From assembly GCF_024810105.1 (NCBI RefSeq), contig NZ_JANUDX010000001.1:558001-622000 (forward strand): a stretch of 64,000 nucleotides of DNA. The letters run 5' to 3'. The notes below the pieces were generated by a model that saw only the letters and a list, made by a program, of their open reading frames with translations, was not told where the DNA came from and ran no database searches. The stretch's first letter is position 1, and each line of letters begins with the position of its first letter. Shown piece after piece: positions 1 to 64,000 of this stretch. The DNA comes from Stenotrophomonas sp. BIGb0135 (lineage in GTDB: Bacteria > Pseudomonadota > Gammaproteobacteria > Xanthomonadales > Xanthomonadaceae). The translations under genes were made by a program, and so were the position numbers.

Positions 1-300
1 GACAACCTGCGCGCTGGGCGCCTTCTTGACCTCTTCCTTGTCGGAGGAGAGGCCGCCGGAGAAGATCCAGATGGCCAGCGCACCCAGCGCCAGCACGATC
101 GCCGCCAGGAAGGCGAGCGCCTTGCGGTTCAGGCGCTGGACGTCGTCGGCGCGCAGGTACGGCGACGACTCACCGTCCAGGTCCGGCTCGGCGCCCTGGC
201 TGCGGCGGGTATACGGGTTGGAGTAGTCCGCCGGCGCGGGCGCCGGGGCGCCAGCCGGTACGGGCTCGTGGTCATGCTCGTTGGGAGGAATCTGATTCAC
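1..300 (-). CDS. virB10: VirB10, type IV secretion core complex (partial, N-terminal 100 aa)
   Basis: This is the start of a gene that runs off the left edge of the window. VirB10 spans both membranes and, with VirB7 and VirB9, forms the T4SS core channel. The visible part has a Pro/Ala-rich cytoplasmic head (PAGAPAPAPADYSNPY) and then one hydrophobic helix at about residues 54-73 (ALAFLAAIVLALGALAIWIF), the usual VirB10 layout of short cytoplasmic tail, inner-membrane helix and periplasmic linker. The start is a GTG whose last two bases are shared with the virB9 stop (GTGA), so the two are translationally coupled. The beta-barrel domain lies outside the window. The identity rests on this topology and on the position after virB7-8-9. 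Confidence 0.88.
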   Translation of the reverse strand, partial: MNQIPPNEHDHEPVPAGAPAPAPADYSNPYTRRSQGAEPDLDGESSPYLRADDVQRLNRKALAFLAAIVLALGALAIWIFSGGLSSDKEEVKKAPSAQVV

Positions 301-1073
301 AGCTCCGGCCTCCTGCGCAGGGCGATTGCATTGTCGCCGTGCCGCACGACGAGATAGGCGTAGGTGCCGTGCACCACGATGGTGTCCCCTTCGATGGTCG
401 AGTTGACGATGAACTCCTCGCCCGTCTTGCTGTCACGCGCAAATACCGCGGGGAAATTGCCGCTGGGGAAGCGCGAACGGTCGCCCATGCGAAGGTAGGT
501 GAAGCGACGATCGTCATACACCGAGGCCGGCACCAGCCAGGTCGGCTGACGCTTGCGGTAGGTGTAATCGTAGTTGTAGTAGTAGTCGCGCCCGGGCACC
601 ACGTCGGTGCTCAGCTCGGAGACGGCTTCGTCTTCCTTCTTCTCCTCCTGCGCGGCGAACAGGGTGTCGGCCGGGTAGGTGAAGCGGACCTTGTACTGCA
701 CGCCGGAGGACTTGGCGTCTTCCAGGGCGCGCCAGTTGGTGGCGACCACCTTCAGTTCGAAGATGTAGGAATGGGCCGCGGTACGCACCATCAGATTGGT
801 GTCCACGTCCACATTCTTGGGCTTGAGGTAGAACACGTTCTCGCGCCGGCTGATTTCCCAGCCGCCGCCGAAGCCGCTGCTGTAGTCCAGGATTTCTTCA
901 TGCGGACTCAGCTCGATCTGGGTGGTGATGCCCAGGCCGGTGCGGATGGTGTACACCTTGTCGGCGCCGTATTCGTACTCTTCCACGACCTTGGCCGAGG
1001 CTGGCAGTGCCAGGCCCGCCATCATCAGCAGAGCCAGGCCGCCGCGCAGGAACGCCTGCATCGGGCTACTCAT
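297..1073 (-). CDS. virB9: VirB9, type IV secretion core complex
   Basis: A periplasmic/outer-membrane component of 258 aa, the expected family length. It has a Sec signal peptide (MSSPMQAFLRGGLALLMMAG, cleavage near LPASA). The N-terminal domain includes the family pattern DKVYTIRTGLGITTQIEL. The C-terminal domain, from about residue 170 (YRKRQPTWLVPASVYDD, with TYLRMGDRSRFPSGNFPAVF following), binds VirB7 in the family, and the protein ends with the VVHGTYAYLVVRHGD strand. It overlaps virB8 upstream by 4 bases and virB10 downstream by 4 bases, so virB8-9-10 are coupled. Recognition is by family motifs and gene order. Confidence 0.95.
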   Translation of the reverse strand: MSSPMQAFLRGGLALLMMAGLALPASAKVVEEYEYGADKVYTIRTGLGITTQIELSPHEEILDYSSGFGGGWEISRRENVFYLKPKNVDVDTNLMVRTAAHSYIFELKVVATNWRALEDAKSSGVQYKVRFTYPADTLFAAQEEKKEDEAVSELSTDVVPGRDYYYNYDYTYRKRQPTWLVPASVYDDRRFTYLRMGDRSRFPSGNFPAVFARDSKTGEEFIVNSTIEGDTIVVHGTYAYLVVRHGDNAIALRRRPEL

Positions 1074-2059
1074 CGTACAACTCCCCCTTGTTGACTCTGT
1101 GCGTTCATCTGTTCGGCTGGCATCGGTGGCAATGCGCCGGTATTGGGATCCTGCGCCGGCATCACGCCGGGTGCCGCGCCGGGCACTGCGCCAGGCACCG
1201 CACCGGGCACGCTGCCGGGTGCCGGCACGGCGCCGGGATAAGCCACCTGCGCGGCAGCAGCCGGGTCGGCCTGCATCGGGGCGGCAGCCGCGCCATCGGG
1301 ACGGAACACCGCCGCAGACGGTGCGGTCGGCGTGGGCGCGAAGTCGTTGTCCACGCGGTAGTTGGTGACGCGGAACCCCAGCGGATTGGCCAGGCGGTCT
1401 TCGTCGCTCAGGCGCATGGTCTTGTCGTAGGTGTATTCCATCGTGGCGATCTTGCTGTCCAGCGGCTGGGTACGCCCGTTGCTCTTGTCATACACCGTGC
1501 GCTGGAAGCGGACCGTGGCGCCGGTAGGCACGCGCCCTTCCCCGCCGCCGATCAGCACGATGCTGAGGATGCGGACATTGACCGCGCGCGACGCGCCGTA
1601 CAGCCGGAACGGGCGTTCCGGATTGCTCTCGGCGTGCAGCGCCATGTACGCCGGCGCGACCGCCGGGCCGGCCATGGACAGCGTGGTGCGCCAGTTGCGC
1701 TGGCCGATCAGGCCCGAATCGTAGGACTCGCGCGCCAGGATGAACTGCGCCACGTTGCTCTTGTTGATCGCTTCTTCGGCGGTGACCTCGCGGTCGGCGA
1801 AGTTGCCGGTGAGGCGTGCCACCGACGCGGTGCCGGTGTAGGGATCGGCCATGACCAGGTACGGGACCTTTTCCTTCAACGGCAGGAACAGGAAGTAGCC
1901 GCCGGCCAGCAGCAGCGACATCAGGATGGCCGCCCAGGCGACCATCCAGGCCCGCCGCTCGCTGCGACGCGCGCGCTCGGCCAGGGTGATCTCGAAGTTC
2001 ACGCCCTGGGAGACGGCCCGGTCGATTTCGGGCGAGGTGGTTTTCTTTTTACCGAACAT
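1070..2059 (-). CDS. virB8: VirB8, inner-membrane T4SS assembly protein
   Basis: A bitopic inner-membrane protein of 329 aa that nucleates T4SS assembly. It has a short cytoplasmic tail (MFGKKKTTSPEIDRAVSQG), one transmembrane helix at about residues 40-62 (WMVAWAAILMSLLLAGGYFL) and a periplasmic NTF2-like domain starting PLKEKVPYLVMADPYTG, with the family pattern NWRTTLSMAGP. The family core is about 230-240 aa. Here it is followed by a tail of roughly 80 residues very rich in Pro, Ala and Gly (repeated PGAVPGAVPGA-like units), as is common in xanthomonad VirB8 proteins. It follows virB7 by 14 bases and overlaps virB9 by 4. Confidence 0.94.
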   Translation of the reverse strand: MFGKKKTTSPEIDRAVSQGVNFEITLAERARRSERRAWMVAWAAILMSLLLAGGYFLFLPLKEKVPYLVMADPYTGTASVARLTGNFADREVTAEEAINKSNVAQFILARESYDSGLIGQRNWRTTLSMAGPAVAPAYMALHAESNPERPFRLYGASRAVNVRILSIVLIGGGEGRVPTGATVRFQRTVYDKSNGRTQPLDSKIATMEYTYDKTMRLSDEDRLANPLGFRVTNYRVDNDFAPTPTAPSAAVFRPDGAAAAPMQADPAAAAQVAYPGAVPAPGSVPGAVPGAVPGAAPGVMPAQDPNTGALPPMPAEQMNAQSQQGGVVR

Positions 2060-2073
2060 GCGGGGCGCCTCGA

Positions 2074-2526
2074 CTACTGGTCAGAGGCATCGGCGGCCGA
2101 AGCCCCCGCTGCGGCGGACGCACCAGCGACGCTGACGGTGATGCGTGCGTTGTCGACCGTGACCAGCACGCCCTGCGGGGCATAGGCCGCCGACAACGCC
2201 GCCGCCGCTTCGCCCGCACTGGAGGTGCGGATCTTGGCGACCGGGCCGTACAGCGTGTAGTCGTTGGGGTGCTGGTAGGACAGGGTCAGCCCCGAATCCT
2301 TGGCCCAGCGCGTGACCAGGCCCTTGAGGGTCTTGTCGATCGGCGCGGCCTGGTAGATGTAGGACTGGTTCAAGGGAATGGCGATCGTCGTTTCGGACAT
2401 CCGATTGACCGGCATCCACTTGCCACGCGGCTCGGACGCCGGCGGCGTAGCGCACCCTGCCAGGACGGCGGTCAGAGAGAGTAATGCGACGGCCATCACA
2501 TTTCTATTCGGCTTACTGCAGTTCAC
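2074..2526 (-). CDS. virB7: VirB7-type lipoprotein with N0-like domain
   Basis: An outer-membrane lipoprotein of 150 aa that begins the virB7-8-9-10 operon. The signal peptide ends in a clear lipobox (LTAVLAGC), so residue 25 would be lipidated after cleavage. Canonical VirB7 is only about 40-55 aa. This one continues into a globular domain at about residues 60-135 (IDKTLKGLVTRWAKDSGLTL to GVLVTVDNARITVSV) with the beta-alpha-beta look of the N0 domains of secretins and TonB-dependent receptors. That VirB7-plus-N0 fusion is known from the Xanthomonadaceae bacterial-killing T4SS. The GTG start gives a proper basic n-region; a Met at residue 11 is an alternative but would lose those charges. 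The last 25 residues are Ala/Ser-rich. Confidence 0.9.
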   Translation of the reverse strand: MNCSKPNRNVMAVALLSLTAVLAGCATPPASEPRGKWMPVNRMSETTIAIPLNQSYIYQAAPIDKTLKGLVTRWAKDSGLTLSYQHPNDYTLYGPVAKIRTSSAGEAAAALSAAYAPQGVLVTVDNARITVSVAGASAAAGASAADASDQ

Positions 2527-3073
2527 GAAGTCACCGTAGACATAGTTTTTGTATGCAGCAGATCGCTGCCCGACACTCCCCCCGGGGGGAGCAAGCAGTA
2601 CGTACCACTACTGGATTTCAGTGCGATGTTTGCCGCGTGCAAGCGACGGCAAGGGGCTCCCACACCCCGGAAGAACCTTGGCAGGCCGCGGCCCGCTCTT
2701 CTTTCCCCGTTTGACATCAATCATCTGGAAATTCCTTTTCCGACTACACCATCGACTGCTACACAACGTGGCAATCGCTTCATTCCCCGTGAAGCTGCAC
2801 CAGACCTTCACACGAAATCATACGAGGCGAACACGACCGGGATGTGAAGGATTCTTCTTGTGAAGAATATTTCACGCGGACGAGTCACAGCGTTGATCGA
2901 AATGGCAATATGCCATGCGAACGATTTACGAACAAGCACTGAACACTGTCAGATAATTCTTACAATGTGTGACACGCATCAGAGTCGCCGCGCGTCATTC
3001 CAATCTGGCAACATGCGTCTCCCGCCTAGATGGCCCCCCTGATTTCGACAGGTGCGTAGTGGATCAGACACGG
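2527..3073. promoter_or_regulatory. Divergent control region between virB7 and the virD4 side
   Basis: This 547-base gap holds no convincing gene and is clearly more AT-rich than its surroundings between about 2720 and 2970. It must contain the start sites for both T4SS arms. Visible elements are a perfect 16-bp palindrome CTCCCCCCGGGGGGAG at 2576-2591, which would lie in the virB7 leader RNA; an inverted repeat GTGAA-N6-TTCAC at 2860-2875; a second inverted repeat ATGGCA-ATA-TGCCAT at 2902-2916; and TACAAT at 2961-2966, a plausible rightward -10 without a good -35. No promoter could be fixed confidently for the leftward operon. Confidence 0.6.
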
Positions 3074-3643
3074 ATGGAAGAGTTCGTCACCAATTCCGCA
3101 TTGCTTGCGGGACACCTGACACAGCAATGTGACAAGGCGATTGCCGACCAGAAGCACGCCGCCGCCGAGCTGCGGCAGGCGGCCGCCGACGTTGGGCAGG
3201 GCGTTGCCGCTGGACGCGCGGAGTTGGCGCACAGCGCGCGAAGTGCGGTGCGCGAAGCGCTCTCGCAGGAAATCCCGGCGGCGGTGGAAGCCATCGCCGA
3301 ATCCGGGGATCGCCTGCGCCAGCTGGCCGACCAGCTGCAGCGCGAGCACCTGTCCGCCGCATCGCGGATGCGCGCCCTGGCCTGGAAATCACTGATCGCG
3401 ATCGCACTGGCCTCGGCCGCGATCATCGGCGCCACCGCCTACACCGCATGGAACAACGTGCAGCGTGCGCAACGGGCGCAGGTGGACGCACAGGTGCTCG
3501 AAGCCCTGCAGCAGGTGTCCATCACCTCCTGCGACGGGACGCCGTGCGTGAAGCTGGCCGATGACCAGCGCCGCTGGAGCAAGAACAGCGACTACCTCCT
3601 GGTCGATGGCAGCGGCGCCGCCCCGGCCCCGAAGGCGAAGTAA
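3074..3643 (+). CDS. Coiled-coil single-pass membrane protein, T4SS-linked, unknown function
   Basis: I do not recognise this 189-aa protein with certainty. The first 110 residues are polar, Ala/Gln/Glu-rich and likely coiled coil (ADQKHAAAELRQAAADVGQG; a run ending QLADQLQREHLSAASRMRA). One transmembrane helix follows at about residues 115-135 (SLIAIALASAAIIGATAYTA). A short tail contains two Cys (SCDGTPCVKLADDQ), which could form a disulphide if periplasmic. The ATG at 3074 is preferred over upstream in-frame codons because the extra 35 residues look like translated leader. It lies 93 bases before virD4 on the same strand, which suggests a role with the coupling protein. The layout recalls membrane accessory proteins of plasmid mobilisation systems, but that is only a resemblance. 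Confidence 0.75.
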   Translation: MEEFVTNSALLAGHLTQQCDKAIADQKHAAAELRQAAADVGQGVAAGRAELAHSARSAVREALSQEIPAAVEAIAESGDRLRQLADQLQREHLSAASRMRALAWKSLIAIALASAAIIGATAYTAWNNVQRAQRAQVDAQVLEALQQVSITSCDGTPCVKLADDQRRWSKNSDYLLVDGSGAAPAPKAK

Positions 3644-3654
3644 CGCGGCCCCCC

Positions 3655-3684
3655 CCACGCCGCGCGGGCAACCCGGCGGCGTGG
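3655..3684 (+). other. Strong hairpin in the gap before virD4
   Basis: CCACGCCGC (3655-3663) pairs perfectly with GCGGCGTGG (3676-3684). Inside it CGGG (3665-3668) pairs with CCCG (3672-3675), leaving one bulged G and a CAA loop. The stem therefore runs for 13 pairs. No T-run follows, so it is not a standard terminator. It may attenuate transcription or stabilise mRNA between the membrane-protein gene and virD4. Confidence 0.55.
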
Positions 3685-3736
3685 CATCATTGCCCCCCTC
3701 TGCAAACGCACGCACGTCCGAGTCGAAGGAATCGCC

Positions 3737-5413
3737 TTGAACAATCCCCGTATCCTGATCTCCGCCGTGCTGGCGGTGATCCTGGCCATCGCGGCACTCT
3801 ACCTTTCTGGTCTGCTCACCCTGCTGTTCCTCGGGCTGGATACCGGCGCGACCAAGTTCGGCACGTACTACCAGTACGTCAAGAACCTCAACCACCCCCA
3901 GGTGATGCCCTACGCGGGGCGCATCAAGGCCGCTGGCGCCATCTCGGCCGTGCTGATGTTCGCCGGCTGGCTGGCCGTCACGGTGATGATGTTCAAGCTG
4001 CGCAGCCACAGCAACATCCACGGCAAGGCGCGCTTCGCCGGGATGATGGACCTGGCCAGCAAGGGCTTCTTCAAGCAGAAGGACGACGGCATCGTGCTGG
4101 GCCAGATGAACGGCAAGCTGCTGCGCCTTACCGGGCAGCAGTTCGTCATCCTGGCCGCGCCGACGCGCTCGGGCAAGGGCGTGGGCGTGGTCATCCCCAA
4201 CCTGCTGGACTACCGCGAATCGGCGGTGGTGCTGGACATCAAGCAGGAGAACTTCGACCTGACCTCCGGCTGGCGCCAGTCGATCGGGCATGAGATCTAC
4301 CTGTTCAACCCGTTTGCCGAAGACCGCCGCTCGCATCGCTGGAACGCGCTGACCTACGTGTCCAACGACCCCGCGTTCCGCGTGTCCGACCTGCAGGCGA
4401 TCGGCGCGATGCTGTACCCCGATGGCGATGACAAGGACAAGTTCTGGACCGGCCAGGCCCGCAACGCCTTCCTTGCCTTCACCCTGTATCTGTTCGAGCA
4501 GGCCGAGTCCCTGCCCGGCTCGCCCAAGCCGACCCTGGGCCAGGTGCTGCGCCTGTCCTCCGGCGACGGCACCGAGCTCAAGCCGTACCTGCAGAAGATG
4601 GCCGAGGCGCCGTTCCTCAGCGCGCAGGCGCGCACCGCCTTCGCCGGCCTGCTGTCGCAGGCGGACGTGACCTTCGCCTCGATCATCGGTTCGTTCCGCG
4701 AGCCGCTCAACCCGTGGTTGAACCCGGTGCTGGACGCGGCCACCAGTGGCGATGATTTCCGCCTTGACGACGTGCGCCGCAAGCGCATGACCATCTACGT
4801 GGGCATCCAGCCGAACAAGCTGGCCGAGAGCCGCCTGATCGTGAACCTGTTCTTCAGCCAGCTGATCAACGTCAACACCAAGACGCTGCCCCAGAACGAC
4901 AAGGCGCTCAAGCACCAGTGCCTGCTGCTGATGGACGAATTCACCTCGATCGGCCGCGTGGACATCATCTCCAAGGCGGTCTCGTACATGGCCGGCTACA
5001 ACATCCGCCTGCTGCCGATCATCCAGTCGATGGCGCAGCTGGATGCGGTGTATGGCAAGGAACTGTCGCGCACGATCATCACCAACCACGCGCTGCAGAT
5101 CATCTACGCGCCGCGCGAACAGCAGGATGCGAACGACTATTCCGAGATGCTGGGCTATACGACGGTCCAGCGCCGTTCGCGCACGCGCTCGCATGGGCCG
5201 TCCAGCTCCGTGTCGGACAACGAGGTCCTGGAGCGGCGCGCGCTGATGCTCCCGCAGGAGCTCAAGGCGATGGGGCCGGACAAGGAAATCGTGCTGTACG
5301 AAGGCCTGCCGCACCCGGTGCTGTGCGCCAAGATCAAGTATTACAAGGACAGCTACTTCACCAAGCGCCTGCTGGAAAAGGCCGAGGTGAAGCCGCTCAC
5401 CCTGCAGCACTGA
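3737..5413 (+). CDS. virD4: VirD4, T4SS coupling ATPase
   Basis: The hexameric inner-membrane ATPase that recruits substrates to the T4SS (558 aa). Two N-terminal transmembrane helices (residues about 5-32 and 62-85) precede the cytoplasmic domain. Walker A is seen as APTRSGKGVG near residue 140 and Walker B as CLLLMDEF near residue 400; the all-alpha domain lies between them. The start is TTG, fixed by an AAGGA ribosome site at 3726-3730 six bases upstream; no ATG fits. In the xanthomonad system VirD4 recognises the C-terminal XVIPCD signal of antibacterial effectors. No effector with that signal is visible nearby. Confidence 0.95.
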   Translation: MNNPRILISAVLAVILAIAALYLSGLLTLLFLGLDTGATKFGTYYQYVKNLNHPQVMPYAGRIKAAGAISAVLMFAGWLAVTVMMFKLRSHSNIHGKARFAGMMDLASKGFFKQKDDGIVLGQMNGKLLRLTGQQFVILAAPTRSGKGVGVVIPNLLDYRESAVVLDIKQENFDLTSGWRQSIGHEIYLFNPFAEDRRSHRWNALTYVSNDPAFRVSDLQAIGAMLYPDGDDKDKFWTGQARNAFLAFTLYLFEQAESLPGSPKPTLGQVLRLSSGDGTELKPYLQKMAEAPFLSAQARTAFAGLLSQADVTFASIIGSFREPLNPWLNPVLDAATSGDDFRLDDVRRKRMTIYVGIQPNKLAESRLIVNLFFSQLINVNTKTLPQNDKALKHQCLLLMDEFTSIGRVDIISKAVSYMAGYNIRLLPIIQSMAQLDAVYGKELSRTIITNHALQIIYAPREQQDANDYSEMLGYTTVQRRSRTRSHGPSSSVSDNEVLERRALMLPQELKAMGPDKEIVLYEGLPHPVLCAKIKYYKDSYFTKRLLEKAEVKPLTLQH

Positions 5414-5432
5414 GGCCACGAGCCCACCCGCC

Positions 5433-6548
5433 ATGCGCCGCCACGCCGCCCTCACCTTCGCATGTTGCCTGGGCCTGGGCGCACTGGCGGCCAGCGCCGC
5501 CGCCCACGATGCGCCGGTGGCAAGCAACGCGGCCGCTACGGCGCGCACGGAAAACGGCGTGCTGCAGGGGGCGCCGTGGCGCATCGATCTGCCGGCGCAC
5601 TGGAACGGCGAGGTGGTGATGCTCGCGCATGGCTTCGAGCCGGCAGGCACACCACGCCCTGCCGATTGGCCGGCCAACCCGTCGACCGCCACCCTGCTCA
5701 AGGCGGGTTTCGCGGTGGCCCAAAGCGGCTATGCCAGCCAAGGCTGGGCCGTGGCCGATGCGATCGCCGACACCGAACGCCTGCGCGCGCATTTCATCGC
5801 CACCCAGCCGACCACGCGCCGGACCTGGGTGCTGGGGTTCTCGATGGGCGGCGCGGTGGCCATCGCCACGCTGGAGCGTTATCCGCAGCACTACGCGGGC
5901 GGCGCCTCGCTGTGCGGGGCCAACCTCCCCGGCGAGGTGCTGGCCAGCGAGACGCTGACCACCCTGCTCGCCTTCGATCATTTCTTCCCGCGCGCACGCG
6001 GGCTGCCCGCGGCGGGGCTGGCCTCGCCGGCCGCTGCCTCGATCCCGCAGGCCGACCTGTACCCGGCCATCGCCGGCGCGCTGCAGGCCCAGCCAACGGT
6101 GGCGGCACGGCTGGCCACGCGGCTGCAGGTCACCGCCGAGCAGTTGCCCGGCACGATCAGCCTGCATGCCCTGGTGCTGCACGACCTGGTCAAGCGCAGC
6201 GGCGGCATGCCGGTCGGCAACCGCGACACGGTGTATGCAGGATTCGGCGATGACGCGGCATTCAATGCCGAGGTGCGCCGGCTGGATGCCGACCCCGCCG
6301 CGCAGGCGACGCTGCGGCGCGAACTGGGGCTGACCGGCGCGCTGTCGCGGCCGCTGGTGATCCAGTACAACCGCGACGATCCGACCATCAACCCGCGCTT
6401 CGAACCGGTCTATCCCGCCCTGGCGGCCAAGGCGGGCGCCGATCCGCTGCCGACGGTGCTGGCCCGTGCCGGCGAAGGCCATTGCGGCTTCTCCGACGAC
6501 GAGGTGCTGGGCGCGATCCTGGTGCAGTCGACGGTGACGCAGCCCTGA
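5433..6548 (+). CDS. Secreted alpha/beta hydrolase
   Basis: A 371-aa protein with a Sec signal peptide (MRRHAALTFACCLGLGALAA, cleavage near ASAAA) and an alpha/beta-hydrolase fold. The nucleophile elbow is GFSMGG near residue 135, the acid is probably the Asp in QYNRDDPTINP near residue 312, and the catalytic His is in GEGHCGFSDDE near residue 347. An oxyanion HG motif (LAHGFEP) is seen near residue 70. The substrate cannot be read from the sequence: an esterase or peptidase-like hydrolase of the cell envelope fits. It begins 19 bases after virD4 and may be co-transcribed, but whether it belongs to the T4SS is unknown. Confidence 0.8.
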   Translation: MRRHAALTFACCLGLGALAASAAAHDAPVASNAAATARTENGVLQGAPWRIDLPAHWNGEVVMLAHGFEPAGTPRPADWPANPSTATLLKAGFAVAQSGYASQGWAVADAIADTERLRAHFIATQPTTRRTWVLGFSMGGAVAIATLERYPQHYAGGASLCGANLPGEVLASETLTTLLAFDHFFPRARGLPAAGLASPAAASIPQADLYPAIAGALQAQPTVAARLATRLQVTAEQLPGTISLHALVLHDLVKRSGGMPVGNRDTVYAGFGDDAAFNAEVRRLDADPAAQATLRRELGLTGALSRPLVIQYNRDDPTINPRFEPVYPALAAKAGADPLPTVLARAGEGHCGFSDDEVLGAILVQSTVTQP

Positions 6549-6584
6549 CCGGAAGGTCCCGCGCGGCGCTGGCCGGGCAATACC

Positions 6585-7172
6585 TCAGCGCGTGACGGCG
6601 GCCGGCGCACCGGCCTCGGGCTGCGCGGCATCGGCCGCATACTTGCGCTCGATGGCCGCCTCGCGGTCCCGACGCTGGTCGGCGCACCGTTCGCGGGCCT
6701 GGGTGAGGCTGCTTTCGGCGGTCTGGCGCTCCATGCTGATCGACTGCTGCAGGCTGGCCAGCTGGGTACGCACTCCGGACTCATAGGTGGCATTGGCCAG
6801 GTTGTCGCGCGGCGCGGCCAGTTGCTGGTTGAGCTCGCCCACCTGGCGCTGGTAGCCGGCGATGCGGCTGTCCACCGGGCCGAAGATGCTCGCCCGCGCC
6901 GAGGCCACGCAGTTGCGTTCGGCGATGGACGCATCGGACAGGTCGGTGGAGCGGAACACCGCCGTACGCGTGGCGACCTCGGCGGACGAGCGCGTCGCGC
7001 CGCGGTTGGAGCGCACGTTGACCTCTTTCGCGCCGGCGCCGCAGGGGTTCTGCGCATAGACAGTCTCGCCGTTGCTGCCGGTGCACCGGTACACCTGGGC
7101 GTGGACCTGGCCAGCGGTGCCGGCCGCCAGGCACCCCAGGGCCATCGCCAGCCCGATTCGTCGTGCGTACAT
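6585..7172 (-). CDS. DUF4124-type periplasmic protein
   Basis: A 195-aa exported protein with a Sec signal peptide (MYARRIGLAMALGCLAAGTA, cleavage near VHA-QVYRC). Right after cleavage comes the short DUF4124 signature, QVYRCTGSNGETVYAQNPCG, a small beta-rich module common in gammaproteobacterial envelope proteins. The rest is mostly helical and charged, probably coiled coil (QVGELNQQLAAPRDNL; SLTQARERCADQRRDREAAI). Function is unknown for the family. It converges on the alpha/beta hydrolase with a 36-base gap. Confidence 0.75.
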   Translation of the reverse strand: MYARRIGLAMALGCLAAGTAGQVHAQVYRCTGSNGETVYAQNPCGAGAKEVNVRSNRGATRSSAEVATRTAVFRSTDLSDASIAERNCVASARASIFGPVDSRIAGYQRQVGELNQQLAAPRDNLANATYESGVRTQLASLQQSISMERQTAESSLTQARERCADQRRDREAAIERKYAADAAQPEAGAPAAVTR

Positions 7173-7354
7173 GGAGGTACTCCGTTACGTCCCGTGATGG
7201 CCCATTCTTGCCCGAGCAACGCCGGGGATGCCAGTGTCCCGGGGGCGACGGAGCGAGCGGAGCCTGGGGCGCGCCCATCGGCCCGCAGCCGCCCACGCGG
7301 CGATGGGCACCGATGGGGCTACCATGTGGCGCCCCGGTACTGCAGTGGTTAGAG

Positions 7355-8272
7355 ATGAGCGGTGACATCAAGATGCGCAGGGCGATCGGCTCGCACGGCA
7401 CCGTGCACGGCGTCGACGGCCTGCAGCAGCGCCACGACGCCGCCCAGACCCTGCCGGCGCTGTTCTGCGACAGCACCGGCTGCGCCGCACCGCTGATCTT
7501 CGTGCCGGCGCGGCCGCGCCCGAAGACGGATCCGGCGTACCCGGCCCCGATGCCCGGTTACTTCGCCCTGGACAAGGGCGCGGCGCACGTAACGGGGTGC
7601 CGTTACAACGTGGCCGGGCACCTGGCCGAAGTGCTCGATGCCGCTGCGGCCAGCGACCCGGCATTCGTGCAGCGGCTGGACGATGGCCGCCACGAACTGC
7701 GCCTGCTCGCGCTGCACCAGGGCCTGAAACGGGGCGGCGGCGCGCTGCCGGAGCAGCAGATGCGCCTCCTGTCCACGCTGTTGGTGCTGCGCGCGATGTG
7801 TGGCAACGACGCACTGCTGGCCGACCGCGTGGTGCTGCGGCTGGGCAAGAAGAAGCTGGCCTGGGACGCGTTCTTCCATGACCCGGCGCGCTACGACGAG
7901 GCCTGGGCACGGCTGGATGCGGCCAGCAACGAGGTGCCCATGGCCCTGCTCGGCACGGTGCGATCACACCGCTCGCCGCCTCCGGGCACGGGCGCTGGCG
8001 CTACCTATCTGAACTGCGCGCCGAAATACCAGAAGACCGGGGTGATGGATCGCCGGGAGTTCTACGAGGTCAGCGTGGGTCACGATGATGCCGCGTGGCT
8101 GCAGCGCTTCCCGGTGGGCGCGGAGATCGTGATGTTCGGGCTGTGGCGGCAGGGCAACAGCCACACGTCCACCCGGCCGCACCCCACCGACCCCCGACGC
8201 AGCATCACCAACGTGACCCACAAGCTGGCGCTGCGACCGGGTTCGCCGGGCCAACTGGCCGTGGTCGCCTGA
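7355..8272 (+). CDS. Unknown protein with Cys/His cluster, 305 aa
   Basis: No family could be named. The N-terminal third has C-x4-C (FCDSTGCAAPL) followed about 35 residues later by H-x3-C (GAAHVTGCRYN), a spacing that could bind one zinc. The middle is helical and Leu-rich. The C-terminal third (residues about 205-300) is beta-rich with conserved-looking patterns (YLNCAPKYQKTGVMDRREF; EIVMFGLWRQGN). No signal peptide or membrane segment is seen, so it is probably cytoplasmic. The ATG at 7355 is chosen because the 64 upstream in-frame codons look non-coding, but no good ribosome site marks it. It stands alone between DUF4124 and lhr and looks like an accessory gene. Confidence 0.6.
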   Translation: MSGDIKMRRAIGSHGTVHGVDGLQQRHDAAQTLPALFCDSTGCAAPLIFVPARPRPKTDPAYPAPMPGYFALDKGAAHVTGCRYNVAGHLAEVLDAAAASDPAFVQRLDDGRHELRLLALHQGLKRGGGALPEQQMRLLSTLLVLRAMCGNDALLADRVVLRLGKKKLAWDAFFHDPARYDEAWARLDAASNEVPMALLGTVRSHRSPPPGTGAGATYLNCAPKYQKTGVMDRREFYEVSVGHDDAAWLQRFPVGAEIVMFGLWRQGNSHTSTRPHPTDPRRSITNVTHKLALRPGSPGQLAVVA

Positions 8273-8304
8273 GCAGGCAGGACGGTGTGTGGACGCGCGC
8301 CGCT

Positions 8305-8336
8305 GCCTGGGCCCGCGGCACCGGCAACGCCCAGGC
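8305..8336. terminator. Hairpin between converging genes
   Basis: GCCTGGGC (8305-8312) and GCCCAGGC (8329-8336) form an 8-bp GC-rich stem with a 16-base loop, in the 77-base gap where the unknown rightward gene and lhr converge. There is no T-run on either side, so it is a possible bidirectional terminator only. Confidence 0.4.
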
Positions 8337-8349
8337 CAACGCCGCGCGA

Positions 8350-11300
8350 TCATCCGTCCCAGCGCAGGCCCTTGGGATCGCTGCGGAAGCCCGCCGCGCG
8401 CAGCGCATCGATCAGTGCGCTGCGTGCGACCGGCGCGTCGTCGATCAGCTCCAGGGTGAAACGGGCGCGCCGCGTGCGCCCGAGCGCTGCGGCCAGCGCT
8501 TGGGCCGCCGCGTCTAGCAGGGTGGCGTCGGCGTCGGCGTCGAGCCACGTCAGGAGATGCCGGCCGCCCTGCGCCAGGTACATCTGCAGGCGACCGCCGA
8601 CGATGACCACCAGCGCGCCGGCGCGCCGCAGCGGCCGCAGGGAGGCGGTATGCGGTGGCCAGGGCAACACGCCGCCGAACGGGTTGGCCGGATCGACCAC
8701 GGACAGCGCGACGGCGACGCTGGAGCGCCCGGTGCCCGACGCCTCGGCGATCCCGCGCAGCCGGTCCACCGTGGTCCGCTCGGCGAACTGCGCGCCGCCG
8801 AGCGTCGCCACGAACCGGCCGCGCAGCACGCGGCCGGCATCCTCCATGCCGCGATACACCTGCTGCAAGGCGGGGAAGCCGCCTGCGATGCCTTCGGCGA
8901 CGGCCGCGCCGCGGGTGACGATGGCGTGGCGGTCCAACAGCGCGTCGGCCAGGGCCACCGCGCGCAGCGTGTCGCTGGTGGCCTGCCGATGCAGCAACGA
9001 CCAGCGCCCGGCCAGCGTGGCGGCGGTGAACGCGACCACGCGCGGCGCGGCGCCGTGGGGCGCAACCGCGGGATCGTGCATCGGGATGCCGCGCACCCGG
9101 CTGCTTCGTCGCGAGGTCCTCAGTGCCCGCGGACGCGGCGGCCGCAGTCCGGCCAGCTCACGCAGCGGATTCCAGATGTCGGTGGTGAGGTAGCCGCGCC
9201 AGGCGAGGTCCCACAGCGCGGTGTGCAGCGCATCGGGACTGACCTCCGCGCCCGCCTGCCCCCCGGCGGCGCCAGGCCAGCGCGCCTGCACCGCGGCGGC
9301 AAGCTGCCAGGCGAAGTAGGCCCCGCCATCGGCCAGCAACTGCAGGATCGCCTCTTGCAGCGGCGAGTGTTCCGCCGACAGCGGCAGCGGTGGCAAGGAC
9401 TCGAACGCGAACTCCTGCAGGTGCAGGGAGACCAGCCCATCGTCCTCGCCCAGCCGGCCATGGCCAGACCAGACCACGGCGCCGGTGGCAAGCAACGCGT
9501 CGAGCAGCGCCGGCACGTAGTCGTGCACGCGCGCCGGCAGGATCTGGCTTTCCCATACAGAGACAGGCGCCGGCACGCCGGCCAGCAGCTCAACCACACG
9601 GGTCACGCCGTCGATGCCGTCCAGCGCACCCGTGGTGGACGCGGTCGCACCGCGTGCGGGCGGCGTTGCATCCGCCACCAGCCCGTGCCGCTCCAACAGC
9701 AACAACGCATACGCCTCGGGCGGCACTGGCCGGGTAGCGTCGCGGGCCGCCTGCAGCGAGCGCATGCGCAGCCGACGCAGGACGTCCTCGCCCACCCACT
9801 CATGGGTGGCCAACGGTGACAGCCCGGCAGGCGACGTGGCCGCATCCTGCTGGCGACAGACGACGCCGAAACTGCCCTTGAGGACGCTGCCCTGCGTGGC
9901 AAGCCGCTCCAGCGCCGCGTCGGCCACCGCCACGCCGAGCCCGAATGCAGCGGCCGCCTCGGCGCTGGTGAACGGGCGGTGGGTGCGCGCATAACGCGCG
10001 AGCAGCTCACCCAATGGATCGGCGGAGGGCTGCCGGAACACGGCTGGCACCTCGGCCGGGAGCATCACGCCCAGCGCATCGCGCAGGCGCGCGGCGTCTT
10101 CGACAGCCGCCCAGCGCATGCTGCCGGCCACGGGCACCTGGATCGCCCGGTGCTCGCGCTCGAGCGCCTGCAGGTGTTGGAGGGCATCGGGCGTGGCGTC
10201 GGCGAGGCGCTCGGCCACCGCCGTGACCGACAGCGGCCCGAGCACGCGCAGCAGGTCTGCCACGCCTTCCTTGCCTTTGGCGCGGCGTTCCGGCGCACGC
10301 TGTTGCAGGAGATTGCCGACCTGCTCCACCACGGCGGGGTCCAGCAGTTCGCCCAGGTCGACCTGCCCCAGCAGGTCCGCCAACAGGCCGCTGTCGAGCG
10401 ACAGCACCGACGCACGGCGTTCGGCGAGCGGCACGTCGGTGCCATACATGAACTCGGCGACGTAGCCGAACAGCAGGTTCGCCGCGAACGGCGACGGCAC
10501 CTCGGTGGTGACCTCGACGATCTCGATGCCGCCTTCGGCCAGCCGCTGCATCAGCGCGGCCAGGGCGTCGAGGTCGTAGACGTCCTGCAGGCACTCGCGC
10601 GCGGCCTCGAGGAGGATCGGGAAATCCGGATAGCGTTGCGCGATGGCCAGCAGTTCGCCGGCGCGCAGGCGCTGTTGCCACAGTGGCGAGCGTCGGCCCG
10701 GACTGCGCCGCGGCAGCAGCAGCGCGCGCGCCGCACACTCGCGGAAACGCGCGGCGAACAGGGCCGAGCCGCCGACCGCCCGGGTCACCTCGTCGCGCAG
10801 CCGTTCCGGCTCGAACAGGAACAGCGCCGCACCCGGCAGGCGGCCGGTGGCATCGGGGACGCGCAGGAGGATGCCGTCGTCGCTGGCCACCACCGTCGGG
10901 TCCACGCCCCAGCGCTCGCGGATACGGCCGGCCAGCGCCAATGCCCAGGGATCGTGGACGCGGCGACCATAGGGCGAATGCAGCATCACCCGCCAGTCGC
11001 CGGATTCGTCGCGGCACCGCTCCACCACCAGCCGGCGGTCGGTGGGCAGCGTGCCGGTGGACTGCCGTTGTTCCTCGACCAGCCCCAGCATGTTGCGGAT
11101 GGCATTGCCGGCCAGGCCACTGGCCTGCAGCCGCGCGTCCAGCGACGGCGGAATGCCGCCGTCGCCTCCATCGGCGGCTGCGTCCAGGGCGGCAAGGAAC
11201 GCGCCTACCGCCGCGCCCAGTTCCGCCGGCCGGCCCACGCCTTCGCCGCGCCAGAACGGCAGCCGCGCCGAGCGCCCGGGCGCCGGGGTGACCACCACCT

Positions 11301-13125
11301 GGTCATGGGTGATCTGCTCGATGCGCCAGGAGGTCGCGCCGAGGGTGATCACATCATTGACCCGCGACTCGTGCACCATTTCCTCGTCCAGTTCGCCGAC
11401 GCGGCGCGAGCCGGCACGCTCTTCGCCTTCGGGCAGCATCACGCTGAACATGCCGCGGTCGGGGATGGTGCCGCCGCTGGTGACCGCCAACTGCTTGGCG
11501 CCAGGGCGCGCGCTCAGTTCACCGGTGTGCCGGTTCCAGACCAGGCGCGGGCGGAAGCCAGCGAAGTCATCGGAGGGATAGCGCCCGGCGAGCATGTCCA
11601 GGGTGGCATCGAACGCGCTGCGCGGCAGCGTGCGGTACGGCGCGGCACGGCGCACGCGGGCATACCAGGCGTCCACGTCCAGCGTGTCCATCGCCGCCGC
11701 GGCGACGGTCTGCTGGGCCAGCACGTCCAGCGGATTGCGGGGCGGGTCCACCGCCTCGATGCGGCCGGCCAGCATGCCTTCGATGGCGACCGTCGCGTCG
11801 ATCAGGTCGCGCCGTGTGCGTGGGTAGACCAGGCCGGTGGAAATGCCGCCGACCTGGTGGCTGGCGCGCCCCACCCGCTGCAGCGCGCTGGCCACCGAGG
11901 GCGGCGCGGCGACCTGGATGACCAGGTCGACCAGGCCCATGTCGATGCCCAGTTCCAGGCTGGAGGTGGCCACCACGCAGCGCAGTTCGCCGGACTTCAA
12001 GGCCTGCTCGATGTCGCGGCGCTGCTCCTTGGAGACCGAGCCATGGTGCGAACGCGCGATCAGCGCCGGTGCGCCGGCGGTGCGCCCGCTGGTGCCGCCG
12101 TTGAAGGATCCGTAGTGCGATGCGGGGTCGGCACTCTCCGCCGCCGATGCCGGCGCGGCGTGCAACGCAGGATCGCGTGCCAGGCGCTCTGCGTACACCT
12201 CGTTGAGGCGCGCGGTGAGTTTCTCGGCCACGCCACGCGAGTTGGCGAACACGATGGTGGAGCGCCGCTGCAGGACCTGGTCCAGGATGCTGCTTTCCAC
12301 GTGGGGCCAGATCGAGCCTACCCGGCCGGGTTCGTCGCCGGCGCGCGCGGGAATGTCGGCCATGTCCTCCACGGGTACCACGATCCGCACGTCCAACTGG
12401 CGCGCCGAGGGCGGATTGACCACGGTGACGGGGCGATCGCCACCGAGGAAGGCGGCCACCTGTTCCACCGGCCGCACCGTGGCCGACAGCCCGATCCGCT
12501 GCGCCGGCTGCGCCAGCAAGGCGTCCAGGCGCTCCAAGCTCAGCGCCAGGTGGCTGCCGCGCTTGGTGCCGGCCACCGCGTGGATTTCATCGACGATCAC
12601 GCTGTGTACGCCGCGCAGCGTCTCGCGTGCCTGCGAGGTGAGCATCAGGAACAGCGATTCCGGCGTGGTGATCAGGATGTCCGGCGGCCGCCGCACCAGC
12701 CGGGCGCGTTCGGCGGCCGGGGTATCCCCGCTCCGGATGCCGACCGAGAGGTTCAGCGCCGGGTCGCCGCGTCGCTCGCGCGCGGCGTTGACGCCCTGCA
12801 GGGGAACCTGCAGGTTGCGATGCACGTCGGCACCGAGTGCTTTGATCGGTGAGATGTACAGCACCCGCGTGCCGATGGGCGCAGCGGCAGCGGGCGGCTG
12901 CCGTTCGCGCTCGCGGAATAGTTGGTCGATGGCATGCAGGAAGGCGGCCAGCGTCTTGCCCGATCCGGTCGGGGCGATCACCAGCGTATGCGCACCGGCG
13001 CCGATGGCCGCCCATGCATGCGCCTGCACCGGCGTGGGAGCATCGAAGGCGGCGGCGAACCAGGCGCGGGTGGCGGGCGCGAACGCGTCCAAGGCAGCGA
13101 TGGCGGGAGGAACCGGGTCGGACAT
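8350..13125 (-). CDS. lhr: Lhr-type superfamily 2 DNA helicase, full length
   Basis: A 1591-aa Lhr (large helicase-related) protein. Lhr is a 3'-5' ssDNA translocase of DNA repair. The helicase core is intact: Walker A APTGSGKT near residue 54, motif Ia YISPIKAL, motif II VDEIHAV near residue 175, motif III LSATVRP, motif V/VI SSLELGIDMG and ALQRVGRASH. Winged-helix and Lhr-core domains follow to about residue 870. The remaining 700 residues match the long C-terminal region of enterobacterial-type Lhr, which in E. coli has been reported to be a uracil-DNA glycosylase; whether its active site is kept here was not resolved. It begins 34 bases after xthA on the same strand, suggesting a repair operon. 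Confidence 0.93.
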   Translation of the reverse strand: MSDPVPPAIAALDAFAPATRAWFAAAFDAPTPVQAHAWAAIGAGAHTLVIAPTGSGKTLAAFLHAIDQLFRERERQPPAAAAPIGTRVLYISPIKALGADVHRNLQVPLQGVNAARERRGDPALNLSVGIRSGDTPAAERARLVRRPPDILITTPESLFLMLTSQARETLRGVHSVIVDEIHAVAGTKRGSHLALSLERLDALLAQPAQRIGLSATVRPVEQVAAFLGGDRPVTVVNPPSARQLDVRIVVPVEDMADIPARAGDEPGRVGSIWPHVESSILDQVLQRRSTIVFANSRGVAEKLTARLNEVYAERLARDPALHAAPASAAESADPASHYGSFNGGTSGRTAGAPALIARSHHGSVSKEQRRDIEQALKSGELRCVVATSSLELGIDMGLVDLVIQVAAPPSVASALQRVGRASHQVGGISTGLVYPRTRRDLIDATVAIEGMLAGRIEAVDPPRNPLDVLAQQTVAAAAMDTLDVDAWYARVRRAAPYRTLPRSAFDATLDMLAGRYPSDDFAGFRPRLVWNRHTGELSARPGAKQLAVTSGGTIPDRGMFSVMLPEGEERAGSRRVGELDEEMVHESRVNDVITLGATSWRIEQITHDQVVVTPAPGRSARLPFWRGEGVGRPAELGAAVGAFLAALDAAADGGDGGIPPSLDARLQASGLAGNAIRNMLGLVEEQRQSTGTLPTDRRLVVERCRDESGDWRVMLHSPYGRRVHDPWALALAGRIRERWGVDPTVVASDDGILLRVPDATGRLPGAALFLFEPERLRDEVTRAVGGSALFAARFRECAARALLLPRRSPGRRSPLWQQRLRAGELLAIAQRYPDFPILLEAARECLQDVYDLDALAALMQRLAEGGIEIVEVTTEVPSPFAANLLFGYVAEFMYGTDVPLAERRASVLSLDSGLLADLLGQVDLGELLDPAVVEQVGNLLQQRAPERRAKGKEGVADLLRVLGPLSVTAVAERLADATPDALQHLQALEREHRAIQVPVAGSMRWAAVEDAARLRDALGVMLPAEVPAVFRQPSADPLGELLARYARTHRPFTSAEAAAAFGLGVAVADAALERLATQGSVLKGSFGVVCRQQDAATSPAGLSPLATHEWVGEDVLRRLRMRSLQAARDATRPVPPEAYALLLLERHGLVADATPPARGATASTTGALDGIDGVTRVVELLAGVPAPVSVWESQILPARVHDYVPALLDALLATGAVVWSGHGRLGEDDGLVSLHLQEFAFESLPPLPLSAEHSPLQEAILQLLADGGAYFAWQLAAAVQARWPGAAGGQAGAEVSPDALHTALWDLAWRGYLTTDIWNPLRELAGLRPPRPRALRTSRRSSRVRGIPMHDPAVAPHGAAPRVVAFTAATLAGRWSLLHRQATSDTLRAVALADALLDRHAIVTRGAAVAEGIAGGFPALQQVYRGMEDAGRVLRGRFVATLGGAQFAERTTVDRLRGIAEASGTGRSSVAVALSVVDPANPFGGVLPWPPHTASLRPLRRAGALVVIVGGRLQMYLAQGGRHLLTWLDADADATLLDAAAQALAAALGRTRRARFTLELIDDAPVARSALIDALRAAGFRSDPKGLRWDG

Positions 13126-13159
13126 GATGCCTACTCTACCTACCTGCGCGGGTGCGGCT

Positions 13160-13954
13160 TCAAGGCGCCACCACCACCGCCCACGTGGGGGCGTGGTCGC
13201 TGGCCTTGTCCTGCAGCCGCACCCAGCGGTCTACCCCGGCCTCCTGCAGACCGGCGGTCAGAGGCGCGTTGAGCAGCAGATGATCGATGCGCAGCCCGCG
13301 ATCACGCTCGGCATGCTGGCGGAAATAATCCCAGAACGTATAGATGCGTTCGTCCGGATGGCAGTGGCGCAGTGCGTCGGTCCAGCCCTGCACCAGCAGC
13401 CGCTCGAAGGCCGCGCGCGTTTCCGGCTGGAGCAACGCATCCTTGCGCCAGGCGCGGGGGTCGTACACGTCCTCGTCGGTGGGGATGACGTTGAAGTCGC
13501 CCAGGATCGCCACCGGGTGCGGCAGGTCCACCAGCGTCCTGGCGTGCGCGTGCAGGCGCTGCATCCAGCGCAGCTTGTAGTCGAACTTCGGCCCGGGCTG
13601 CGGGTTGCCGTTGGGCAGGTAGATGCCGGCCACCACGATGCCGTGGATGGCGGCCTCGATGTAGCGGCTCTGCGTGTCGGCCGGCTCGCCCGGCAGGCGC
13701 CGCCGGCTCTGCACCGGAGTGACGCCCCTGCCCAGCAACGCCACGCCGTTCCAGCGGCGCTCGCCCAGCCAGAGCGCGCCGTAGCCGGCCGCCTCCAGTT
13801 CGGCCACCGGGAACGCCTGGTCCACCGCTTTGAGCTCCTGCAGCGCGACCACGTCCGGGGTTTCTTTGGCCAGCCATGCCAGCAGCTGCGGCAACCGGTT
13901 GCCGATGCCGTTGACGTTGTAGGTGGCAAGTTTCAGTGTTTTCCTGCGCGGCAT
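13160..13954 (-). CDS. xthA: Exodeoxyribonuclease III / AP endonuclease
   Basis: A 264-aa metal-dependent nuclease of the ExoIII family that cuts 5' to abasic sites and degrades 3' ends. Family residues are all present: N-terminal TYNVNGI, metal-binding Glu in LQELKAVD near residue 34, GDFNVIPTDEDVYD near residue 150, and the C-terminal SDHAPTW with the catalytic His. The ATG at 13954 is preceded by GGAG seven bases upstream; a longer in-frame reading reaches 14125 but would run into the divergent SRAP gene. Its partner downstream is lhr, so AP-site processing and a repair helicase may be expressed together. Confidence 0.92.
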   Translation of the reverse strand: MPRRKTLKLATYNVNGIGNRLPQLLAWLAKETPDVVALQELKAVDQAFPVAELEAAGYGALWLGERRWNGVALLGRGVTPVQSRRRLPGEPADTQSRYIEAAIHGIVVAGIYLPNGNPQPGPKFDYKLRWMQRLHAHARTLVDLPHPVAILGDFNVIPTDEDVYDPRAWRKDALLQPETRAAFERLLVQGWTDALRHCHPDERIYTFWDYFRQHAERDRGLRIDHLLLNAPLTAGLQEAGVDRWVRLQDKASDHAPTWAVVVAP

Positions 13955-14054
13955 CCCCGGGCTCCAGGCGGCCAGGACCTGATTAGACGCTGGCGGGCGT
14001 CGTCGGCGCGTCACACTGACTGGCGGCTCACAACGGCGGCCGTACCCTGCCCGC

Positions 14055-14798
14055 ATGCGCCGCTTCGCCCAAGCCATTGCCGATGCCGCCTCCCTGCCCG
14101 GCGGCCTGCCCGTATCGCTGGCCAACGCGCTGGCCGATGCACCGGACCGCTACAACATCGGCAAGAACGGCGTGGCCACCGTGATCGCGCGCGACGGCGA
14201 TGGCAGCATCGTGCCCGCCGACATGCGCTGGGGCCTGGTGCCGCGCTGGTCGAAAGAGCCGACCACGCCCTACACCACGGTCACCGCACGGCTGGATCGC
14301 GCCGCCAGGAGCCGCATCTTCGCCCAGGCCTGGCAGCAGCGGCCGTGCGTGATCGCGATGAGCGGTTATTACAAGTGGGACAGGCAACGCAAGCCGCCGT
14401 GGCCCCTGTTCGTGCAGCGCACGGACGGGTTGGCGCTGCTGGCCGCCGGGCTCTGGGAGCACTGGGAGCATCCGGACGGCGACCAGATCGACAGCTTCAC
14501 CGTGCTGACCGCCCCGAACACCGCCATACCGGCCCCGCTCACGCCCGATGGCCCGGTGTTCATCGACGGCAGCGTCGCCATGGCATGGCTGGCCGGCGCA
14601 CTGCAGGCTCCCGCCGACCTGCGCGCACAGGCGCGCACGCCAGCGCTGGAGGCGTATCCGGTAAGCCGCGCGTTCCGTGATCCGGACCGCGACGACTACA
14701 CGTTGCTGGAGCCGGTGGATCCCGACGCCGATGCGCCTGCGGACGCGGCCAGCGCCTGGGATGACGATGCCCTGGAAGAAGACGACGGCACGCAGTGA
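14055..14798 (+). CDS. SRAP (YedK/HMCES-like) family protein lacking catalytic residues
   Basis: The 247-aa protein aligns along its length with SRAP proteins, which crosslink to abasic sites in ssDNA. Recognisable blocks are DRYNIG, RWGLVPRWSK, TARLDRAARSRIFAQAW, MSGYYKWD, FTVLTAPNT and YPVSRAF. However, the family start MCGRFAQ is MRRFAQ here, so catalytic Cys2 is absent. The NAR motif Asn is Thr (TAR), the FYEW-type Glu is Lys (YYKW) and the catalytic His region reads IPAPLTPDGP without His. Frame and blocks are otherwise intact, so it is a divergent, probably non-enzymatic paralogue, not a broken gene. The tail is acidic. It is divergent from xthA with a 100-base gap. Confidence 0.85.
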   Translation: MRRFAQAIADAASLPGGLPVSLANALADAPDRYNIGKNGVATVIARDGDGSIVPADMRWGLVPRWSKEPTTPYTTVTARLDRAARSRIFAQAWQQRPCVIAMSGYYKWDRQRKPPWPLFVQRTDGLALLAAGLWEHWEHPDGDQIDSFTVLTAPNTAIPAPLTPDGPVFIDGSVAMAWLAGALQAPADLRAQARTPALEAYPVSRAFRDPDRDDYTLLEPVDPDADAPADAASAWDDDALEEDDGTQ

Positions 14799-14889
14799 CG
14801 CGTGCCGATGTCAACGAAAGCGAAAGCGCAGTTGGCGTCGCGTTGACACGAAAAGGAACAGGATCATCTGCCCGAACCTTTCAAACCTC

Positions 14890-15300
14890 ATGAACGGCCG
14901 TCCGAATTCTCCCCCCGCACGCAGCCTCATCCTGGTAGTGGAAGATGAGATCCAGCTGTCCAAACTGTTCGTTGAAGTGCTCACCGAGGCCGGCTACGAC
15001 GTGGTCGCCGCCGACTCCGTTACCGATGCGCTGAGCACGTTGTCCTACCAGCACTTCGATGCCGCCGTGCTGGATATCGAGTTGCGCGATGGCCCGGTGT
15101 TCCCCGTGGCCGACCGGCTGGCCGCACTCGGCACGCCTTTCCTGTTCGCCTCGGCGGTCTATTTCCAGATGGTGCCCAAGCAACATCAGGGCACGCCGTT
15201 CGTCGGCAAGCCGTTCAACATCGACGAGCTGGTGACCCGCGTCGACGATGCCGTGCGCCGCGGGCGGAGCGGGCCGCCGTTCGGCAAGGCCGCCGACTAG
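14890..15300 (+). CDS. Single-domain response regulator
   Basis: A stand-alone receiver domain of 136 aa. The acidic pocket is VVEDE near residue 17, the phospho-acceptor Asp is in AVLDIELRDG near residue 62, and the conserved Lys is in FVGKPF near residue 110. The usual Thr/Ser switch region reads LFASAVY. There is no output domain, so it would act by binding a partner or as a phosphate shuttle. The ATG at 14890 begins the recognisable domain; upstream in-frame codons overlap the SRAP gene. No cognate kinase is adjacent, though two kinases lie about 5 kb away. It ends just before a strong terminator. Confidence 0.88.
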   Translation: MNGRPNSPPARSLILVVEDEIQLSKLFVEVLTEAGYDVVAADSVTDALSTLSYQHFDAAVLDIELRDGPVFPVADRLAALGTPFLFASAVYFQMVPKQHQGTPFVGKPFNIDELVTRVDDAVRRGRSGPPFGKAAD

Positions 15301-15308
15301 GCGTAAAA

Positions 15309-15331
15309 AAGGGCCGCAGCGTGCGGCCCTT
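15309..15331. terminator. Bidirectional intrinsic terminator
   Basis: AAGGGCCGC (15309-15317) pairs with GCGGCCCTT (15323-15331) around an AGCGT loop. The left side is preceded by a run of six A (15305-15310) that serves as a T-run for the leftward strand; the right side has only TT. It sits between the response regulator and the converging small pseudogene. Confidence 0.85.
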
Positions 15332-15352
15332 CCATGTGCATGACCGATGCGC

Positions 15353-15511
15353 TCACTTGTGCTGCTTGTGTGAGCCGGCATCCTTGGCCTTGGCATCCTT
15401 GCCTGGCGCGTCCTTGCGTCCAGCGTCCTGCTGCTGTTGCTTCTGGCCTGCACTGTGGGTGCTGGCGTTGGCCTTCTGATCCTAGGTGGGCGTGCGCTTC
15501 ATGTCCGACAT
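15353..15511 (-). pseudogene. Small Lys/Gln-rich protein gene broken by an in-frame TAG
   Basis: Reading from ATG at 15511 gives MSDMKRTPT, then TAG at 15484-15482 (codon 10), then DQKANASTHSAGQKQQQQ and a Lys/Ala/Asp-rich tail ending GSHKQHK with a TGA at 15353. A GGAG ribosome site lies six bases before the ATG, and the 3' end faces a strong terminator, so this has all the parts of a 52-aa gene. A single CAG-to-TAG change explains the break. No internal start would rescue the downstream part. Function is unknown; the composition (positive, disordered) resembles small stress or nucleic-acid-binding proteins. Either a recent pseudogene or amber readthrough. Confidence 0.7.
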
Positions 15512-15606
15512 TGCGTGCTCCAACGCGATGGAATCATCGCGCCATCCACGGTGTGCCCGGCGCGGTGACGAGGCCGTGTTTCCCTCGTCGCGGGGATGAA
15601 CCCCCG

Positions 15607-16290
15607 TCAACCGCCGGCGTCGGCCGCCAGTTGGTTGATCCGGGCGCACTCGACCACCGCCGGTGGCGACGGCATGCGGGCCAGTTCGATCATGGCCCGT
15701 CCGACCGCCGCATTGCTGGTCACCAGCGCAGGCGCAGCCCGCGCGGCCAGCGTCATCACCGGCCCACCGAACAGGTACAGCGGCTTGAGCAGGGGGTGCC
15801 GCGTGCCGGTCCCGGCGACTGGACGCACGCCGCCCGGGCGCAGCATCACGGTGCGAATCGGCAGCGCCGTCAGCGCGGCCTCGGTTTCCCCCTTGATCCG
15901 CAGCGGCATGAACCGGCTGTCCGGATCGGCGTGCGCGCCCGAGACGTAGAGGAATCGCCCGGTGGGATTGGCCGACGCCCACGCCCGGGCCACGGCCAGG
16001 GTGGCCGTCAACGTGACCGCGCGATACTCCGCTTCCGGCGTGCCGATCGGCGGCGCCCCCGCGCAGTAGAAGCACGCCTGGAAACCGGCGAGCTGCTCGC
16101 CCAACGCATCGGCGCGGGTGAAATCCGACAGGACGATCGCGCGCACGCCGTCGGGCAGCCCGCCGGCGTGGCGGACCAGTGCGGTCACGCCCTGCACATG
16201 CGGTGAGGCCAGGCAGGCGCGCAACACGCCCTGCCCGACCAGGCCGCTGGCACCGGTGATCAGGACCTGCAGGCGGGAGGGAGTGCTCAT
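15607..16290 (-). CDS. NAD(P)-binding epimerase/reductase-like protein
   Basis: A 227-aa Rossmann-fold protein of the atypical/extended SDR group (NAD(P)H-binding, YbjT/Tim44-like relatives). The nucleotide-binding motif is TGASGLVGQG near residue 12, followed by an acidic/basic strand end ALVRHAGG that suggests NADP. YVSGAHADPDSRF and RIKGETEAAL mark the position of the usual Y-x3-K, but here the Tyr is missing, as in many non-catalytic atypical SDRs. It begins 27 bases after the ChrR gene and is probably the last gene of the sigma/anti-sigma operon, hence possibly part of its stress response. Confidence 0.8.
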   Translation of the reverse strand: MSTPSRLQVLITGASGLVGQGVLRACLASPHVQGVTALVRHAGGLPDGVRAIVLSDFTRADALGEQLAGFQACFYCAGAPPIGTPEAEYRAVTLTATLAVARAWASANPTGRFLYVSGAHADPDSRFMPLRIKGETEAALTALPIRTVMLRPGGVRPVAGTGTRHPLLKPLYLFGGPVMTLAARAAPALVTSNAAVGRAMIELARMPSPPAVVECARINQLAADAGG

Positions 16291-16317
16291 GATGCGGTTC
16301 CTCGACAGGCCAGAACG

Positions 16318-17010
16318 CTAGAGTTTCACGAAACGCTGCATGCTTCGCGCCAGCCAGCCGCTGAAGCGCAGCGGCGCATCCAGCGCCGAGACGCAGATGC
16401 ATGGCACGCCTGGCGCGGTGACCGGCTGGTGCTCGACGTCTTCGTCCAGGTCGGCCATGTCGCCCGGGGCAAAGGTGCCGAGCGCATCATTGTAGGCGCC
16501 GCGCAGGATCTGGGTGAGCTCGCTCTGGCCGTGGCTGTGCATCGGCAGGCACTTGCCCGGCGCGATGCGCAGCATGATCAGCGAGGGCATGCTGGCCGCG
16601 CGGATGCAGTGCACGCCCGGCGCGATCCAGCGCCAGCGCAGCGTGCGCAGCGAGGGCCCGAAATACGGATGCAGGGACACCGGCAGCGGGTCCGGATGCG
16701 ACGACGCGGCCGTGTCGCCGGCCACCGGCGTCGCCAGCGGGCGCAGCGGGCGCACCGGCGTATCCCGCGCTTCCTCGGCCTCAAGCTGCGCCAGCATCGC
16801 CTCGCGCATGGCCGCCTGGCGCGCACTGGCGGGCTCGGGCTGGGTCTGGTCCAGCAGCGCCGCGCCGATCGCCTCGGCATCGCGCAGCAGCTGCCGGCAA
16901 TGCGCGCAGCCCTCCAGGTGCGCGCTGGCAACCACGCCCAGTGCCGGCGGCAACGCACCGGCGGCGTAGCTCATCAACGTCGATTCGTGCAGGTGGTGGC
17001 GAGGGTTCAC
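16318..17010 (-). CDS. chrR: ChrR-family anti-sigma factor (zinc-binding, cupin)
   Basis: A 230-aa anti-sigma factor of the ChrR type. The N-terminal ASD zinc-binding helix bundle has HESTLMSYAAG and the H-x3-C-x2-C site in AHLEGCAHCRQLL. A Pro/Ala-rich linker leads to a C-terminal cupin at about residues 115-220 with its metal-site pattern MHSHGQSELTQILRGAYND. In Rhodobacter, ChrR releases its sigma factor on singlet oxygen. The start is GTG sharing GTGA with the sigma gene's stop, so the pair is translationally coupled, as expected for 1:1 sequestration. Confidence 0.9.
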   Translation of the reverse strand: MNPRHHLHESTLMSYAAGALPPALGVVASAHLEGCAHCRQLLRDAEAIGAALLDQTQPEPASARQAAMREAMLAQLEAEEARDTPVRPLRPLATPVAGDTAASSHPDPLPVSLHPYFGPSLRTLRWRWIAPGVHCIRAASMPSLIMLRIAPGKCLPMHSHGQSELTQILRGAYNDALGTFAPGDMADLDEDVEHQPVTAPGVPCICVSALDAPLRFSGWLARSMQRFVKL

Positions 17011-17630
17011 GGGGCGCTCCGCACGGTGGATTGCAACTGCAGGAAGGCACGGCGCAGGTGCGACTTGACCGTACCCAGCGGCAGGCTCAGCGCCTGCGCG
17101 ATCTCGCTGTGGCTCTTCGCTTCGAAATGCGACATCCGCACCAGCCGTGCCTGGATCGCCGGCAGTTCGTTGATCCGCTGCCGCAGCCGCGCGTGGTCCA
17201 CGAACTGCTCGGCCGAGGTGCGCTCGGGCGGGTCATCCACCGCGGCGGCCTCCACCGCCTCCTGCGCCTGCAACCAGCCGCGCTCGCTGCGGAACCGGTC
17301 GATGTGCAGGTTGCGGGCGATGCGGTACAGCCAGGTACCCAGCGCACTGCGCGAGGCATCGAAGTCGGCCGCGTTCAGCCACAGCCGCAACAGGCTCTCC
17401 TGCGCCAGTTCCTCGGCGGTGCCATCGGTGGCACCCCGCCCGCGCAGGTAAATGCACAGGCGCGGCATGAAGTGGTCGTAGATCCGGATGAAGCAGTCAC
17501 GGTCACGCAGGCGCGCCACGCCATCCATGTCCTGCGTCCAGTCGGGAGGGGTCGTTGTGGGCTGCGCGGAGACGGACACGATGCGGGCGGCGTGGAAGGA
17601 AAAGGGAGGCGGGTCGGGGTGACGGTACAT
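17007..17630 (-). CDS. rpoE: ECF sigma factor, RpoE/ChrR-controlled type
   Basis: An extracytoplasmic-function sigma factor. Region 2 shows the -10 recognition helix pattern ALGTWLYRIARNLHIDRFR preceded by EELAQESLLRLWL; region 4 shows SEIAQALSLPLGTVKSHLRR, the helix-turn-helix for the -35 box. The coupled downstream ChrR puts it in the group answering singlet oxygen/photo-oxidative stress. The start is unsure: ATG 17630 is used (207 aa), with ATG 17663 and ATG 17528 as alternatives; none has a good ribosome site. Divergent from the CDF transporter with a gap of about 190 bases. Autoregulation is typical for the family but not demonstrated here. Confidence 0.88.
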   Translation of the reverse strand: MYRHPDPPPFSFHAARIVSVSAQPTTTPPDWTQDMDGVARLRDRDCFIRIYDHFMPRLCIYLRGRGATDGTAEELAQESLLRLWLNAADFDASRSALGTWLYRIARNLHIDRFRSERGWLQAQEAVEAAAVDDPPERTSAEQFVDHARLRQRINELPAIQARLVRMSHFEAKSHSEIAQALSLPLGTVKSHLRRAFLQLQSTVRSAP

Positions 17631-17815
17631 CTGCAGGGGATGACGCCGTGTGTAGGAGGTCATCAGGTGTACGCGCCACAGGGCCGATTGGATGCAGCCA
17701 GATGTCGGCGCCGGGGCCAGGCGCGGCCCACCGGCGCCGTCGACGCCCCCCTGCACGCCGCCGGGACGGCCACTTGCCGATCATGGGGGCCTCCCCCACC
17801 CGCCCCCCACCCCCA

Positions 17816-18766
17816 ATGGCCAAGCCCTCCGGCTCCCGTCTTGTCATCTATGCCGCCCTTGCCGGCAACCTGTGCATCGCCATCGCCAAGTTCGTCGCCG
17901 CCGGCCTGTCGGGCAGTTCGGCGATGCTCAGCGAAGGCGTCCACTCGCTGGTGGATACCATCAATGAGCTGCTGTTGCTGTATGGCCTGCGCCGCGCCGA
18001 GAAGAAGCCGGACACCGTGCATCCGTTCGGCTATGGGCGCGAGCTGTACTTCTGGAGCTTCATCGTGGCCCTGCTGGTGTTCGCCGCCGGTGCCGGCGTG
18101 TCGGCCTATGAAGGCATCCAGCACATCCGCCACCCCGAGCCGGCCACCAACCACCTGATCAGCTATTCGGTGCTGGGCATCTCGATCGTGTTCGAGGGCG
18201 CGTCGTGGTGGATCGCGCTGCGCGAATTCCGCGCCACCAAGGGCGCGATGGGCTACTTCGAAGCCTTCCGGCGCAGCAAGGACCCGACCACCTTCACCGT
18301 GCTGCTGGAAGACAGCGCGGCGCTGCTCGGCCTGGGCTTCGCGCTGCTGGGGCTGGTCGCCGCGCAGCTGCTGGACATGCCGGTGCTGGATGGCGTCGCC
18401 TCGCTGTGCATTGCCGCGGTGCTGGCGGTCACCGCCTTCCTGCTGGCCCGTGAGACCAAGGGGCTGCTGGTCGGCGAGCCGGCGCACCCGAGCGTGGCCA
18501 AGCGCATCCTGGCCGTGGCCAACACCGACCCGGACCTGCGCAACGCCAACGGCGTGACCACCATGCAGATGGGGCCGGACCAGGTGGTTGCCATGCTCAG
18601 CGCCGAGTTCGAAGACGCGCGCACCACCCCGCAGATCGAGGCCTGCATCACCCGCATCGAGAAGGCGGTCAAGGCCGAGTACCCGGAGCTGGTCGCGTTG
18701 TTCATCAAGCCGCAGACGCCGGAGGTGTTCCATGCGCGGCGCGCGCGACTTGGCGAGGCGGAGTGA
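17816..18766 (+). CDS. CDF-family divalent metal cation exporter
   Basis: A 316-aa cation diffusion facilitator, exporting Zn or another divalent metal in exchange for protons. Six transmembrane helices are seen; the TM2 motif is SEGVHSLVDTINELLLLYG (H-x3-D), and the TM5 region is LLEDSAALLGLG, with Glu-Asp where others have His/Asp. The cytoplasmic C-terminal domain (residues about 215-300) is the dimerisation domain. The ATG at 17816 starts the conserved part; ATG 17783 in frame would add 11 Pro-rich residues. The upstream sequence is C-rich with no ribosome site. Exact metal cannot be assigned. Confidence 0.87.
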   Translation: MAKPSGSRLVIYAALAGNLCIAIAKFVAAGLSGSSAMLSEGVHSLVDTINELLLLYGLRRAEKKPDTVHPFGYGRELYFWSFIVALLVFAAGAGVSAYEGIQHIRHPEPATNHLISYSVLGISIVFEGASWWIALREFRATKGAMGYFEAFRRSKDPTTFTVLLEDSAALLGLGFALLGLVAAQLLDMPVLDGVASLCIAAVLAVTAFLLARETKGLLVGEPAHPSVAKRILAVANTDPDLRNANGVTTMQMGPDQVVAMLSAEFEDARTTPQIEACITRIEKAVKAEYPELVALFIKPQTPEVFHARRARLGEAE

Positions 18767-18792
18767 CAGCCAGCGCACGCGCGCCGGCTGTC
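18765..18792. terminator. Terminator-like hairpin between CDF gene and hybrid kinase
   Basis: GACAGCC (18765-18771, including part of the CDF stop codon) pairs with GGCTGTC (18786-18792) over a 14-base GC-rich loop. It lies where the two genes converge with only 36 bases between them. No T-run follows. Confidence 0.4.
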
Positions 18793-18802
18793 CCCCGTGG
18801 GG

Positions 18803-20737
18803 TCAGAACATCTCGCGCACGCTGCGTAGCAGTTCGTTCACGCTGAAGGGCTTGGGCAACAGCGACATGCCGGGACCGAGGAACTCGTGGCGCACCACCG
18901 CGCTCTCGGTATACCCGGTGACGAACAGCACCGGCAGGTGCGGGCGAAGCGCACGGGCGGCATCGGCCAACTCCCTGCCGTTCATCCCCGGCAGCCCGAC
19001 ATCGGACAGCAGCAGGTCCACCTCGCGCGTTGAATGCAGCTCCAGCAGGGCCTGTTGCGCGTTGATCGCCTCCACCACCTGGTAGCCGGCTTCCACCAGC
19101 ATCTCGCGCACCATCACGCGGACCGAGTCGGTATCGTCCACCAGCAGGATGCGTTCGGCGCTGCCACGCGGCACCTGGGTGGGGGGCGCCGTCTGCGTGG
19201 TCGCGGCCAGCTCCCCTTCCGGCAGCAGCAGTTCGATCTCGGTGCCCTCGCCGGCCTCGCTGGCGATGCGGGCACTGCCGCCGGACTGACGGGCGAAGCC
19301 GTACGTCATCGACAGGCCCAGTCCCGTGCCCTCGCCCTGTGGCTTGGTGGTGAAGAACGGCTCGAAGACCTTGGTGAGCAGTTCCAACGGGATGCCGCGG
19401 CCGTTGTCGAGCACCTTCACGCTGATGTAGTACCCGGGCGCCAGCTCGTGGTCGCGCTCGATATGGGTGCGGCCGGCCCGGATCCGGATCAGCCCCTGCC
19501 CGTCCAGGGCATCGCGCGCATTGATGACCAGGTTGAGGATGACGTTCTCGAACTGGTTGGGGTCTGCCACCGCCACCATCGGCTGCGGGCCGAGCTCCAG
19601 CTCCAGCTCGATGTTCTCGCCGATCGAGCGCAGCAGCATGTCCTCCAGCGAGCGGATCCGCGCGACCACGTCGAAGGTCTGCGGGTCCAGCGGCTGCTTG
19701 CGGGCAAACGCCAGCATGCGCTGGGTCAGCGCCGCGGCGCGGTGGGCGGAGCCGGTGGCGATCTCGACGTAACGCGAGGCCTTGTCCCATTTCCCGCTGG
19801 TGGCGGCGATCTCGATCATGTCCAAACCGGAGATGATCGTGGTCAGCAGGTTGTTGAAGTCATGCGCGATGCCGCCGGTGAGCTGGCCGAGCGAGTCCAT
19901 TTTCTGGGCCTGCAGCAGCTCGATCTCGGTGCGTTGCCGCTCGGCGATCTGGAAGGCGAGCTCCGAGGCCGCGCTGGCCAGTTCCTGGCGCTGCTCGGAC
20001 TCGCGCGCATGGTGTTCGGTGATGTCCTCGATCAGCACCACGCCCTGCCCGGAGGCGCGGTAGGGCGTTACCCGCCACTCGGTGATGCGCGTTGCCGCAT
20101 CGGCACGCAGGGCGAACGTGCCCTGCCACCGCTCGCCTTCGGCCAGCGCCACCTTGAGCGCACTCAACGGCGCTGCCTGGTCGGCCAGCAGGGCCTCCAG
20201 CGCGCCCGACCGGCTCGCGTCGACGCCGAGCAGGCGCACGAAGGCCGCGTTGGCGTCCTGCGACTGCAGGCTGGCATCGATGACGGCGATCGGCGCATTG
20301 ATCTGGCGGAAGATCTCGCCGAAACGTGCCTCGGCCTCGCGCAGCGCCTCCTCCGAACGCCGGGCGCGCAGCAGGCTGCGCAAGGTGGCCAGCAGCACAT
20401 CCGGGTCCACCGGATGGATGAGGTAGGCGTCGGCGCCGGCGTTCAGGCCGGTGATCAGGTCGCCGGTGGCGATGGACGCCGCCGAGACATGCACGACCGG
20501 CAGCAGCCGCATCCGCGCATCCTCGCGCAACTGGCGCACCACATCGAAACCGCTCATGTCGGGCAGGTTCACATCCAGCACGAGCGCACCGAAATCCTGC
20601 TCGGCCAGGCGCGCCAGCCCGTCGCCACCGGTCCCGGCTTCCTCCACGCGGAATCCGTGGTGTTCCAGCACCCGGCGCACCGCGTAGCGGGTGGCCACGT
20701 TGTCATCCACGACCAGGATGCGATCAGGCGTCGGCAT
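18803..20737 (-). CDS. Hybrid histidine kinase, REC-PAS-HisKA-HATPase-REC
   Basis: A soluble 644-aa hybrid kinase ending the stressosome operon. REC1 (residues 1-125) has ILVVDDN and the phospho-acceptor LVLDVNLPDM, but its conserved Lys is His (YLIHPVD). A PAS domain follows (about 140-260), then HisKA with the phospho-His in GGIAHDFNNLL near residue 300, HATPase with NLVINARDAL, DNGRGIP and GEGTGLGLS, and REC2 with ILLVDDTDS, SDVGLPGMNG and a normal LPKPF Lys. No membrane helix is present, so input is internal. It overlaps the upstream kinase gene by 14 bases. Output partner is not visible; a diffusible response regulator such as 14890-15300 is one possibility, by inference. Confidence 0.92.
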   Translation of the reverse strand: MPTPDRILVVDDNVATRYAVRRVLEHHGFRVEEAGTGGDGLARLAEQDFGALVLDVNLPDMSGFDVVRQLREDARMRLLPVVHVSAASIATGDLITGLNAGADAYLIHPVDPDVLLATLRSLLRARRSEEALREAEARFGEIFRQINAPIAVIDASLQSQDANAAFVRLLGVDASRSGALEALLADQAAPLSALKVALAEGERWQGTFALRADAATRITEWRVTPYRASGQGVVLIEDITEHHARESEQRQELASAASELAFQIAERQRTEIELLQAQKMDSLGQLTGGIAHDFNNLLTTIISGLDMIEIAATSGKWDKASRYVEIATGSAHRAAALTQRMLAFARKQPLDPQTFDVVARIRSLEDMLLRSIGENIELELELGPQPMVAVADPNQFENVILNLVINARDALDGQGLIRIRAGRTHIERDHELAPGYYISVKVLDNGRGIPLELLTKVFEPFFTTKPQGEGTGLGLSMTYGFARQSGGSARIASEAGEGTEIELLLPEGELAATTQTAPPTQVPRGSAERILLVDDTDSVRVMVREMLVEAGYQVVEAINAQQALLELHSTREVDLLLSDVGLPGMNGRELADAARALRPHLPVLFVTGYTESAVVRHEFLGPGMSLLPKPFSVNELLRSVREMF

Positions 20738-21584
20738 GCGAAGCCTCCGCCGCCAGCTTGAGCGGCAACACCACGTAGAACACCGAGCCCTCACCCACCA
20801 CGCTGTCCACCCCCACCTGCCCGCCGAGCAGCTCGGCGAAGCGCTTGCACAGCGACAGGCCCAGGCCCGTGCCGCGCAACCGCTTCTGCAGCGGCGTATC
20901 GACCTGCACGAAGTCCTCGAACAGGGTGGATTGCAGTTCGGCCGGGATGCCGATGCCGGTATCGCGCACGCTGAAGCGCACCGACTGCTCGCCTTCCAGG
21001 CAGGCCGAGACGACCACCTGCCCGTTCGGGGTGAACTTCAACGCATTGGAGATGAAGTTGCGCAGGATCTGCGCCAGCTTCTTGTCGTCGGTGTAGAGCA
21101 TCGGCAGCGCCGGCGGGTCGTCGAACAGCAGGTCCACGTGGTTGCCCTCGGCCAGCGGGCGGAACATGCCGCGCAGTGCCGAGAACAGGTCCATGAGGTC
21201 GAACCACGCCGGCGAGATGGTGATGCGCCCGGCCTCGATCTTGGCCAGGTCCAGCAGGTCGTCCACCATCTCGCGCAGCTCGCTGGTGGAGGTGCTGATG
21301 AAACGCACCTGACGCCGCTGCTCATCGGTCAGCGGGCCGTCCATGCCGTCTTCGAGCAGTCGCGTCATGCTCAGGATCGAACCGAGCGGCGTGCGGAACT
21401 CATGGCTCATGTAGGACAGGAAACGACTCTTGAGCTCCGAGACCTCGCGCAGTTGTTCGGCCTGCTGGTCCAGCTCGGCATACAAGGCCAGCACGCCCTG
21501 GTTGGTTTCCTCCAGTTCGGCGCGCAGTGCATCGGCCTGCTGGCGCAGGCGCTGCACCTCGTGGTCATCCGAGGGGGTGCTCAA
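20724..21584 (-). CDS. Soluble sensor histidine kinase of the stressosome operon
   Basis: A 286-aa kinase with an N-terminal coiled coil (residues about 8-50, VQRLRQQADALRAELEETNQ) and no membrane segment. The HisKA box is SYMSHEFRTPLGSIL near residue 60; the ATPase domain has NFISNALKFTPNG (N box), VRDTGIGIP (G1), and GTGLGLSLC (G2). No sensor domain, so it probably takes its signal from the preceding Rsb proteins or from the following hybrid kinase. It overlaps the phosphatase gene by 4 bases and the hybrid kinase gene by 14, indicating fixed stoichiometry. Confidence 0.92.
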   Translation of the reverse strand: MSTPSDDHEVQRLRQQADALRAELEETNQGVLALYAELDQQAEQLREVSELKSRFLSYMSHEFRTPLGSILSMTRLLEDGMDGPLTDEQRRQVRFISTSTSELREMVDDLLDLAKIEAGRITISPAWFDLMDLFSALRGMFRPLAEGNHVDLLFDDPPALPMLYTDDKKLAQILRNFISNALKFTPNGQVVVSACLEGEQSVRFSVRDTGIGIPAELQSTLFEDFVQVDTPLQKRLRGTGLGLSLCKRFAELLGGQVGVDSVVGEGSVFYVVLPLKLAAEASHADA

Positions 21585-22597
21585 TGCAGGTCTCCAAGGC
21601 GCAGGGCGACGATGCCGACGTCATCGCGGCCACGGTCGAAATCGCGTTGCAAAACCGCCACGATCAGGCTCGGGTGGCGGTGGAACAGGCCGGGGTAGTC
21701 ACGCAGGCTCCATCGCGCCTGCAATCCATCGCTGTGCATGACCAGTAGCGTGCCTGCCGGCGCGTGAAACTGGAAGGGCTGGGCTTTGCGGTACTGCACG
21801 CCGACGATGCCCGGGTGGGACGCCATGCCGCGCGAGCTGGTGGGCTCACACAGCGAGGCGGCGATATTGCCGATCCCGGCGAACTGGATGCTGCCGGTGT
21901 GCATGTCCAGGCTGGCCACGGCCGCCGCACCGCCACGGGTGCCGGACATGCCGGCATGCAGCGCGCCGACCAGGGTCGGCGCGTCGAAGCCACTGGCCTG
22001 GCCGGCCGCGGCGACGCCGGCCTGCGCGGCATCCGCGGCGGGCAGCCCGTGGCCGAGGCCATCGATCATCGTGACGGCTACCGCGCTGCCCTGGACGCGC
22101 AGGTGCCAGGCATCCCCACACGCCAGCTCATGCCGCATCGGCACACGCAACGCACCGTAGGGCAGGTCGCAGGCGCCACCAGGGCGCGCGGGATATACCC
22201 GCGCCACGATCACCGCGCCCTTCGCGTCGGACCAGGCATCGAACAAGGTGGCCTGACGGCGGATCGCACCGAGGCCATTGCCCTGGGTGCCGCCGGTGGA
22301 ATAGCCATCGGGCAGGCATTGCGCCAGCGAGAAGCCGGGGCCGTCATCGAGCGTGCACAGTTCCACGCCCGGGCCGGCGCGACCCGCGGCAACGGACAGG
22401 TACATGCGCCCGCCACGCGCGTGCTTGACCAGGTTGGTGGCCAACTCGGTCGCCACCAGCGCCACGCGCGCGGCATCGGTCTCGTCGAAGCCGACCTGCC
22501 CGGCAAGCGCCAGCGCCTCGCGCCGTGCCTGCCCCACCTGCGAGGTCTCTTCGATCACCACGACCCGCGTCAGGTGCCCGGCAAAGGTCAGGTCCAT
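21581..22597 (-). CDS. Fused RsbW/RsbT-like ATPase and SpoIIE-type phosphatase (RsbX-like)
   Basis: A 338-aa fusion. Residues about 15-130 form a GHKL serine-kinase domain with ATELATNLVKHARGG (N box), LDDGPGFS (G1) and QGNGLGAIRR (G2). Residues about 145-335 form a PP2C/SpoIIE phosphatase with metal-binding Asp in MIDGLGHGLPAADA and MHSDGLQARW, and GRDDVGIVAL at the end. In Bacillus, RsbX dephosphorylates RsbR and RsbS and is a separate protein; here it carries its own kinase-like domain. It overlaps rsbT by 10 bases and the kinase gene by 4. The likely role is resetting the stressosome; the kinase domain's target is unknown. Confidence 0.87.
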   Translation of the reverse strand: MDLTFAGHLTRVVVIEETSQVGQARREALALAGQVGFDETDAARVALVATELATNLVKHARGGRMYLSVAAGRAGPGVELCTLDDGPGFSLAQCLPDGYSTGGTQGNGLGAIRRQATLFDAWSDAKGAVIVARVYPARPGGACDLPYGALRVPMRHELACGDAWHLRVQGSAVAVTMIDGLGHGLPAADAAQAGVAAAGQASGFDAPTLVGALHAGMSGTRGGAAAVASLDMHTGSIQFAGIGNIAASLCEPTSSRGMASHPGIVGVQYRKAQPFQFHAPAGTLLVMHSDGLQARWSLRDYPGLFHRHPSLIVAVLQRDFDRGRDDVGIVALRLGDLH

Positions 22598-22989
22598 TTG
22601 GTGATCGTGATGCGCGTACCTGCGCCCGGTGCGCTGTCCAGGTCGAACTCATCCACCAGCCGGCGCGAGCCGGACAACCCCAGCCCCATGCCCGACCCGG
22701 ACGACCAGCCATCGGTAAGCGCCTGTGCCAGATCCGGGATGCCCGGGCCCTGGTCGGCAAAGACCAGGCGCACGCCCTTGCGCAGGCCGCTTTCGAGGAT
22801 TTCCCACTCCATCGTGCCGCCGCCGCCGTAGATCACCGCGTTGCGTGCCAGCTCGCTGGCGGCGGTGACCAGCTTGGTCTGGTCGATCAGGCGCAGGTTG
22901 CAGGCCACGGCCACCTGGCGCGCGGTCTGGCGCGCCAGGACCACGTCCTGCTCGATGCGGATCGGCAGGGTCCCACTGGCCGCGGTCAT
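22588..22989 (-). CDS. rsbT: RsbT-type serine kinase, stressosome switch protein
   Basis: A 133-aa GHKL kinase. It shows SELARNAVIYGGGG (N box), FADQGPGIPD (G1) and SGMGLGLSGSRRLVDEF (G2), the pattern and size of RsbT. In known systems RsbT is held by RsbR/RsbS, phosphorylates their STAS domains on stress, then leaves to activate a downstream partner (the RsbU phosphatase in Bacillus). No RsbU is present here; the neighbouring fused phosphatase or the two kinases are the candidate partners. It overlaps rsbS by 4 bases. Confidence 0.93.
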   Translation of the reverse strand: MTAASGTLPIRIEQDVVLARQTARQVAVACNLRLIDQTKLVTAASELARNAVIYGGGGTMEWEILESGLRKGVRLVFADQGPGIPDLAQALTDGWSSGSGMGLGLSGSRRLVDEFDLDSAPGAGTRITITKWT

Positions 22990-23351
22990 GGCGTCAGGTC
23001 ATCGGAACGCTGCAACAGCTGCATGCCGCGCTCGACATTGAGTGCAGTGCGCACGCCGCTCAGGGTGAGGCCCAGCTCCACCAGAGTGATGGCCACCGCC
23101 GGCTGCATGCCCACCACGACGGTGGTGGCATCCATGATCCGGGCAATGGAGGAAATCGTGGAGATCATGCGGCCGATGAAGGAGTCCACGATGTCCAGCG
23201 CGGAGATGTCGATCAACACGCCCCGGGCGGAGGTGCGACGGATCTTTTCGCTGAGGTCGTCCTGCAGGGTCAGCGCAAGCTGGTCATGCATGTCCACCTG
23301 GATGGTCACCAGCAGCAGATCGCCCATCTGCAGGATCGGGATCCGTTCCAT
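22986..23351 (-). CDS. rsbS: RsbS-type STAS scaffold protein
   Basis: A 121-aa single STAS domain, the minor scaffold subunit of the stressosome. It begins MERIPILQMGDLLLVTIQVD as in RsbS, and the phosphorylation site is the Ser of ALDIVDSFIGRM near residue 58, corresponding to Ser59 of Bacillus RsbS. The start ATG at 23351 follows the rsbR stop by one base, which supports it over an upstream in-frame reading. The next gene, rsbT, overlaps it by 4 bases. Confidence 0.93.
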   Translation of the reverse strand: MERIPILQMGDLLLVTIQVDMHDQLALTLQDDLSEKIRRTSARGVLIDISALDIVDSFIGRMISTISSIARIMDATTVVVGMQPAVAITLVELGLTLSGVRTALNVERGMQLLQRSDDLTP

Positions 23352-23352
23352 G

Positions 23353-24210
23353 TCAGCGCTCTGCCCGCACCACCGTCTGCCCGGTGCGCTTGAGCGCCAG
23401 GGCAAGCGCGTCGGCCAGGTTGGCCTTGGTCACGATGCCCTGCAGGTCCAGCCCGAGGTGCACGATGGTCTGGGCAATCTGCGGGCGCACACCGCTGATG
23501 ATCGCATCGGCGCCCATCAGGCGGATCGCGGTGACCGTCTTCAGCAGGTGCTGGGCCACCAGGGTGTCCACCGTGGGCACGCCGGTGATGTCGATGATGG
23601 CGATCTCCGAGCCGGTGTCGACGATGCGCTGCAGCAGCGACTCCATCACCACCTGCGTGCGCTGCGAATCGAGCGTGCCGATCATCGGCAGCGCCAGCAC
23701 GCCCTCCCACAGCTTCACCACCGGGGTGGACAGCTCCAGCATTTCCTCCTGCTGGCGCTGGATCACATCCTCGCGGGTCTTCTGGAACGCCTGCACGCTG
23801 TGCAGGCCGAGCAGGTCGAGCAGTTCGGAGATCGCCCACAGCTGGTCGGCCAGCTGCGCCGAATCGTCGGCGTAGCCCTGCTGGATCAGCTCGAACAAGG
23901 GGCGCTTGAGCGAGAACAGGAAGCTGGCGGTCTCGGCCGAATTGAATCCCTTCAGCACGCGGTCGCGGGACAGGGTCTCAAGGAAGCGCCGGATCTCCTG
24001 CCACTCCGGGCCGGCCAGGCTGCCGGTGTTGGCGGACAGGGCGTCCAGCAGCAGGCGCCACAGTTCGCGCGCCTGGCTGTCCAGTTCCCGCGCGGACAAC
24101 CGGGCGTCGTGGGCCTGGCTCCCTGCCGCCAGATGCTGCAGCCATTGCGACACCACCTGGTCATGGTGGCTGCGGATAAGATCGATCGTGCGCTGCTGCA
24201 AAGCCGCCAT
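23353..24210 (-). CDS. rsbR: RsbR-type stressosome sensor
   Basis: A 285-aa stressosome subunit. The N-terminal domain (about 1-145) is all-helical, as in RsbRB/RD-type proteins and bacterial globin-like sensors; no heme-binding residue could be confirmed. The C-terminal STAS domain (about 160-280) has the Thr sites in DITGVPTVDTLVAQHL, corresponding to phospho-Thr205, and GTLDSQRTQ near the Thr171 position. ATG 24210 has AGGA eight bases upstream; an in-frame Met 15 codons earlier is less likely. It is the first gene of the six-gene operon. Confidence 0.9.
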   Translation of the reverse strand: MAALQQRTIDLIRSHHDQVVSQWLQHLAAGSQAHDARLSARELDSQARELWRLLLDALSANTGSLAGPEWQEIRRFLETLSRDRVLKGFNSAETASFLFSLKRPLFELIQQGYADDSAQLADQLWAISELLDLLGLHSVQAFQKTREDVIQRQQEEMLELSTPVVKLWEGVLALPMIGTLDSQRTQVVMESLLQRIVDTGSEIAIIDITGVPTVDTLVAQHLLKTVTAIRLMGADAIISGVRPQIAQTIVHLGLDLQGIVTKANLADALALALKRTGQTVVRAER

Positions 24211-24509
24211 GGAGGGTCCTGATGAGAAATGGAGAGAGAAAGTGCCTCCCTTCATGGCAATGAATGGGGGCCGGGACGCGAGCTTAAATCAATTCAGGTA
24301 GCTGAGGACATACGTTGCAGCGCCAGATGTGAAGGGCGCATGCACGTGCCTGACTAGTTCAGAAATAACGCCCCCGAATCCATCGCGTCGCCGTGCCGAT
24401 CTCGCCCGCCCGGCCTGCGCGGCCCCTCCCCCATCGCCGGCGCGGGTGCCGGCGGGAAAGCGGGGCCGCGTGGGCCGCCACGCCCTACTGTCGGGCGCAG
24501 GCTGTGCCG
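24211..24509. promoter_or_regulatory. Gap upstream of rsbR and downstream of glgX
   Basis: This 299-base gap must hold the stressosome promoter (leftward, nearest 24210) and the end of the glycogen/trehalose transcript. An AT-richer patch lies at about 24280-24300 (ttaaatcaattcag). The part nearest glgX is GC-rich with inverted GCCGGCG-like repeats but no clear terminator with a T-run. No gene is supported. Confidence 0.4.
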
Positions 24510-26635
<2,126 letters not shown>

Positions 26636-26639
<4 letters not shown>

Positions 26640-26812
26640 TGGCTGCCCTCCTTGCCGGCGGCGGCTTGCAGTTCGGCCTGCAGCAACCGCTCGGCCATCA
26701 GCCAATGGCGCACGCCCTGCCCGTCCGGGCGGCCTTCGGCCTCCCAGATCTGGCGGGCCAGTTCTTCGATGCGTTCGCGTCGTTCTTGTTCTTGCATGGG
26801 TCCGGGCTTCAT
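26636..26812 (-). CDS. DUF2934 small protein
   Basis: A 58-aa protein (MKPGPMQEQERRERIEELAR at the start, followed by QIWEAEGRPDGQGVRHWLMA), matching the short helical DUF2934 family common beside trehalose and glycogen genes in proteobacteria. It is too short for most gene finders but is boxed in on both sides: its ATG overlaps the treY stop (ATGA) and its TGA overlaps the glgX start (ATGA). Function unknown; its place suggests a small partner of one of these enzymes. Confidence 0.88.
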
Positions 26813-29343
26813 GGGTGGATCAACACGGTCACGGGGCTGTCCGCAGACAGCGCCCGCAGCGGAGTAAAGGCGTTCTGAATGTCTACAGGCAGTCCGGTGA
26901 GCACGTTGCGATAGCGCGCTACCGGGATCTCGACGCGTGCCGCGCCCCAGAACCGCGCCGGCAACGCGGCAGTAGCGCGCGGCGCCGGGCCTGCGGTGGT
27001 ATCGATGGCCACCACCAGCACCACGCGCTGCTGGCCGTGCTCACGGCAGAGCGCCAGCACGCGGTCCGGCGCGGTGGTGCGCAGCGGGCGGTAATCCCCG
27101 TGGGCGAACAGCGCCGGCCAGCGACGGCGCACCTGCAGCAGCGCGTGCAGCAGCCGCGCCTTGACCGCACCGTCATGCCAATCGATGAGCAGTTGCGGCC
27201 ACGGCCGGGCATCGTCCAGCAGTCGCCGCCGCGCGGCGTAGTCCACCGGCCGGCGGTTGTCCGGATCGACCAGGGACAGGTCCCAGCCTTCGGTGCCCTG
27301 ATAAAGATCCGCAACCCCCGGCACGGTCAGGCGCAGCGCGGTCTGCGCCAGGCTCAGCCGGGCACCCGCCGGCGCCACCCGCACCACGGCCGCGTGCAGT
27401 GCCTGCCGCAGCGCCTGCCCGGCCGATGACTCGCATACATTGCGGAGCACTTCCCCGGCAGCCGCTTCATAGGCTGCATCCGGATCGCGCCAACTGCTGC
27501 GCAGCCCGCCCTCGCGCAGCGCCTTGCGCTGCCAGCCGAGCAGGCGCGGCAGCAGGTCGTCCGACACCTGTCGACCGTGCGCCGGCCATGCCGCCACCAG
27601 CGTCTGCCACAGCATCTGGCGATCGCCGGGATGGAGCGACGACCCGCCCAGTGGCAGCGCCAGGCGGTCGAGGCGGCGCGTGATCGTGCGCCACCACATC
27701 GGCCAGTGAGACAGCACCGCCAGTCGCATGCGCGCGTCTTCGCCGCGCTTGTGGTCGTGGGTGGCGGTGGCCAGCAGCGCGCGCGGGTGGGCGCGGCCGC
27801 GCTCGGCTGCGCGTGCGTGGAAGTCCTTCGGCAGCAGGCCGCGCCGCGCGGGATGGGTCCCGACCTCGTTGCGCGACAGTTGCGCCGCATACCGGTAGAA
27901 GCTGCAATCCTCAACGGCCTTGGCATTGAGCGGTGCGCTGAGCAACTGGACCTGTTGGCGCAGACGCAGCAGCCCGGACGGGCCACCCGCCGACGGGGCC
28001 TGCAACATCCACCCCATGACGTGGGTGATGACGCCGGCCACCGCGGGATCGGCGCCGGCGCGCGCGGCGGTGGCGGCCTGCGCCCAGACCGCCTCGTCTG
28101 CGGGCCCGGCGGCGGCGGTGAGGTAGCTGCGGTACACCGGGAAGTACGCCAGCAGGCGCGCGATCGCGGTCGCCAGCAGCGCGCTGCCGAAATCGGCGGC
28201 CGCCCCGCCCTCTTCCTCGGCCACCCTCGCTGCCAGGGCGACCAGCGCGTCGAACTCCGCGCGCAGCCCGTTGTCGAGCACCTCGGCGCGCGCCTGCCGC
28301 TCGACCTGCTCCACGCTGCGCGGGTCCGCCGTCAGTTGGCGCCAGTGCTGGTCCAGCACCCGGCCGCCGCCGATGTCATGCAGCACCGCGCCGGCCTCGT
28401 CCATGAAGTCGTAGCCGGTGCTGCCATCGCAGGGCCAGTCGGCGGGAAGCCGCTCGTCTGGGCCGAGGATCTTCTCCACCCACAGCCCCAGCGTACCGGC
28501 CGGCAACTGTCGCCCGGCACCGGCCACGTCGAGTGCACCGCGCAGCCGCCGCAGGTAGGCGGCGGGGTCGCGCAGGCCATCCACGTGGTCGACGCGGACG
28601 CCATCGATGACGCCCTCCGCGGCCAACCGCAACGGCAGCGCATGCACGGCATCGAAAACCTCGGTGCGCTCCATCTGCAATGCCGCCAGCGCGGTAACGG
28701 TGAAGAATCGCCGGTAATTGACCCGGGCATCGCCACTGCGCCACCACGCCAGGCGATAGGCCTGCGCGGCGAGCAAGGCGGACATGGCCTGCGTGGACGG
28801 CTCGGGCCCCGCATCGGGCAGGGCCTGGGTGGCCAACGGGTAGCGGCTACCGGCAAGCGCCAGCCAGGCATCCCCGGCGGCATCCCGTTCCACCTGCAGC
28901 TGGCCCTCGGCCAATGCCGTCGCCAGCGGCCTGTCCAACACCGGCAGCCACAGCTTGCCGTGGCGACCCGGTGCCTGCCAGTCGATGTCGAACCACGCCG
29001 CATACCGGCTGTCCCGGCCGTGCAGCAGCACGTCGGCCCAGTACGGGTTGCTCAGGTGCGCCGCCACGTGGTTGGGCACGATGTCCACGATCAGGCCCAT
29101 CCCGTGGGCACGCGCCTGCGCGGCCAAACGGAGCAGCGCGGGTTCGCCGCCCAGCGCCGGGCTGACCACGGTTGGATCGATCACGTCGTAGCCGTGCGTG
29201 GACCCCTCCACGGCGCGGGTGATCGGCGACAGGTACAGGTGGCTGACGCCCAGCGCGGCGTAGTAGTCGACCTGCGCACGGGCGTCATCGAAGGTGAACC
29301 CGGCATGCAACTGCACCCGTGCGGTGGCGCGGAACGGGACCAT
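26809..29343 (-). CDS. treY: Malto-oligosyltrehalose synthase
   Basis: An 844-aa GH13 enzyme that turns the reducing-end alpha-1,4 bond of maltodextrins into the alpha,alpha-1,1 bond of trehalose. The barrel starts YYAALGVSHLYLSPI with DIVPNHVA close by; catalytic residues are Asp in DGVRVDHVDGL, Glu in GLWVEKILGP and Asp in ATHDHKRGEDAR. Later blocks VPGVADLYQGTE and LVDPDNRRPVDY are characteristic of TreY. It follows malQ after 3 bases and shares ATGA with DUF2934. It feeds TreZ in the TreYZ route. Confidence 0.95.
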   Translation of the reverse strand: MVPFRATARVQLHAGFTFDDARAQVDYYAALGVSHLYLSPITRAVEGSTHGYDVIDPTVVSPALGGEPALLRLAAQARAHGMGLIVDIVPNHVAAHLSNPYWADVLLHGRDSRYAAWFDIDWQAPGRHGKLWLPVLDRPLATALAEGQLQVERDAAGDAWLALAGSRYPLATQALPDAGPEPSTQAMSALLAAQAYRLAWWRSGDARVNYRRFFTVTALAALQMERTEVFDAVHALPLRLAAEGVIDGVRVDHVDGLRDPAAYLRRLRGALDVAGAGRQLPAGTLGLWVEKILGPDERLPADWPCDGSTGYDFMDEAGAVLHDIGGGRVLDQHWRQLTADPRSVEQVERQARAEVLDNGLRAEFDALVALAARVAEEEGGAAADFGSALLATAIARLLAYFPVYRSYLTAAAGPADEAVWAQAATAARAGADPAVAGVITHVMGWMLQAPSAGGPSGLLRLRQQVQLLSAPLNAKAVEDCSFYRYAAQLSRNEVGTHPARRGLLPKDFHARAAERGRAHPRALLATATHDHKRGEDARMRLAVLSHWPMWWRTITRRLDRLALPLGGSSLHPGDRQMLWQTLVAAWPAHGRQVSDDLLPRLLGWQRKALREGGLRSSWRDPDAAYEAAAGEVLRNVCESSAGQALRQALHAAVVRVAPAGARLSLAQTALRLTVPGVADLYQGTEGWDLSLVDPDNRRPVDYAARRRLLDDARPWPQLLIDWHDGAVKARLLHALLQVRRRWPALFAHGDYRPLRTTAPDRVLALCREHGQQRVVLVVAIDTTAGPAPRATAALPARFWGAARVEIPVARYRNVLTGLPVDIQNAFTPLRALSADSPVTVLIHP

Positions 29344-29346
29344 GGC

Positions 29347-31248
29347 TCAGTGCTCCCCGCCGCGGGCCGTTGCGAAGCGGCGCAGTGCCGCGTGCAACGT
29401 GCGCCTGGGCAACGGTAGCGGCAGGCGGTGCCGCCAGTTGGGATACACCGCCACCGTGCCGGGCAGATTGACCTGCTCGCGCAGGCCCAGTGCGTCTTCC
29501 ACGGGCAGCAACGCCAACGGTGCAGGACCGGCCGCCACGAACGCGAGGGCTGCATCGTGCAACGCCTCCGGGCACAGGGTATCGGCGCCCACTGCGCTGG
29601 CCAGCTGCGCTGCTTCCTGGCGGCGCCGCTCCATGGCCTGCGCGGTGGCCGCGGGGTCTTCCTGCCCGAGTTGCGCGCGCACCGCAATGTCCTCGCCGCG
29701 CTGCCAGCCGACCAGGGTGGGCAGATCGTGCGTGCCGGTCGTGGCCACCGCCATCGTCCGCCACAGGTTGGGCGGCAGGAACTCGCCATCGGCAGCACGC
29801 GCGAACGCCAGCACGTCCATGCCCAGTACGCCGCGCTCCGCGAGCCGCTGGCGGATGCCATCGGGCACCACGCCCAGGTCTTCGCCGATCACGATGCAGC
29901 GATGCCGCCACGACTCCAGTGCCAACAGGTTGAGCAGGTCCTCCAGCGGATAGCGCAGATAGGCACCCGCATCCGACCCCGCACCCTGCGGCACCACCCA
30001 TAGCCGTTGCAGGCCGAGGATGTGGTCGATGCGCACGCCGCCGCGATCACGCATCACCGCGCGCAGCAGCGCGATGAACGGCGCGAAGCCGGTGCGCCGC
30101 AGGCCATCGGGCGAGTAGCTGCTCACGCCCCACACCTGCCCGTGGGGCGCGAACGCGTCCGGCGGCGCGCCGATGACCAGCCCGCGCAAGGCGGTATCGC
30201 CTGCCGCCGCCGCTTCGGCGCCGTCCGGTACGAAGCCGACGGCCAGGTCGGCGATCAATCCCAACGCCATGCCACTGGCATGGGCGCGATGCTGTACCTG
30301 CGACCAGCTGCGGGTGGACAGCCACTGCGCAAAGGTCTGCAGCGCCGGATCCGGCTGGCCCAGCACCGCCGCGTTGAAGATGGCAAACCGCTCCAGGTCC
30401 GCCCCGCCGGCCTGTCGATGGCGGTGAAGATCGTCGCGGATGGCGTCCGGCGCCGCGTGCATGGCCGCGTGCCAGCGCGCCAGTCGCGCCCATTTGAAGG
30501 CGGCCGCGCCTGCCCAGTCGATCAGCCCATCCGCCGTTGACGCCGGCGCGTCCAACGCAGCGTCGTCTTCCCGCAGCCACGGTGGCGGCGCGGTGTAGAT
30601 CGGCTCCAGATAGCGCCGGTCACTCGGCGAGTAGGGGCTGAACAGCGGCTCGATCCGGCCGGCCGCATGCAGCGGGCTGAGTGCCAGTGCATCGCCGCCC
30701 GCCGCGCGGACGCGGCGACACCACGCGGCGGTCCCGGCACTGTCGCCAATGCCGGCGTCCGACGGCGAGCGCCCCGCGTACACCTGCAGGCTTGCGCCCC
30801 ACCGGCGCGGCGTGGCCGCGCCCGTGGCGTCGTCCACGCCGAAACAGCGCGCCGGCGCCACCGCCACGGCATGCGCCTGTGCACCGACGCGCAGCGTCCA
30901 GTAGCCGGGCCGCTGCGGGCAGCGCCAGCCACCCTCGACGTCCTGGTGGGCCGGCTCGGTGTCGCCTGCTTCATCGCACCATTGCCCGGGCCCCGCATCG
31001 GGCGACCCGACGACGATGCGCGCACCCGCCTGCGCCGTGCGCAGACGCGGCTGCGCGCGCTCGGCCGCGCAGCGCCGAAGGCTGTCCGCCCGTTGCGCGG
31101 TGGTCGCCGCGCGCCATTCCAGCGCATCCAGCACCGCGACCAGCGTGTCCGGCTCCACCCGGCGCGCGACACCATGGATGTCATGCCAGTCGACCATCAC
31201 GCCCACGGCCGCGGCCAGGCCCGCCAGTTCGTCCGCCGCGGTCGTCAT
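29347..31248 (-). CDS. malQ: 4-alpha-glucanotransferase (amylomaltase)
   Basis: A 633-aa GH77 enzyme that disproportionates malto-oligosaccharides, supplying TreY with chains of suitable length. Catalytic residues: Asp in VRIDHILGLQRL, Glu in VIGEDLGVVPDG, Asp in GTHDLPTLVGW. The N-terminal about 150 residues are a divergent extra domain usual for proteobacterial MalQ. Start ATG 31248 overlaps the treZ stop by 4 bases; a slightly longer in-frame reading to 31263 has no support. Confidence 0.95.
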   Translation of the reverse strand: MTTAADELAGLAAAVGVMVDWHDIHGVARRVEPDTLVAVLDALEWRAATTAQRADSLRRCAAERAQPRLRTAQAGARIVVGSPDAGPGQWCDEAGDTEPAHQDVEGGWRCPQRPGYWTLRVGAQAHAVAVAPARCFGVDDATGAATPRRWGASLQVYAGRSPSDAGIGDSAGTAAWCRRVRAAGGDALALSPLHAAGRIEPLFSPYSPSDRRYLEPIYTAPPPWLREDDAALDAPASTADGLIDWAGAAAFKWARLARWHAAMHAAPDAIRDDLHRHRQAGGADLERFAIFNAAVLGQPDPALQTFAQWLSTRSWSQVQHRAHASGMALGLIADLAVGFVPDGAEAAAAGDTALRGLVIGAPPDAFAPHGQVWGVSSYSPDGLRRTGFAPFIALLRAVMRDRGGVRIDHILGLQRLWVVPQGAGSDAGAYLRYPLEDLLNLLALESWRHRCIVIGEDLGVVPDGIRQRLAERGVLGMDVLAFARAADGEFLPPNLWRTMAVATTGTHDLPTLVGWQRGEDIAVRAQLGQEDPAATAQAMERRRQEAAQLASAVGADTLCPEALHDAALAFVAAGPAPLALLPVEDALGLREQVNLPGTVAVYPNWRHRLPLPLPRRTLHAALRRFATARGGEH

Positions 31249-32984
31249 AGCGCCACCCAGCACGCGACCAGCGATGCGGGCGCCAAACGGCCCTGGTCAT
31301 CGAGGTGGCCCAGTTGCAGTACGGTCTCTCCCGCTGGCAGGGTCGTGGCGACCGGCGTCTCACCCAGGTTGAAGGCCAGCCACCACTCGCCATCGGGCAA
31401 TGCCCAGCCAGCGGCGATCGCCCGCTCGGCCAACACGGTCCCACCGAGACTGCGTGCCTGCCCCGCGCCGCCCACGAGATAGCGCCGACGCAGGGCCAGG
31501 AAGGTCGTGAAGTCCTCCAGCCACGGGTTGCCCGCCAGTGCTGCCGGTGACGGCAGCGGGCAGCGCGACGCCAGGAAGGTGTCCACCGCATTGGGATCGG
31601 GAATCTTGTCGCGCGAGCCTGGATCGGCGAACGCCTTGAGCTGGCTGAACTCCTTGCGCCGCCCGTCGCGTACCGCCTGGTCCAACGGTGGCTCGAAGTC
31701 GGTGAAGAACAGGAAGGGCTCGCTGGCGCCCCATGGCTCCCCCATGAAAAACAGCGGCACCATGGGCGTGAGCGCGGTCAACGCATGCGCCACGCGCAGC
31801 CGCGCGGGCGCCACCGAGCCCTGCAGCCGGTCACCGAACGCGCGGTTGCCGATCTGGTCGTGGTTCTGCGCGAACACCACGAAATGGTCCGGCGACAAGC
31901 CCGCGCTGGGCTCGCCACGGCGATTGCCATGCCGGTTCACCTCGCCCTGCCAGGCAAACCCCTCCGCCAATACCCGGGCCAGGCGCGCGGCCGGCTCGCC
32001 GGCGAAGTCGGCGTAGTAGCTCTCGGTTTCTCCGGTCAACAGCACGTGCAGGGCGTTGTGGAAATCGTCATTCCACTGTGCGGTATAGCCCTCACCCAGC
32101 AGCGAGGCCGCGTTGTTCTCGTTTTCCACCACCAGGTCAACCGCGTGCGCGGGACCGTCGGCATGGATCGCCTCACGCAGTGTCACCAGGAAGGTCTGTG
32201 GATGGATCGCGTGCACCGCGTCCAGGCGCAAGCCGTCGAAGCGATACTCGCGCAGCCACATCAGCGCGTTGTCGATGAAGAAACGCTGCACCCACGGCTG
32301 CCGGAAGTCGATGGACGCGCCCCATGGCGTGCGCACGTCCTCGCGGAAGAACTGCGGTGCGTAGGCGGCCAGGTGGTTGCCCTCCGGCCCGAAATGATTG
32401 AACACCACGTCCAGCAGCACCATCATGCGCAGCGCATGGGCGGCATCCACCAGTTCCTTCAGCTCGTCCGGGGTGCCATACACCGACGCCGGTGCATAGG
32501 GCAGCACACCGTCGTAGCCCCAGTTGCGGGTACCTGCGAACGTCGCCAACGGCATCAACTGCAGGGCGGTGATGCCCATCGCGGCCAATGCCGGCAACTG
32601 CGCCTGCAGCGCCGCATACCCACCCACGGCGCCCACGTGCACCTCATACAGGACCGCCTCGGCCCAGGGGCGCCCCGCGCCACCGGTCGTCTGCCAGGCA
32701 TAGGCGTCTTCATCGGGGACCGCGCTGGCGCCCTTCAGTCCCTCCGGCTGCCAACGCGACGCCGGGTCCGGCACGCTCAGCGTGCCATCGATGCGGAAGC
32801 GATAACGTGTGCCCGGTGCGCATGCGCAGGACACCGCATGGCAGCCATCATCCTCGGGGGCCATCGCCACTATCTCGCCGTCCAGCAACAGTTCCACGCG
32901 GTCCGCCGCCGGTGCCCATAACCGGAAGCAGTACCCGCCGTCCTCCTGCCGCCATGCGCCAAGTTGCCGCCGCGCAGGCGTCAC
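31245..32984 (-). CDS. treZ: Malto-oligosyltrehalose trehalohydrolase
   Basis: A 579-aa GH13 enzyme that releases trehalose from maltooligosyl-trehalose. N-terminal CBM48-like domain ([20 protein letters not shown]), then the barrel with VLYEVHVG, Asp nucleophile in [12 protein letters not shown], Glu acid/base in LVVENENNA and Asp in [11 protein letters not shown]. The block [20 protein letters not shown] is a TreZ signature. It overlaps glgB upstream and malQ downstream by 4 bases each. Confidence 0.95.
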
Positions 32985-35221
32985 TCAACCACCTGGAGGT
33001 AGAGGGTGGACAGTGGTGGCAACGTGAGCTCGATCGACTGCGCGTGGCCATGCATGGCGATCGACTGGGCGTCGACCTGCCCGTGGTTGCCCGCATCGCT
33101 GCCACCGTAGAAGCGGCTGTCACTGTTGAACACCTCGCGCCAGCGGCCGGCGCGCGGCACCCCCACGCGATAGCCATGCCGCGCGACCGGGGTGAAGTTG
33201 CTCACCGCCAGCAACGCCCCGCCACTGCCGTGCACGTCATGGCGGATGAAGGCAAGCACGCTGTTGACGTGGTCATCGCCGACGCTCCACTCGAAGCCGT
33301 CCTCGCTGCGATTGCCGTGCCGCAGCGCGGGGATGTCGCGCAGCAGCCGGTTCAGGTCGGCGACCACGCGTGCTACGCCGGTATGCTCCGGTTGCGCGGC
33401 CAGTGCCCAGTCCAGTTCGCCGTCGTGGTTCCACTCGGTGGCCTGGGCGAACTCGCCGCCCATGAACAGCAGTTTGCTGCCCGGGTGCGCCCACATGAAG
33501 CCGTAGTAGGCGCGCAGGTTGGCCAGCTGCTGCCAGCGGTCCCCCGGCATCTTGCCAAGCAACGAGCCCTTGCCGTGCACCACTTCATCATGCGAGAGCG
33601 GCAGCACGAACTGCTCGGAGAACGCATACATCGCGCTGAAGGTCATCTCGCTGTGGTGGTGCGAGCGGTGGATCGGGTCGCGCTGCAGGTAGCTCAACGT
33701 ATCGTGCATCCAGCCCATGTTCCATTTGTGGGAGAAGCCCAGCCCGCCCTCGGCGGTCGGCGCGGTCACGCCGGGCCACGCCGTGGACTCCTCGGCGATC
33801 ACCACCACGCCGGGATGGGTGGTCGTAATGGCGCTGTTGAGTGCCCGCAGGAAATCGATGGCCTCCAGGTTTTCGCGGCCGCCATGCGCGTTCGGAATCC
33901 ACTGCCCGTCCTCGCGGCTGTAGTCGCGGTAGAGCATCGACGCCACTGCGTCCACGCGCAGGCCATCGATATGGAAACGATCGATCCACTCCAGCGCGCT
34001 GCCGATCAGGAACCCGGACACCTCGCTGCGCCCGTAGTTGTAGATCAGCGTGTCCCAGTCCGGGTGCAGGCCCTGGCGCGGGTCTTCGTGTTCGTACAGG
34101 CCAGTGCCGTCGAAGCGCTGCATGCCGTGCGCATCGGAGGGGAAATGCGCGCCCACCCAATCCACGATCACGCCCAGGCCCTGCTGGTGGCAGCGGTCCA
34201 CGAAGCGTGCGAACCCTTCCGGATCGCCATGCCGCGCGGTAGGCGCATACAGCCCCAGCGGCTGGTAGCCCCACGAGCCACCGAACGGATGCTCGCTGAC
34301 CGGCAGCAGTTCCACGTGGCTGAAGCCCAGCTGCAGCACGTAGGGAATGAGCGCATCGGCCAACTGGTCCCAGTCCAGCACCGCGCCATCGGCACCGCGA
34401 CGCCAGGAGCCGGCATGCAGTTCATAGATGGAGATCGCACCGGCGGCATTGGCGGCGCGCGCCTGCATCCACGCCTGGTCCTGCCATGCATGGCCTGCAT
34501 CGGACCCCACCACCGACGCGGTGCCCGGCAGCGGCTCGCACTGGCGCGCCATCGGGTCGGCCTTGTCCGTCAGGTGCGCGCCGTCTGCGGCGATGATCTC
34601 GAACTTGTAGCGGGCCCCGGCCGCCACGCGCGGCACGAAGATTTCCCAGACGCCGGCCTCGGCCCGCAATCGCATCGGATGGCGCCGGCCATCCCAGCCG
34701 TTGAATTCACCGACCACCGCGACCCGGCGCGCATTCGGCGCCCAGACCGAGAAGCGCACGCCCTGCACGCCCTGGTCGACCGCAAGCTGCGCGCCCAGGC
34801 CGGTACGGATGCTGTGCGGATCCCCGGCGGGGATGCCGGCAAGCAGGGCCGCGTCCAACTGGGTCCCGAAGCCGAACACGTCCTCGATCTCCTGCTGATG
34901 CGTGCCCCAGTCCACCCGCAGCAGCGCGACCGCCGCGCCCTCGGACGGGGACACGAACACGCCGTCGCCCAGCGCCGCCATCGGCTGCCAGCGCCCGCTC
35001 GCGTCGCGCCGCTGCACGGCCAACGCGCCGGGAAACAATACGTGCAGCCGCCAGCGACCGTGGCCGTCCTGGTGTGGCCCCAGCAGCGCGAACGCGTCGC
35101 CGGGGGCGCCAGCAGCCAGCGCAGCCAACGCCGCGGACATCGGCTCATCGGCGGTCGGCGCAGCTGAAGCGCCGTCCTGCCCCTGCGGTGCGGGCACCAG
35201 CAATTCGCACCCCATCGTCAT
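32981..35221 (-). CDS. glgB: 1,4-alpha-glucan branching enzyme
   Basis: A 746-aa GH13 enzyme that puts alpha-1,6 branches into glycogen. It has the N-terminal domain ([13 protein letters not shown]), the CBM48 module ([20 protein letters not shown]) and the barrel with YELHAGSW, Asp in [18 protein letters not shown], Glu in [14 protein letters not shown], and Asp in [15 protein letters not shown], plus the [12 protein letters not shown] block. The ATG at 35221 overlaps the glgA stop (ATGA), which settles the start against a reading that could extend to 35503. Confidence 0.95.
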
Positions 35222-36780
35222 GCGCGCGCCTCGGCGGTGCGCTGGTACAGGTCGATGTAGTGCGTGCCTGCCACCTCCCAACCGCTGGGGCGGAGCATGG
35301 CCGCGCGACGCATGGCGGCCATCAGGCGCGGCTGGCGGAAGGTGCGGAAGGCGCGCTGCACGCAGCGGCGCAGCATGTCCGCGTCCGGGCCGTTGAACAG
35401 GAAGCCGGTGACGCCGTCGTCCACCGTATCGATCAGCCCACCGGTCGCATGCGCGATGGGCAGGCAGCCAAAGCGCTGCGCATACATCTGGCTGAGCCCG
35501 CACGGCTCGAACCGCGACGGCATCAGCAGGAAATCGGCACCGGCGAACATCCGCCGCGCCAGGGTTTCATCGAATCCGATATACGCCGACACGCTGCCCG
35601 GGAAGCGTCGTGCCAGCGCGCGCACCTGCTCCTCGATCGCCGGCTCGCCGCCGCCGATGATCACCAGCTGCCCACCGGCGGCCACGATCTGCGGCGCGAC
35701 GTCGCAGGTGAGATCCAGGCCTTTCTGGTGCACCAGCCGCGAGACCACCGCAAACAACGGCCCACGGCTCTCCGGCAACCCGAAGGCGCGGCGCACGTGG
35801 CGCGCGTTGTGGTCACGCCCGTCGAAACTGCGCACGTCGAAGTGCGCCGGCAAGTGCCGGTCCGTGCTCGGGTCCCAGCTGGCGTCGATGCCATTGACGA
35901 TCCCGCTGAGGTGGCCCAGCGCGGCGCGGCCCGACAGCAGCCCGTCCAGTCCGCAGCCTTCGGCCGGCGCGGTGATCTGCGCGGCGTAGCTGACGCTCAC
36001 CGTGTTCACCTGGTCGGCATGCACGATGCCACCGCGCAGGAACGACAGCTGCCCATGGAACGCCAGCGCCTCGCATTGCGCCTCGTCGATGCCCAGGTCC
36101 GCCGCCAGCGCGCTGGGGAACAGGCCTTGGTAGGCCAGGTTGTGGATGGTCAGCAGGCACGACGCCGCACTGCCCAGCCAGCGCACGTAGGCAGCGGCCA
36201 AGGCACATGGCCAGTCGTTGAGATGCAGCAGGTCCGGCTGCCACTCCATGCCCACTTCACCCGCGGCGATCAGTGCCGCGGCGCGCGACAGCGTGGCGAA
36301 CCGCACAGCGTTGTCCGCCCACGGCTCTCCGGCATTGTCCACATAGGGGCTGCCGTCGCGTTCGTACAGCTCCGGGCAGATCAGCACATACACCGGCAGG
36401 CCATCCTCGAGCACGGTGTGGCCGATCACGCACGCCGGCAGTGCGGCGTGCGCCTCGGTCTGCCCCACCACCTGGATCGGGCCGGTGCGCGCGAGTACTT
36501 CGCTGTAGCCCGGGATCAGCACCCGCATGTCGGCGCGGTCGCGCAGCGCACGTGGCAATGCTGCCGCCACGTCGCCCAGACCGCCCGCCTTCACGTAGTC
36601 GGCCATCTCCGAGGCCACGAACAGCACGCGGCGTGCAGCGTCCGGCGCAGCATTGGAACGACCCACCAGCCCGCGTTGCAGCAGCAACGGCGGGGCCCGG
36701 CGTACGCGGATGCCATCAGGATGTGGGAGAGCATCTGCACGGTTGGCAGAAGACGCGAGGGGAAGCGGGTGCGTGGGCAT
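35218..36780 (-). CDS. glgA: Glycogen synthase
   Basis: A 520-aa GT5 glycogen synthase that extends alpha-1,4-glucan from ADP-glucose. It has the ADP-glucose-binding [13 protein letters not shown] near residue 65 (preceded by [14 protein letters not shown]) and the C-terminal [18 protein letters not shown] block with the catalytic Glu. The family usually begins close to this first strand; here about 50 extra residues precede it ([20 protein letters not shown]). First gene of the operon. No glgC (which makes ADP-glucose) or glgP is in the window, so the substrate must come from elsewhere. The ribosome site is weak. Confidence 0.93.
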
Positions 36781-37417
36781 GGGGGACTCGATGGCAGAGA
36801 AACACGACGCAGCAACCTCCACCTCGAACCGGACTGTCCGGCGCAAGCAATATTCAGGAGAAAACCGCGAAGACGGGGGGAAACCCCAGCCACTACTTGG
36901 GGCGTGGTTCGAATCTACTCTCCCGCCCAATCAATGCGCCGTGAACCTGGCACGACAGTTGCGTGAACCGACATGCGCAAACGGCATGTGCTTATCCATT
37001 CGCCCTAGGTGCAGCTCACTGATGACGCACAATGAATCATTAAGACTTTCTTTTCGAGCGCCCTCAATCCGCATCAAACGGACCGTGATTGCGGTGGATT
37101 CGCGCCGATAGCGATGCACCGACGCCGGCATGGGGCAGTGCCATCGACCCGACCAACGCGCCCGCCCCCCCTTTCTGCGGTCACGCAGATACCGCGATCG
37201 CGGTGCGTCTACTCGGCGCACGCCTCCGCGCGTCCGGTTTCACGGACGGCCACCCTATGTTCGTCGCCTTCGCCATCCAGCCGCCGGGCCGCGCAGGGCC
37301 AACCGGATTGACTGCCGCTGTCGCGCTCCGCCTAGAATGTGACGGCAGCGTGGGGAATACGCCGCCGTCATCCTGCGCCGGTCGCGCCGCGGGTCACTTC
37401 AACAACATGGATGTCCC
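36781..37417. promoter_or_regulatory. Divergent leader between glgA and the 1309-aa gene
   Basis: A 637-base region with no supported gene. On the glgA side there is a possible structured leader RNA: CCGGAC-T-GTCCGG (36829-36841); a CCCC/GGGG hairpin (GGGGGGAAACCCC, around 36875-36887) that competes with CCCCA (36884-36888)/TGGGG (36898-36902). GGTTCGAATC at 36906-36915 looks like a tRNA T-arm without the rest of a tRNA. Further out are AATGA-A-TCATT (37031-37041) in an AT-richer patch that may hold the glgA promoter, and two related 14-bp palindromes, ACCGTGATTGCGGT (37082-37095) and ACCGCGATCGCGGT (37191-37204). Confidence 0.55.
37308..37338 (+). promoter_or_regulatory. Candidate sigma-70-type promoter for the 1309-aa gene
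   Basis: TTGACT at 37308-37313 and TAGAAT at 37333-37338 are separated by 19 bases, slightly longer than ideal. The start codon at 37418 lies about 75 bases downstream, leaving a normal leader. The second palindrome (37191-37204) is roughly 100 bases upstream of the -35, where an activator could bind. Confidence 0.45.
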
Positions 37418-40400
37418 ATGCAACACACCGCTTCCCTGTCGCGCTTCTATGCGCTGCCCGTTACTGCCGCGATTGCCGCGGCGATCGATACGGATGTCGC
37501 CCAGGCCGACCTCGACGACCTGGTCCACGCGCACCTGTCGCGCAACCCGCTGTACTTCGGCGGTATCGACAAGACCCTGTCCGGCTTCGTGGTGCTCGAC
37601 GACAGCGGCGACAACTACACCCTGCTGGACCTGCGCGGCGACGGCAGCGTGTGGTGGCAGGATCACGAAACACGGCAGCTGGAGCTGCGCTTTGCCAGCC
37701 TCGAGGACTATCTGGCCTGCAGCGCCCGGCTGGCCAGGGGCGAAGACTCCGAAGCCGCGTTGCTGGCCGAATACGCCTGCACGCCCGACGCCCGGGCCGG
37801 CGACAGCCCCGCGCTGCTGGCACGCTACCAGTGGCTGATGCACGCCCTCGCGCTGCCCGCCCGCGACCACCAGGGCAACGCCCTGCACAGCCCCAACACT
37901 CTGGCCGTCGACGCGTACACCTGTTACATCCCGCTGTTCCCCGAGCAGGGCGACGACCAGCGCTGCTTCCGGAAGGAACTGCCACGCCTGGCCGGCGACC
38001 CTCACCTGGCCCTTTACTGGCTGCTGCACGCCAGCATGCTGGGGCAGGACGCGCGCCTGGCCAAGGTGCTGGCGGCCATCGGGCCGACCGAGGTGCCGCT
38101 GCTGCAGGCCTTTGTCGCCGTGTTCGGGCACCTGGCCGATGACGCCGACATCGCGGTCGTCCCCGGGTTTGCCCACCGTCGTGCGCGCCTGCTGATCCTC
38201 GCCCAGATCGACACGGCTGCACCGCTGCAGCAACGGCTGCGCGCCATGGGGGTATCCCCGCACACCGTCGGCATGGAGCTGGTGGACGAGCTCACCCTCG
38301 CGCTGCAGAACGACCCCGACGCCTTCGATGCCGCGCAGGCCCTGCAGTCGCTCGACCGCATCCAGGCGGACGCGACGGCGGTGTGGGCGCTGCGCGCCTA
38401 CCTGCAGAACCACCTCGGCCAGCCCGCCGGTGCCGCGGCCGACCGCGCCACCCGCCTGATGGCCGCCACCGCGCACGCCCCGCTGGACGCGGTGAAAACC
38501 CTGCATCCCATCCTGCCGCTGATCAGCGATGGCGATGCCCTGCTGCAGGTGGTCACCCCGTTGCTGGCGTGGGACGACCTGATGACGCGCGTGCTGGACA
38601 TGCTCGAGCACGCACAGACCCTGCTGGGCACGGAGGTGATCGCCGCCGAGGCACGGGCACACCTGCGCCACCTTGCAGAAGACCTCCTCACCATCTGGGA
38701 TGCGCCCAGCTTTGCCGAGGGCGTCGCGGCCGCCGCGCCGGCCACCCGCGAAGCCATGGCCATCCGCCTGACGCGGCGTCCGGAGCTGGCCGACACCGAC
38801 GAAGACCGCGAATGGGCCATCCGCTTCGTGCTGGGCAGCCCCCTGCACAGCCGTGGCGCGCTGCTGCAGCGCGCCCTGCCGCAGCTGGCGCCGCGCCTGC
38901 AGCGGCGTCTGCTGCCGGACATCTGCGCGAGCATCACCGATCCGGGTGACGGGCTGGTGCCCATGCTCATCGCCCTGATCGGCGAGGAGCCACCCGCGGG
39001 CGACATCAGCGCCGAAATGGATGCCGACGCCCGAGCCGACGCCGTTCTTGCGGGCATGCAGACGCTCTGGGGTGATGCCCGCCTGTTCGAGCCGCTGATG
39101 GCGCTGCTCGCGCGGGCACCGGTGAAGAGCGTACTGGTGGACCGGCTCGGGCAGGCCATCCAGGCATTCCAGGCCGCGCTGGACACCGCCCAGCGCCAGC
39201 GCCTGTTCCACTGGGCCCTGGCGCGCGTGCAGGCGCGGCAGGACGACCATTGGTCGCCGCGCGTTCTGGATGGCTTGGGCACGCCCGACCTCGCCCCCAC
39301 CCTGCGCAAGGCCCTGCAGGCGGAATCGGCGGCCATGGCCGCCGGCCAGCCGGCCAGCGAGGACGTGCTGGCCAGCCTGTACAACAGCCTGGGCGAGCTC
39401 GGCAAGCAGGATCCCGATACCGCCAGCTTCCTGATCGATCGGCTTTGGGAAGAACAGGCCTACGTGCGAGGCGTCTACTGGGCACTGCACGGCTGCTGGT
39501 CGCCGCCGCTGCATGCGCAGGTCATGCAGCGCCTGCGCGAATCGCCCCACATCGCCGCTGCCGCCACCTACTGCGTCAGCGTGCATACCTGGGACAAGCG
39601 CACCCAGCCGGCCCTGGACGTGGCCGCGCTCGTGCTGGACTGGCCGTTGCCGGACGACAGCGCCTCGCGCGCGCAGCTCAAGTACCTCCTGCTGCTGGGT
39701 AGCTCGCTGGCGCTGCTCCAGCAGCAGCCGGCCCAGGTACGCGCCTTCCATCATCGCGCCACCGCCATCGACGGGCCCGCACGGGAACCCGGTGCGCGCA
39801 CCGATGCCGCGTTCGATCCCTTCAGCACGGCCGATCTGCAGGCCAGGCTGCGGGACGCGCTCGATGGCAAGGCCGAACGCGAACTGGCCAGCCTGCATGC
39901 GCGCCTCCAGCAGGCGCGTGCCGACGGCACGCCGGACACCCGCATCACCTTGCAGGCCCTGGGCCAACTGGCGGGCGGCACCGCCGCGTTCGCCTGGTGC
40001 CGCGACCCTGCCAGCGGCGCCACCCTGTTCCAGGACGTCCTGGGCAACACGCACTACTTTGACGGTTACGCCATCGTCGCTCCGCCCTTCCAGCTACAGG
40101 GCTACACGTTGCGCGACGAAGGCCCGGCGTTCTTCCACGACGCGACCGAGGTCTCCGAACGGTGGATGTGCTGGAAGGGCGAGACCTTCTATGACTGGAC
40201 CCGCCTGGGCGCCGCCATCAACATCATCCACGGCGAAAACAATGCCGCCGGCCAGGTCAACCTGGCACTGCGCTTTGCCAGCGCTGCCGAGGCGGCGCAG
40301 TGGTTTGCCACGGTCACCGCCAACCCGCCCAGAGCGTTCGTGGCCTGCGACCCGTGGTACCGCGCCGGCCATGGCGAGGTGTCGCGCACCCTGCGCAACC

Positions 40401-41347
40401 CGCGCAAGCCCGGTGGCACCTACCTGCGCCTGCGCAACCAGGCCTGGACCGACGCCGACGGCAATCGTCTGCTCGGCGATGCCGCGCTGGCCGCGGTGAA
40501 CGCGCTGGAAGTGGACGCGCGCCGCGCGGGTGGCTTCACCTACACCATCGAATACCAGGACGACTTCAAGCGGCCGCAGGATCTGTCCGTGCTGGACTGG
40601 CTCGCGGAAGTCCGCGCCGTCCACGCCGGCACGCTGGCCGAATCACTGGAGCAGACCGTGGACGTGGTGGCCAGCTACCTCGCCGCGCACGTGCTGCAGC
40701 CCGCGGGTACCGCCCTGGGCGTGCGCCGCGACGGCCCCGCCAGCGCGGCCGACATCGACGCGCTGGCCGCCTCCCGCCACCACCCCCTGCCCGCCGCGCT
40801 GGTGGCGTACTGGCAGCACCATGCCTGCACCGGCTGGCACTACCCCGGCCATGGCCGCCGCCTGCTGTCACCGGCCGAGATTCTGGCCAGCGCCGCCGTC
40901 GATGGCCACCGGCCGCTGGTGGTGGACGCCCATGGCCAGCCGCAGTGGCTGCTGGCTGACGCCGAAAATGAAGACCAACAGGTGATCCCACTCGATCCTG
41001 CCGTGGACAGGCGCTACCAGTACAGTGCCCATGGCGGGGTGCGCACCGCACTGGTGGACACCCTGCTGGATGCCCTGGAACGCGACGTCGCCGACATCGC
41101 CCTGCTCTGGCACGGCCAACGCGGCGACGCGGACGTCGTGCGTCTGCAGCTCGCCAGCGAGCGCGAGGTCACCACCCTGCGCCTGGACCGCGATGCCTGC
41201 GTGCTGGCCATCCGCAAGGGCAAGCGCGGCCAGCCAGGCCGGGTCCGCTTCCAGCACCTGGCCACGCCTGCCAAGGCCGCCGCGGCGTTCGACAAGGCAC
41301 GCACGGTGGCCGAGGCCGCAGGCCAGCAGGCACAAGCCACTGCATAA
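37418..41347 (+). CDS. Very large protein of unknown function, SUKH-like and WGR-like segments
   Basis: A single intact 1309-aa reading frame with neighbour-like codon use; no named family fits the whole. No signal peptide or membrane helix is seen, so it is cytoplasmic. Residues about 45-105 (FVVLDDSGDNYTLLDLRGDG, then SVWWQDHETR) resemble the end of a SUKH (SMI1/KNR4) domain. Residues about 150-860 are helical, Ala/Leu-rich and look like HEAT-type repeats. Around 890-970 (YDWTRLGAAINIIHGENNAA, then SAAEAAQWF) and again at 1225-1300 (VLAIRKGKRGQPGRVRFQHL, then AAAFDKAR) are patterns like WGR domains. Residues about 1107-1210 (ADIDALAASRHHPLPAALVA, then YWQHHA and LLSPAEIL) look like a second SUKH domain. 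SUKH domains often serve in toxin immunity and WGR in nucleic-acid or ADP-ribose contexts; both readings are tentative. It ends at a strong terminator, so it is monocistronic. Confidence 0.85.
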   Translation: MQHTASLSRFYALPVTAAIAAAIDTDVAQADLDDLVHAHLSRNPLYFGGIDKTLSGFVVLDDSGDNYTLLDLRGDGSVWWQDHETRQLELRFASLEDYLACSARLARGEDSEAALLAEYACTPDARAGDSPALLARYQWLMHALALPARDHQGNALHSPNTLAVDAYTCYIPLFPEQGDDQRCFRKELPRLAGDPHLALYWLLHASMLGQDARLAKVLAAIGPTEVPLLQAFVAVFGHLADDADIAVVPGFAHRRARLLILAQIDTAAPLQQRLRAMGVSPHTVGMELVDELTLALQNDPDAFDAAQALQSLDRIQADATAVWALRAYLQNHLGQPAGAAADRATRLMAATAHAPLDAVKTLHPILPLISDGDALLQVVTPLLAWDDLMTRVLDMLEHAQTLLGTEVIAAEARAHLRHLAEDLLTIWDAPSFAEGVAAAAPATREAMAIRLTRRPELADTDEDREWAIRFVLGSPLHSRGALLQRALPQLAPRLQRRLLPDICASITDPGDGLVPMLIALIGEEPPAGDISAEMDADARADAVLAGMQTLWGDARLFEPLMALLARAPVKSVLVDRLGQAIQAFQAALDTAQRQRLFHWALARVQARQDDHWSPRVLDGLGTPDLAPTLRKALQAESAAMAAGQPASEDVLASLYNSLGELGKQDPDTASFLIDRLWEEQAYVRGVYWALHGCWSPPLHAQVMQRLRESPHIAAAATYCVSVHTWDKRTQPALDVAALVLDWPLPDDSASRAQLKYLLLLGSSLALLQQQPAQVRAFHHRATAIDGPAREPGARTDAAFDPFSTADLQARLRDALDGKAERELASLHARLQQARADGTPDTRITLQALGQLAGGTAAFAWCRDPASGATLFQDVLGNTHYFDGYAIVAPPFQLQGYTLRDEGPAFFHDATEVSERWMCWKGETFYDWTRLGAAINIIHGENNAAGQVNLALRFASAAEAAQWFATVTANPPRAFVACDPWYRAGHGEVSRTLRNPRKPGGTYLRLRNQAWTDADGNRLLGDAALAAVNALEVDARRAGGFTYTIEYQDDFKRPQDLSVLDWLAEVRAVHAGTLAESLEQTVDVVASYLAAHVLQPAGTALGVRRDGPASAADIDALAASRHHPLPAALVAYWQHHACTGWHYPGHGRRLLSPAEILASAAVDGHRPLVVDAHGQPQWLLADAENEDQQVIPLDPAVDRRYQYSAHGGVRTALVDTLLDALERDVADIALLWHGQRGDADVVRLQLASEREVTTLRLDRDACVLAIRKGKRGQPGRVRFQHLATPAKAAAAFDKARTVAEAAGQQAQATA

Positions 41348-41351
41348 AGCG

Positions 41352-41382
41352 GAGGGGGCCGGCTGCCGCAGCCGGCCCCCTC
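41352..41382 (+). terminator. Intrinsic terminator after the 1309-aa gene
   Basis: A nearly perfect GC-rich inverted repeat: GAGGGGGCCGGCTGC (41352-41366) against GCAGCCGGCCCCCTC (41368-41382), starting 5 bases after the stop codon. Only TCTGCTT follows rather than a pure T-run, but the stem is very strong. Confidence 0.75.
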
Positions 41383-41472
41383 TGCTTGCCCGCGGCATCG
41401 CCGGTAGACAGCCAGGCCGCGCCCACGGCGCTACCATCAGCCACGCCCTGCCCCCTGCCTGCCGAGACCGCC

Positions 41473-41829
41473 ATGCCACAGACCGTCATCCCCCAACTGC
41501 GCATGACCGATGCCGCCGTCAGCGTGCCGTTCTACCAGCGCATGGGCTTTGCGATCGACTGGGAACACCGTTTCGAACCAGGCATGCCACTGTTCGTGCA
41601 GATCAGCCGCGAAGGGCAGCTGTTGTTCCTCAGCGAACATGCCGGCGACTGCGAACCCGGTGGCGCGGTGTATTTCCACGTGCCGGACGTGGATGCGCTG
41701 CATCGCGCCTTCGTGGCAGCCGGCGTCGCGGTGTTCCGCGCGCCGGCCGACGTGCCGTGGGGCGGGCGCGAAATGATGGTCGTGGATCCGGACCACAACC
41801 GGTTGCGGTTTGCTACGCAGGGGCAGTGA
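41473..41829 (+). CDS. VOC-superfamily (glyoxalase/bleomycin-resistance-like) protein
   Basis: A 118-aa protein of two beta-alpha-beta3 units. It starts VIPQLRMTDAAVSVPFYQRM, has GQLLFLSEHAGD in the first half and VYFHVPDVDALHRAF plus MMVVDPDHNRLRFA in the second, the pattern of the bleomycin-resistance/glyoxalase fold. The metal-ligand pattern of true glyoxalase I is incomplete, so a ligand-binding or dioxygenase-like role is possible. ATG 41473 begins the domain; an in-frame reading to 41386 crosses the terminator region and is unlikely. Confidence 0.82.
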   Translation: MPQTVIPQLRMTDAAVSVPFYQRMGFAIDWEHRFEPGMPLFVQISREGQLLFLSEHAGDCEPGGAVYFHVPDVDALHRAFVAAGVAVFRAPADVPWGGREMMVVDPDHNRLRFATQGQ

Positions 41830-42115
41830 GCCACGGAGGGCGGCGCGATAGGACGGCGCGCCCGTCATCCGCCGCATAACGTCGATGTGCGCCCCGCACC
41901 GTCAACACCTTGACGAATTGCGTCACCTTTCCGGCACGCGCTGCGCGGCGCAGCAGGCATGTCGCGCCCGGCGTTGATTAATTCAGCCGACTGCGCGGTC
42001 GGGTGAATCCAAATGGCCCCGGGGCTCGTACATAGGCGGCGATGGGGAAGAAAGCGGACGGCGATGCAGCGCACGTTCGCCGCTCCATCGCACTCCACCC
42101 TATGGCCGAAACGCG
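41830..42115. other. Gap before the GAF-EAL gene
   Basis: 286 bases without a supported gene. A weak hairpin GGCGCG (41842-41847)/CGCGCC (41857-41862) follows the VOC gene. The middle has an AT-richer stretch around 41975-41990 (gttgattaattcag), the likeliest promoter zone for the downstream gene, but no clear -35/-10 pair was found. Confidence 0.35.
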
Positions 42116-43939
42116 ATGAGCCCCCCCGTCACCCAGGAAGATGAAAGACGCGCCGTTCTCGGCGCGATGCAGATGACCGATGTCGGTGCACTTCCCTCGC
42201 TGGACCACATCACCCGCCTTGCCAGTTACACCTTCGACGCCCCTGTTGCCTTCGTCTCGCTGCTGGGCGATGTGGAACAGCGCTTCGTGTCCCGGATCGG
42301 GCTGCCGGTGGCCAAAACGTGCATCCGCGCGTCCATCTGCGCCCACGCCATCACCGCCAATGACGTGTTCGTGGTCGCCGACCTGAAGGCCGATCCCCGC
42401 TTCCAGGACAACCCGCTGGTGGTCGGTGCTCCCCACCTCCGCTTCTATGCGGGCGCACCCCTGGTGGCCAGGAACGGGGTGGCCATCGGCGCCCTCTGCA
42501 TCATGGACTCCACGCCCCGCGTGTTCCTCCCGCGCGACTGCGAGCAACTGGCGAGCCTGGCACAGCTGGTGATGGGGCAGTTGGAGCTGCGCAACCTGTC
42601 CGGCCGGCTGGACCCGGTCAGCGGCCTCCCCAGTCGCCACCAGCTGCATGCCGATTTCCCCGGCATCGTTGCCTCCGGCGCCACCGGCACGCACTACGCC
42701 GTGGTCGTGGACGTGCTCGACATCCCCCGGGCCAGCCAGGTCGGCCAGGTGCTTGGACTGCAGCCCTTGGAGGCGCTGATACGGCGCGCCGGGGTTCGCC
42801 TGCGCACCGCGCTGGACGGGATCGCCACGGTCTACCACGTGGGGGTGACGCGCTTCGCCTTCATCGTAAGCATGTCCAGCACGCGCCAGGTCGAAAGCCT
42901 GGTGCTGGAGTTGCGGGGTCGCATGCTGCGTCCGCTGATGGCTGCCGCCGTGCCCATGTCACCGCGTTTCCATGCCGGCGTCTGCCCCATCGAGAGTGGC
43001 GAAGGCAGCCACGAGTTGCTGCGGAAACTGCTGGTGGGCCTGTACGATGCGTTCGACGCGGGCCGCACGCTGTGCTGGTACTCCGCAGCGCGCGATCAGT
43101 CGGTCCACCGCGCCTACCGCCTGGCCTCGGATGCCGAGCGTGGCATCGCCAACGGCGAATTCCACCTGGTGTATCAGCCCCGTTTCGACGCCACTTCGCG
43201 CAATCCCGTGTCCGCCGAGGCACTGATCCGGTGGACCCATCCCGTCCTCGGGCCCATCAGCCCGCTCGAGTTCATCCCGGTGTTCGAACAGACTGCGCTC
43301 ATGGCGCTGGTCACCGACTGGGTGCTGGATGCGGCGCTGGACCAGCTGCAGGCGTGGCGGACACAAGGCGTGGAGGTTCCCCTATCCATCAACCTGCCCA
43401 GCAGCTATCTCACCAGCGGCACTGCCTGGGAGGTCATCCGCGCGAAGCTGTCGCGTCGCGCCATTCCGGTTGCGATGGTCGAATTCGAGATCACCGAGGG
43501 CGAGTGGCTGGGCCCCGACTCCCCTGCCGTCGCGCAGATCCAGGCGATGACCCAAGCAGGCGTCAAGATCGCCGTCGATGACTTCGGCAGCGGCTACAGC
43601 AATTTCAGCTACCTGTCCGACCTGCCGATCCGCACCTTGAAACTGGATAAATCCCTGATCGACGGCATCGGCACGGATCCGCGCGCAAGGGCGAAAGTCT
43701 CGGCGATCCACCATCTCGCCCACGAACTCGGCTACCTCACCGTGGCCGAAGGCGTGGAGCATCAGGAACAGCTCGACGTGCTGACGGCCATCGGCCTGGA
43801 CCAGATCCAGGGCTATCTGCTGGCAATGCCTGCGGACACGTCGGCGATTGCAGACCTGTTTGCCCGCGCGCGACTGCCGCTGCTGTCCGCGCTGGAGCAT
43901 GCCCATCACCCGCGCGTCACAAATTGTATCGCTACGTAA
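42116..43939 (+). CDS. GAF / degenerate GGDEF / EAL cyclic-di-GMP phosphodiesterase
   Basis: A soluble 607-aa protein. Residues about 25-165 form a GAF sensor (FDAPVAFVSLLGDVEQRFVS; AGAPLVARNGVAIGALCIMD). Residues about 170-310 are a GGDEF-like domain whose active-site motif is gone (VGVTRFAFIVSM in place of GGEEF), so it should not make c-di-GMP. Residues about 330-590 are an EAL domain with all key residues: AEALIRW, INLPSS, EITEGEW, DDFGSGYSN, LKLDKSLI, TVAEGVE and QGYLLAMP. An active phosphodiesterase lowering c-di-GMP is therefore likely. It lies just before a chemoreceptor, consistent with a motility role. Confidence 0.92.
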   Translation: MSPPVTQEDERRAVLGAMQMTDVGALPSLDHITRLASYTFDAPVAFVSLLGDVEQRFVSRIGLPVAKTCIRASICAHAITANDVFVVADLKADPRFQDNPLVVGAPHLRFYAGAPLVARNGVAIGALCIMDSTPRVFLPRDCEQLASLAQLVMGQLELRNLSGRLDPVSGLPSRHQLHADFPGIVASGATGTHYAVVVDVLDIPRASQVGQVLGLQPLEALIRRAGVRLRTALDGIATVYHVGVTRFAFIVSMSSTRQVESLVLELRGRMLRPLMAAAVPMSPRFHAGVCPIESGEGSHELLRKLLVGLYDAFDAGRTLCWYSAARDQSVHRAYRLASDAERGIANGEFHLVYQPRFDATSRNPVSAEALIRWTHPVLGPISPLEFIPVFEQTALMALVTDWVLDAALDQLQAWRTQGVEVPLSINLPSSYLTSGTAWEVIRAKLSRRAIPVAMVEFEITEGEWLGPDSPAVAQIQAMTQAGVKIAVDDFGSGYSNFSYLSDLPIRTLKLDKSLIDGIGTDPRARAKVSAIHHLAHELGYLTVAEGVEHQEQLDVLTAIGLDQIQGYLLAMPADTSAIADLFARARLPLLSALEHAHHPRVTNCIAT

Positions 43940-43941
43940 AC

Positions 43942-43960
43942 GCAGGCCCGCCTGCCTTTT
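43942..43960 (+). terminator. Short intrinsic terminator after the EAL gene
   Basis: GCAGG (43942-43946) pairs with CCTGC (43951-43955) around a CCCG loop and is followed by CTTTT (43956-43960). The stem is only 5 bp, but the T-run and position 3 bases after the stop codon support it. It partly overlaps the promoter of the next gene. Confidence 0.5.
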
Positions 43961-43985
43961 AAGCGCACCGCGCTGCCGCCGATAT
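43959..43985 (+). promoter_or_regulatory. FliA (sigma-28) type promoter for the chemoreceptor
   Basis: TTAA at 43959-43962, a 15-base spacer, then GCCGATAT at 43978-43985 match the flagellar sigma-28 consensus TAAA-N15-GCCGATAA at 10 of 12 positions. The chemoreceptor start codon is about 70 bases downstream, and chemoreceptors are classic FliA targets. Confidence 0.75.
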
Positions 43986-44054
43986 CGGTTGTCCACCGCG
44001 CAACTTTAGCGCTCGACATCCCATCCCCCGCCCTCTCCCCAGGCTACCCCCACC

Positions 44055-46211
44055 ATGCACCTTGTCAGCAAACTCCGCGTCGGCCAGCGCATGACCGTCG
44101 GCTTCTCCGCCGTCATCGGCCTGATGGTCGTGTTGACCCTCATCGGCATCCATCGGGTGCACCTCATCGAGAATGACCTGCACACGATCAACGACGTCAA
44201 CGCCGTCAAGAAGCGCCTGGCGATCAATTTCAGGGGCAGCGTGCATGATCGCGCGATCGCGCTGCGCGACGTCGTGCTCAGTGACGACCCGCGGGCCAGG
44301 ACCGAGGCCACGCGCCAGATCGACCGCCTCGCCCACGATTACGCGGCCGCCGCCACGCCCCTGTCGGCGATGATCGCGGCGAGCACCGACGGCAAGGAAG
44401 CCGGCCTGCTGGACGCCATCCGTGCCAACGAGGTCGCCACCCTACCCCTGCTGACCGACGTCAGCAGGCGGCGCGAGGCGGGCGATGTGGAGGGGGCCAA
44501 GGCGCTGATGCTCACCCGGGCCAAACCGGCCTTCGTGGCGTGGTTGGCCTCGATCAACGCCTTCATCGACTGGCAGGAGGCCAAGAGCGCCGCCACGGCG
44601 GAACAGGTGACGGCCACCGCGCGCGGCTTTGCCATGCTCATGATCGGCGCCACGGTGCTGGCACTGGCGCTGGGAACGGTCATCGCCATCGCGCTGACGC
44701 GCAGCGTGGTCGGCCCGTTGCGCACGGCCCTGCAGGCCGCCCGGGATGTCAGCCAAGGCAATCTGGACACGCCGATGGGCTCCGGTCGGGGCGACGAAGC
44801 CGGCCAGCTGCTGGAGGCCATGGAGCAGATGCGCCAACGCATCCGGCGCGTCATCACGGAACTGGGCGACATGACGGCCCGGCACGAACGGGGCGAAATC
44901 AGCTACCGCATGGACGCCAGCGCCTATCCCGGCGAATTCGGCGTGATGGTGCGCGACACCAACGACATCGTGGACGCCCATATCGCCATCAAGATGCGGC
45001 TGGTGCGCCTGATCGGCCGCTACGCGGTGGGCGACCTGGCCGACGACATGGAACGCCTGCCCGGCGAAAAGGCGATCATCACCGAGACCATGGACCGGGT
45101 GAAGGCCAACCTGTCTGCCATCAACCGCGACATCCGCCAGCTCACCCACGCCGCGTCCGAGGGCAACTTCTCGGCACGCGGCGAACCGGAGGCCTATGAG
45201 TATGACTTCCGCGCCATGGTGGAGAACCTCAACGGCCTGATGGGCACCGCCGAGCAGAACCTCTCGGCACTGTCCACGTTCCTCAACGCGGTCGCATCGG
45301 GCAACCTGGCGGCACGCATGGAGGGCGACTTCCGCGGTGTCTTTGCCGCCATGGGCGCCGATGCGAACCGGACGGCCGGCAATCTGGCTGATATCGTCCG
45401 CCGCATCCATGTCTCGTCCGAGTCCATTACCGATGCGGCGACCGAGTTGTCCAACGGCAACCAGGACCTGTCCAAACGCACGGAACAGCAGGCCGCCAGC
45501 CTGGAAGAAACCGCCGCGTCGATGGAAGAGCTGACCTCCACCGTCAGGCAGAATGCCGCCTCGGCAGACCAGGCCAATCGCCTGGCCATCGACGCCGCCG
45601 TGGTGGCCAGTCGTGGCGGGGAGATCGTGGGCGAGGTCGTCAGCACGATGGACGGCATCGAAACCGCCTCCCGCCGCATCGCCGACATCACCACCGTGAT
45701 CGACGGCATCGCCTTCCAGACCAACATCCTCGCCCTCAATGCCGCGGTGGAAGCCGCGCGCGCCGGCGACCAGGGGCGTGGCTTTGCCGTGGTCGCTGCC
45801 GAAGTGCGCAGCCTGGCGCAACGCGCGGCCGGTTCGGCCAGGGAGATCAAGGCACTTATCGACGACTCCTCGGCCAGGGTGGCCGAGGGCTCCCTGCAGG
45901 TGCGCGCCGCGGGTGCCACCATGGGCGAGGTGGTGACCAGCGTCCAGCGGGTGACCGACATCATGCAGGAGATCTCCGCCGCATCGCGCGAGCAGGCCAC
46001 CAGCATCGAGCAGGTCAACGCGGTCGTGGGCCGCATGGATGAGACCACGCAGCAGAATGCCGCCCTGGTCGAAGAAGCCGCCGCGGCCGCCGCCGAACTC
46101 AATGTCCAGGCGTCGGGTCTGCGGCATGCGGTGGCGGCGTTCACCATCGAGCCGGTCGCCGTGCGCCGCCACGCCCGCCTGCCGCATGCGCAGGCCGTGG
46201 CGGCCTGCTAG
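44055..46211 (+). CDS. Methyl-accepting chemotaxis protein
   Basis: A 718-aa transmembrane chemoreceptor. TM1 lies at about residues 14-34, a periplasmic helical (four-helix-bundle type) domain follows to about 190, and TM2 is GFAMLMIGATVLALALGTVI at about 196-215. A HAMP domain and further HAMP-like helical stretches run to about 430, including a YDFRAMVENLNGLMG repeat region. The signalling tip has the near-invariant block around GIAFQTNILALNAAVEAARA near residue 560. There is no C-terminal NWETF-type pentapeptide; the end is QAVAAC. Expression is likely under FliA (promoter above). Confidence 0.93.
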   Translation: MHLVSKLRVGQRMTVGFSAVIGLMVVLTLIGIHRVHLIENDLHTINDVNAVKKRLAINFRGSVHDRAIALRDVVLSDDPRARTEATRQIDRLAHDYAAAATPLSAMIAASTDGKEAGLLDAIRANEVATLPLLTDVSRRREAGDVEGAKALMLTRAKPAFVAWLASINAFIDWQEAKSAATAEQVTATARGFAMLMIGATVLALALGTVIAIALTRSVVGPLRTALQAARDVSQGNLDTPMGSGRGDEAGQLLEAMEQMRQRIRRVITELGDMTARHERGEISYRMDASAYPGEFGVMVRDTNDIVDAHIAIKMRLVRLIGRYAVGDLADDMERLPGEKAIITETMDRVKANLSAINRDIRQLTHAASEGNFSARGEPEAYEYDFRAMVENLNGLMGTAEQNLSALSTFLNAVASGNLAARMEGDFRGVFAAMGADANRTAGNLADIVRRIHVSSESITDAATELSNGNQDLSKRTEQQAASLEETAASMEELTSTVRQNAASADQANRLAIDAAVVASRGGEIVGEVVSTMDGIETASRRIADITTVIDGIAFQTNILALNAAVEAARAGDQGRGFAVVAAEVRSLAQRAAGSAREIKALIDDSSARVAEGSLQVRAAGATMGEVVTSVQRVTDIMQEISAASREQATSIEQVNAVVGRMDETTQQNAALVEEAAAAAAELNVQASGLRHAVAAFTIEPVAVRRHARLPHAQAVAAC

Positions 46212-46291
46212 GCCGGCCACCCTCGATGATGAATGAACAAGGCACGGCAACCGGCCACTGCTTGAAACCCCGGCCCTGACCCGCATTGATG

Positions 46292-46317
46292 GAGAGCGCC
46301 CGCGGTTGGGCGCTCTC
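46292..46317 (+). other. Leader hairpin just upstream of a ribosome site
   Basis: GAGAGCGCCC (46292-46301) pairs perfectly with GGGCGCTCTC (46308-46317) around GCGGTT. The AGGAGA ribosome site of the next gene begins at 46318, directly after the stem. It could end the chemoreceptor transcript, but there is no T-run; a role in the leader of the next gene is as likely. Confidence 0.55.
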
Positions 46318-46328
46318 AGGAGAAATGC

Positions 46329-46805
46329 ATGCCGCACCATGAAAAGATCGCCATCGCCGGCGTCATCGAGCACGTCTTCGCCCATCGGTTCACCGTGATG
46401 TGCGACCAGCACGCCTACCTGGCAGACCTCGGCCCGAAGGGCGCGGAGGCCTTCGCGCTCGCGCCGGGGCTGGCCGTCCGCCTGGAAGGGGAGCAACGCC
46501 CATCGGAAATCAAGGTGGCCCGCATCGCCAGGAAAGGCGGGAGCTTTGTCGAGGTGGAACACAAGAAGCCGCATCACGGGCCCAAGCACGCTCACCCCGA
46601 TGCACCTGCGGATGCTCGCAGCGTCGTGGCGGCGGTGAAGAAGGCCGGCTGGACGGTCAGCGGCACACCGCAGCGCAAGCCGAAGCACTTCGAGCTGCTG
46701 GCCCAGCGTGACGCGGGCGAATGGACCGAGCTGCACGTGGACTTCGCGGGCGTCATCTACAAGCAGGTGCCCGCCAGCGAGTCAAAATGGGACCTGCCCG
46801 CCTGA
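46329..46805 (+). CDS. Unknown soluble protein, 158 aa, two-part
   Basis: Not assigned to a family. The first about 70 residues (KIAIAGVIEHVFAHRFTVMC, later LAVRLEGEQRPSEIKVARIA) look like a small beta-barrel of OB/RNA-binding type. A His/Lys-rich linker (HKKPHHGPKHAHPDAP) could bind metal. The C-terminal part (SVVAAVKKAGWTVSGTPQRK, later HFELLAQRDAGEWTELHVDF) looks like a second alpha/beta domain. AGGAGA five bases before the ATG makes the start certain. Monocistronic by layout, with a stem-loop at its 5' end. Confidence 0.78.
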   Translation: MPHHEKIAIAGVIEHVFAHRFTVMCDQHAYLADLGPKGAEAFALAPGLAVRLEGEQRPSEIKVARIARKGGSFVEVEHKKPHHGPKHAHPDAPADARSVVAAVKKAGWTVSGTPQRKPKHFELLAQRDAGEWTELHVDFAGVIYKQVPASESKWDLPA

Positions 46806-46859
46806 TCTGCAGGTGACACGCGACACCCGCGCCCTGGATCTTCCAGGGCGCATTGCGTG

Positions 46860-47105
46860 TCAGGCCGGTTGCGCGCGCCATTGGCGCAGCGCCGCTCCGC
46901 GCAGCGATTGCTGGCCGCACCCGGTGGGGCAGCGCAGCACGCGCGCTACCGACGTGCTCACGAAACCCTGCCCTTCCTGCGCCTTGAAGATCACCTCGCA
47001 GGACAGGCAGCGCGCCACCATCGAATACAGGTGCACGATGCGGCCGCTGCAGGGGTCCTGCAGCGCGCTCACATCCAGCAGATCGAAGTGGCAGCTATCG
47101 GGCAT
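46860..47105 (-). CDS. Small putative zinc-ribbon protein
   Basis: An 81-aa protein (MPDSCHFDLLDVSALQDPCS at the start) with C-x2-C (ARCLSCEVIF) and C-x3-C (RCPTGCGQQS) 26 residues apart, a spacing that could hold one zinc. Its organisation is like the small protein at 60693-60998, which also starts MPD and has paired Cys motifs, though the two sequences are not closely similar. The start is inferred from where the coding look begins; the ribosome site is poor. Function unknown. Confidence 0.55.
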   Translation of the reverse strand: MPDSCHFDLLDVSALQDPCSGRIVHLYSMVARCLSCEVIFKAQEGQGFVSTSVARVLRCPTGCGQQSLRGAALRQWRAQPA

Positions 47106-47386
47106 CGCGCGCCGCGGGAGCGGATGGGAAACGAAGGTCTGCTGGTTCACGCGGGCGCGCCATGGAGGGTGGGATGCAGGCCACTCTAGGTGCCGCGATG
47201 TGGAGCGCGGGTGCAGATGCGATGCAGCCCGCGCGAAGCCCGCACCCGGAAACATGCACGCGCGCTGCGCAACCCTGAACCGTTGGGGATGGATTTGCGC
47301 AATCCGCCGATATTTCACTCACGCCACACGCCCCCTGCAAGCAGCATGGCCACGCCCACTCAGGGCGACATAGCGAGATACTGCAC

Positions 47387-47557
47387 ATGGACAAGAACCG
47401 TACCGAAGGTGTCAAGAACCAGGTCAAGGGCACCGTGAAGGAAGTCGCCGGCAAGGTCACGGGCGACAAGGGCCAGGAACTTGAGGGCAAGGTCCAGAAG
47501 AATGTGGGCAAGGTCCAGAGTGAAGTAGGCAAGGCCAAGGACGACGCCCGTCGCTGA
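47387..47557 (+). CDS. CsbD-family stress protein
   Basis: A 56-aa charged, Gly/Lys/Val-rich protein (MDKNRTEGVKNQVKGTVKEV at the start, then repeated G-K-V units such as AGKVTGDKGQELEGKVQKNV). This is the CsbD pattern: KNQVKGTVKE near the N-terminus, GK.TGD, EGK.Q...GK.Q. CsbD proteins are general-stress-induced, abundant and of unknown mechanism; in Bacillus csbD depends on sigma-B. No GGAGG site is obvious (GCGAG only). Confidence 0.9.
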   Translation: MDKNRTEGVKNQVKGTVKEVAGKVTGDKGQELEGKVQKNVGKVQSEVGKAKDDARR

Positions 47558-47728
47558 CGCAGGCGCGCTGCTCCTGCGCTTCGGCAAAGGAGCAGTGGCT
47601 GTCGCGCCGAGCCGGGATCGCCCCGCGCTGCACAGCATCCCCATCCAGGTGCGACAAACCGTCGCAATCCGGCGTAAACCCGGCCTGGTCCCCGTGTAGG
47701 GCGCCGGATATGGCCTAGAATCCGGGCG

Positions 47729-48214
47729 GTGCGCGCACCCGTTCTCCACCGCTGGCTTCACGCCTGGGCATGCCTGGCCATGCTCCTGATGGTGGTCGCC
47801 CCGCTGATCAGCCGGGCACTCGCGCATCCTGTACCAACTGCGTTGCAAACCCCACACCCGATGGCGGTGCATCACGCGTCGTCCGGTCCCGTGACCCCGG
47901 CTGCCCACCCCATGCATCACGGCATGGCGCATGACGGCACGGCGCATGGCATGGATTACCACGCAGAGGCTGCGACCTCCAAGGCAGCGACGACGCCCGC
48001 GTCCCCCGATCCCCACGCCGAGCATGACATGGGCGTGGACTGCGACTACTGCCTGATCGCGGCGCGGATGATCAGCCTGGTGGTCGCCCTCCTGTTCTGG
48101 ATTGCGCTGTGGCCGCCGATTCTGCGCGCGTTGGGCGGGCGGGTGCTTGCCCGGCGCGCTCCTCCCACGGGCACGCTGGGAGCACGCGGCCCGCCAGTCG
48201 GCCTCGGCTGCTGA
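47729..48214 (+). CDS. DUF2946-type metal-binding membrane protein
   Basis: A 161-aa protein with a hydrophobic N-terminal segment (residues about 13-32, signal or TM), a His/Met-rich periplasmic loop (HPMHHGMAHDGTAHGMDYHA) and the DUF2946 signature HAEHDMGVDCDYCLIAA (C-x2-C), then a second membrane helix (ISLVVALLFWIALWPPI). The His, Met and Cys content suggests copper. It is followed by a TonB receptor and a PepSY protein, the usual DUF2946 neighbourhood. The GTG start at 47729 has no ribosome site and lies 8 bases after a TAGAAT box (47716-47721), so it may be leaderless. Confidence 0.78.
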   Translation: MRAPVLHRWLHAWACLAMLLMVVAPLISRALAHPVPTALQTPHPMAVHHASSGPVTPAAHPMHHGMAHDGTAHGMDYHAEAATSKAATTPASPDPHAEHDMGVDCDYCLIAARMISLVVALLFWIALWPPILRALGGRVLARRAPPTGTLGARGPPVGLGC

Positions 48215-48403
48215 TCCGGCAACGGGCACGGGGCGCACTCGCGCACGCGCCTACCCGACCCTTGCGTCCGCACATCCCGCTTTGGCATGGAGGCATGTGC
48301 GGCGTGCTGGATCCAGCACGTGTTTTCCAGCCTCCGGCTCGCACGCCGGCTCTTCTGCCTGTCTCGATCACCCGGTGGTCGCGGCATCTCGACGCTGTGC
48401 ACG

Positions 48404-50443
48404 ATGAACACACTTCCCCTTCCCCGCCTGCTTTCCCAGGCGATCCTGGCCGCACTCGCGTGCGCGGCCATGCTGCCATCGCGGGCCGTTGCCCAGGACG
48501 GCACCGTACTCACCCTGGGCACCGTCCAGGCCCGCTCCACTGCCGACCGCGAGCTGTCGGCGCGCTCGGTATTCACCTCGGTGGACATCATCGGCGGCGA
48601 CCTGCTGCAGCAGCAGAAGGTGGATCACAGCTGGGAGCTGCTGACGAACGCGCCCGGCGTGCAGGTCACCCAGTTCAAAATGGGCACCGATGCAGGCCGC
48701 TTCTCCTTCCGGGGCTTCAACGGCGAAGGCCGCATCAACGCGGTCAAACTGCTCATCGACGGCATCCCGAGCAACGACAATGCCGGCGGCATGCCGTACC
48801 TCGACGCCGTATTCCCGCTGGATATCAGCGCGATGGAGATCGTGCGCGGCACCAACGACGCCCGTTATGGCCTGCACGCCATCGCCGGGGACGTGAACGT
48901 ACTCACCCGCCAGGGTGGCAACGACGGCCAACTCAGCGTCTCCGTCGGCAGCTTTGGCACCCGCGACGTGCAACTCGCCAAAGGATTCGAGACTGGGGCC
49001 TGGTCGCAGAACTACTTCGTCGGCTGGCGCGGCGCGGACGGCGAGCGCGACCACGCCGATGGCACCCAGCGCAGTTTCGCCGGCAAGTGGTTCTACACCG
49101 ATCCCGAGGACCGCTGGCGCGCGGGCCTCAGCAGCCGCTACTACAAAAACGCCGCGCTGGAAGCCGGCTACCTCAGCTACCCCGAGGTGCAAGCGAATCC
49201 CAACCAGTCCCCGGCCTACGCCCGCGATGACCGCAGTGAGCGCGAGACCGTCCAGACCGCCCTGCATGCCGATGGCGCGCTTGGCAGCGCCGGTCACTGG
49301 AACGCCAAGGCCTACCAGAACAGCTACCGCAACCAGCGCTGGGTCACCTTCACCGCCGGCGGCGCGCAACAGGAGCGCTTCAACGATGAAACCCAGCGTG
49401 GGCTGATCCTCACCACCACGTGGCGCCCCAACACCGCCTTGGCCGAGGTCGTGCTCGATGCCGGCGTGGACGGGCAATGGCAGGACAACACCGCGCGCCG
49501 CTACCGCACCGCGGCACGCGAGCGCCAGGCGACGCTGCGCGACTGGGATTTCGACCTGGACACCCGCGGCGCTTACGTGCAGGCGGTGATCCGCCCCGTC
49601 GATGCCCTCAAGATCGTGCCAGCCTACCGCGTGGACCACATCGACGGCGATTTCCGCGCAGTTGCCGCAGGCACGCGCGCCCCGGTGTACGACTACGGCC
49701 TGATCAGGCAGCCCAAGCTGAGCATCTCCTATGCCCTGGGCAGCCACACCACGGCCTACGCCAACTGGGGCCGCACTTTCCAGATCGGCAGCGGCAATGG
49801 CGCCTACCGCACCCAGCCCGGCAATCTGTCGGCCTCGATCAACGAAGGCTGGGAGACCGGGCTGACGTGGGCGCCCGTGCAAGGCCTGCAGACCCGCCTC
49901 GCCTACTGGGAACAACACGCCTCCGACGAGGTGGCCACCATACTCGGCGTCAACGGCAGCGTAGGCAGCAACGAGGTCGGCAACGTCGGCAAAACGTTGC
50001 GCCGCGGCTGGGACGCGCAGCTCACCTGGCAGGCCAGCGCGGCCTGGCGCGCGTGGGCGTCGTACTCGCGACAGAAAGCGGTGATCCGGATACCCGACCC
50101 CGGCGCGCCGCAGACCCGTGGCCGGCAGATCGAGAACGTGCCGAACTGGCTGGCCACCGCCGGCGTGGAATATACGCCCACCCCCGATTGGACCTTCAGT
50201 GCCTGGGGCAACGGCCAGGGCGACTACTTCGTGGAGCGCACCAACACGTTGGGCCGTTACGGCGGCTATGCGCTGTTGAACCTGAGCGCCAGCTACCGCC
50301 TGGATGCGCGCAACAGCCTGGCCCTGCAACTGAAGAACGCCACCGACCGGTTCTACGTCTACGCGTGGTATGACAGCGGTTCGTCCGGCTACTCGCCGGG
50401 GGACGGCCGCGCGCTCTACCTGAGCTGGACCCGGGAGCTCTGA
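48404..50443 (+). CDS. TonB-dependent outer-membrane receptor
   Basis: A 679-aa receptor for metal or siderophore import. Signal peptide MNTLPLPRLLSQAILAALAC with cleavage near AVAQ, then a possible TonB box (TLGTVQA), a plug domain (ELLTNAPGVQVTQFKMGTDA; SFRGFNGEGRINAVKLLIDG; MEIVRGTNDARYGLHAIAGD) and a 22-strand barrel ending in the TonB-receptor C-terminus SPGDGRALYLSWTREL, shorter at the end than the usual aromatic F/W. ATG 48404 starts the signal peptide; an in-frame extension to 48287 is unlikely. It sits between the DUF2946 protein and the PepSY protein. Fe or Cu complex is likely; the substrate is not readable. Confidence 0.93.
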   Translation: MNTLPLPRLLSQAILAALACAAMLPSRAVAQDGTVLTLGTVQARSTADRELSARSVFTSVDIIGGDLLQQQKVDHSWELLTNAPGVQVTQFKMGTDAGRFSFRGFNGEGRINAVKLLIDGIPSNDNAGGMPYLDAVFPLDISAMEIVRGTNDARYGLHAIAGDVNVLTRQGGNDGQLSVSVGSFGTRDVQLAKGFETGAWSQNYFVGWRGADGERDHADGTQRSFAGKWFYTDPEDRWRAGLSSRYYKNAALEAGYLSYPEVQANPNQSPAYARDDRSERETVQTALHADGALGSAGHWNAKAYQNSYRNQRWVTFTAGGAQQERFNDETQRGLILTTTWRPNTALAEVVLDAGVDGQWQDNTARRYRTAARERQATLRDWDFDLDTRGAYVQAVIRPVDALKIVPAYRVDHIDGDFRAVAAGTRAPVYDYGLIRQPKLSISYALGSHTTAYANWGRTFQIGSGNGAYRTQPGNLSASINEGWETGLTWAPVQGLQTRLAYWEQHASDEVATILGVNGSVGSNEVGNVGKTLRRGWDAQLTWQASAAWRAWASYSRQKAVIRIPDPGAPQTRGRQIENVPNWLATAGVEYTPTPDWTFSAWGNGQGDYFVERTNTLGRYGGYALLNLSASYRLDARNSLALQLKNATDRFYVYAWYDSGSSGYSPGDGRALYLSWTREL

Positions 50444-50444
50444 C

Positions 50445-51875
50445 ATGGATACCGCTACCTCGCCGCCGTCGCCCGATCGCTGGCGCTTCTACCGCGCGGT
50501 GTGGCGCTGGCACTTCTATGCCGGGCTGTTCGTGCTGCCGTTCATTGCCTGGCTGGCGCTGACCGGTGCGGTCTACCTCTACCAGAAGCCGATAGACCGC
50601 TGGGTCCACCATGACCTCAAGGTCGTGGAGGACCCGCGGCACGCCCGCACACGTCCCAGCGCCCAGATCGCCGCCGTCACTGCCCTCACCCGTGGCGAAG
50701 TGTTCCGCTACACCACCCCGGAGCGCCGCGATGGCAGCGTGGAAATCGGTGTGCTGGAGGCCAACGGGCGGCGCGAGGTCTACTACGTCGACCCCGCCTC
50801 GGCGCGCATCCTCGGGCACCTGCCGGACAAGGGCACGTTCGCCGGCGTCGTACGCCGCCTGCACAGTCTGGACCTGCTCGGCGACTATGCCCGTGCGCTG
50901 ATCGAGATCGCCGCCGGCTGGGCCATCCTGCTGGTGTTGACCGGTGTCTACCTGTGGTGGCCGCGCGGGCGGAAAGGCGGCGTCAGCACGGTGCGTGGGC
51001 GGCCGGGCCAGCGCCTGTTCTGGCGCGACCTGCATGCGGTGACCGGCGTCTGGGTAGGGCTGGTGCTGCTGTTCCTCGCGGTCACCGGCATGCCTTGGTC
51101 GGTGGTGTGGGGCAAGCAGGTCAACGCGTGGGCCAACGGGCAGGACTACGGCTATCCGGCCGGCGTGCGCGTGCAGGTGCCGATGTCGCATCAGCGGCTG
51201 GCCGACGCCAGCACGCCCACCTGGTCGCTGCAGCAGGCGCAACTGCCGGTGTCCTCCCTGCCCCACGCCCAACACGCTCCCGCCGATAGCCACGCCGGGC
51301 ACGAGGGGCACGGCGGAGGCGCACTGGGCGATCTCTCCGCCCAACCCGGCAGCATCGGCATCGACGCGGCGCTGCAACGCTTCAACGGCCTCGGCCTGGT
51401 ACCCGGTTACAGCGTGGCGCTGCCGCGCGGTCCGATGGGCGTGTATACCGCCTCGGTCTACCCCGAGGACCTCGCAGGCCAGCGCGTGGTGCACCTGGAC
51501 CAGTACAGCGGCCGCGTGCTGCTGGACATGGGCTACGCCGATTACGGCGCGCTGGGGCGTGGGCTGGAATGGGGGATCAACGTGCACCTGGGGCAGGAAT
51601 ACGGCACGGTCAATCGCCTGTTCCTGCTCACCGCCTGCGCCGCGATCCTCATGCTGTGCATCAGCGGCGCGGTGATGTGGTGGAAGCGGCGGCCGATCGG
51701 CAGCATGGGCGTGCCTGCATTGCCCAGGCAACGGCGAACGGTGGCCATCGTGTTCGTGCTGCTGTGCGTTGGCGGGGTGCTGTTCCCGTTGGTAGGTGCG
51801 TCGCTGCTGGTGGTGGGCGTGCTCGATTTCATTGTCAGCGGCGGGTGGGGCGCTGTGCGTCCGGTTCGCCATTGA
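50445..51875 (+). CDS. PepSY-domain inner-membrane protein
   Basis: A 476-aa inner-membrane protein of the PepSY_TM family, often next to TonB receptors and thought to reduce imported ferric chelates. Helix 1 (FYAGLFVLPFIAWLALTGAV), a periplasmic PepSY domain (GSVEIGVLEANGRREVYYVD), helices near residues 155-175 and 200-222, a second PepSY domain, and a C-terminal helix pair. A His-rich insertion at about residues 278-295 (HAQHAPADSHAGHEGHGG) points to metal binding. His residues in the helices (WRWHFYAG, RDLHAVTG, NVHLGQ) could hold heme. One base separates it from the receptor. Confidence 0.9.
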   Translation: MDTATSPPSPDRWRFYRAVWRWHFYAGLFVLPFIAWLALTGAVYLYQKPIDRWVHHDLKVVEDPRHARTRPSAQIAAVTALTRGEVFRYTTPERRDGSVEIGVLEANGRREVYYVDPASARILGHLPDKGTFAGVVRRLHSLDLLGDYARALIEIAAGWAILLVLTGVYLWWPRGRKGGVSTVRGRPGQRLFWRDLHAVTGVWVGLVLLFLAVTGMPWSVVWGKQVNAWANGQDYGYPAGVRVQVPMSHQRLADASTPTWSLQQAQLPVSSLPHAQHAPADSHAGHEGHGGGALGDLSAQPGSIGIDAALQRFNGLGLVPGYSVALPRGPMGVYTASVYPEDLAGQRVVHLDQYSGRVLLDMGYADYGALGRGLEWGINVHLGQEYGTVNRLFLLTACAAILMLCISGAVMWWKRRPIGSMGVPALPRQRRTVAIVFVLLCVGGVLFPLVGASLLVVGVLDFIVSGGWGAVRPVRH

Positions 51876-52232
51876 CGTGCCCGCGCAATCCCTTGCCAGC
51901 ACCAGCAACGCGGTGCGCGCGCGGCTGCCACGAAGAATGATGCGCTGATCGTGCTGCGTGAGATCGGCAGCCATGGGCGGAGCTGCGTTGAACGTTACCT
52001 GCACAGACCACCACCTTCCGCCCAACCTGCAACAGCAAATCGCCGGGAGAATGCGCTGGGTCTGTTTGCCGGGTGCAGCGCCTCGGCGCCACGCCCACAG
52101 GGCGGCATGGCGACCATCCAGCCGGTGCACAAACGCTGAACAACGGTCGCCAGCGAGCACACTCCCCCGCGCCACACAGCCGTCACGGACGCGCGCGCAT
52201 AACGTGCCGACCCCGCGATCAAACCTGCGCAC
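51876..52232. other. Gap between PepSY and MFS genes
   Basis: 357 bases. In-frame readings exist on both strands but none has a ribosome site, codon bias or recognisable motif. No clear terminator or promoter was found; nothing further can be supported. Confidence 0.35.
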
Positions 52233-53501
52233 GTGAATCCATCGCCGCCCGCCCTGCAGTCGTCCCGCGCGCCGGATCGCGCGCTCGACGCGGTCAACGT
52301 CTTCCTTGCCGATGTGCGCGACGGACTGGGGCCCTACCTGGCGATCTACCTGCTGGCGGTGCACAAGTGGGAACCGGCCAGCATCGGCGCGGTCATGACC
52401 GTGGCCGGGCTCACCGCCCTGGTCGCGCAGACGCCCGCAGGGGCATTGATCGACCGGGTGAGCGCCAAGCGGGCAACGATCGTGATCGCCGCGATGCTGG
52501 TCACCGTCAGCTGTCTGGTGCTGCCATGGACCACGTCGTTCACCCTCGTCGCCATCACCCAGGCGGTGAGCGCGGTCGCCGGCACGGTCTTCGCCCCGGC
52601 CATCGCGGCCATATCGCTGGGGATCGGCGGCCCGCGGGTATTCGCACGGCGCATGGGGCGTAACGAAACCTTCAATCATGCAGGCAACGCGGTTGCCGCG
52701 GTGCTGGCCGGCGGGCTGGCGTATGTGGGCGGGCCGGTCATGGTGTTCTACCTGATGGCGGCGATGACGCTGGCCAGCATCGCGGCGGTGCTGATGATTC
52801 CGGCGGCGGCCATCGACCACGAGCGCGCGCGCGGGTTGCCCTCCCCCCGCCAGGACGCGCCAGCGCCCGTCTCGGTCCTGCGGCTGCTGCACAACCGAAC
52901 GTTGATGACCCTGGCGGCCTGCTGTGCGCTGTTCCACCTGGCCAATGCGGCGATGCTTCCGCTGGTGGGCCAGAAACTGTCCCAGACCAGCCCGGCGCTG
53001 GCCACCACGCTCACCGCCGCCTGCATCGTGGCGGCACAGCTGGTCATGGTGCCGGCCGCGCTGCTGGTCGGACACCGGGCCGACGCCTGGGGACGCAGGC
53101 CGCTGCTGCTGGCAGCGTTCCTCATCCTGCCGATCCGCGGCGTGCTCTATCCCTTGTCCGACGCGCCCGCCTGGCTGCTGGGCGTGCAGCTGCTCGACGG
53201 CATTGGTGCCGGCATCTTCGGTGCCCTGCTCCCCGTCATCGTCAGTGACCTGACCCAGGGCACCGGTCGCTTCAACGTCACCCTGGGCGCGGTGTCCACC
53301 GCATTCGGGCTGGGCGCCGCCCTCAGTCCGGGGTTGGCCGGGTTGATCGTGCAGTTCGCTGGGTATGATGTCGCGTTCCTGACCCTGGCGGCCATCGCTG
53401 CCCTGGCCTTCGTCCTGGCCATGGCCATGCCCGAGACCCGGCCCCAGGCCAGCGATACCACCGCCGAACCCGCGACACCGGCGTCCAACGCCAGCCTTTG
53501 A
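52233..53501 (+). CDS. Major facilitator superfamily transporter
   Basis: A 422-aa protein with about 12 transmembrane helices in two sixes separated by a cytoplasmic loop at about residues 190-215. The MFS motif A-like loop between TM2 and TM3 is GALIDRVSAKRATIVIAAML, and a second copy VGHRADAWGRRPLLLAAFL lies between TM8 and TM9. VFLADVRDGLGPYLAIYLLA in TM1 is typical of a drug/small-molecule efflux subgroup. GTG start (52233) with no strong ribosome site. The substrate is unknown; it lies next to an ArsB-type transporter, with no spacer between the genes. Confidence 0.88.
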   Translation: MNPSPPALQSSRAPDRALDAVNVFLADVRDGLGPYLAIYLLAVHKWEPASIGAVMTVAGLTALVAQTPAGALIDRVSAKRATIVIAAMLVTVSCLVLPWTTSFTLVAITQAVSAVAGTVFAPAIAAISLGIGGPRVFARRMGRNETFNHAGNAVAAVLAGGLAYVGGPVMVFYLMAAMTLASIAAVLMIPAAAIDHERARGLPSPRQDAPAPVSVLRLLHNRTLMTLAACCALFHLANAAMLPLVGQKLSQTSPALATTLTAACIVAAQLVMVPAALLVGHRADAWGRRPLLLAAFLILPIRGVLYPLSDAPAWLLGVQLLDGIGAGIFGALLPVIVSDLTQGTGRFNVTLGAVSTAFGLGAALSPGLAGLIVQFAGYDVAFLTLAAIAALAFVLAMAMPETRPQASDTTAEPATPASNASL

Positions 53502-53519
53502 GTGTTTCCCGAGCCATTG

Positions 53520-54767
53520 ATGCACATTCCAACCACGTCCCTGATCATCTGGACGGTCACCGCCGTCGCCACCTGCGGTGTCATCTTTCGCCCGTGGCGC
53601 GTTCCCGAATACGCCTGGGCACTGGGCGCGGCCGCGCTGCTGACCGTCACCGGCCTGCTGCCATGGAACGCAGCCATCGCCGCCGTGGCCGAAGGGGCCG
53701 ACGTCTACCTCTTCCTGATCGGCATGATGGTGCTGGCCGAACTGGCACGGCAGGAAGGGCTGTTCGACTGGCTGGCCGCGTACGCGGTGAAGCACGCCAA
53801 GGGCTCGGGACAACGCCTGTTCGACCTGGTGTTCCTGGTGGGCACGCTGGTCACGGTCTTCCTGTCCAACGACGCCACCGCCGTGGTGCTCACGCCGGCG
53901 GTCTATGCCGCCTGCAAGGCCGCCCGCGCCAACCCGCTGCCGTATCTGTTCGTCTGCGCCTTCGTGGCCAACGCCGCCAGCTTCGTGCTGCCCATTTCCA
54001 ATCCCGCCAACCTGGTGGTCTTCGGCGATCACATGCCCTCCCTGGCCGCATGGCTGCGGCAGTTCACCCTGCCCTCGCTGGCCGCCATCGGGGTCACCTA
54101 CCTGGTGCTGCGCCTGGCGCATCGGCGCCAGATCGCCCCGCCACTGGCGGCCGTGGCCGACCAACGGCCCCTGTCCGATGGCGGACGCCTGTGCGCGATC
54201 GGCGTCGGTGTCACCGGCAGCGTGCTGTTGGTCACCTCGGCGATGAACGGGCCGCTGGGCCTGACCACCTTCTGCGCCGGTGCCGCCACCCTGGCCATCA
54301 TCCGTCTGCGCCAGCGCCGCAGCCCGCTGGCGATCCTGCGGCATGTCTCCTGGGGCGTGCTGCCGTTGGTTGCCGGGCTGTTCGTGCTGGTCGAGGCGGT
54401 GGCGCAGACCGGAGTGATTCGCCTCGCGGCCGACGCACTGGAAGCCTTTGCACGCACCTCGCCCGGTGAAGCCAGCTGGCTGGCCGGTGGCGCGGCCGCC
54501 GTGCTGAGCAACCTGGCCAACAACCTGCCGATCGGCCTGGTCGCCGGCTCGCTGGGCCAGATGGCCGACCTGCCGACGCAGACCCGCGCCGCCCTGCTGA
54601 TCGGCGTGGACCTCGGCCCCAACCTGTCGGTGACCGGCTCGCTCGCCACCATGCTCTGGCTGGTGGCGCTTCGTCGCGAAGGCGAAGACGTGAGTGCGCT
54701 GACCTTCCTGCGCCTGGGCATCCTGGTGATGCCGCCGGCGTTGCTCGCCGCACTCTGGCTTCTGTAG
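53520..54767 (+). CDS. ArsB/NhaD-type ion transporter
   Basis: A 415-aa membrane protein with 10-12 helices in the ion-transporter superfamily. Two family hairpins are seen: VFLSNDATAVVLTPAVYAAC with NAASFVLPISNPANLVVFGD in the first half, and LSNLANNLPIGLVAGSL with VDLGPNLSVTGSLATMLW in the second. This is the arsenite/antimonite (ArsB) pattern, but no arsR, arsC or arsH lies nearby, so another anion or Na+/H+ exchange is equally open. The start could be ATG 53520 or a GTG at 53502, directly after the MFS stop codon; the two genes probably form an operon. Confidence 0.85.
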   Translation: MHIPTTSLIIWTVTAVATCGVIFRPWRVPEYAWALGAAALLTVTGLLPWNAAIAAVAEGADVYLFLIGMMVLAELARQEGLFDWLAAYAVKHAKGSGQRLFDLVFLVGTLVTVFLSNDATAVVLTPAVYAACKAARANPLPYLFVCAFVANAASFVLPISNPANLVVFGDHMPSLAAWLRQFTLPSLAAIGVTYLVLRLAHRRQIAPPLAAVADQRPLSDGGRLCAIGVGVTGSVLLVTSAMNGPLGLTTFCAGAATLAIIRLRQRRSPLAILRHVSWGVLPLVAGLFVLVEAVAQTGVIRLAADALEAFARTSPGEASWLAGGAAAVLSNLANNLPIGLVAGSLGQMADLPTQTRAALLIGVDLGPNLSVTGSLATMLWLVALRREGEDVSALTFLRLGILVMPPALLAALWLL

Positions 54768-54875
54768 CCACGTCGTTGCCTGTCGACGTGGCCCACGTGA
54801 CTACAACCAATGGCACAGGAAGCCAGCGCCTCGTGCGCGCTAGATTGGAACTCACATGGAATTGAAGGAGCGCGT

Positions 54876-56078
54876 GTGAAGCGTCTGTTTTTCTCCTTGG
54901 CGTTGCTGCTCATGTCTGGCGCGGCTGGAGCTGCATCCAGGCCAGTGGACGGAAAGACAACCGTCATCGTACTGGGCGTGGACCACGCGGCCCAGCTCGT
55001 GGCCCGCAATGATCGGCCGGCCCTGCTTGCCGCTTTCCTGGCGCATGCCAAGCCCGACGCGATCTGCATCGAGCGCTCGCCCGAGGCTTTCGCGCGCAAC
55101 GACTATTACGAGTTCACCTACGAGGTCCAGGACCTCGTGGTCCCCTTCGCCCGGCGCAACGGGATCGACCTGTGCCCCATCGACTGGGAGCCGCCGGTGG
55201 AGGACGCCCGGCTCGGGTTCGGCCTGGACCTGGGCGCAGCGCCGGAACTGCGCCCGGCCAGCGGATTCCAGCAGTTCCTTTCGTTCCCGTCCCCGAGCCA
55301 TCTCACCCGGGATATCTTCCACGCCGACGACGCCAGCAACGTGGCGCGCATCGCGCAGTGGGCCGCGACCCCGGCCAAGCGCGCAACCGATGATCTGCCG
55401 CGCAGGCTGTATCTCTATCGCACCTACCTGCAGGCCCAGCGGGTGACCGCAGCAGCGAAGGCGCATCCTGGCGGCACGGTGGTAGTGGTGGTCGGGGAGT
55501 TCCACAAGCGCGATATCGAAGCGATCCTCGCCGATGCCGCCGACCTGCGCATCGTCCAGCCGTCCAGCCTCGGCAAGCCCACCGAGGCGCAGGTGCGCCA
55601 GCAGGAGCGCCGTGACTATCGGGTGGCGGTCGCCAGCTTCAACCTTCTGGGCGTCCAATCCGCCACTGGCAACATCGATCGCGCGTTCGTCCGCGACACC
55701 GTGCAGGCACTCAAGGCGGAACAGGACTCGCCCGAGGCCCGGCTGATGGAAACACGCCTGGACCTGCTCGAAGCACGCATTACCCCCGCCATGGCGGTGG
55801 ACCGCTATCGCGCCATCGCCGCAGACGCGGGCGACGCGCGCTTCACCTGGACCGGGGTGACCGACGTCGCGCGCCTGGATTCCTACTTCGATCCCTTCGG
55901 CAACCTCACCGTGCGCCAACGGGCCCTGCTCGAAACGGCACGGGAGCTGCACCGTACCGGGCGTGGCGCAGAGGCGGCCGGGATACAGCAGGCCCTCGGC
56001 AGCGAACTCGGCGAGCGCAAGAGGGCCCAGCTTGCCGGCTACTGGGAACGCTACATCGTTCAACCGGCGTCGCTGTAA
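54876..56078 (+). CDS. Exported TraB/GumN-like protein
   Basis: A 400-aa protein with a Sec signal peptide (MKRLFFSLALLLMSGAAGAA-like, from GTG). The first domain (VIVLGVDHAAQLVARNDRPA, later KPDAICIERSPEAF) has the shape of the TraB/GumN/PrgY family (GTxH...KPDxVxvE), with D-H in place of T-H. A strand-loop VVVVVGEFHKRDIEAIL near residue 210 matches the second conserved GxxH block of that family. The last 160 residues are helical with no known domain. GTG 54876 is fixed by AAGGAG five bases upstream. The family is suspected to be metal-dependent peptidase or erythromycin-esterase-like; function here is not known. Confidence 0.7.
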   Translation: MKRLFFSLALLLMSGAAGAASRPVDGKTTVIVLGVDHAAQLVARNDRPALLAAFLAHAKPDAICIERSPEAFARNDYYEFTYEVQDLVVPFARRNGIDLCPIDWEPPVEDARLGFGLDLGAAPELRPASGFQQFLSFPSPSHLTRDIFHADDASNVARIAQWAATPAKRATDDLPRRLYLYRTYLQAQRVTAAAKAHPGGTVVVVVGEFHKRDIEAILADAADLRIVQPSSLGKPTEAQVRQQERRDYRVAVASFNLLGVQSATGNIDRAFVRDTVQALKAEQDSPEARLMETRLDLLEARITPAMAVDRYRAIAADAGDARFTWTGVTDVARLDSYFDPFGNLTVRQRALLETARELHRTGRGAEAAGIQQALGSELGERKRAQLAGYWERYIVQPASL

Positions 56079-56380
56079 GTCGCCAGCGCGGGAGGCTCCA
56101 TGGGAAGACGATCACTGCGGCGACAGGCGGCTGAAGCGTTGAGCCTTGGAATTTCATGACGCCCGCGGGGCCGAGGTGAACATATAAAGAGCCTATCGCA
56201 TCGATATACGCCGAAGATCAATCCCGGCCTAATTGAAAACGGATGTGAATCGCCAATGAATATTTTTGTGACCGTCACCGCATTTACAACTAATTGCATG
56301 TTGTCCGATTGACCCCCTGCCTACCGTTGCGACCTCGCCCTTCCTGGCATGTCAATGCCGACACTACGAGGTTGCACACG
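56079..56380. promoter_or_regulatory. AT-rich leader of the autotransporter gene
   Basis: 302 bases, strikingly AT-rich from about 56170 to 56300 compared with the window. TATAAA/ATATAAAG at about 56181-56189 and repeated TATCG/ATCGATAT patches lie there, along with aatgaatatttttgtg further on. Such islands are usual targets of H-NS-type silencers and promoters of surface proteins. No -35/-10 pair was fixed with confidence. Confidence 0.5.
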
Positions 56381-59300
56381 ATGAAGTCTGACGTCTCCGT
56401 ACAGCGGGTCCTGTCTTTAGCCATCGCTTCGGTACTTGCGATGACGGCAACAAACGCCGCCACCGCGTTGCCGATCGTTGCCGACGGCATCCATGTCGAT
56501 GCAACCAGTGACACCGTCGTGGGTGATCCCGGCTATCTCGGCCATGCCGTCAGCGCCATCAACGGCGGCACGATCATCGCCTCGGACATGACCCTGACCA
56601 CCAGCGGCGAGCAGGCCTCCGGCGCCATCGCCGATGGCGTCGGCAGTCGCATCGAACTGAACAACAGCACCATCTCCACGTCGGGCTACGTGTCGCCTGG
56701 CCTGAACGCCGTGTCTGGCGGCCAGATTGTGGCCGAAGGCGTCACCTTCAGCTCCACCGGCAACAACGGGCGCGGCGTGCAGGCCACCGGCGCCGGCAGT
56801 GAAGTCACCTTCAACGGCGGCCGCATCAGTACGGCGGCGATCTACGCCGATGGCGTACGTGCGACCGACCATGGCGTGGTCAACCTGGGCCGCGACAGCG
56901 CTGGCCAGGGCACCGTCATCACCAACATGGGCGGCTCGGTCGGTCTGCTCGCCGGCAGCAGCACGGCCGGCGCGAGCGGCTCCATCAACGCCGTCGGCGT
57001 GACCGTCAACAGCAATGGCCCGGCCGCCTTCGCCGGCGGCTCCGGCGCGCGGTTGAACCTCCGCGAAAGCACCATCAATTCCTTGTCCTCCGGCGTTGTC
57101 GCCACGTTGGGCGGCCACGCGGTCATTGAAGGCACCACCATTCGTTCGGGTCGCGCGGACCGGCTCAACAGCCATGGCGTCTCCGCCGACAATGGTGCAC
57201 ATGTGGATGTGCGTGACACCTCCATCAGCACCATCGGCGCAAGGTCGTACGGCCTGTATGCCACCAGCGCGGGCCGCATCGACACCACCTCCACCAACGT
57301 CGCCACCACCGGGCTGAACTCCCACGGTGTCGTCGTGGACAGCGCCGAGAGCCGTATCACCCTCGCAGGCGGCCAAGTCAGCACGACCGGCCAGGAAGCC
57401 TACGGCCTTTATTCCACCGGAGGCACGATCAACGCCGACAACCTGTCCATCAACACCTCCGGCCTTGGCTCCATCGGCGCGTTCGCGCGCGGCGCCGATG
57501 CCGTGGTGACCTTGAGCAACAGCACCGTCGTCGGGGGCAACCGGGCCCATGGTGCCGCCGCGCTGGCGGGAGCAGAGTTGAACATCATCAGCTCCAGCCT
57601 CACCGCCAACGATTCCAATGGCATCACCGCGCGAAATGCCGGTACCCGGGTGAACGTCGCCGGGTCCAATATTCAGACAACCACCGAAAATTCCCACGGG
57701 GTACTGCTGAGCGACACCGCCAGTGCAACCATCGACGGCGGCCGCATCACCACCGCCGGCGACCGCAGTCGCGGCATCTGGGCCGCGGGCGGCAGCACCG
57801 CCAATGTCAGCAACGCGCGTATCGAAACCGCGGGCAACCGCACCGCCGACGCCAGTGGGCTTCCGTTTGGCGCGGCCGGCGTGGTCGCCTCGTCCGGCGG
57901 CCAGATCAGCCTGCAGAACACCGACGTCGCCACCACAGGTTACTGGGGCGATGGGGTCGATGTCGAAGGTGATGGCTCGTTGTTGCGCATGAGAGGCGGC
58001 AGCGTGCACACCACCGGTGAGAACTCCAAGGGTGCCGCAGCATACGGCGGCAACAACGCGTTGATCCTGGACGGCGTCCACATTCTCACCGAGGGCAATG
58101 CCGCACGCGGCGTGGTGGCTTCGGGGTCCGGCAGCACGGCTACATTGAGCAGCACCGCTGTGGCGACCCGCGGCGTGGCATCGCACGGACTGGATGCCGT
58201 CGATGGAGCTTCCCTGCAGGCCTCGGGCACGACCGTCACCACCGAAGGCGCTGGCGCCTACGCCGCGCGCGCGCTGAACGGCGGCGTCATCGATCTGCAA
58301 GGCGGTACGCTCAACGCCGCCGCGTCGGCGGGCCTCGGCTTGGATGCGGCCACCCTGCGCGCCAGCAATGGCACCCGCATCGAAGGCGGCAACGGTCGTC
58401 TGGCCGAGTTCCGCTCGGACCGCGCCAACACCGTTTCCTTCGAACGCAACGTAGTGGCCCTCGGAGACATTCGCTTCTCCGATGGTGCGATCGACAGCGA
58501 CGGCAACGGCTCCCTCGACCGCACCTCCACCCTCTCTCTCGACCACGACAGCTACTGGAAGGGCGCCACCGATGCCGTGGGCGATCTCTCGCTGGCCAAC
58601 GGCAGCCGCTGGGACGTGACCGGTGATTCGCAGATCGGCAGCCTGTCCATCAGCAACGCCACGGTCGCCTTCGACCATACCGACGGCCAGTACAAGACCG
58701 TCACCGTGGACGGCGACTTCCATGCAGACAACGCCTTGCTGGCGATGAACACCGCGCTGGGCGATGACACCTCGCCCACCGACCGGCTGCACGTGCGTGG
58801 CGACACCTCTGGCACCGCGCGCATCGCGGTGAACAACATCGGCGGTCGCGGCGCGCTCACCCACGACGGCATCCAGCTGGTCCAGGTGGATGGCGTCTCC
58901 GCCGGCAAATACCAGCTGCAGGGCCGTGCCGTGGGCGGTGCCTACGAGTACTTCCTCCACCAGGGCGGCCGCACCGATCCGACCGATGGCGACTGGTACC
59001 TGCGCTCGCAGTTGCCGGTGGCTCCCATCGACGAGTGCCTGGCCAACCCGCAGAACCCGGCCTGCCTGGACCCCGAAGTGCCCACGCCGGTCGAGCGCCC
59101 GGAAGGCGGCGTCTACCTCGCGAACCAGGCCGCTGCCGTCGGCATGTTCGACCTCACGATGCACGAGCGTGTGGGCGAGCCGAACCTGGCCGAGCGCCAG
59201 AAGAACGGCGACACGATGGGCGGCGTCTGGGCCCGCGTGACCTCCGACCACACCCGTGGCCGCATCGATGACCAGCTCGCCCGTCAGGGCCGCCAGCACC

Positions 59301-60046
59301 TGCTGCAGGTGGGTGCCGACCTCACCCGCTGGGGCCGCGACGACCGCGGCGTGGCCGGCGTGATGGTGGGCACCGGCGAAGCGACCGCGCGCGTACGTTC
59401 GCAGGTTACCGGCTATACCGCCGAAGGCCGGGTCAAGGGCCGTGCCGCCGGTGTCTACGGCAGCTGGCTGCGCGATGCCGCCAACGACGGAGGCCTGTAC
59501 GTGGACAGCTGGGCGCAGATCGCGCGCTTCCGCAACACCACCCAGGGCGACGCCCTGCGCGCCGAGCGTTACGACAGCCGCAGCACCAGCGCATCGGTGG
59601 AAACCGGCTATGCCTTCAACGTGCATCGCGGCAGCGCCAGCGCCATGTACCTGGAGCCGCAGGCACAGGTGATCTGGAGCGACTACCGCATGGACGGCGG
59701 CCATCACGTGGAGGCCAACGGCACCGACGTGCGCGAGGCCAATGCCGTTGGCGTGCGCACCCGCGTCGGGGTGCGCCTGTTCGGTCACACCACGCTGGAG
59801 GGCATCAACCGCGTGCAGCCGTTCGCAGCCGTGAACTGGCTGCGCAGCCATGGCGGCGCCAACGCCGTGTGGCTGGATGACATCCGCCTGGAAGGAGCGG
59901 CGCCGCGCGATGTGTACGAGGCCAAGGCCGGCGTGCAGCTGCAGCTCAGCCGCAGCCTGACCGCCTGGGGCGAGATCAGCGCCGGGCGTGGCGCACAGGA
60001 CTACCGCAGCTATGGCGGTTTGTTGGGGGTGAAGTACGCCTGGTGA
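56381..60046 (+). CDS. Type V autotransporter with pertactin-like passenger
   Basis: A 1221-aa classical autotransporter. Signal peptide MKSDVSVQRVLSLAIASVLA with cleavage near NAATA-LPI. The passenger (about 40-900) is built of T/S/N/G-rich turns every 20 residues or so (for example STISTSGYVSPGLNAVSGGQ), which predicts a long beta-helix; no protease motif or RGD was seen. From about 900 a hinge (PVAPIDECLANPQNPACLDP, with a Cys pair) leads to the 12-strand barrel (GGVWARVTSD to the end), finishing LGVKYAW with a C-terminal aromatic for the BAM complex. Adhesin or biofilm function is likely by family. Start is ATG 56381. Confidence 0.9.
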   Translation: MKSDVSVQRVLSLAIASVLAMTATNAATALPIVADGIHVDATSDTVVGDPGYLGHAVSAINGGTIIASDMTLTTSGEQASGAIADGVGSRIELNNSTISTSGYVSPGLNAVSGGQIVAEGVTFSSTGNNGRGVQATGAGSEVTFNGGRISTAAIYADGVRATDHGVVNLGRDSAGQGTVITNMGGSVGLLAGSSTAGASGSINAVGVTVNSNGPAAFAGGSGARLNLRESTINSLSSGVVATLGGHAVIEGTTIRSGRADRLNSHGVSADNGAHVDVRDTSISTIGARSYGLYATSAGRIDTTSTNVATTGLNSHGVVVDSAESRITLAGGQVSTTGQEAYGLYSTGGTINADNLSINTSGLGSIGAFARGADAVVTLSNSTVVGGNRAHGAAALAGAELNIISSSLTANDSNGITARNAGTRVNVAGSNIQTTTENSHGVLLSDTASATIDGGRITTAGDRSRGIWAAGGSTANVSNARIETAGNRTADASGLPFGAAGVVASSGGQISLQNTDVATTGYWGDGVDVEGDGSLLRMRGGSVHTTGENSKGAAAYGGNNALILDGVHILTEGNAARGVVASGSGSTATLSSTAVATRGVASHGLDAVDGASLQASGTTVTTEGAGAYAARALNGGVIDLQGGTLNAAASAGLGLDAATLRASNGTRIEGGNGRLAEFRSDRANTVSFERNVVALGDIRFSDGAIDSDGNGSLDRTSTLSLDHDSYWKGATDAVGDLSLANGSRWDVTGDSQIGSLSISNATVAFDHTDGQYKTVTVDGDFHADNALLAMNTALGDDTSPTDRLHVRGDTSGTARIAVNNIGGRGALTHDGIQLVQVDGVSAGKYQLQGRAVGGAYEYFLHQGGRTDPTDGDWYLRSQLPVAPIDECLANPQNPACLDPEVPTPVERPEGGVYLANQAAAVGMFDLTMHERVGEPNLAERQKNGDTMGGVWARVTSDHTRGRIDDQLARQGRQHLLQVGADLTRWGRDDRGVAGVMVGTGEATARVRSQVTGYTAEGRVKGRAAGVYGSWLRDAANDGGLYVDSWAQIARFRNTTQGDALRAERYDSRSTSASVETGYAFNVHRGSASAMYLEPQAQVIWSDYRMDGGHHVEANGTDVREANAVGVRTRVGVRLFGHTTLEGINRVQPFAAVNWLRSHGGANAVWLDDIRLEGAAPRDVYEAKAGVQLQLSRSLTAWGEISAGRGAQDYRSYGGLLGVKYAW

Positions 60047-60098
60047 GTTCTCTGCTCGGCCATATCAAGCCGCAGTAGGTCAATATCACTGAACTGCA

Positions 60099-60126
60099 GA
60101 AGGGCGCCACGTGGCGCCCTTCTTTT
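60099..60126 (+). terminator. Intrinsic terminator after the autotransporter
   Basis: A perfect inverted repeat, GAAGGGCGCCAC (60099-60110) and GTGGCGCCCTTC (60111-60122), followed by TTTT (60123-60126). It also serves the converging YkgJ-type gene. Confidence 0.9.
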
Positions 60127-60139
60127 CAAGCCCGCCAGG

Positions 60140-60496
60140 CTACAGCAGCACCTGCCGCGTGCTGCGAAGATAATGATGGATCTCCTCCTCCACCGCCTCA
60201 TCGATCATATAGACCGGCCGCTGGCCATTGGGGCAGCGCAGACGCGGGGTGGTCCCGAACAAGCGACAGATCAGCGGGCGCTCGGCGTAGATCTCGCAGC
60301 CCTGCTTGCCCAGGTAGGGGCAACTGAGTTCGGCCAGCGCAGCGTCGTGCTCGGCCTCGCTTTTCACCGGCAGGCGCGCCATCTCCTCGCTCGACACGGT
60401 GACCGGGCCACAGCAGTCGTGGCAGCCGACGATGCACCGGAAGGACGGGATCTGATCGCGCAGCCGCTCTAGTGCGTCGCTGTTCGTATAGGGCAT
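60140..60496 (-). CDS. YkgJ-family Cys-cluster protein
   Basis: A 118-aa protein with many Cys residues: CIVGCHDCCGPVTVS near residue 20, SCPYLGKQGCEIYAERPLIC near 60-80 and CRLFGTTPRLRCPNG. This is the YkgJ/UPF0153 pattern (C-x3-C-x2-CC ... C-x6-C-x10-C ... ), probably binding zinc or an Fe-S cluster. The start ATG 60496 begins the domain; an in-frame reading to 60610 adds unlikely residues. It converges on the autotransporter across the terminator. Confidence 0.87.
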   Translation of the reverse strand: MPYTNSDALERLRDQIPSFRCIVGCHDCCGPVTVSSEEMARLPVKSEAEHDAALAELSCPYLGKQGCEIYAERPLICRLFGTTPRLRCPNGQRPVYMIDEAVEEEIHHYLRSTRQVLL

Positions 60497-60692
60497 TGCG
60501 ATGAGCCTCGGCCACGCGTTCACGGTGGACCATTTTACAACCCGTTGCCCGGCCAGGCGGGGGACCGGCGCAATGACGCCCCTTGCGCCGCGCTCGGGGG
60601 CGGCGCGCATTCAGCATCCAGCCCTGTGAGACCATGCGCCGAGCAGACGGTCCTTCGCTCCACCGTGACCCGTAGTCGTCAAGGACACACCC

Positions 60693-60998
60693 ATGCCAGA
60701 CACTGGCCTGTTCTACCTCTTTGAAGTGTGCTGCAGCCCAACGAAAACCGCTCAGCATGCCTTACCTGAGATCGAGTTCGTCCGGGTCCAGTGCAGCACG
60801 TGCCGACACATCTTCAGGGCCACCGCGCCACCCAGCCTGGAAGCGTTCGACGGCGGAGGGGCGGCGCTCACGTGCCCCAAATGCGGAACACGGCAGGCGA
60901 TCTCGGGCGCCCGTTTTGCCGAATACATGGAACGCTTCCCGAGCGGCAATTGTGAAGAATACAGGGCGTCCCCTGGCGACGCGGCCAGCGCGACCTGA
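60693..60998 (+). CDS. Small zinc-ribbon protein
   Basis: A 101-aa protein with two Cys pairs: C-x2-C in VQCSTCRHIF near residue 34 and C-x2-C in LTCPKCGTRQ near residue 61, enough for one zinc ribbon. An AAGGA site six or so bases before the ATG at 60693 supports the start. A CC at residues 13-14 (EVCCSP) may be extra. No family name given; zinc ribbons of this type are common in nucleic-acid-binding or regulatory proteins. Confidence 0.75.
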   Translation: MPDTGLFYLFEVCCSPTKTAQHALPEIEFVRVQCSTCRHIFRATAPPSLEAFDGGGAALTCPKCGTRQAISGARFAEYMERFPSGNCEEYRASPGDAASAT

Positions 60999-61006
60999 AG
61001 GACCCA

Positions 61007-61291
61007 TCAGGTGTGCCCTTCGGGTACACCGCGCTCGACGAAGCAACGCCCCCCTGGAGCGCCGATACGCAGTCGCATCCCCAAGGGCTGTTTTCGACTG
61101 GCACGCCAGTTGATACAGCCTCTCCAGCCAAAGGGCGCACTCACGACAGCGGCGATGCCCGGCAGCAGCAGCCCGTTGAGCATCCACGGACTGATCACCG
61201 CGTCTGCGGTGGCCGACAAGGCCTTGGGAAAGACGACGCCACAAAGAATGACGCCGATCACCGAGGCCGCAAACAGTAAGGCCGAACCCAA
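61007..61291 (-). CDS. Small membrane protein, start uncertain
   Basis: A 94-aa reading with two helices (ALLFAASVIGVILCGVVFP; SPWMLNGLLLPGIAAVVSAP) then a basic, Cys-containing tail (FGWRGCINWRASRKQP). The likely natural N-terminus is a few codons upstream (EKKFTPALG), where GGAGGGA is followed by ATTGAAAAG: the only start there is ATT or none. Counting from TTG 61291 loses the basic lead-in. So either a rare start is used or a start codon has been lost. No family recognised. Confidence 0.4.
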   Translation of the reverse strand: MGSALLFAASVIGVILCGVVFPKALSATADAVISPWMLNGLLLPGIAAVVSAPFGWRGCINWRASRKQPLGMRLRIGAPGGRCFVERGVPEGHT

Positions 61292-61513
61292 GGCCGGAGT
61301 GAACTTCTTTTCAATTCCCTCCAGTGCAGGTCACTTGGACATCAGTGACGATGGCAATGCTCGTGCACGTAACCGCTCGGAGCAACGGGCTCAACCCCGC
61401 CCTGCCAAGCCCCGACCGAGCATTCCGTCGGGTGCAGACCCTGCACATCCCATCGACGCCACTGGGCCGCGACGTTTACTCGTGCATCCGCACACTGGAG
61501 CTTCTTCGATCCC

Positions 61514-62395
61514 ATGAAGGCTCAGCCGATGCCCGTGCCCAAATATCCAAAACCGCCGTTCAAGCCCCAGCAGCAGTCATTCCCTGGCAAAACCGACAAG
61601 CTCGATCCGCGCCCGGATCACGGTGAGAAAAGCTACGTAGGCCACGGCCTGTTGCAGGGCAAGAAAGCCCTGATCACCGGCGGAGACAGCGGCATTGGTG
61701 CAGCAGTGGCCATCGCTTACGCCCGCGAAGGCGCGGATGTGGCGATCGCATTCCTAAAGGGTGAAGAGAAGGACGCGGCCAGCATTGCGGCGCTGATCGA
61801 GGAAGCAGGCCAGAAAGCAGTGCTGTGCCCCTGCGACATCAGTGATGACGCCCAGGCCGAAGCACTCATCCAGCAGGTCACCCGCGAACTTGGCGGCCTG
61901 GACATCCTGGTCAACAACGCCGCGTATCAGCGCTACTACGAATCCTTCGACGACATCACCCTGGACGACTGGCGAAAGACGTTCGATACCAATGTGCATG
62001 CCGTGTTCAACCTGACCCGCCTGTGCGTGCCGCACCTGCAGGACGGCGGTTCGGTGATCAACACCGCCTCGGTCAACTCGAAGAAGCCGACCCCCAACAT
62101 CCTGCCCTACTCCGCCACCAAAGGCGCGGTCGCCAATCTCACCATCGGCCTGGCCGGTCTGCTCGCCGAGAAGGGCATCCGGGTCAACGCGGTGTTGCCG
62201 GGCCCCATCTGGACCCCCTTCATTCCCGCCGGCATGGCCGCGGAAGAAGTCGAGCAGTTCGGCAGCCAGACGCCCTTCGGTCGCCCCGGCCAACCGGCCG
62301 AGCTCGCGTCGGCCTACGTGATGCTCGCCGCCGACAGCGCCAGCTACACCTCCGGCGCACTGCTCACCGTTTCCGGCGGCGCGGTCACCCTGTAA
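61514..62395 (+). CDS. Short-chain dehydrogenase/reductase (YghA/GS39-like), copy 1
   Basis: A 293-aa SDR with a 40-residue N-terminal extension ([20 protein letters not shown], then [15 protein letters not shown]) typical of the general-stress-protein-39 group. The NAD(P)-binding motif is [12 protein letters not shown] near residue 55, NNAAY marks the NNAG position, Ser lies in INTASVNS, and Y-x3-K is YSATKGAV. The substrate is unknown; in this group stress induction is common. It is followed 34 bases later by a paralogue on the same strand. Confidence 0.9.
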
Positions 62396-62429
62396 GGCCT
62401 CGATCCCCCTCCTCCCCCCAAGGATTCCA

Positions 62430-63329
62430 ATGATGTCCCGCAACCAATACGACATGCAGAACCCGCTGACCCAGTTCCCGCAGCCGACCTACCCGGCGCA
62501 GGTACAGACCCCGCCCGGCACCGTTCATGCGCTCAACCCGGCGGCCGACCATGGCGAGAAGAGCTATGTGGGCTTGGGCCGCATGAAGGGCCGCAAGGCG
62601 CTGGTGACCGGTGCCGATTCCGGCATCGGTCGCGCCGTGGCAATTGCCTTCGCGCGCGAGGGTGCCGACGTAGCGCTCAACTACCTGCCCGAGGAAGAAA
62701 AAGATGCCGCCGACGTGGTGGCGCTGATTGAAGCCGAAGGCCGCAAGGCCGTTGCCATCCCCGGGGACCTCCAGGACGAGCAGTTCTGCCGCGACCTCGT
62801 GGCGCAGGCGGTCAACGCGTTGGGTGGGCTGGACGTGCTGGCCAACATCGCCGGCAAGCAGGTGGCCGTGGAGAAGATCGACGACCTCACCACCGAGCAA
62901 TTCGACGCCACCTTCCGCACCAACGTGCACGCGTTGTTCTGGGTGTGCAAGGCTGCCCTCCCGCACCTGCCGGCGGGCGCCACCATCATCAACACCGCGT
63001 CCATCCAGGCCTACCAGCCCTCGCCCAACCTGCTGGACTACGCGCCCACCAAGGCCGCCATCGTGAATTTCACCAAGGCGCTGGCCCAGCAGGTGGCCGA
63101 GCGCGGCATCCGGGTCAATGCGGTCGCCCCGGGCCCGGTCTGGACCCCGCTGCAGCCTGCTGGCGGCCAGCCGCCCGAGGCCATCCCGGAATTCGGCTCG
63201 CAGACCCCGCTCAAGCGCGCCGGCCAGCCGGTGGAAATGGCCCCGGCCTACGTGCTGCTGGCCACCCAGGAATCGAGCTACATCACCGGTGAGGTGATCG
63301 GCGCCACCGGCGGCATGCTGCTGCCGTGA
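62430..63329 (+). CDS. Short-chain dehydrogenase/reductase, copy 2
   Basis: A 299-aa paralogue of the preceding gene, with the same N-terminal [19 protein letters not shown] lead-in. It has [12 protein letters not shown] near residue 63, NIAGKQ in place of NNAG, Ser in [11 protein letters not shown] and Y-x3-K as YAPTKAAIV. The tandem pair likely arose by duplication. Its stop shares GTGA with the next gene's GTG, so the GH15 gene is translationally coupled to it. Confidence 0.9.
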
Positions 63330-64000
63330 CCCCAGGCTCCCGCAAGTCCACGCGCGTGCCTGCCACGCGCGACGCGGACGGGTACGCGCCCATCCACGCT
63401 TACGCTGCCATTGGCGATGGGCGCTCCAGCGCGCTCATCGCCCCTGACGGCAGCATCGACTGGTGGTGCGCCCCCTGCATGGACGCACCGCCCTTGCTCG
63501 ACCGCCTGCTCGATGCCCCGGCCGGCGGTCGCTTCGTATTGCAAGCCCGCGACGTCCAGCAGGTGCAGCGGCGCTACCGCGACAACAGCAATGTCTTGGA
63601 GACCGACGTCCGCACCGCCACCGGCCTGGCCCGCGTGACCGAGTCGCTCAACAGCGGCCCCGCCGGGCGGCTGCCCTGGTCCGAGCTGGCCCGCCGCCTG
63701 GAGGGCCTGGAGGGAGAGGTCACCTTCGACCTGCTCTACCAGCCCGGCACGCGCGCCGGAACCTGCACGCCCTGGATGAGCGACACCCCGAACGGCTGCG
63801 TGCATCACGCCGGCCCGGTCATGACGATGCTGCGCTACTCCGAACGCGTGGAGATCGACACCTGTGACGACCGGGAACTCCGCGGCAGCCTGACGCTACG
63901 CACCGGCGACCGGGACATCATCGCGCTGCTGGCCTCCCAGGACGAAGTGCTCCCGGTGCCGCCCTTGGCCGATATCGATACCCGTATCGACCGCTCGGAT
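63326..64000 (+). CDS. GH15 family glycoside hydrolase (partial, N-terminal 225 aa)
   Basis: The gene runs off the right edge. The start is GTG 63326, overlapping the SDR stop by 4 bases. The sequence [20 protein letters not shown], followed by [20 protein letters not shown], is the N-terminal hallmark of GH15 glucoamylase/trehalase-like proteins of proteobacteria and actinobacteria (IEDYAlIGD..taALV..dGSIDWLc.PrfDS). The visible half is the N-terminal beta-sandwich; the catalytic alpha/alpha barrel lies outside. With the SDR genes it resembles stress-linked SDR-GH15 operons. Trehalase or dextran-hydrolysing activity cannot be told apart here. Confidence 0.85.

Follow-up and report, generated by a model that had tools for sequence, protein, structure and literature searches.

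What becomes of a SRAP protein when the residues that carry its chemistry are gone? SRAP function is tied to crosslinking via a cysteine in excerpts of a mechanistic study of YedK (PMC9436759), and excerpts of the SRAP-defining paper (PMC3765255) describe this cysteine as absolutely conserved and invariably at position 2. In a stretch of 64,000 nucleotides from Stenotrophomonas sp. BIGb0135, here called the window, one gene had been predicted from its letters to encode a SRAP-family protein devoid of Cys2, of the Asn of its NAR motif, of the Glu of its FYEW motif and of the catalytic His. The original prediction regarded this selective loss, with the rest preserved, as the mark of a pseudo-enzyme, perhaps a decoy or regulator, encoded next to xthA and lhr; an upstream start restoring MCGR, or orthologues with the four residues, would have spoken against it. 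We call the protein pseudo-SRAP and its relatives the pseudo-SRAPs; loci are given by their L numbers. Coordinates of the features discussed are listed in Table 1.

Table 1. Features of the window at and around the pseudo-SRAP gene.
Feature	Position	Strand	Basis or remark
lhr large helicase, next beyond xthA	8350..13125	-	four Lhr domains; matches to WH_Lhr, WH2/3/4_Lhr and DEAD_assoc
xthA-like exonuclease III/AP endonuclease, divergent neighbour	13160..13954	-	Exo_endo_phos, 83.5 bits; named by resemblance; start chosen by us
Intergenic region, xthA-like gene to pseudo-SRAP gene	13955..14054	.	100 bases
TACCCT, resembling a -10 hexamer, 12 bases upstream of the ATG	14043..14048	+	possible leaderless transcript
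Pseudo-SRAP gene	14055..14798	+	ATG start, 247 amino acids plus stop; open reading frame, PF02586 match and SRAP fold
Codons Met1-Arg2-Arg3	14055..14063	+	Cys2 lost by deletion, Arg in place of Gly3; Met1 at the place of mature Cys2
Thr77 in place of catalytic Asn75	14283..14285	+	Thr in 55/55 pseudo-SRAPs; Asn in 56/56 canonical SRAPs and YedK
Lys107 in place of catalytic Glu105	14373..14375	+	Lys in 55/55 pseudo-SRAPs; Glu in 56/56 canonical SRAPs and YedK
Thr163-Pro-Asp165-Gly166-Pro167 in place of His160-x-Arg162-x-Pro164	14541..14555	+	alignment
Acidic C-terminal tail	14718..14795	+	net charge -11 in the window protein; last 12 residues (236-247) predicted disordered, pLDDT < 50

The window gene encodes a SRAP homologue

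Comparison of the gene product with Pfam revealed a match of 127.6 bits to SRAP (PF02586; cut-off 27.1), which places it in the SRAP superfamily by sequence, and among structure chains the sequence matched YedK (E = 5e-13) and HMCES (E = 1e-11). An AlphaFold2 model built from 24 sequences had a pLDDT of 88 and a pTM of 0.86. A Foldseek search with this model yielded 21 chains at E <= 0.001, every one of them a SRAP structure; 1zn6, 2f20, 2aeg, 2bdv and 2icu are named as SRAP structures in excerpts of PMC3765255. Superposition of the model on YedK (6nuh) by VIA-align gave a Z score of 23.9 and an rmsd of 2.8 over 214 residues, and Z scores of 17.7-23.9 across 15 entries assign it to the SRAP (BB1717-like) fold. 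The NCBIfam search of the protein returned no curated family, the best being NF007413 at 49 bits for a cut-off of 349, and a PADLOC search for known anti-phage families found none at E <= 1. Clearly, the window gene is a SRAP homologue and its model a confident SRAP, as the profile match, the YedK and HMCES matches and the modelled fold all bear out.

Catalytic residues are lost and mostly replaced by invariant ones

We aligned 55 distinct complete relatives forming the window clade, obtained from 66 loci after identical copies and the broken copy L077 had been dropped, with 56 canonical SRAPs and YedK. Starts of the canonical proteins were picked by an MC[GSNAD][RVI]-type motif, so that their Cys2 frequency of 100% is partly so by construction; Asn, Glu and His played no part in choosing them. 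Loci L027 and L044 yielded no canonical protein, the partial L028 was dropped and stretches L045-L049 were left out of this set.

In YedK, the N-terminal amine attacks the AP aldehyde, and Glu105 and His160 open the ring, as excerpts of PMC9436759 describe. In YedK numbering, Cys2 is a gap in all 55 pseudo-SRAPs, so none of them has an exposed Cys2, and Gly3 has become Arg2, with R2-R3-F4 common to the whole set. Asn75 and Glu105 have given way to Thr77 and Lys107 (Table 1), and the His160 position is occupied by Thr (29), Val (18), Ser (7) or Trp (1), never by His. Arg162, found in 56/56 canonical SRAPs and in YedK, is Asp165 in 55/55 pseudo-SRAPs, G166 is equally constant and D165-G166-P167 is common to all. 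The joint change of E105/R162 to K107/D165 in 55/55 proteins amounts to a charge swap. Conserved arginines at the pocket rim were considered likely DNA contacts by Aravind et al. (excerpts of PMC3765255), in a numbering not matched to Arg162. The window protein retains Arg4, Arg77, Trp106, Thr149, Pro65 and Pro164 of YedK; throughout the clade, Arg4, Arg77, Thr149, Pro65, Trp67 and Pro164 are conserved in 55/55 and Trp106 in 51/55 sequences. Pro40, Lys113, Arg88 and Arg95 are also altered or variable, so the changes exceed the four catalytic residues.

The alignment thus upholds the predicted absence of Cys2, Asn, Glu and His, and since none of the 55 relatives keeps the four residues, the reading as a pseudo-enzyme is supported. 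The loss is selective, as had been proposed, but it extends beyond the four residues. The prediction had also missed that the lost residues are mostly replaced by invariant ones (Arg2, Thr77, Lys107, Asp165). Because most replacements, the His place excepted, are no less constant than the canonical residues, the pattern at positions 2, 77, 107 and 165 favours a new role over relaxed constraint.

Thiazolidine crosslinking has almost certainly been lost in pseudo-SRAP: it is impossible by the known route because the residues of the YedK mechanism are absent. YedK without the Cys2 thiol forms no stable crosslink but a Schiff base, with strand cleavage, according to excerpts of PMC9436759.

The initiator methionine occupies the place of Cys2

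Canonical SRAPs begin with M-C-[GA]-R (57/57, their start having been picked by such a motif) and pseudo-SRAPs with M-R-R. The pseudo-SRAP N-terminus being one codon shorter, its initiator Met falls at the place of the mature Cys2, and in the structural alignments residue 1 of the model was paired with residue 2 of the chain in 14 of 15 rows. Purified YedK lacks its own Met (excerpts of PMC9436759). The Arg at position 2 of pseudo-SRAP should block Met removal, and the mature protein should therefore begin with Met1. Methionine aminopeptidase leaves in place a Met that precedes Arg. With Met1 retained at the Cys2 place, no thiazolidine would be able to form.

A mis-called start does not account for these features. 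An upstream in-frame start giving MC[GA]R was found in 0/55 relatives, and 33 of the 55 have no in-frame ATG, GTG or TTG at all between the upstream stop and MRRF, so that here, too, the pseudo-enzyme reading is supported. Start codons are ATG in 53/55 pseudo-SRAPs, GTG in L103 and CTG in L087, where the true start is unsure.

Pseudo-SRAPs form one clade of the Xanthomonadaceae

A family-wide scan detected pseudo-SRAP in 40 of 297 Xanthomonadaceae genomes and 13 of 54 genera with scores of 243-474 bits, the next best match reaching 133. In a scan of the order (398 genomes), all 21 matches above 240 bits were in Xanthomonadaceae and the best elsewhere had 137 bits; in a scan of the class (369 genomes), nothing outside the family exceeded 164 bits. 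These genome scans scored some first-look candidates per genome only, and copies may have been missed. Nine of the ten best matches outside the family (L147-L155) were read: all nine have Asn, Glu and His motifs of the canonical type, and in two the frame read has no MCGR block at the N-terminus. A named scan gave 23 loci from Stenotrophomonas, Pseudoxanthomonas, Xanthomonas, Luteimonas, Lysobacter and Lysobacteraceae, and from one contig labelled Bacillus subtilis. Occurrence outside the Xanthomonadaceae is thus rejected by the order and class scans, with that contig as the sole exception. On this contig (L055; JAHREJ010000065.1), whose database entry names Bacillus subtilis SK7B5, a Stenotrophomonas-like pseudo-SRAP is found next to a response regulator that shares 68% identity with the window's; the contig is probably contamination or mislabelled. 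What had been read from one Stenotrophomonas locus is therefore a clade across Xanthomonadaceae and not a feature of that genus, which the first reading had missed.

The clade is supported by 100/100 in a careful 46-row tree and by an SH-aLRT of 100 in a quick 68-row tree, in which its stem measures 1.36 changes per column and it adjoins L011, L138 and Stenotrophomonas canonical SRAPs. Branches within the clade roughly track genera, a pattern compatible with an old gene passed on vertically and lost many times; transfer is also possible. A plasmid or phage origin was rejected: 1,486 and 32 records matched, respectively, none at >= 60% identity. Among the 10 records listed for each search, identity was at most 36%, and the one record that was read (phage Smp131) is canonical.

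Among 14 Stenotrophomonas-type rows, nine pairs with dS < 0.65 had dN/dS values of 0.05-0.17, and the median over all 91 pairs was 0.24; two of the 15 closest pairs listed, at dS near 0.7, reach 0.39. Values well below 1 answer the selection question raised with the original prediction: selection on the pseudo-SRAP gene is purifying. One of 40 copies, a Stenotrophomonas-type copy (L077, genome G312), has an internal stop, and the same genome has a canonical SRAP. Because the copy is broken there, the gene is dispensable in that one species.

An acidic tail marks every pseudo-SRAP

Absent from the original prediction was an acidic C-terminal tail that is universal in the clade. It was found in 55/55 pseudo-SRAPs, with 17-26 residues, a net charge of -7 to -13 and a median of 47% Asp/Glu. 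The tails of canonical SRAPs (n = 56), in contrast, have 0-16 residues and net charges of -3 to +1, and 0/56 are acidic tails of this kind. Pseudo-SRAP cores have a median net charge of +3, compared with -2 for canonical SRAPs; the core of the window protein itself has -1.

Genomic neighbourhood

Open reading frames and Pfam matches confirm xthA and lhr upstream of the window gene. A head-to-head arrangement with xthA was seen in five genomes of three lineages, namely the window, L051 and L033, which belong to one Stenotrophomonas group, L090 and L113, in a survey of 75 loci that included several duplicates and flanks of differing length. Near canonical SRAP genes, xthA was found at 0/57 loci, most with flanks of about 1.5 kb and two with less. 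On the 46-row tree, which includes four of the five genomes, the adjacency needs three changes. It is consistent with an ancestral pairing that was subsequently disrupted, and it points to abasic-site repair. Because three lineages have this adjacency, the link to xthA is better than incidental. The lhr gene was seen at the window and L051 only, several loci being too short to show it. No constant operon partner was found across the pseudo-SRAP loci; most neighbourhoods differ.

In the upstream regions of the 55 pseudo-SRAP genes, four LexA-type patterns had no match and a fifth had one. TANNNT stands at exactly -12 in 14/55 relatives, compared with a mean of 0.24 per position over 120 upstream bases (the -12 place included), which suggests a signal for leaderless mRNA.

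In Stenotrophomonas sp. 278, pseudo-SRAP has a LigD gene (L062:6365-8941, minus strand) some 0.6 kb downstream, the product of which combines primase-polymerase, phosphoesterase and ligase domains. SRAP genes had been linked earlier to operons of Ku and ATP-dependent ligase (excerpts of PMC3765255).

Other SRAPs in the same cell

The search for a second, intact SRAP that the original prediction had proposed turned up one further match in the window's genome (62 bits to PF02586). It is a protein of 340 amino acids (L002:1057-2079) that starts with MCYSAQ and in which Cys2, Asn, Glu and His are intact by eye. This protein and other matches of about 55-79 bits make up a third, longer class of SRAPs with low Pfam scores that is common in the family; L002 is the one that was read. 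At least one other SRAP match was present in 26 of the 40 carriers of pseudo-SRAP and none in 14, of which 13 are rated >= 99% complete and one 76%. Because these 14 carriers show no other SRAP match, pseudo-SRAP cannot generally depend for its role on a second SRAP of its cell. While pseudo-enzyme status agrees with the losses in 55/55 proteins and with purifying selection, the decoy part of the earlier proposal is weakened by this distribution.

Canonical SRAPs of the genus, among them L014 and L018, share as much as 87% identity with the one encoded by phage Smp131 (L156:1447-2112), a phage that has an integrase. The active SRAPs of Stenotrophomonas may thus often be prophage genes, and pseudo-SRAP a chromosomal one.

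Possible roles of pseudo-SRAP

With moderate confidence, we favour the view that pseudo-SRAPs are an old paralogue clade of the Xanthomonadaceae that lost crosslinking and was rebuilt to bind DNA non-covalently, with the acidic tail as a gate and a tie to abasic-site repair. The core, with its median net charge above that of canonical SRAPs, would grip single-stranded or junction DNA through the kept Arg4, Arg77 and Thr149 and the mostly kept Trp106. Lys107 may reach the same DNA phosphate as protonated Glu105 does in YedK, where a second conformer of Glu105 touches the phosphate on the 3' side of the AP site (excerpts of PMC9436759). The tail would compete with DNA for the groove or recruit a partner, and pseudo-SRAP would guard abasic or gapped sites, or present them to enzymes such as XthA, without ever becoming a crosslink. 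This account draws on the invariant replacement set, the single clade with its clear score gap in the family and order scans, the SRAP fold of the model, the low dN/dS, the clade-specific tail, the recurrence of xthA next to pseudo-SRAP but not canonical genes, and, from YedK, the Glu105-phosphate contact and the failure to crosslink stably without the Cys2 thiol. Against it, the change of Arg162 to Asp and the loss of Pro40 may have weakened or abolished the binding of DNA in the former pocket, and the core charge of the window protein lies under the clade median. The N75A exchange has only a modest effect in YedK, where Asn75 matters little (excerpts of PMC9436759), so loss of the Asn alone proves little. 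Likewise, xthA is adjacent in only five genomes among mostly differing neighbourhoods, the five LexA-type patterns gave one match in all upstream, and the broken L077 copy shows that one species can do without the gene.

The same two pocket changes, Pro40 and Arg162, would be accommodated if DNA binding had been given up and the fold now served as a protein-interaction or regulatory module, with K107 and D165 as an internal charge pair stabilising the emptied pocket. The joint appearance of both residues, the acidic tail and the lack of a conserved neighbourhood agree with such a protein. We nevertheless consider it rather unlikely, as R4, R77, T149 and W67 are kept in every pseudo-SRAP, W106 in nearly all, and the median core charge lies above that of canonical SRAPs.

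Unlikely, too, is a repurposed amine chemistry, in which Lys107 or the Met1 alpha-amine would react reversibly with AP sites or aldehydic DNA ends to give a Schiff base, the protein acting as AP lyase or transient trap and XthA cleaning the 3' ends. In excerpts of PMC9436759, the YedK variants C2A and C2S form a Schiff base via the N-terminal amine and C2A cuts AP-DNA; Met1 of pseudo-SRAP pairs structurally with residue 2, K107 is invariant and xthA is adjacent in three lineages. A parallel is offered by the mycobacterial lhr operon, which contains the single-stranded-DNA AP lyase nei2 (excerpts of PMC11323726). However, Glu105 and His160 are both gone, and the lyase of YedK C2A E105Q is 25-fold slower than that of C2A, Glu105 driving ring opening and Schiff base formation (excerpts of PMC9436759); in the mycobacterial parallel, crosslink repair neither required the lyase activity nor was achieved by it alone (excerpts of PMC11323726). 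A more elaborate form of this idea seems quite doubtful to us: the SRAP scaffold would have exchanged thiazolidine crosslinking by Cys2/Glu105/His160 for a second chemistry. An amine centre, made up of Lys107 and/or the Met1 alpha-amine together with Asp165 and Thr77, would reversibly capture abasic or 3'-aldehyde DNA as a Schiff base, and the protein would be a lineage-specific AP lyase or trap handing its product to XthA and held in check by the acidic tail.

That pseudo-SRAP serves as decoy or regulator of an active SRAP, from the same cell or from prophages, is very improbable, since 14 of 40 carriers, nearly all of them rated almost complete, show no other SRAP match, even though the remaining 26 do and phage Smp131 encodes a close relative of the canonical SRAPs of the genus. 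An isolated sequencing error or a decaying gene, to which the internal stop of L077 might point, can practically be dismissed as a general account, as 55 complete and distinct relatives share the losses under purifying selection.

Comparison with known SRAP proteins

In the titles and abstract beginnings of the open literature searched, no description of a SRAP clade without the cysteine was found; pseudo-SRAP has the fold and the profile of the superfamily and lacks its catalytic residues. Continued selection on a clade that is spread over a bacterial family, has lost all catalytic residues and has fixed others would mean that the SRAP fold is useful apart from crosslinking. Such a clade would also be a replicated natural experiment in which DNA holding is uncoupled from crosslink chemistry. 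Evolution seems to have kept the SRAP tool and given it a new, putative job.

By sequence, the closest canonical SRAP is L011 with 35% identity. Canonical SRAPs of the order, of the family and of phage Smp131 keep Cys2, Asn, Glu and His, whereas pseudo-SRAPs do not. The best Foldseek match of the window model was the SRAP domain of human HMCES (6oov, E = 1.5e-15). HMCES makes a thiazolidine crosslink to AP sites (excerpts of PMC9436759), which the pseudo-SRAP family cannot do via the Cys2 route. With the Schiff-base form of YedK C2A (8d2m; Z = 23.6), the window protein shares the fold and a thiol-less N-terminal residue at the active site, but 8d2m retains Glu105 and His160, the drivers of its chemistry (excerpts of PMC9436759), and the window protein has neither. 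Compared with E. coli YedK itself, at about 20% identity over the aligned structure, the window protein has no Cys2, Asn75, Glu105, His160 or Arg162, is expected to keep its Met1 and carries an acidic tail, yet it shares with YedK the SRAP fold together with R4, R77, W106, T149, P65 and P164.
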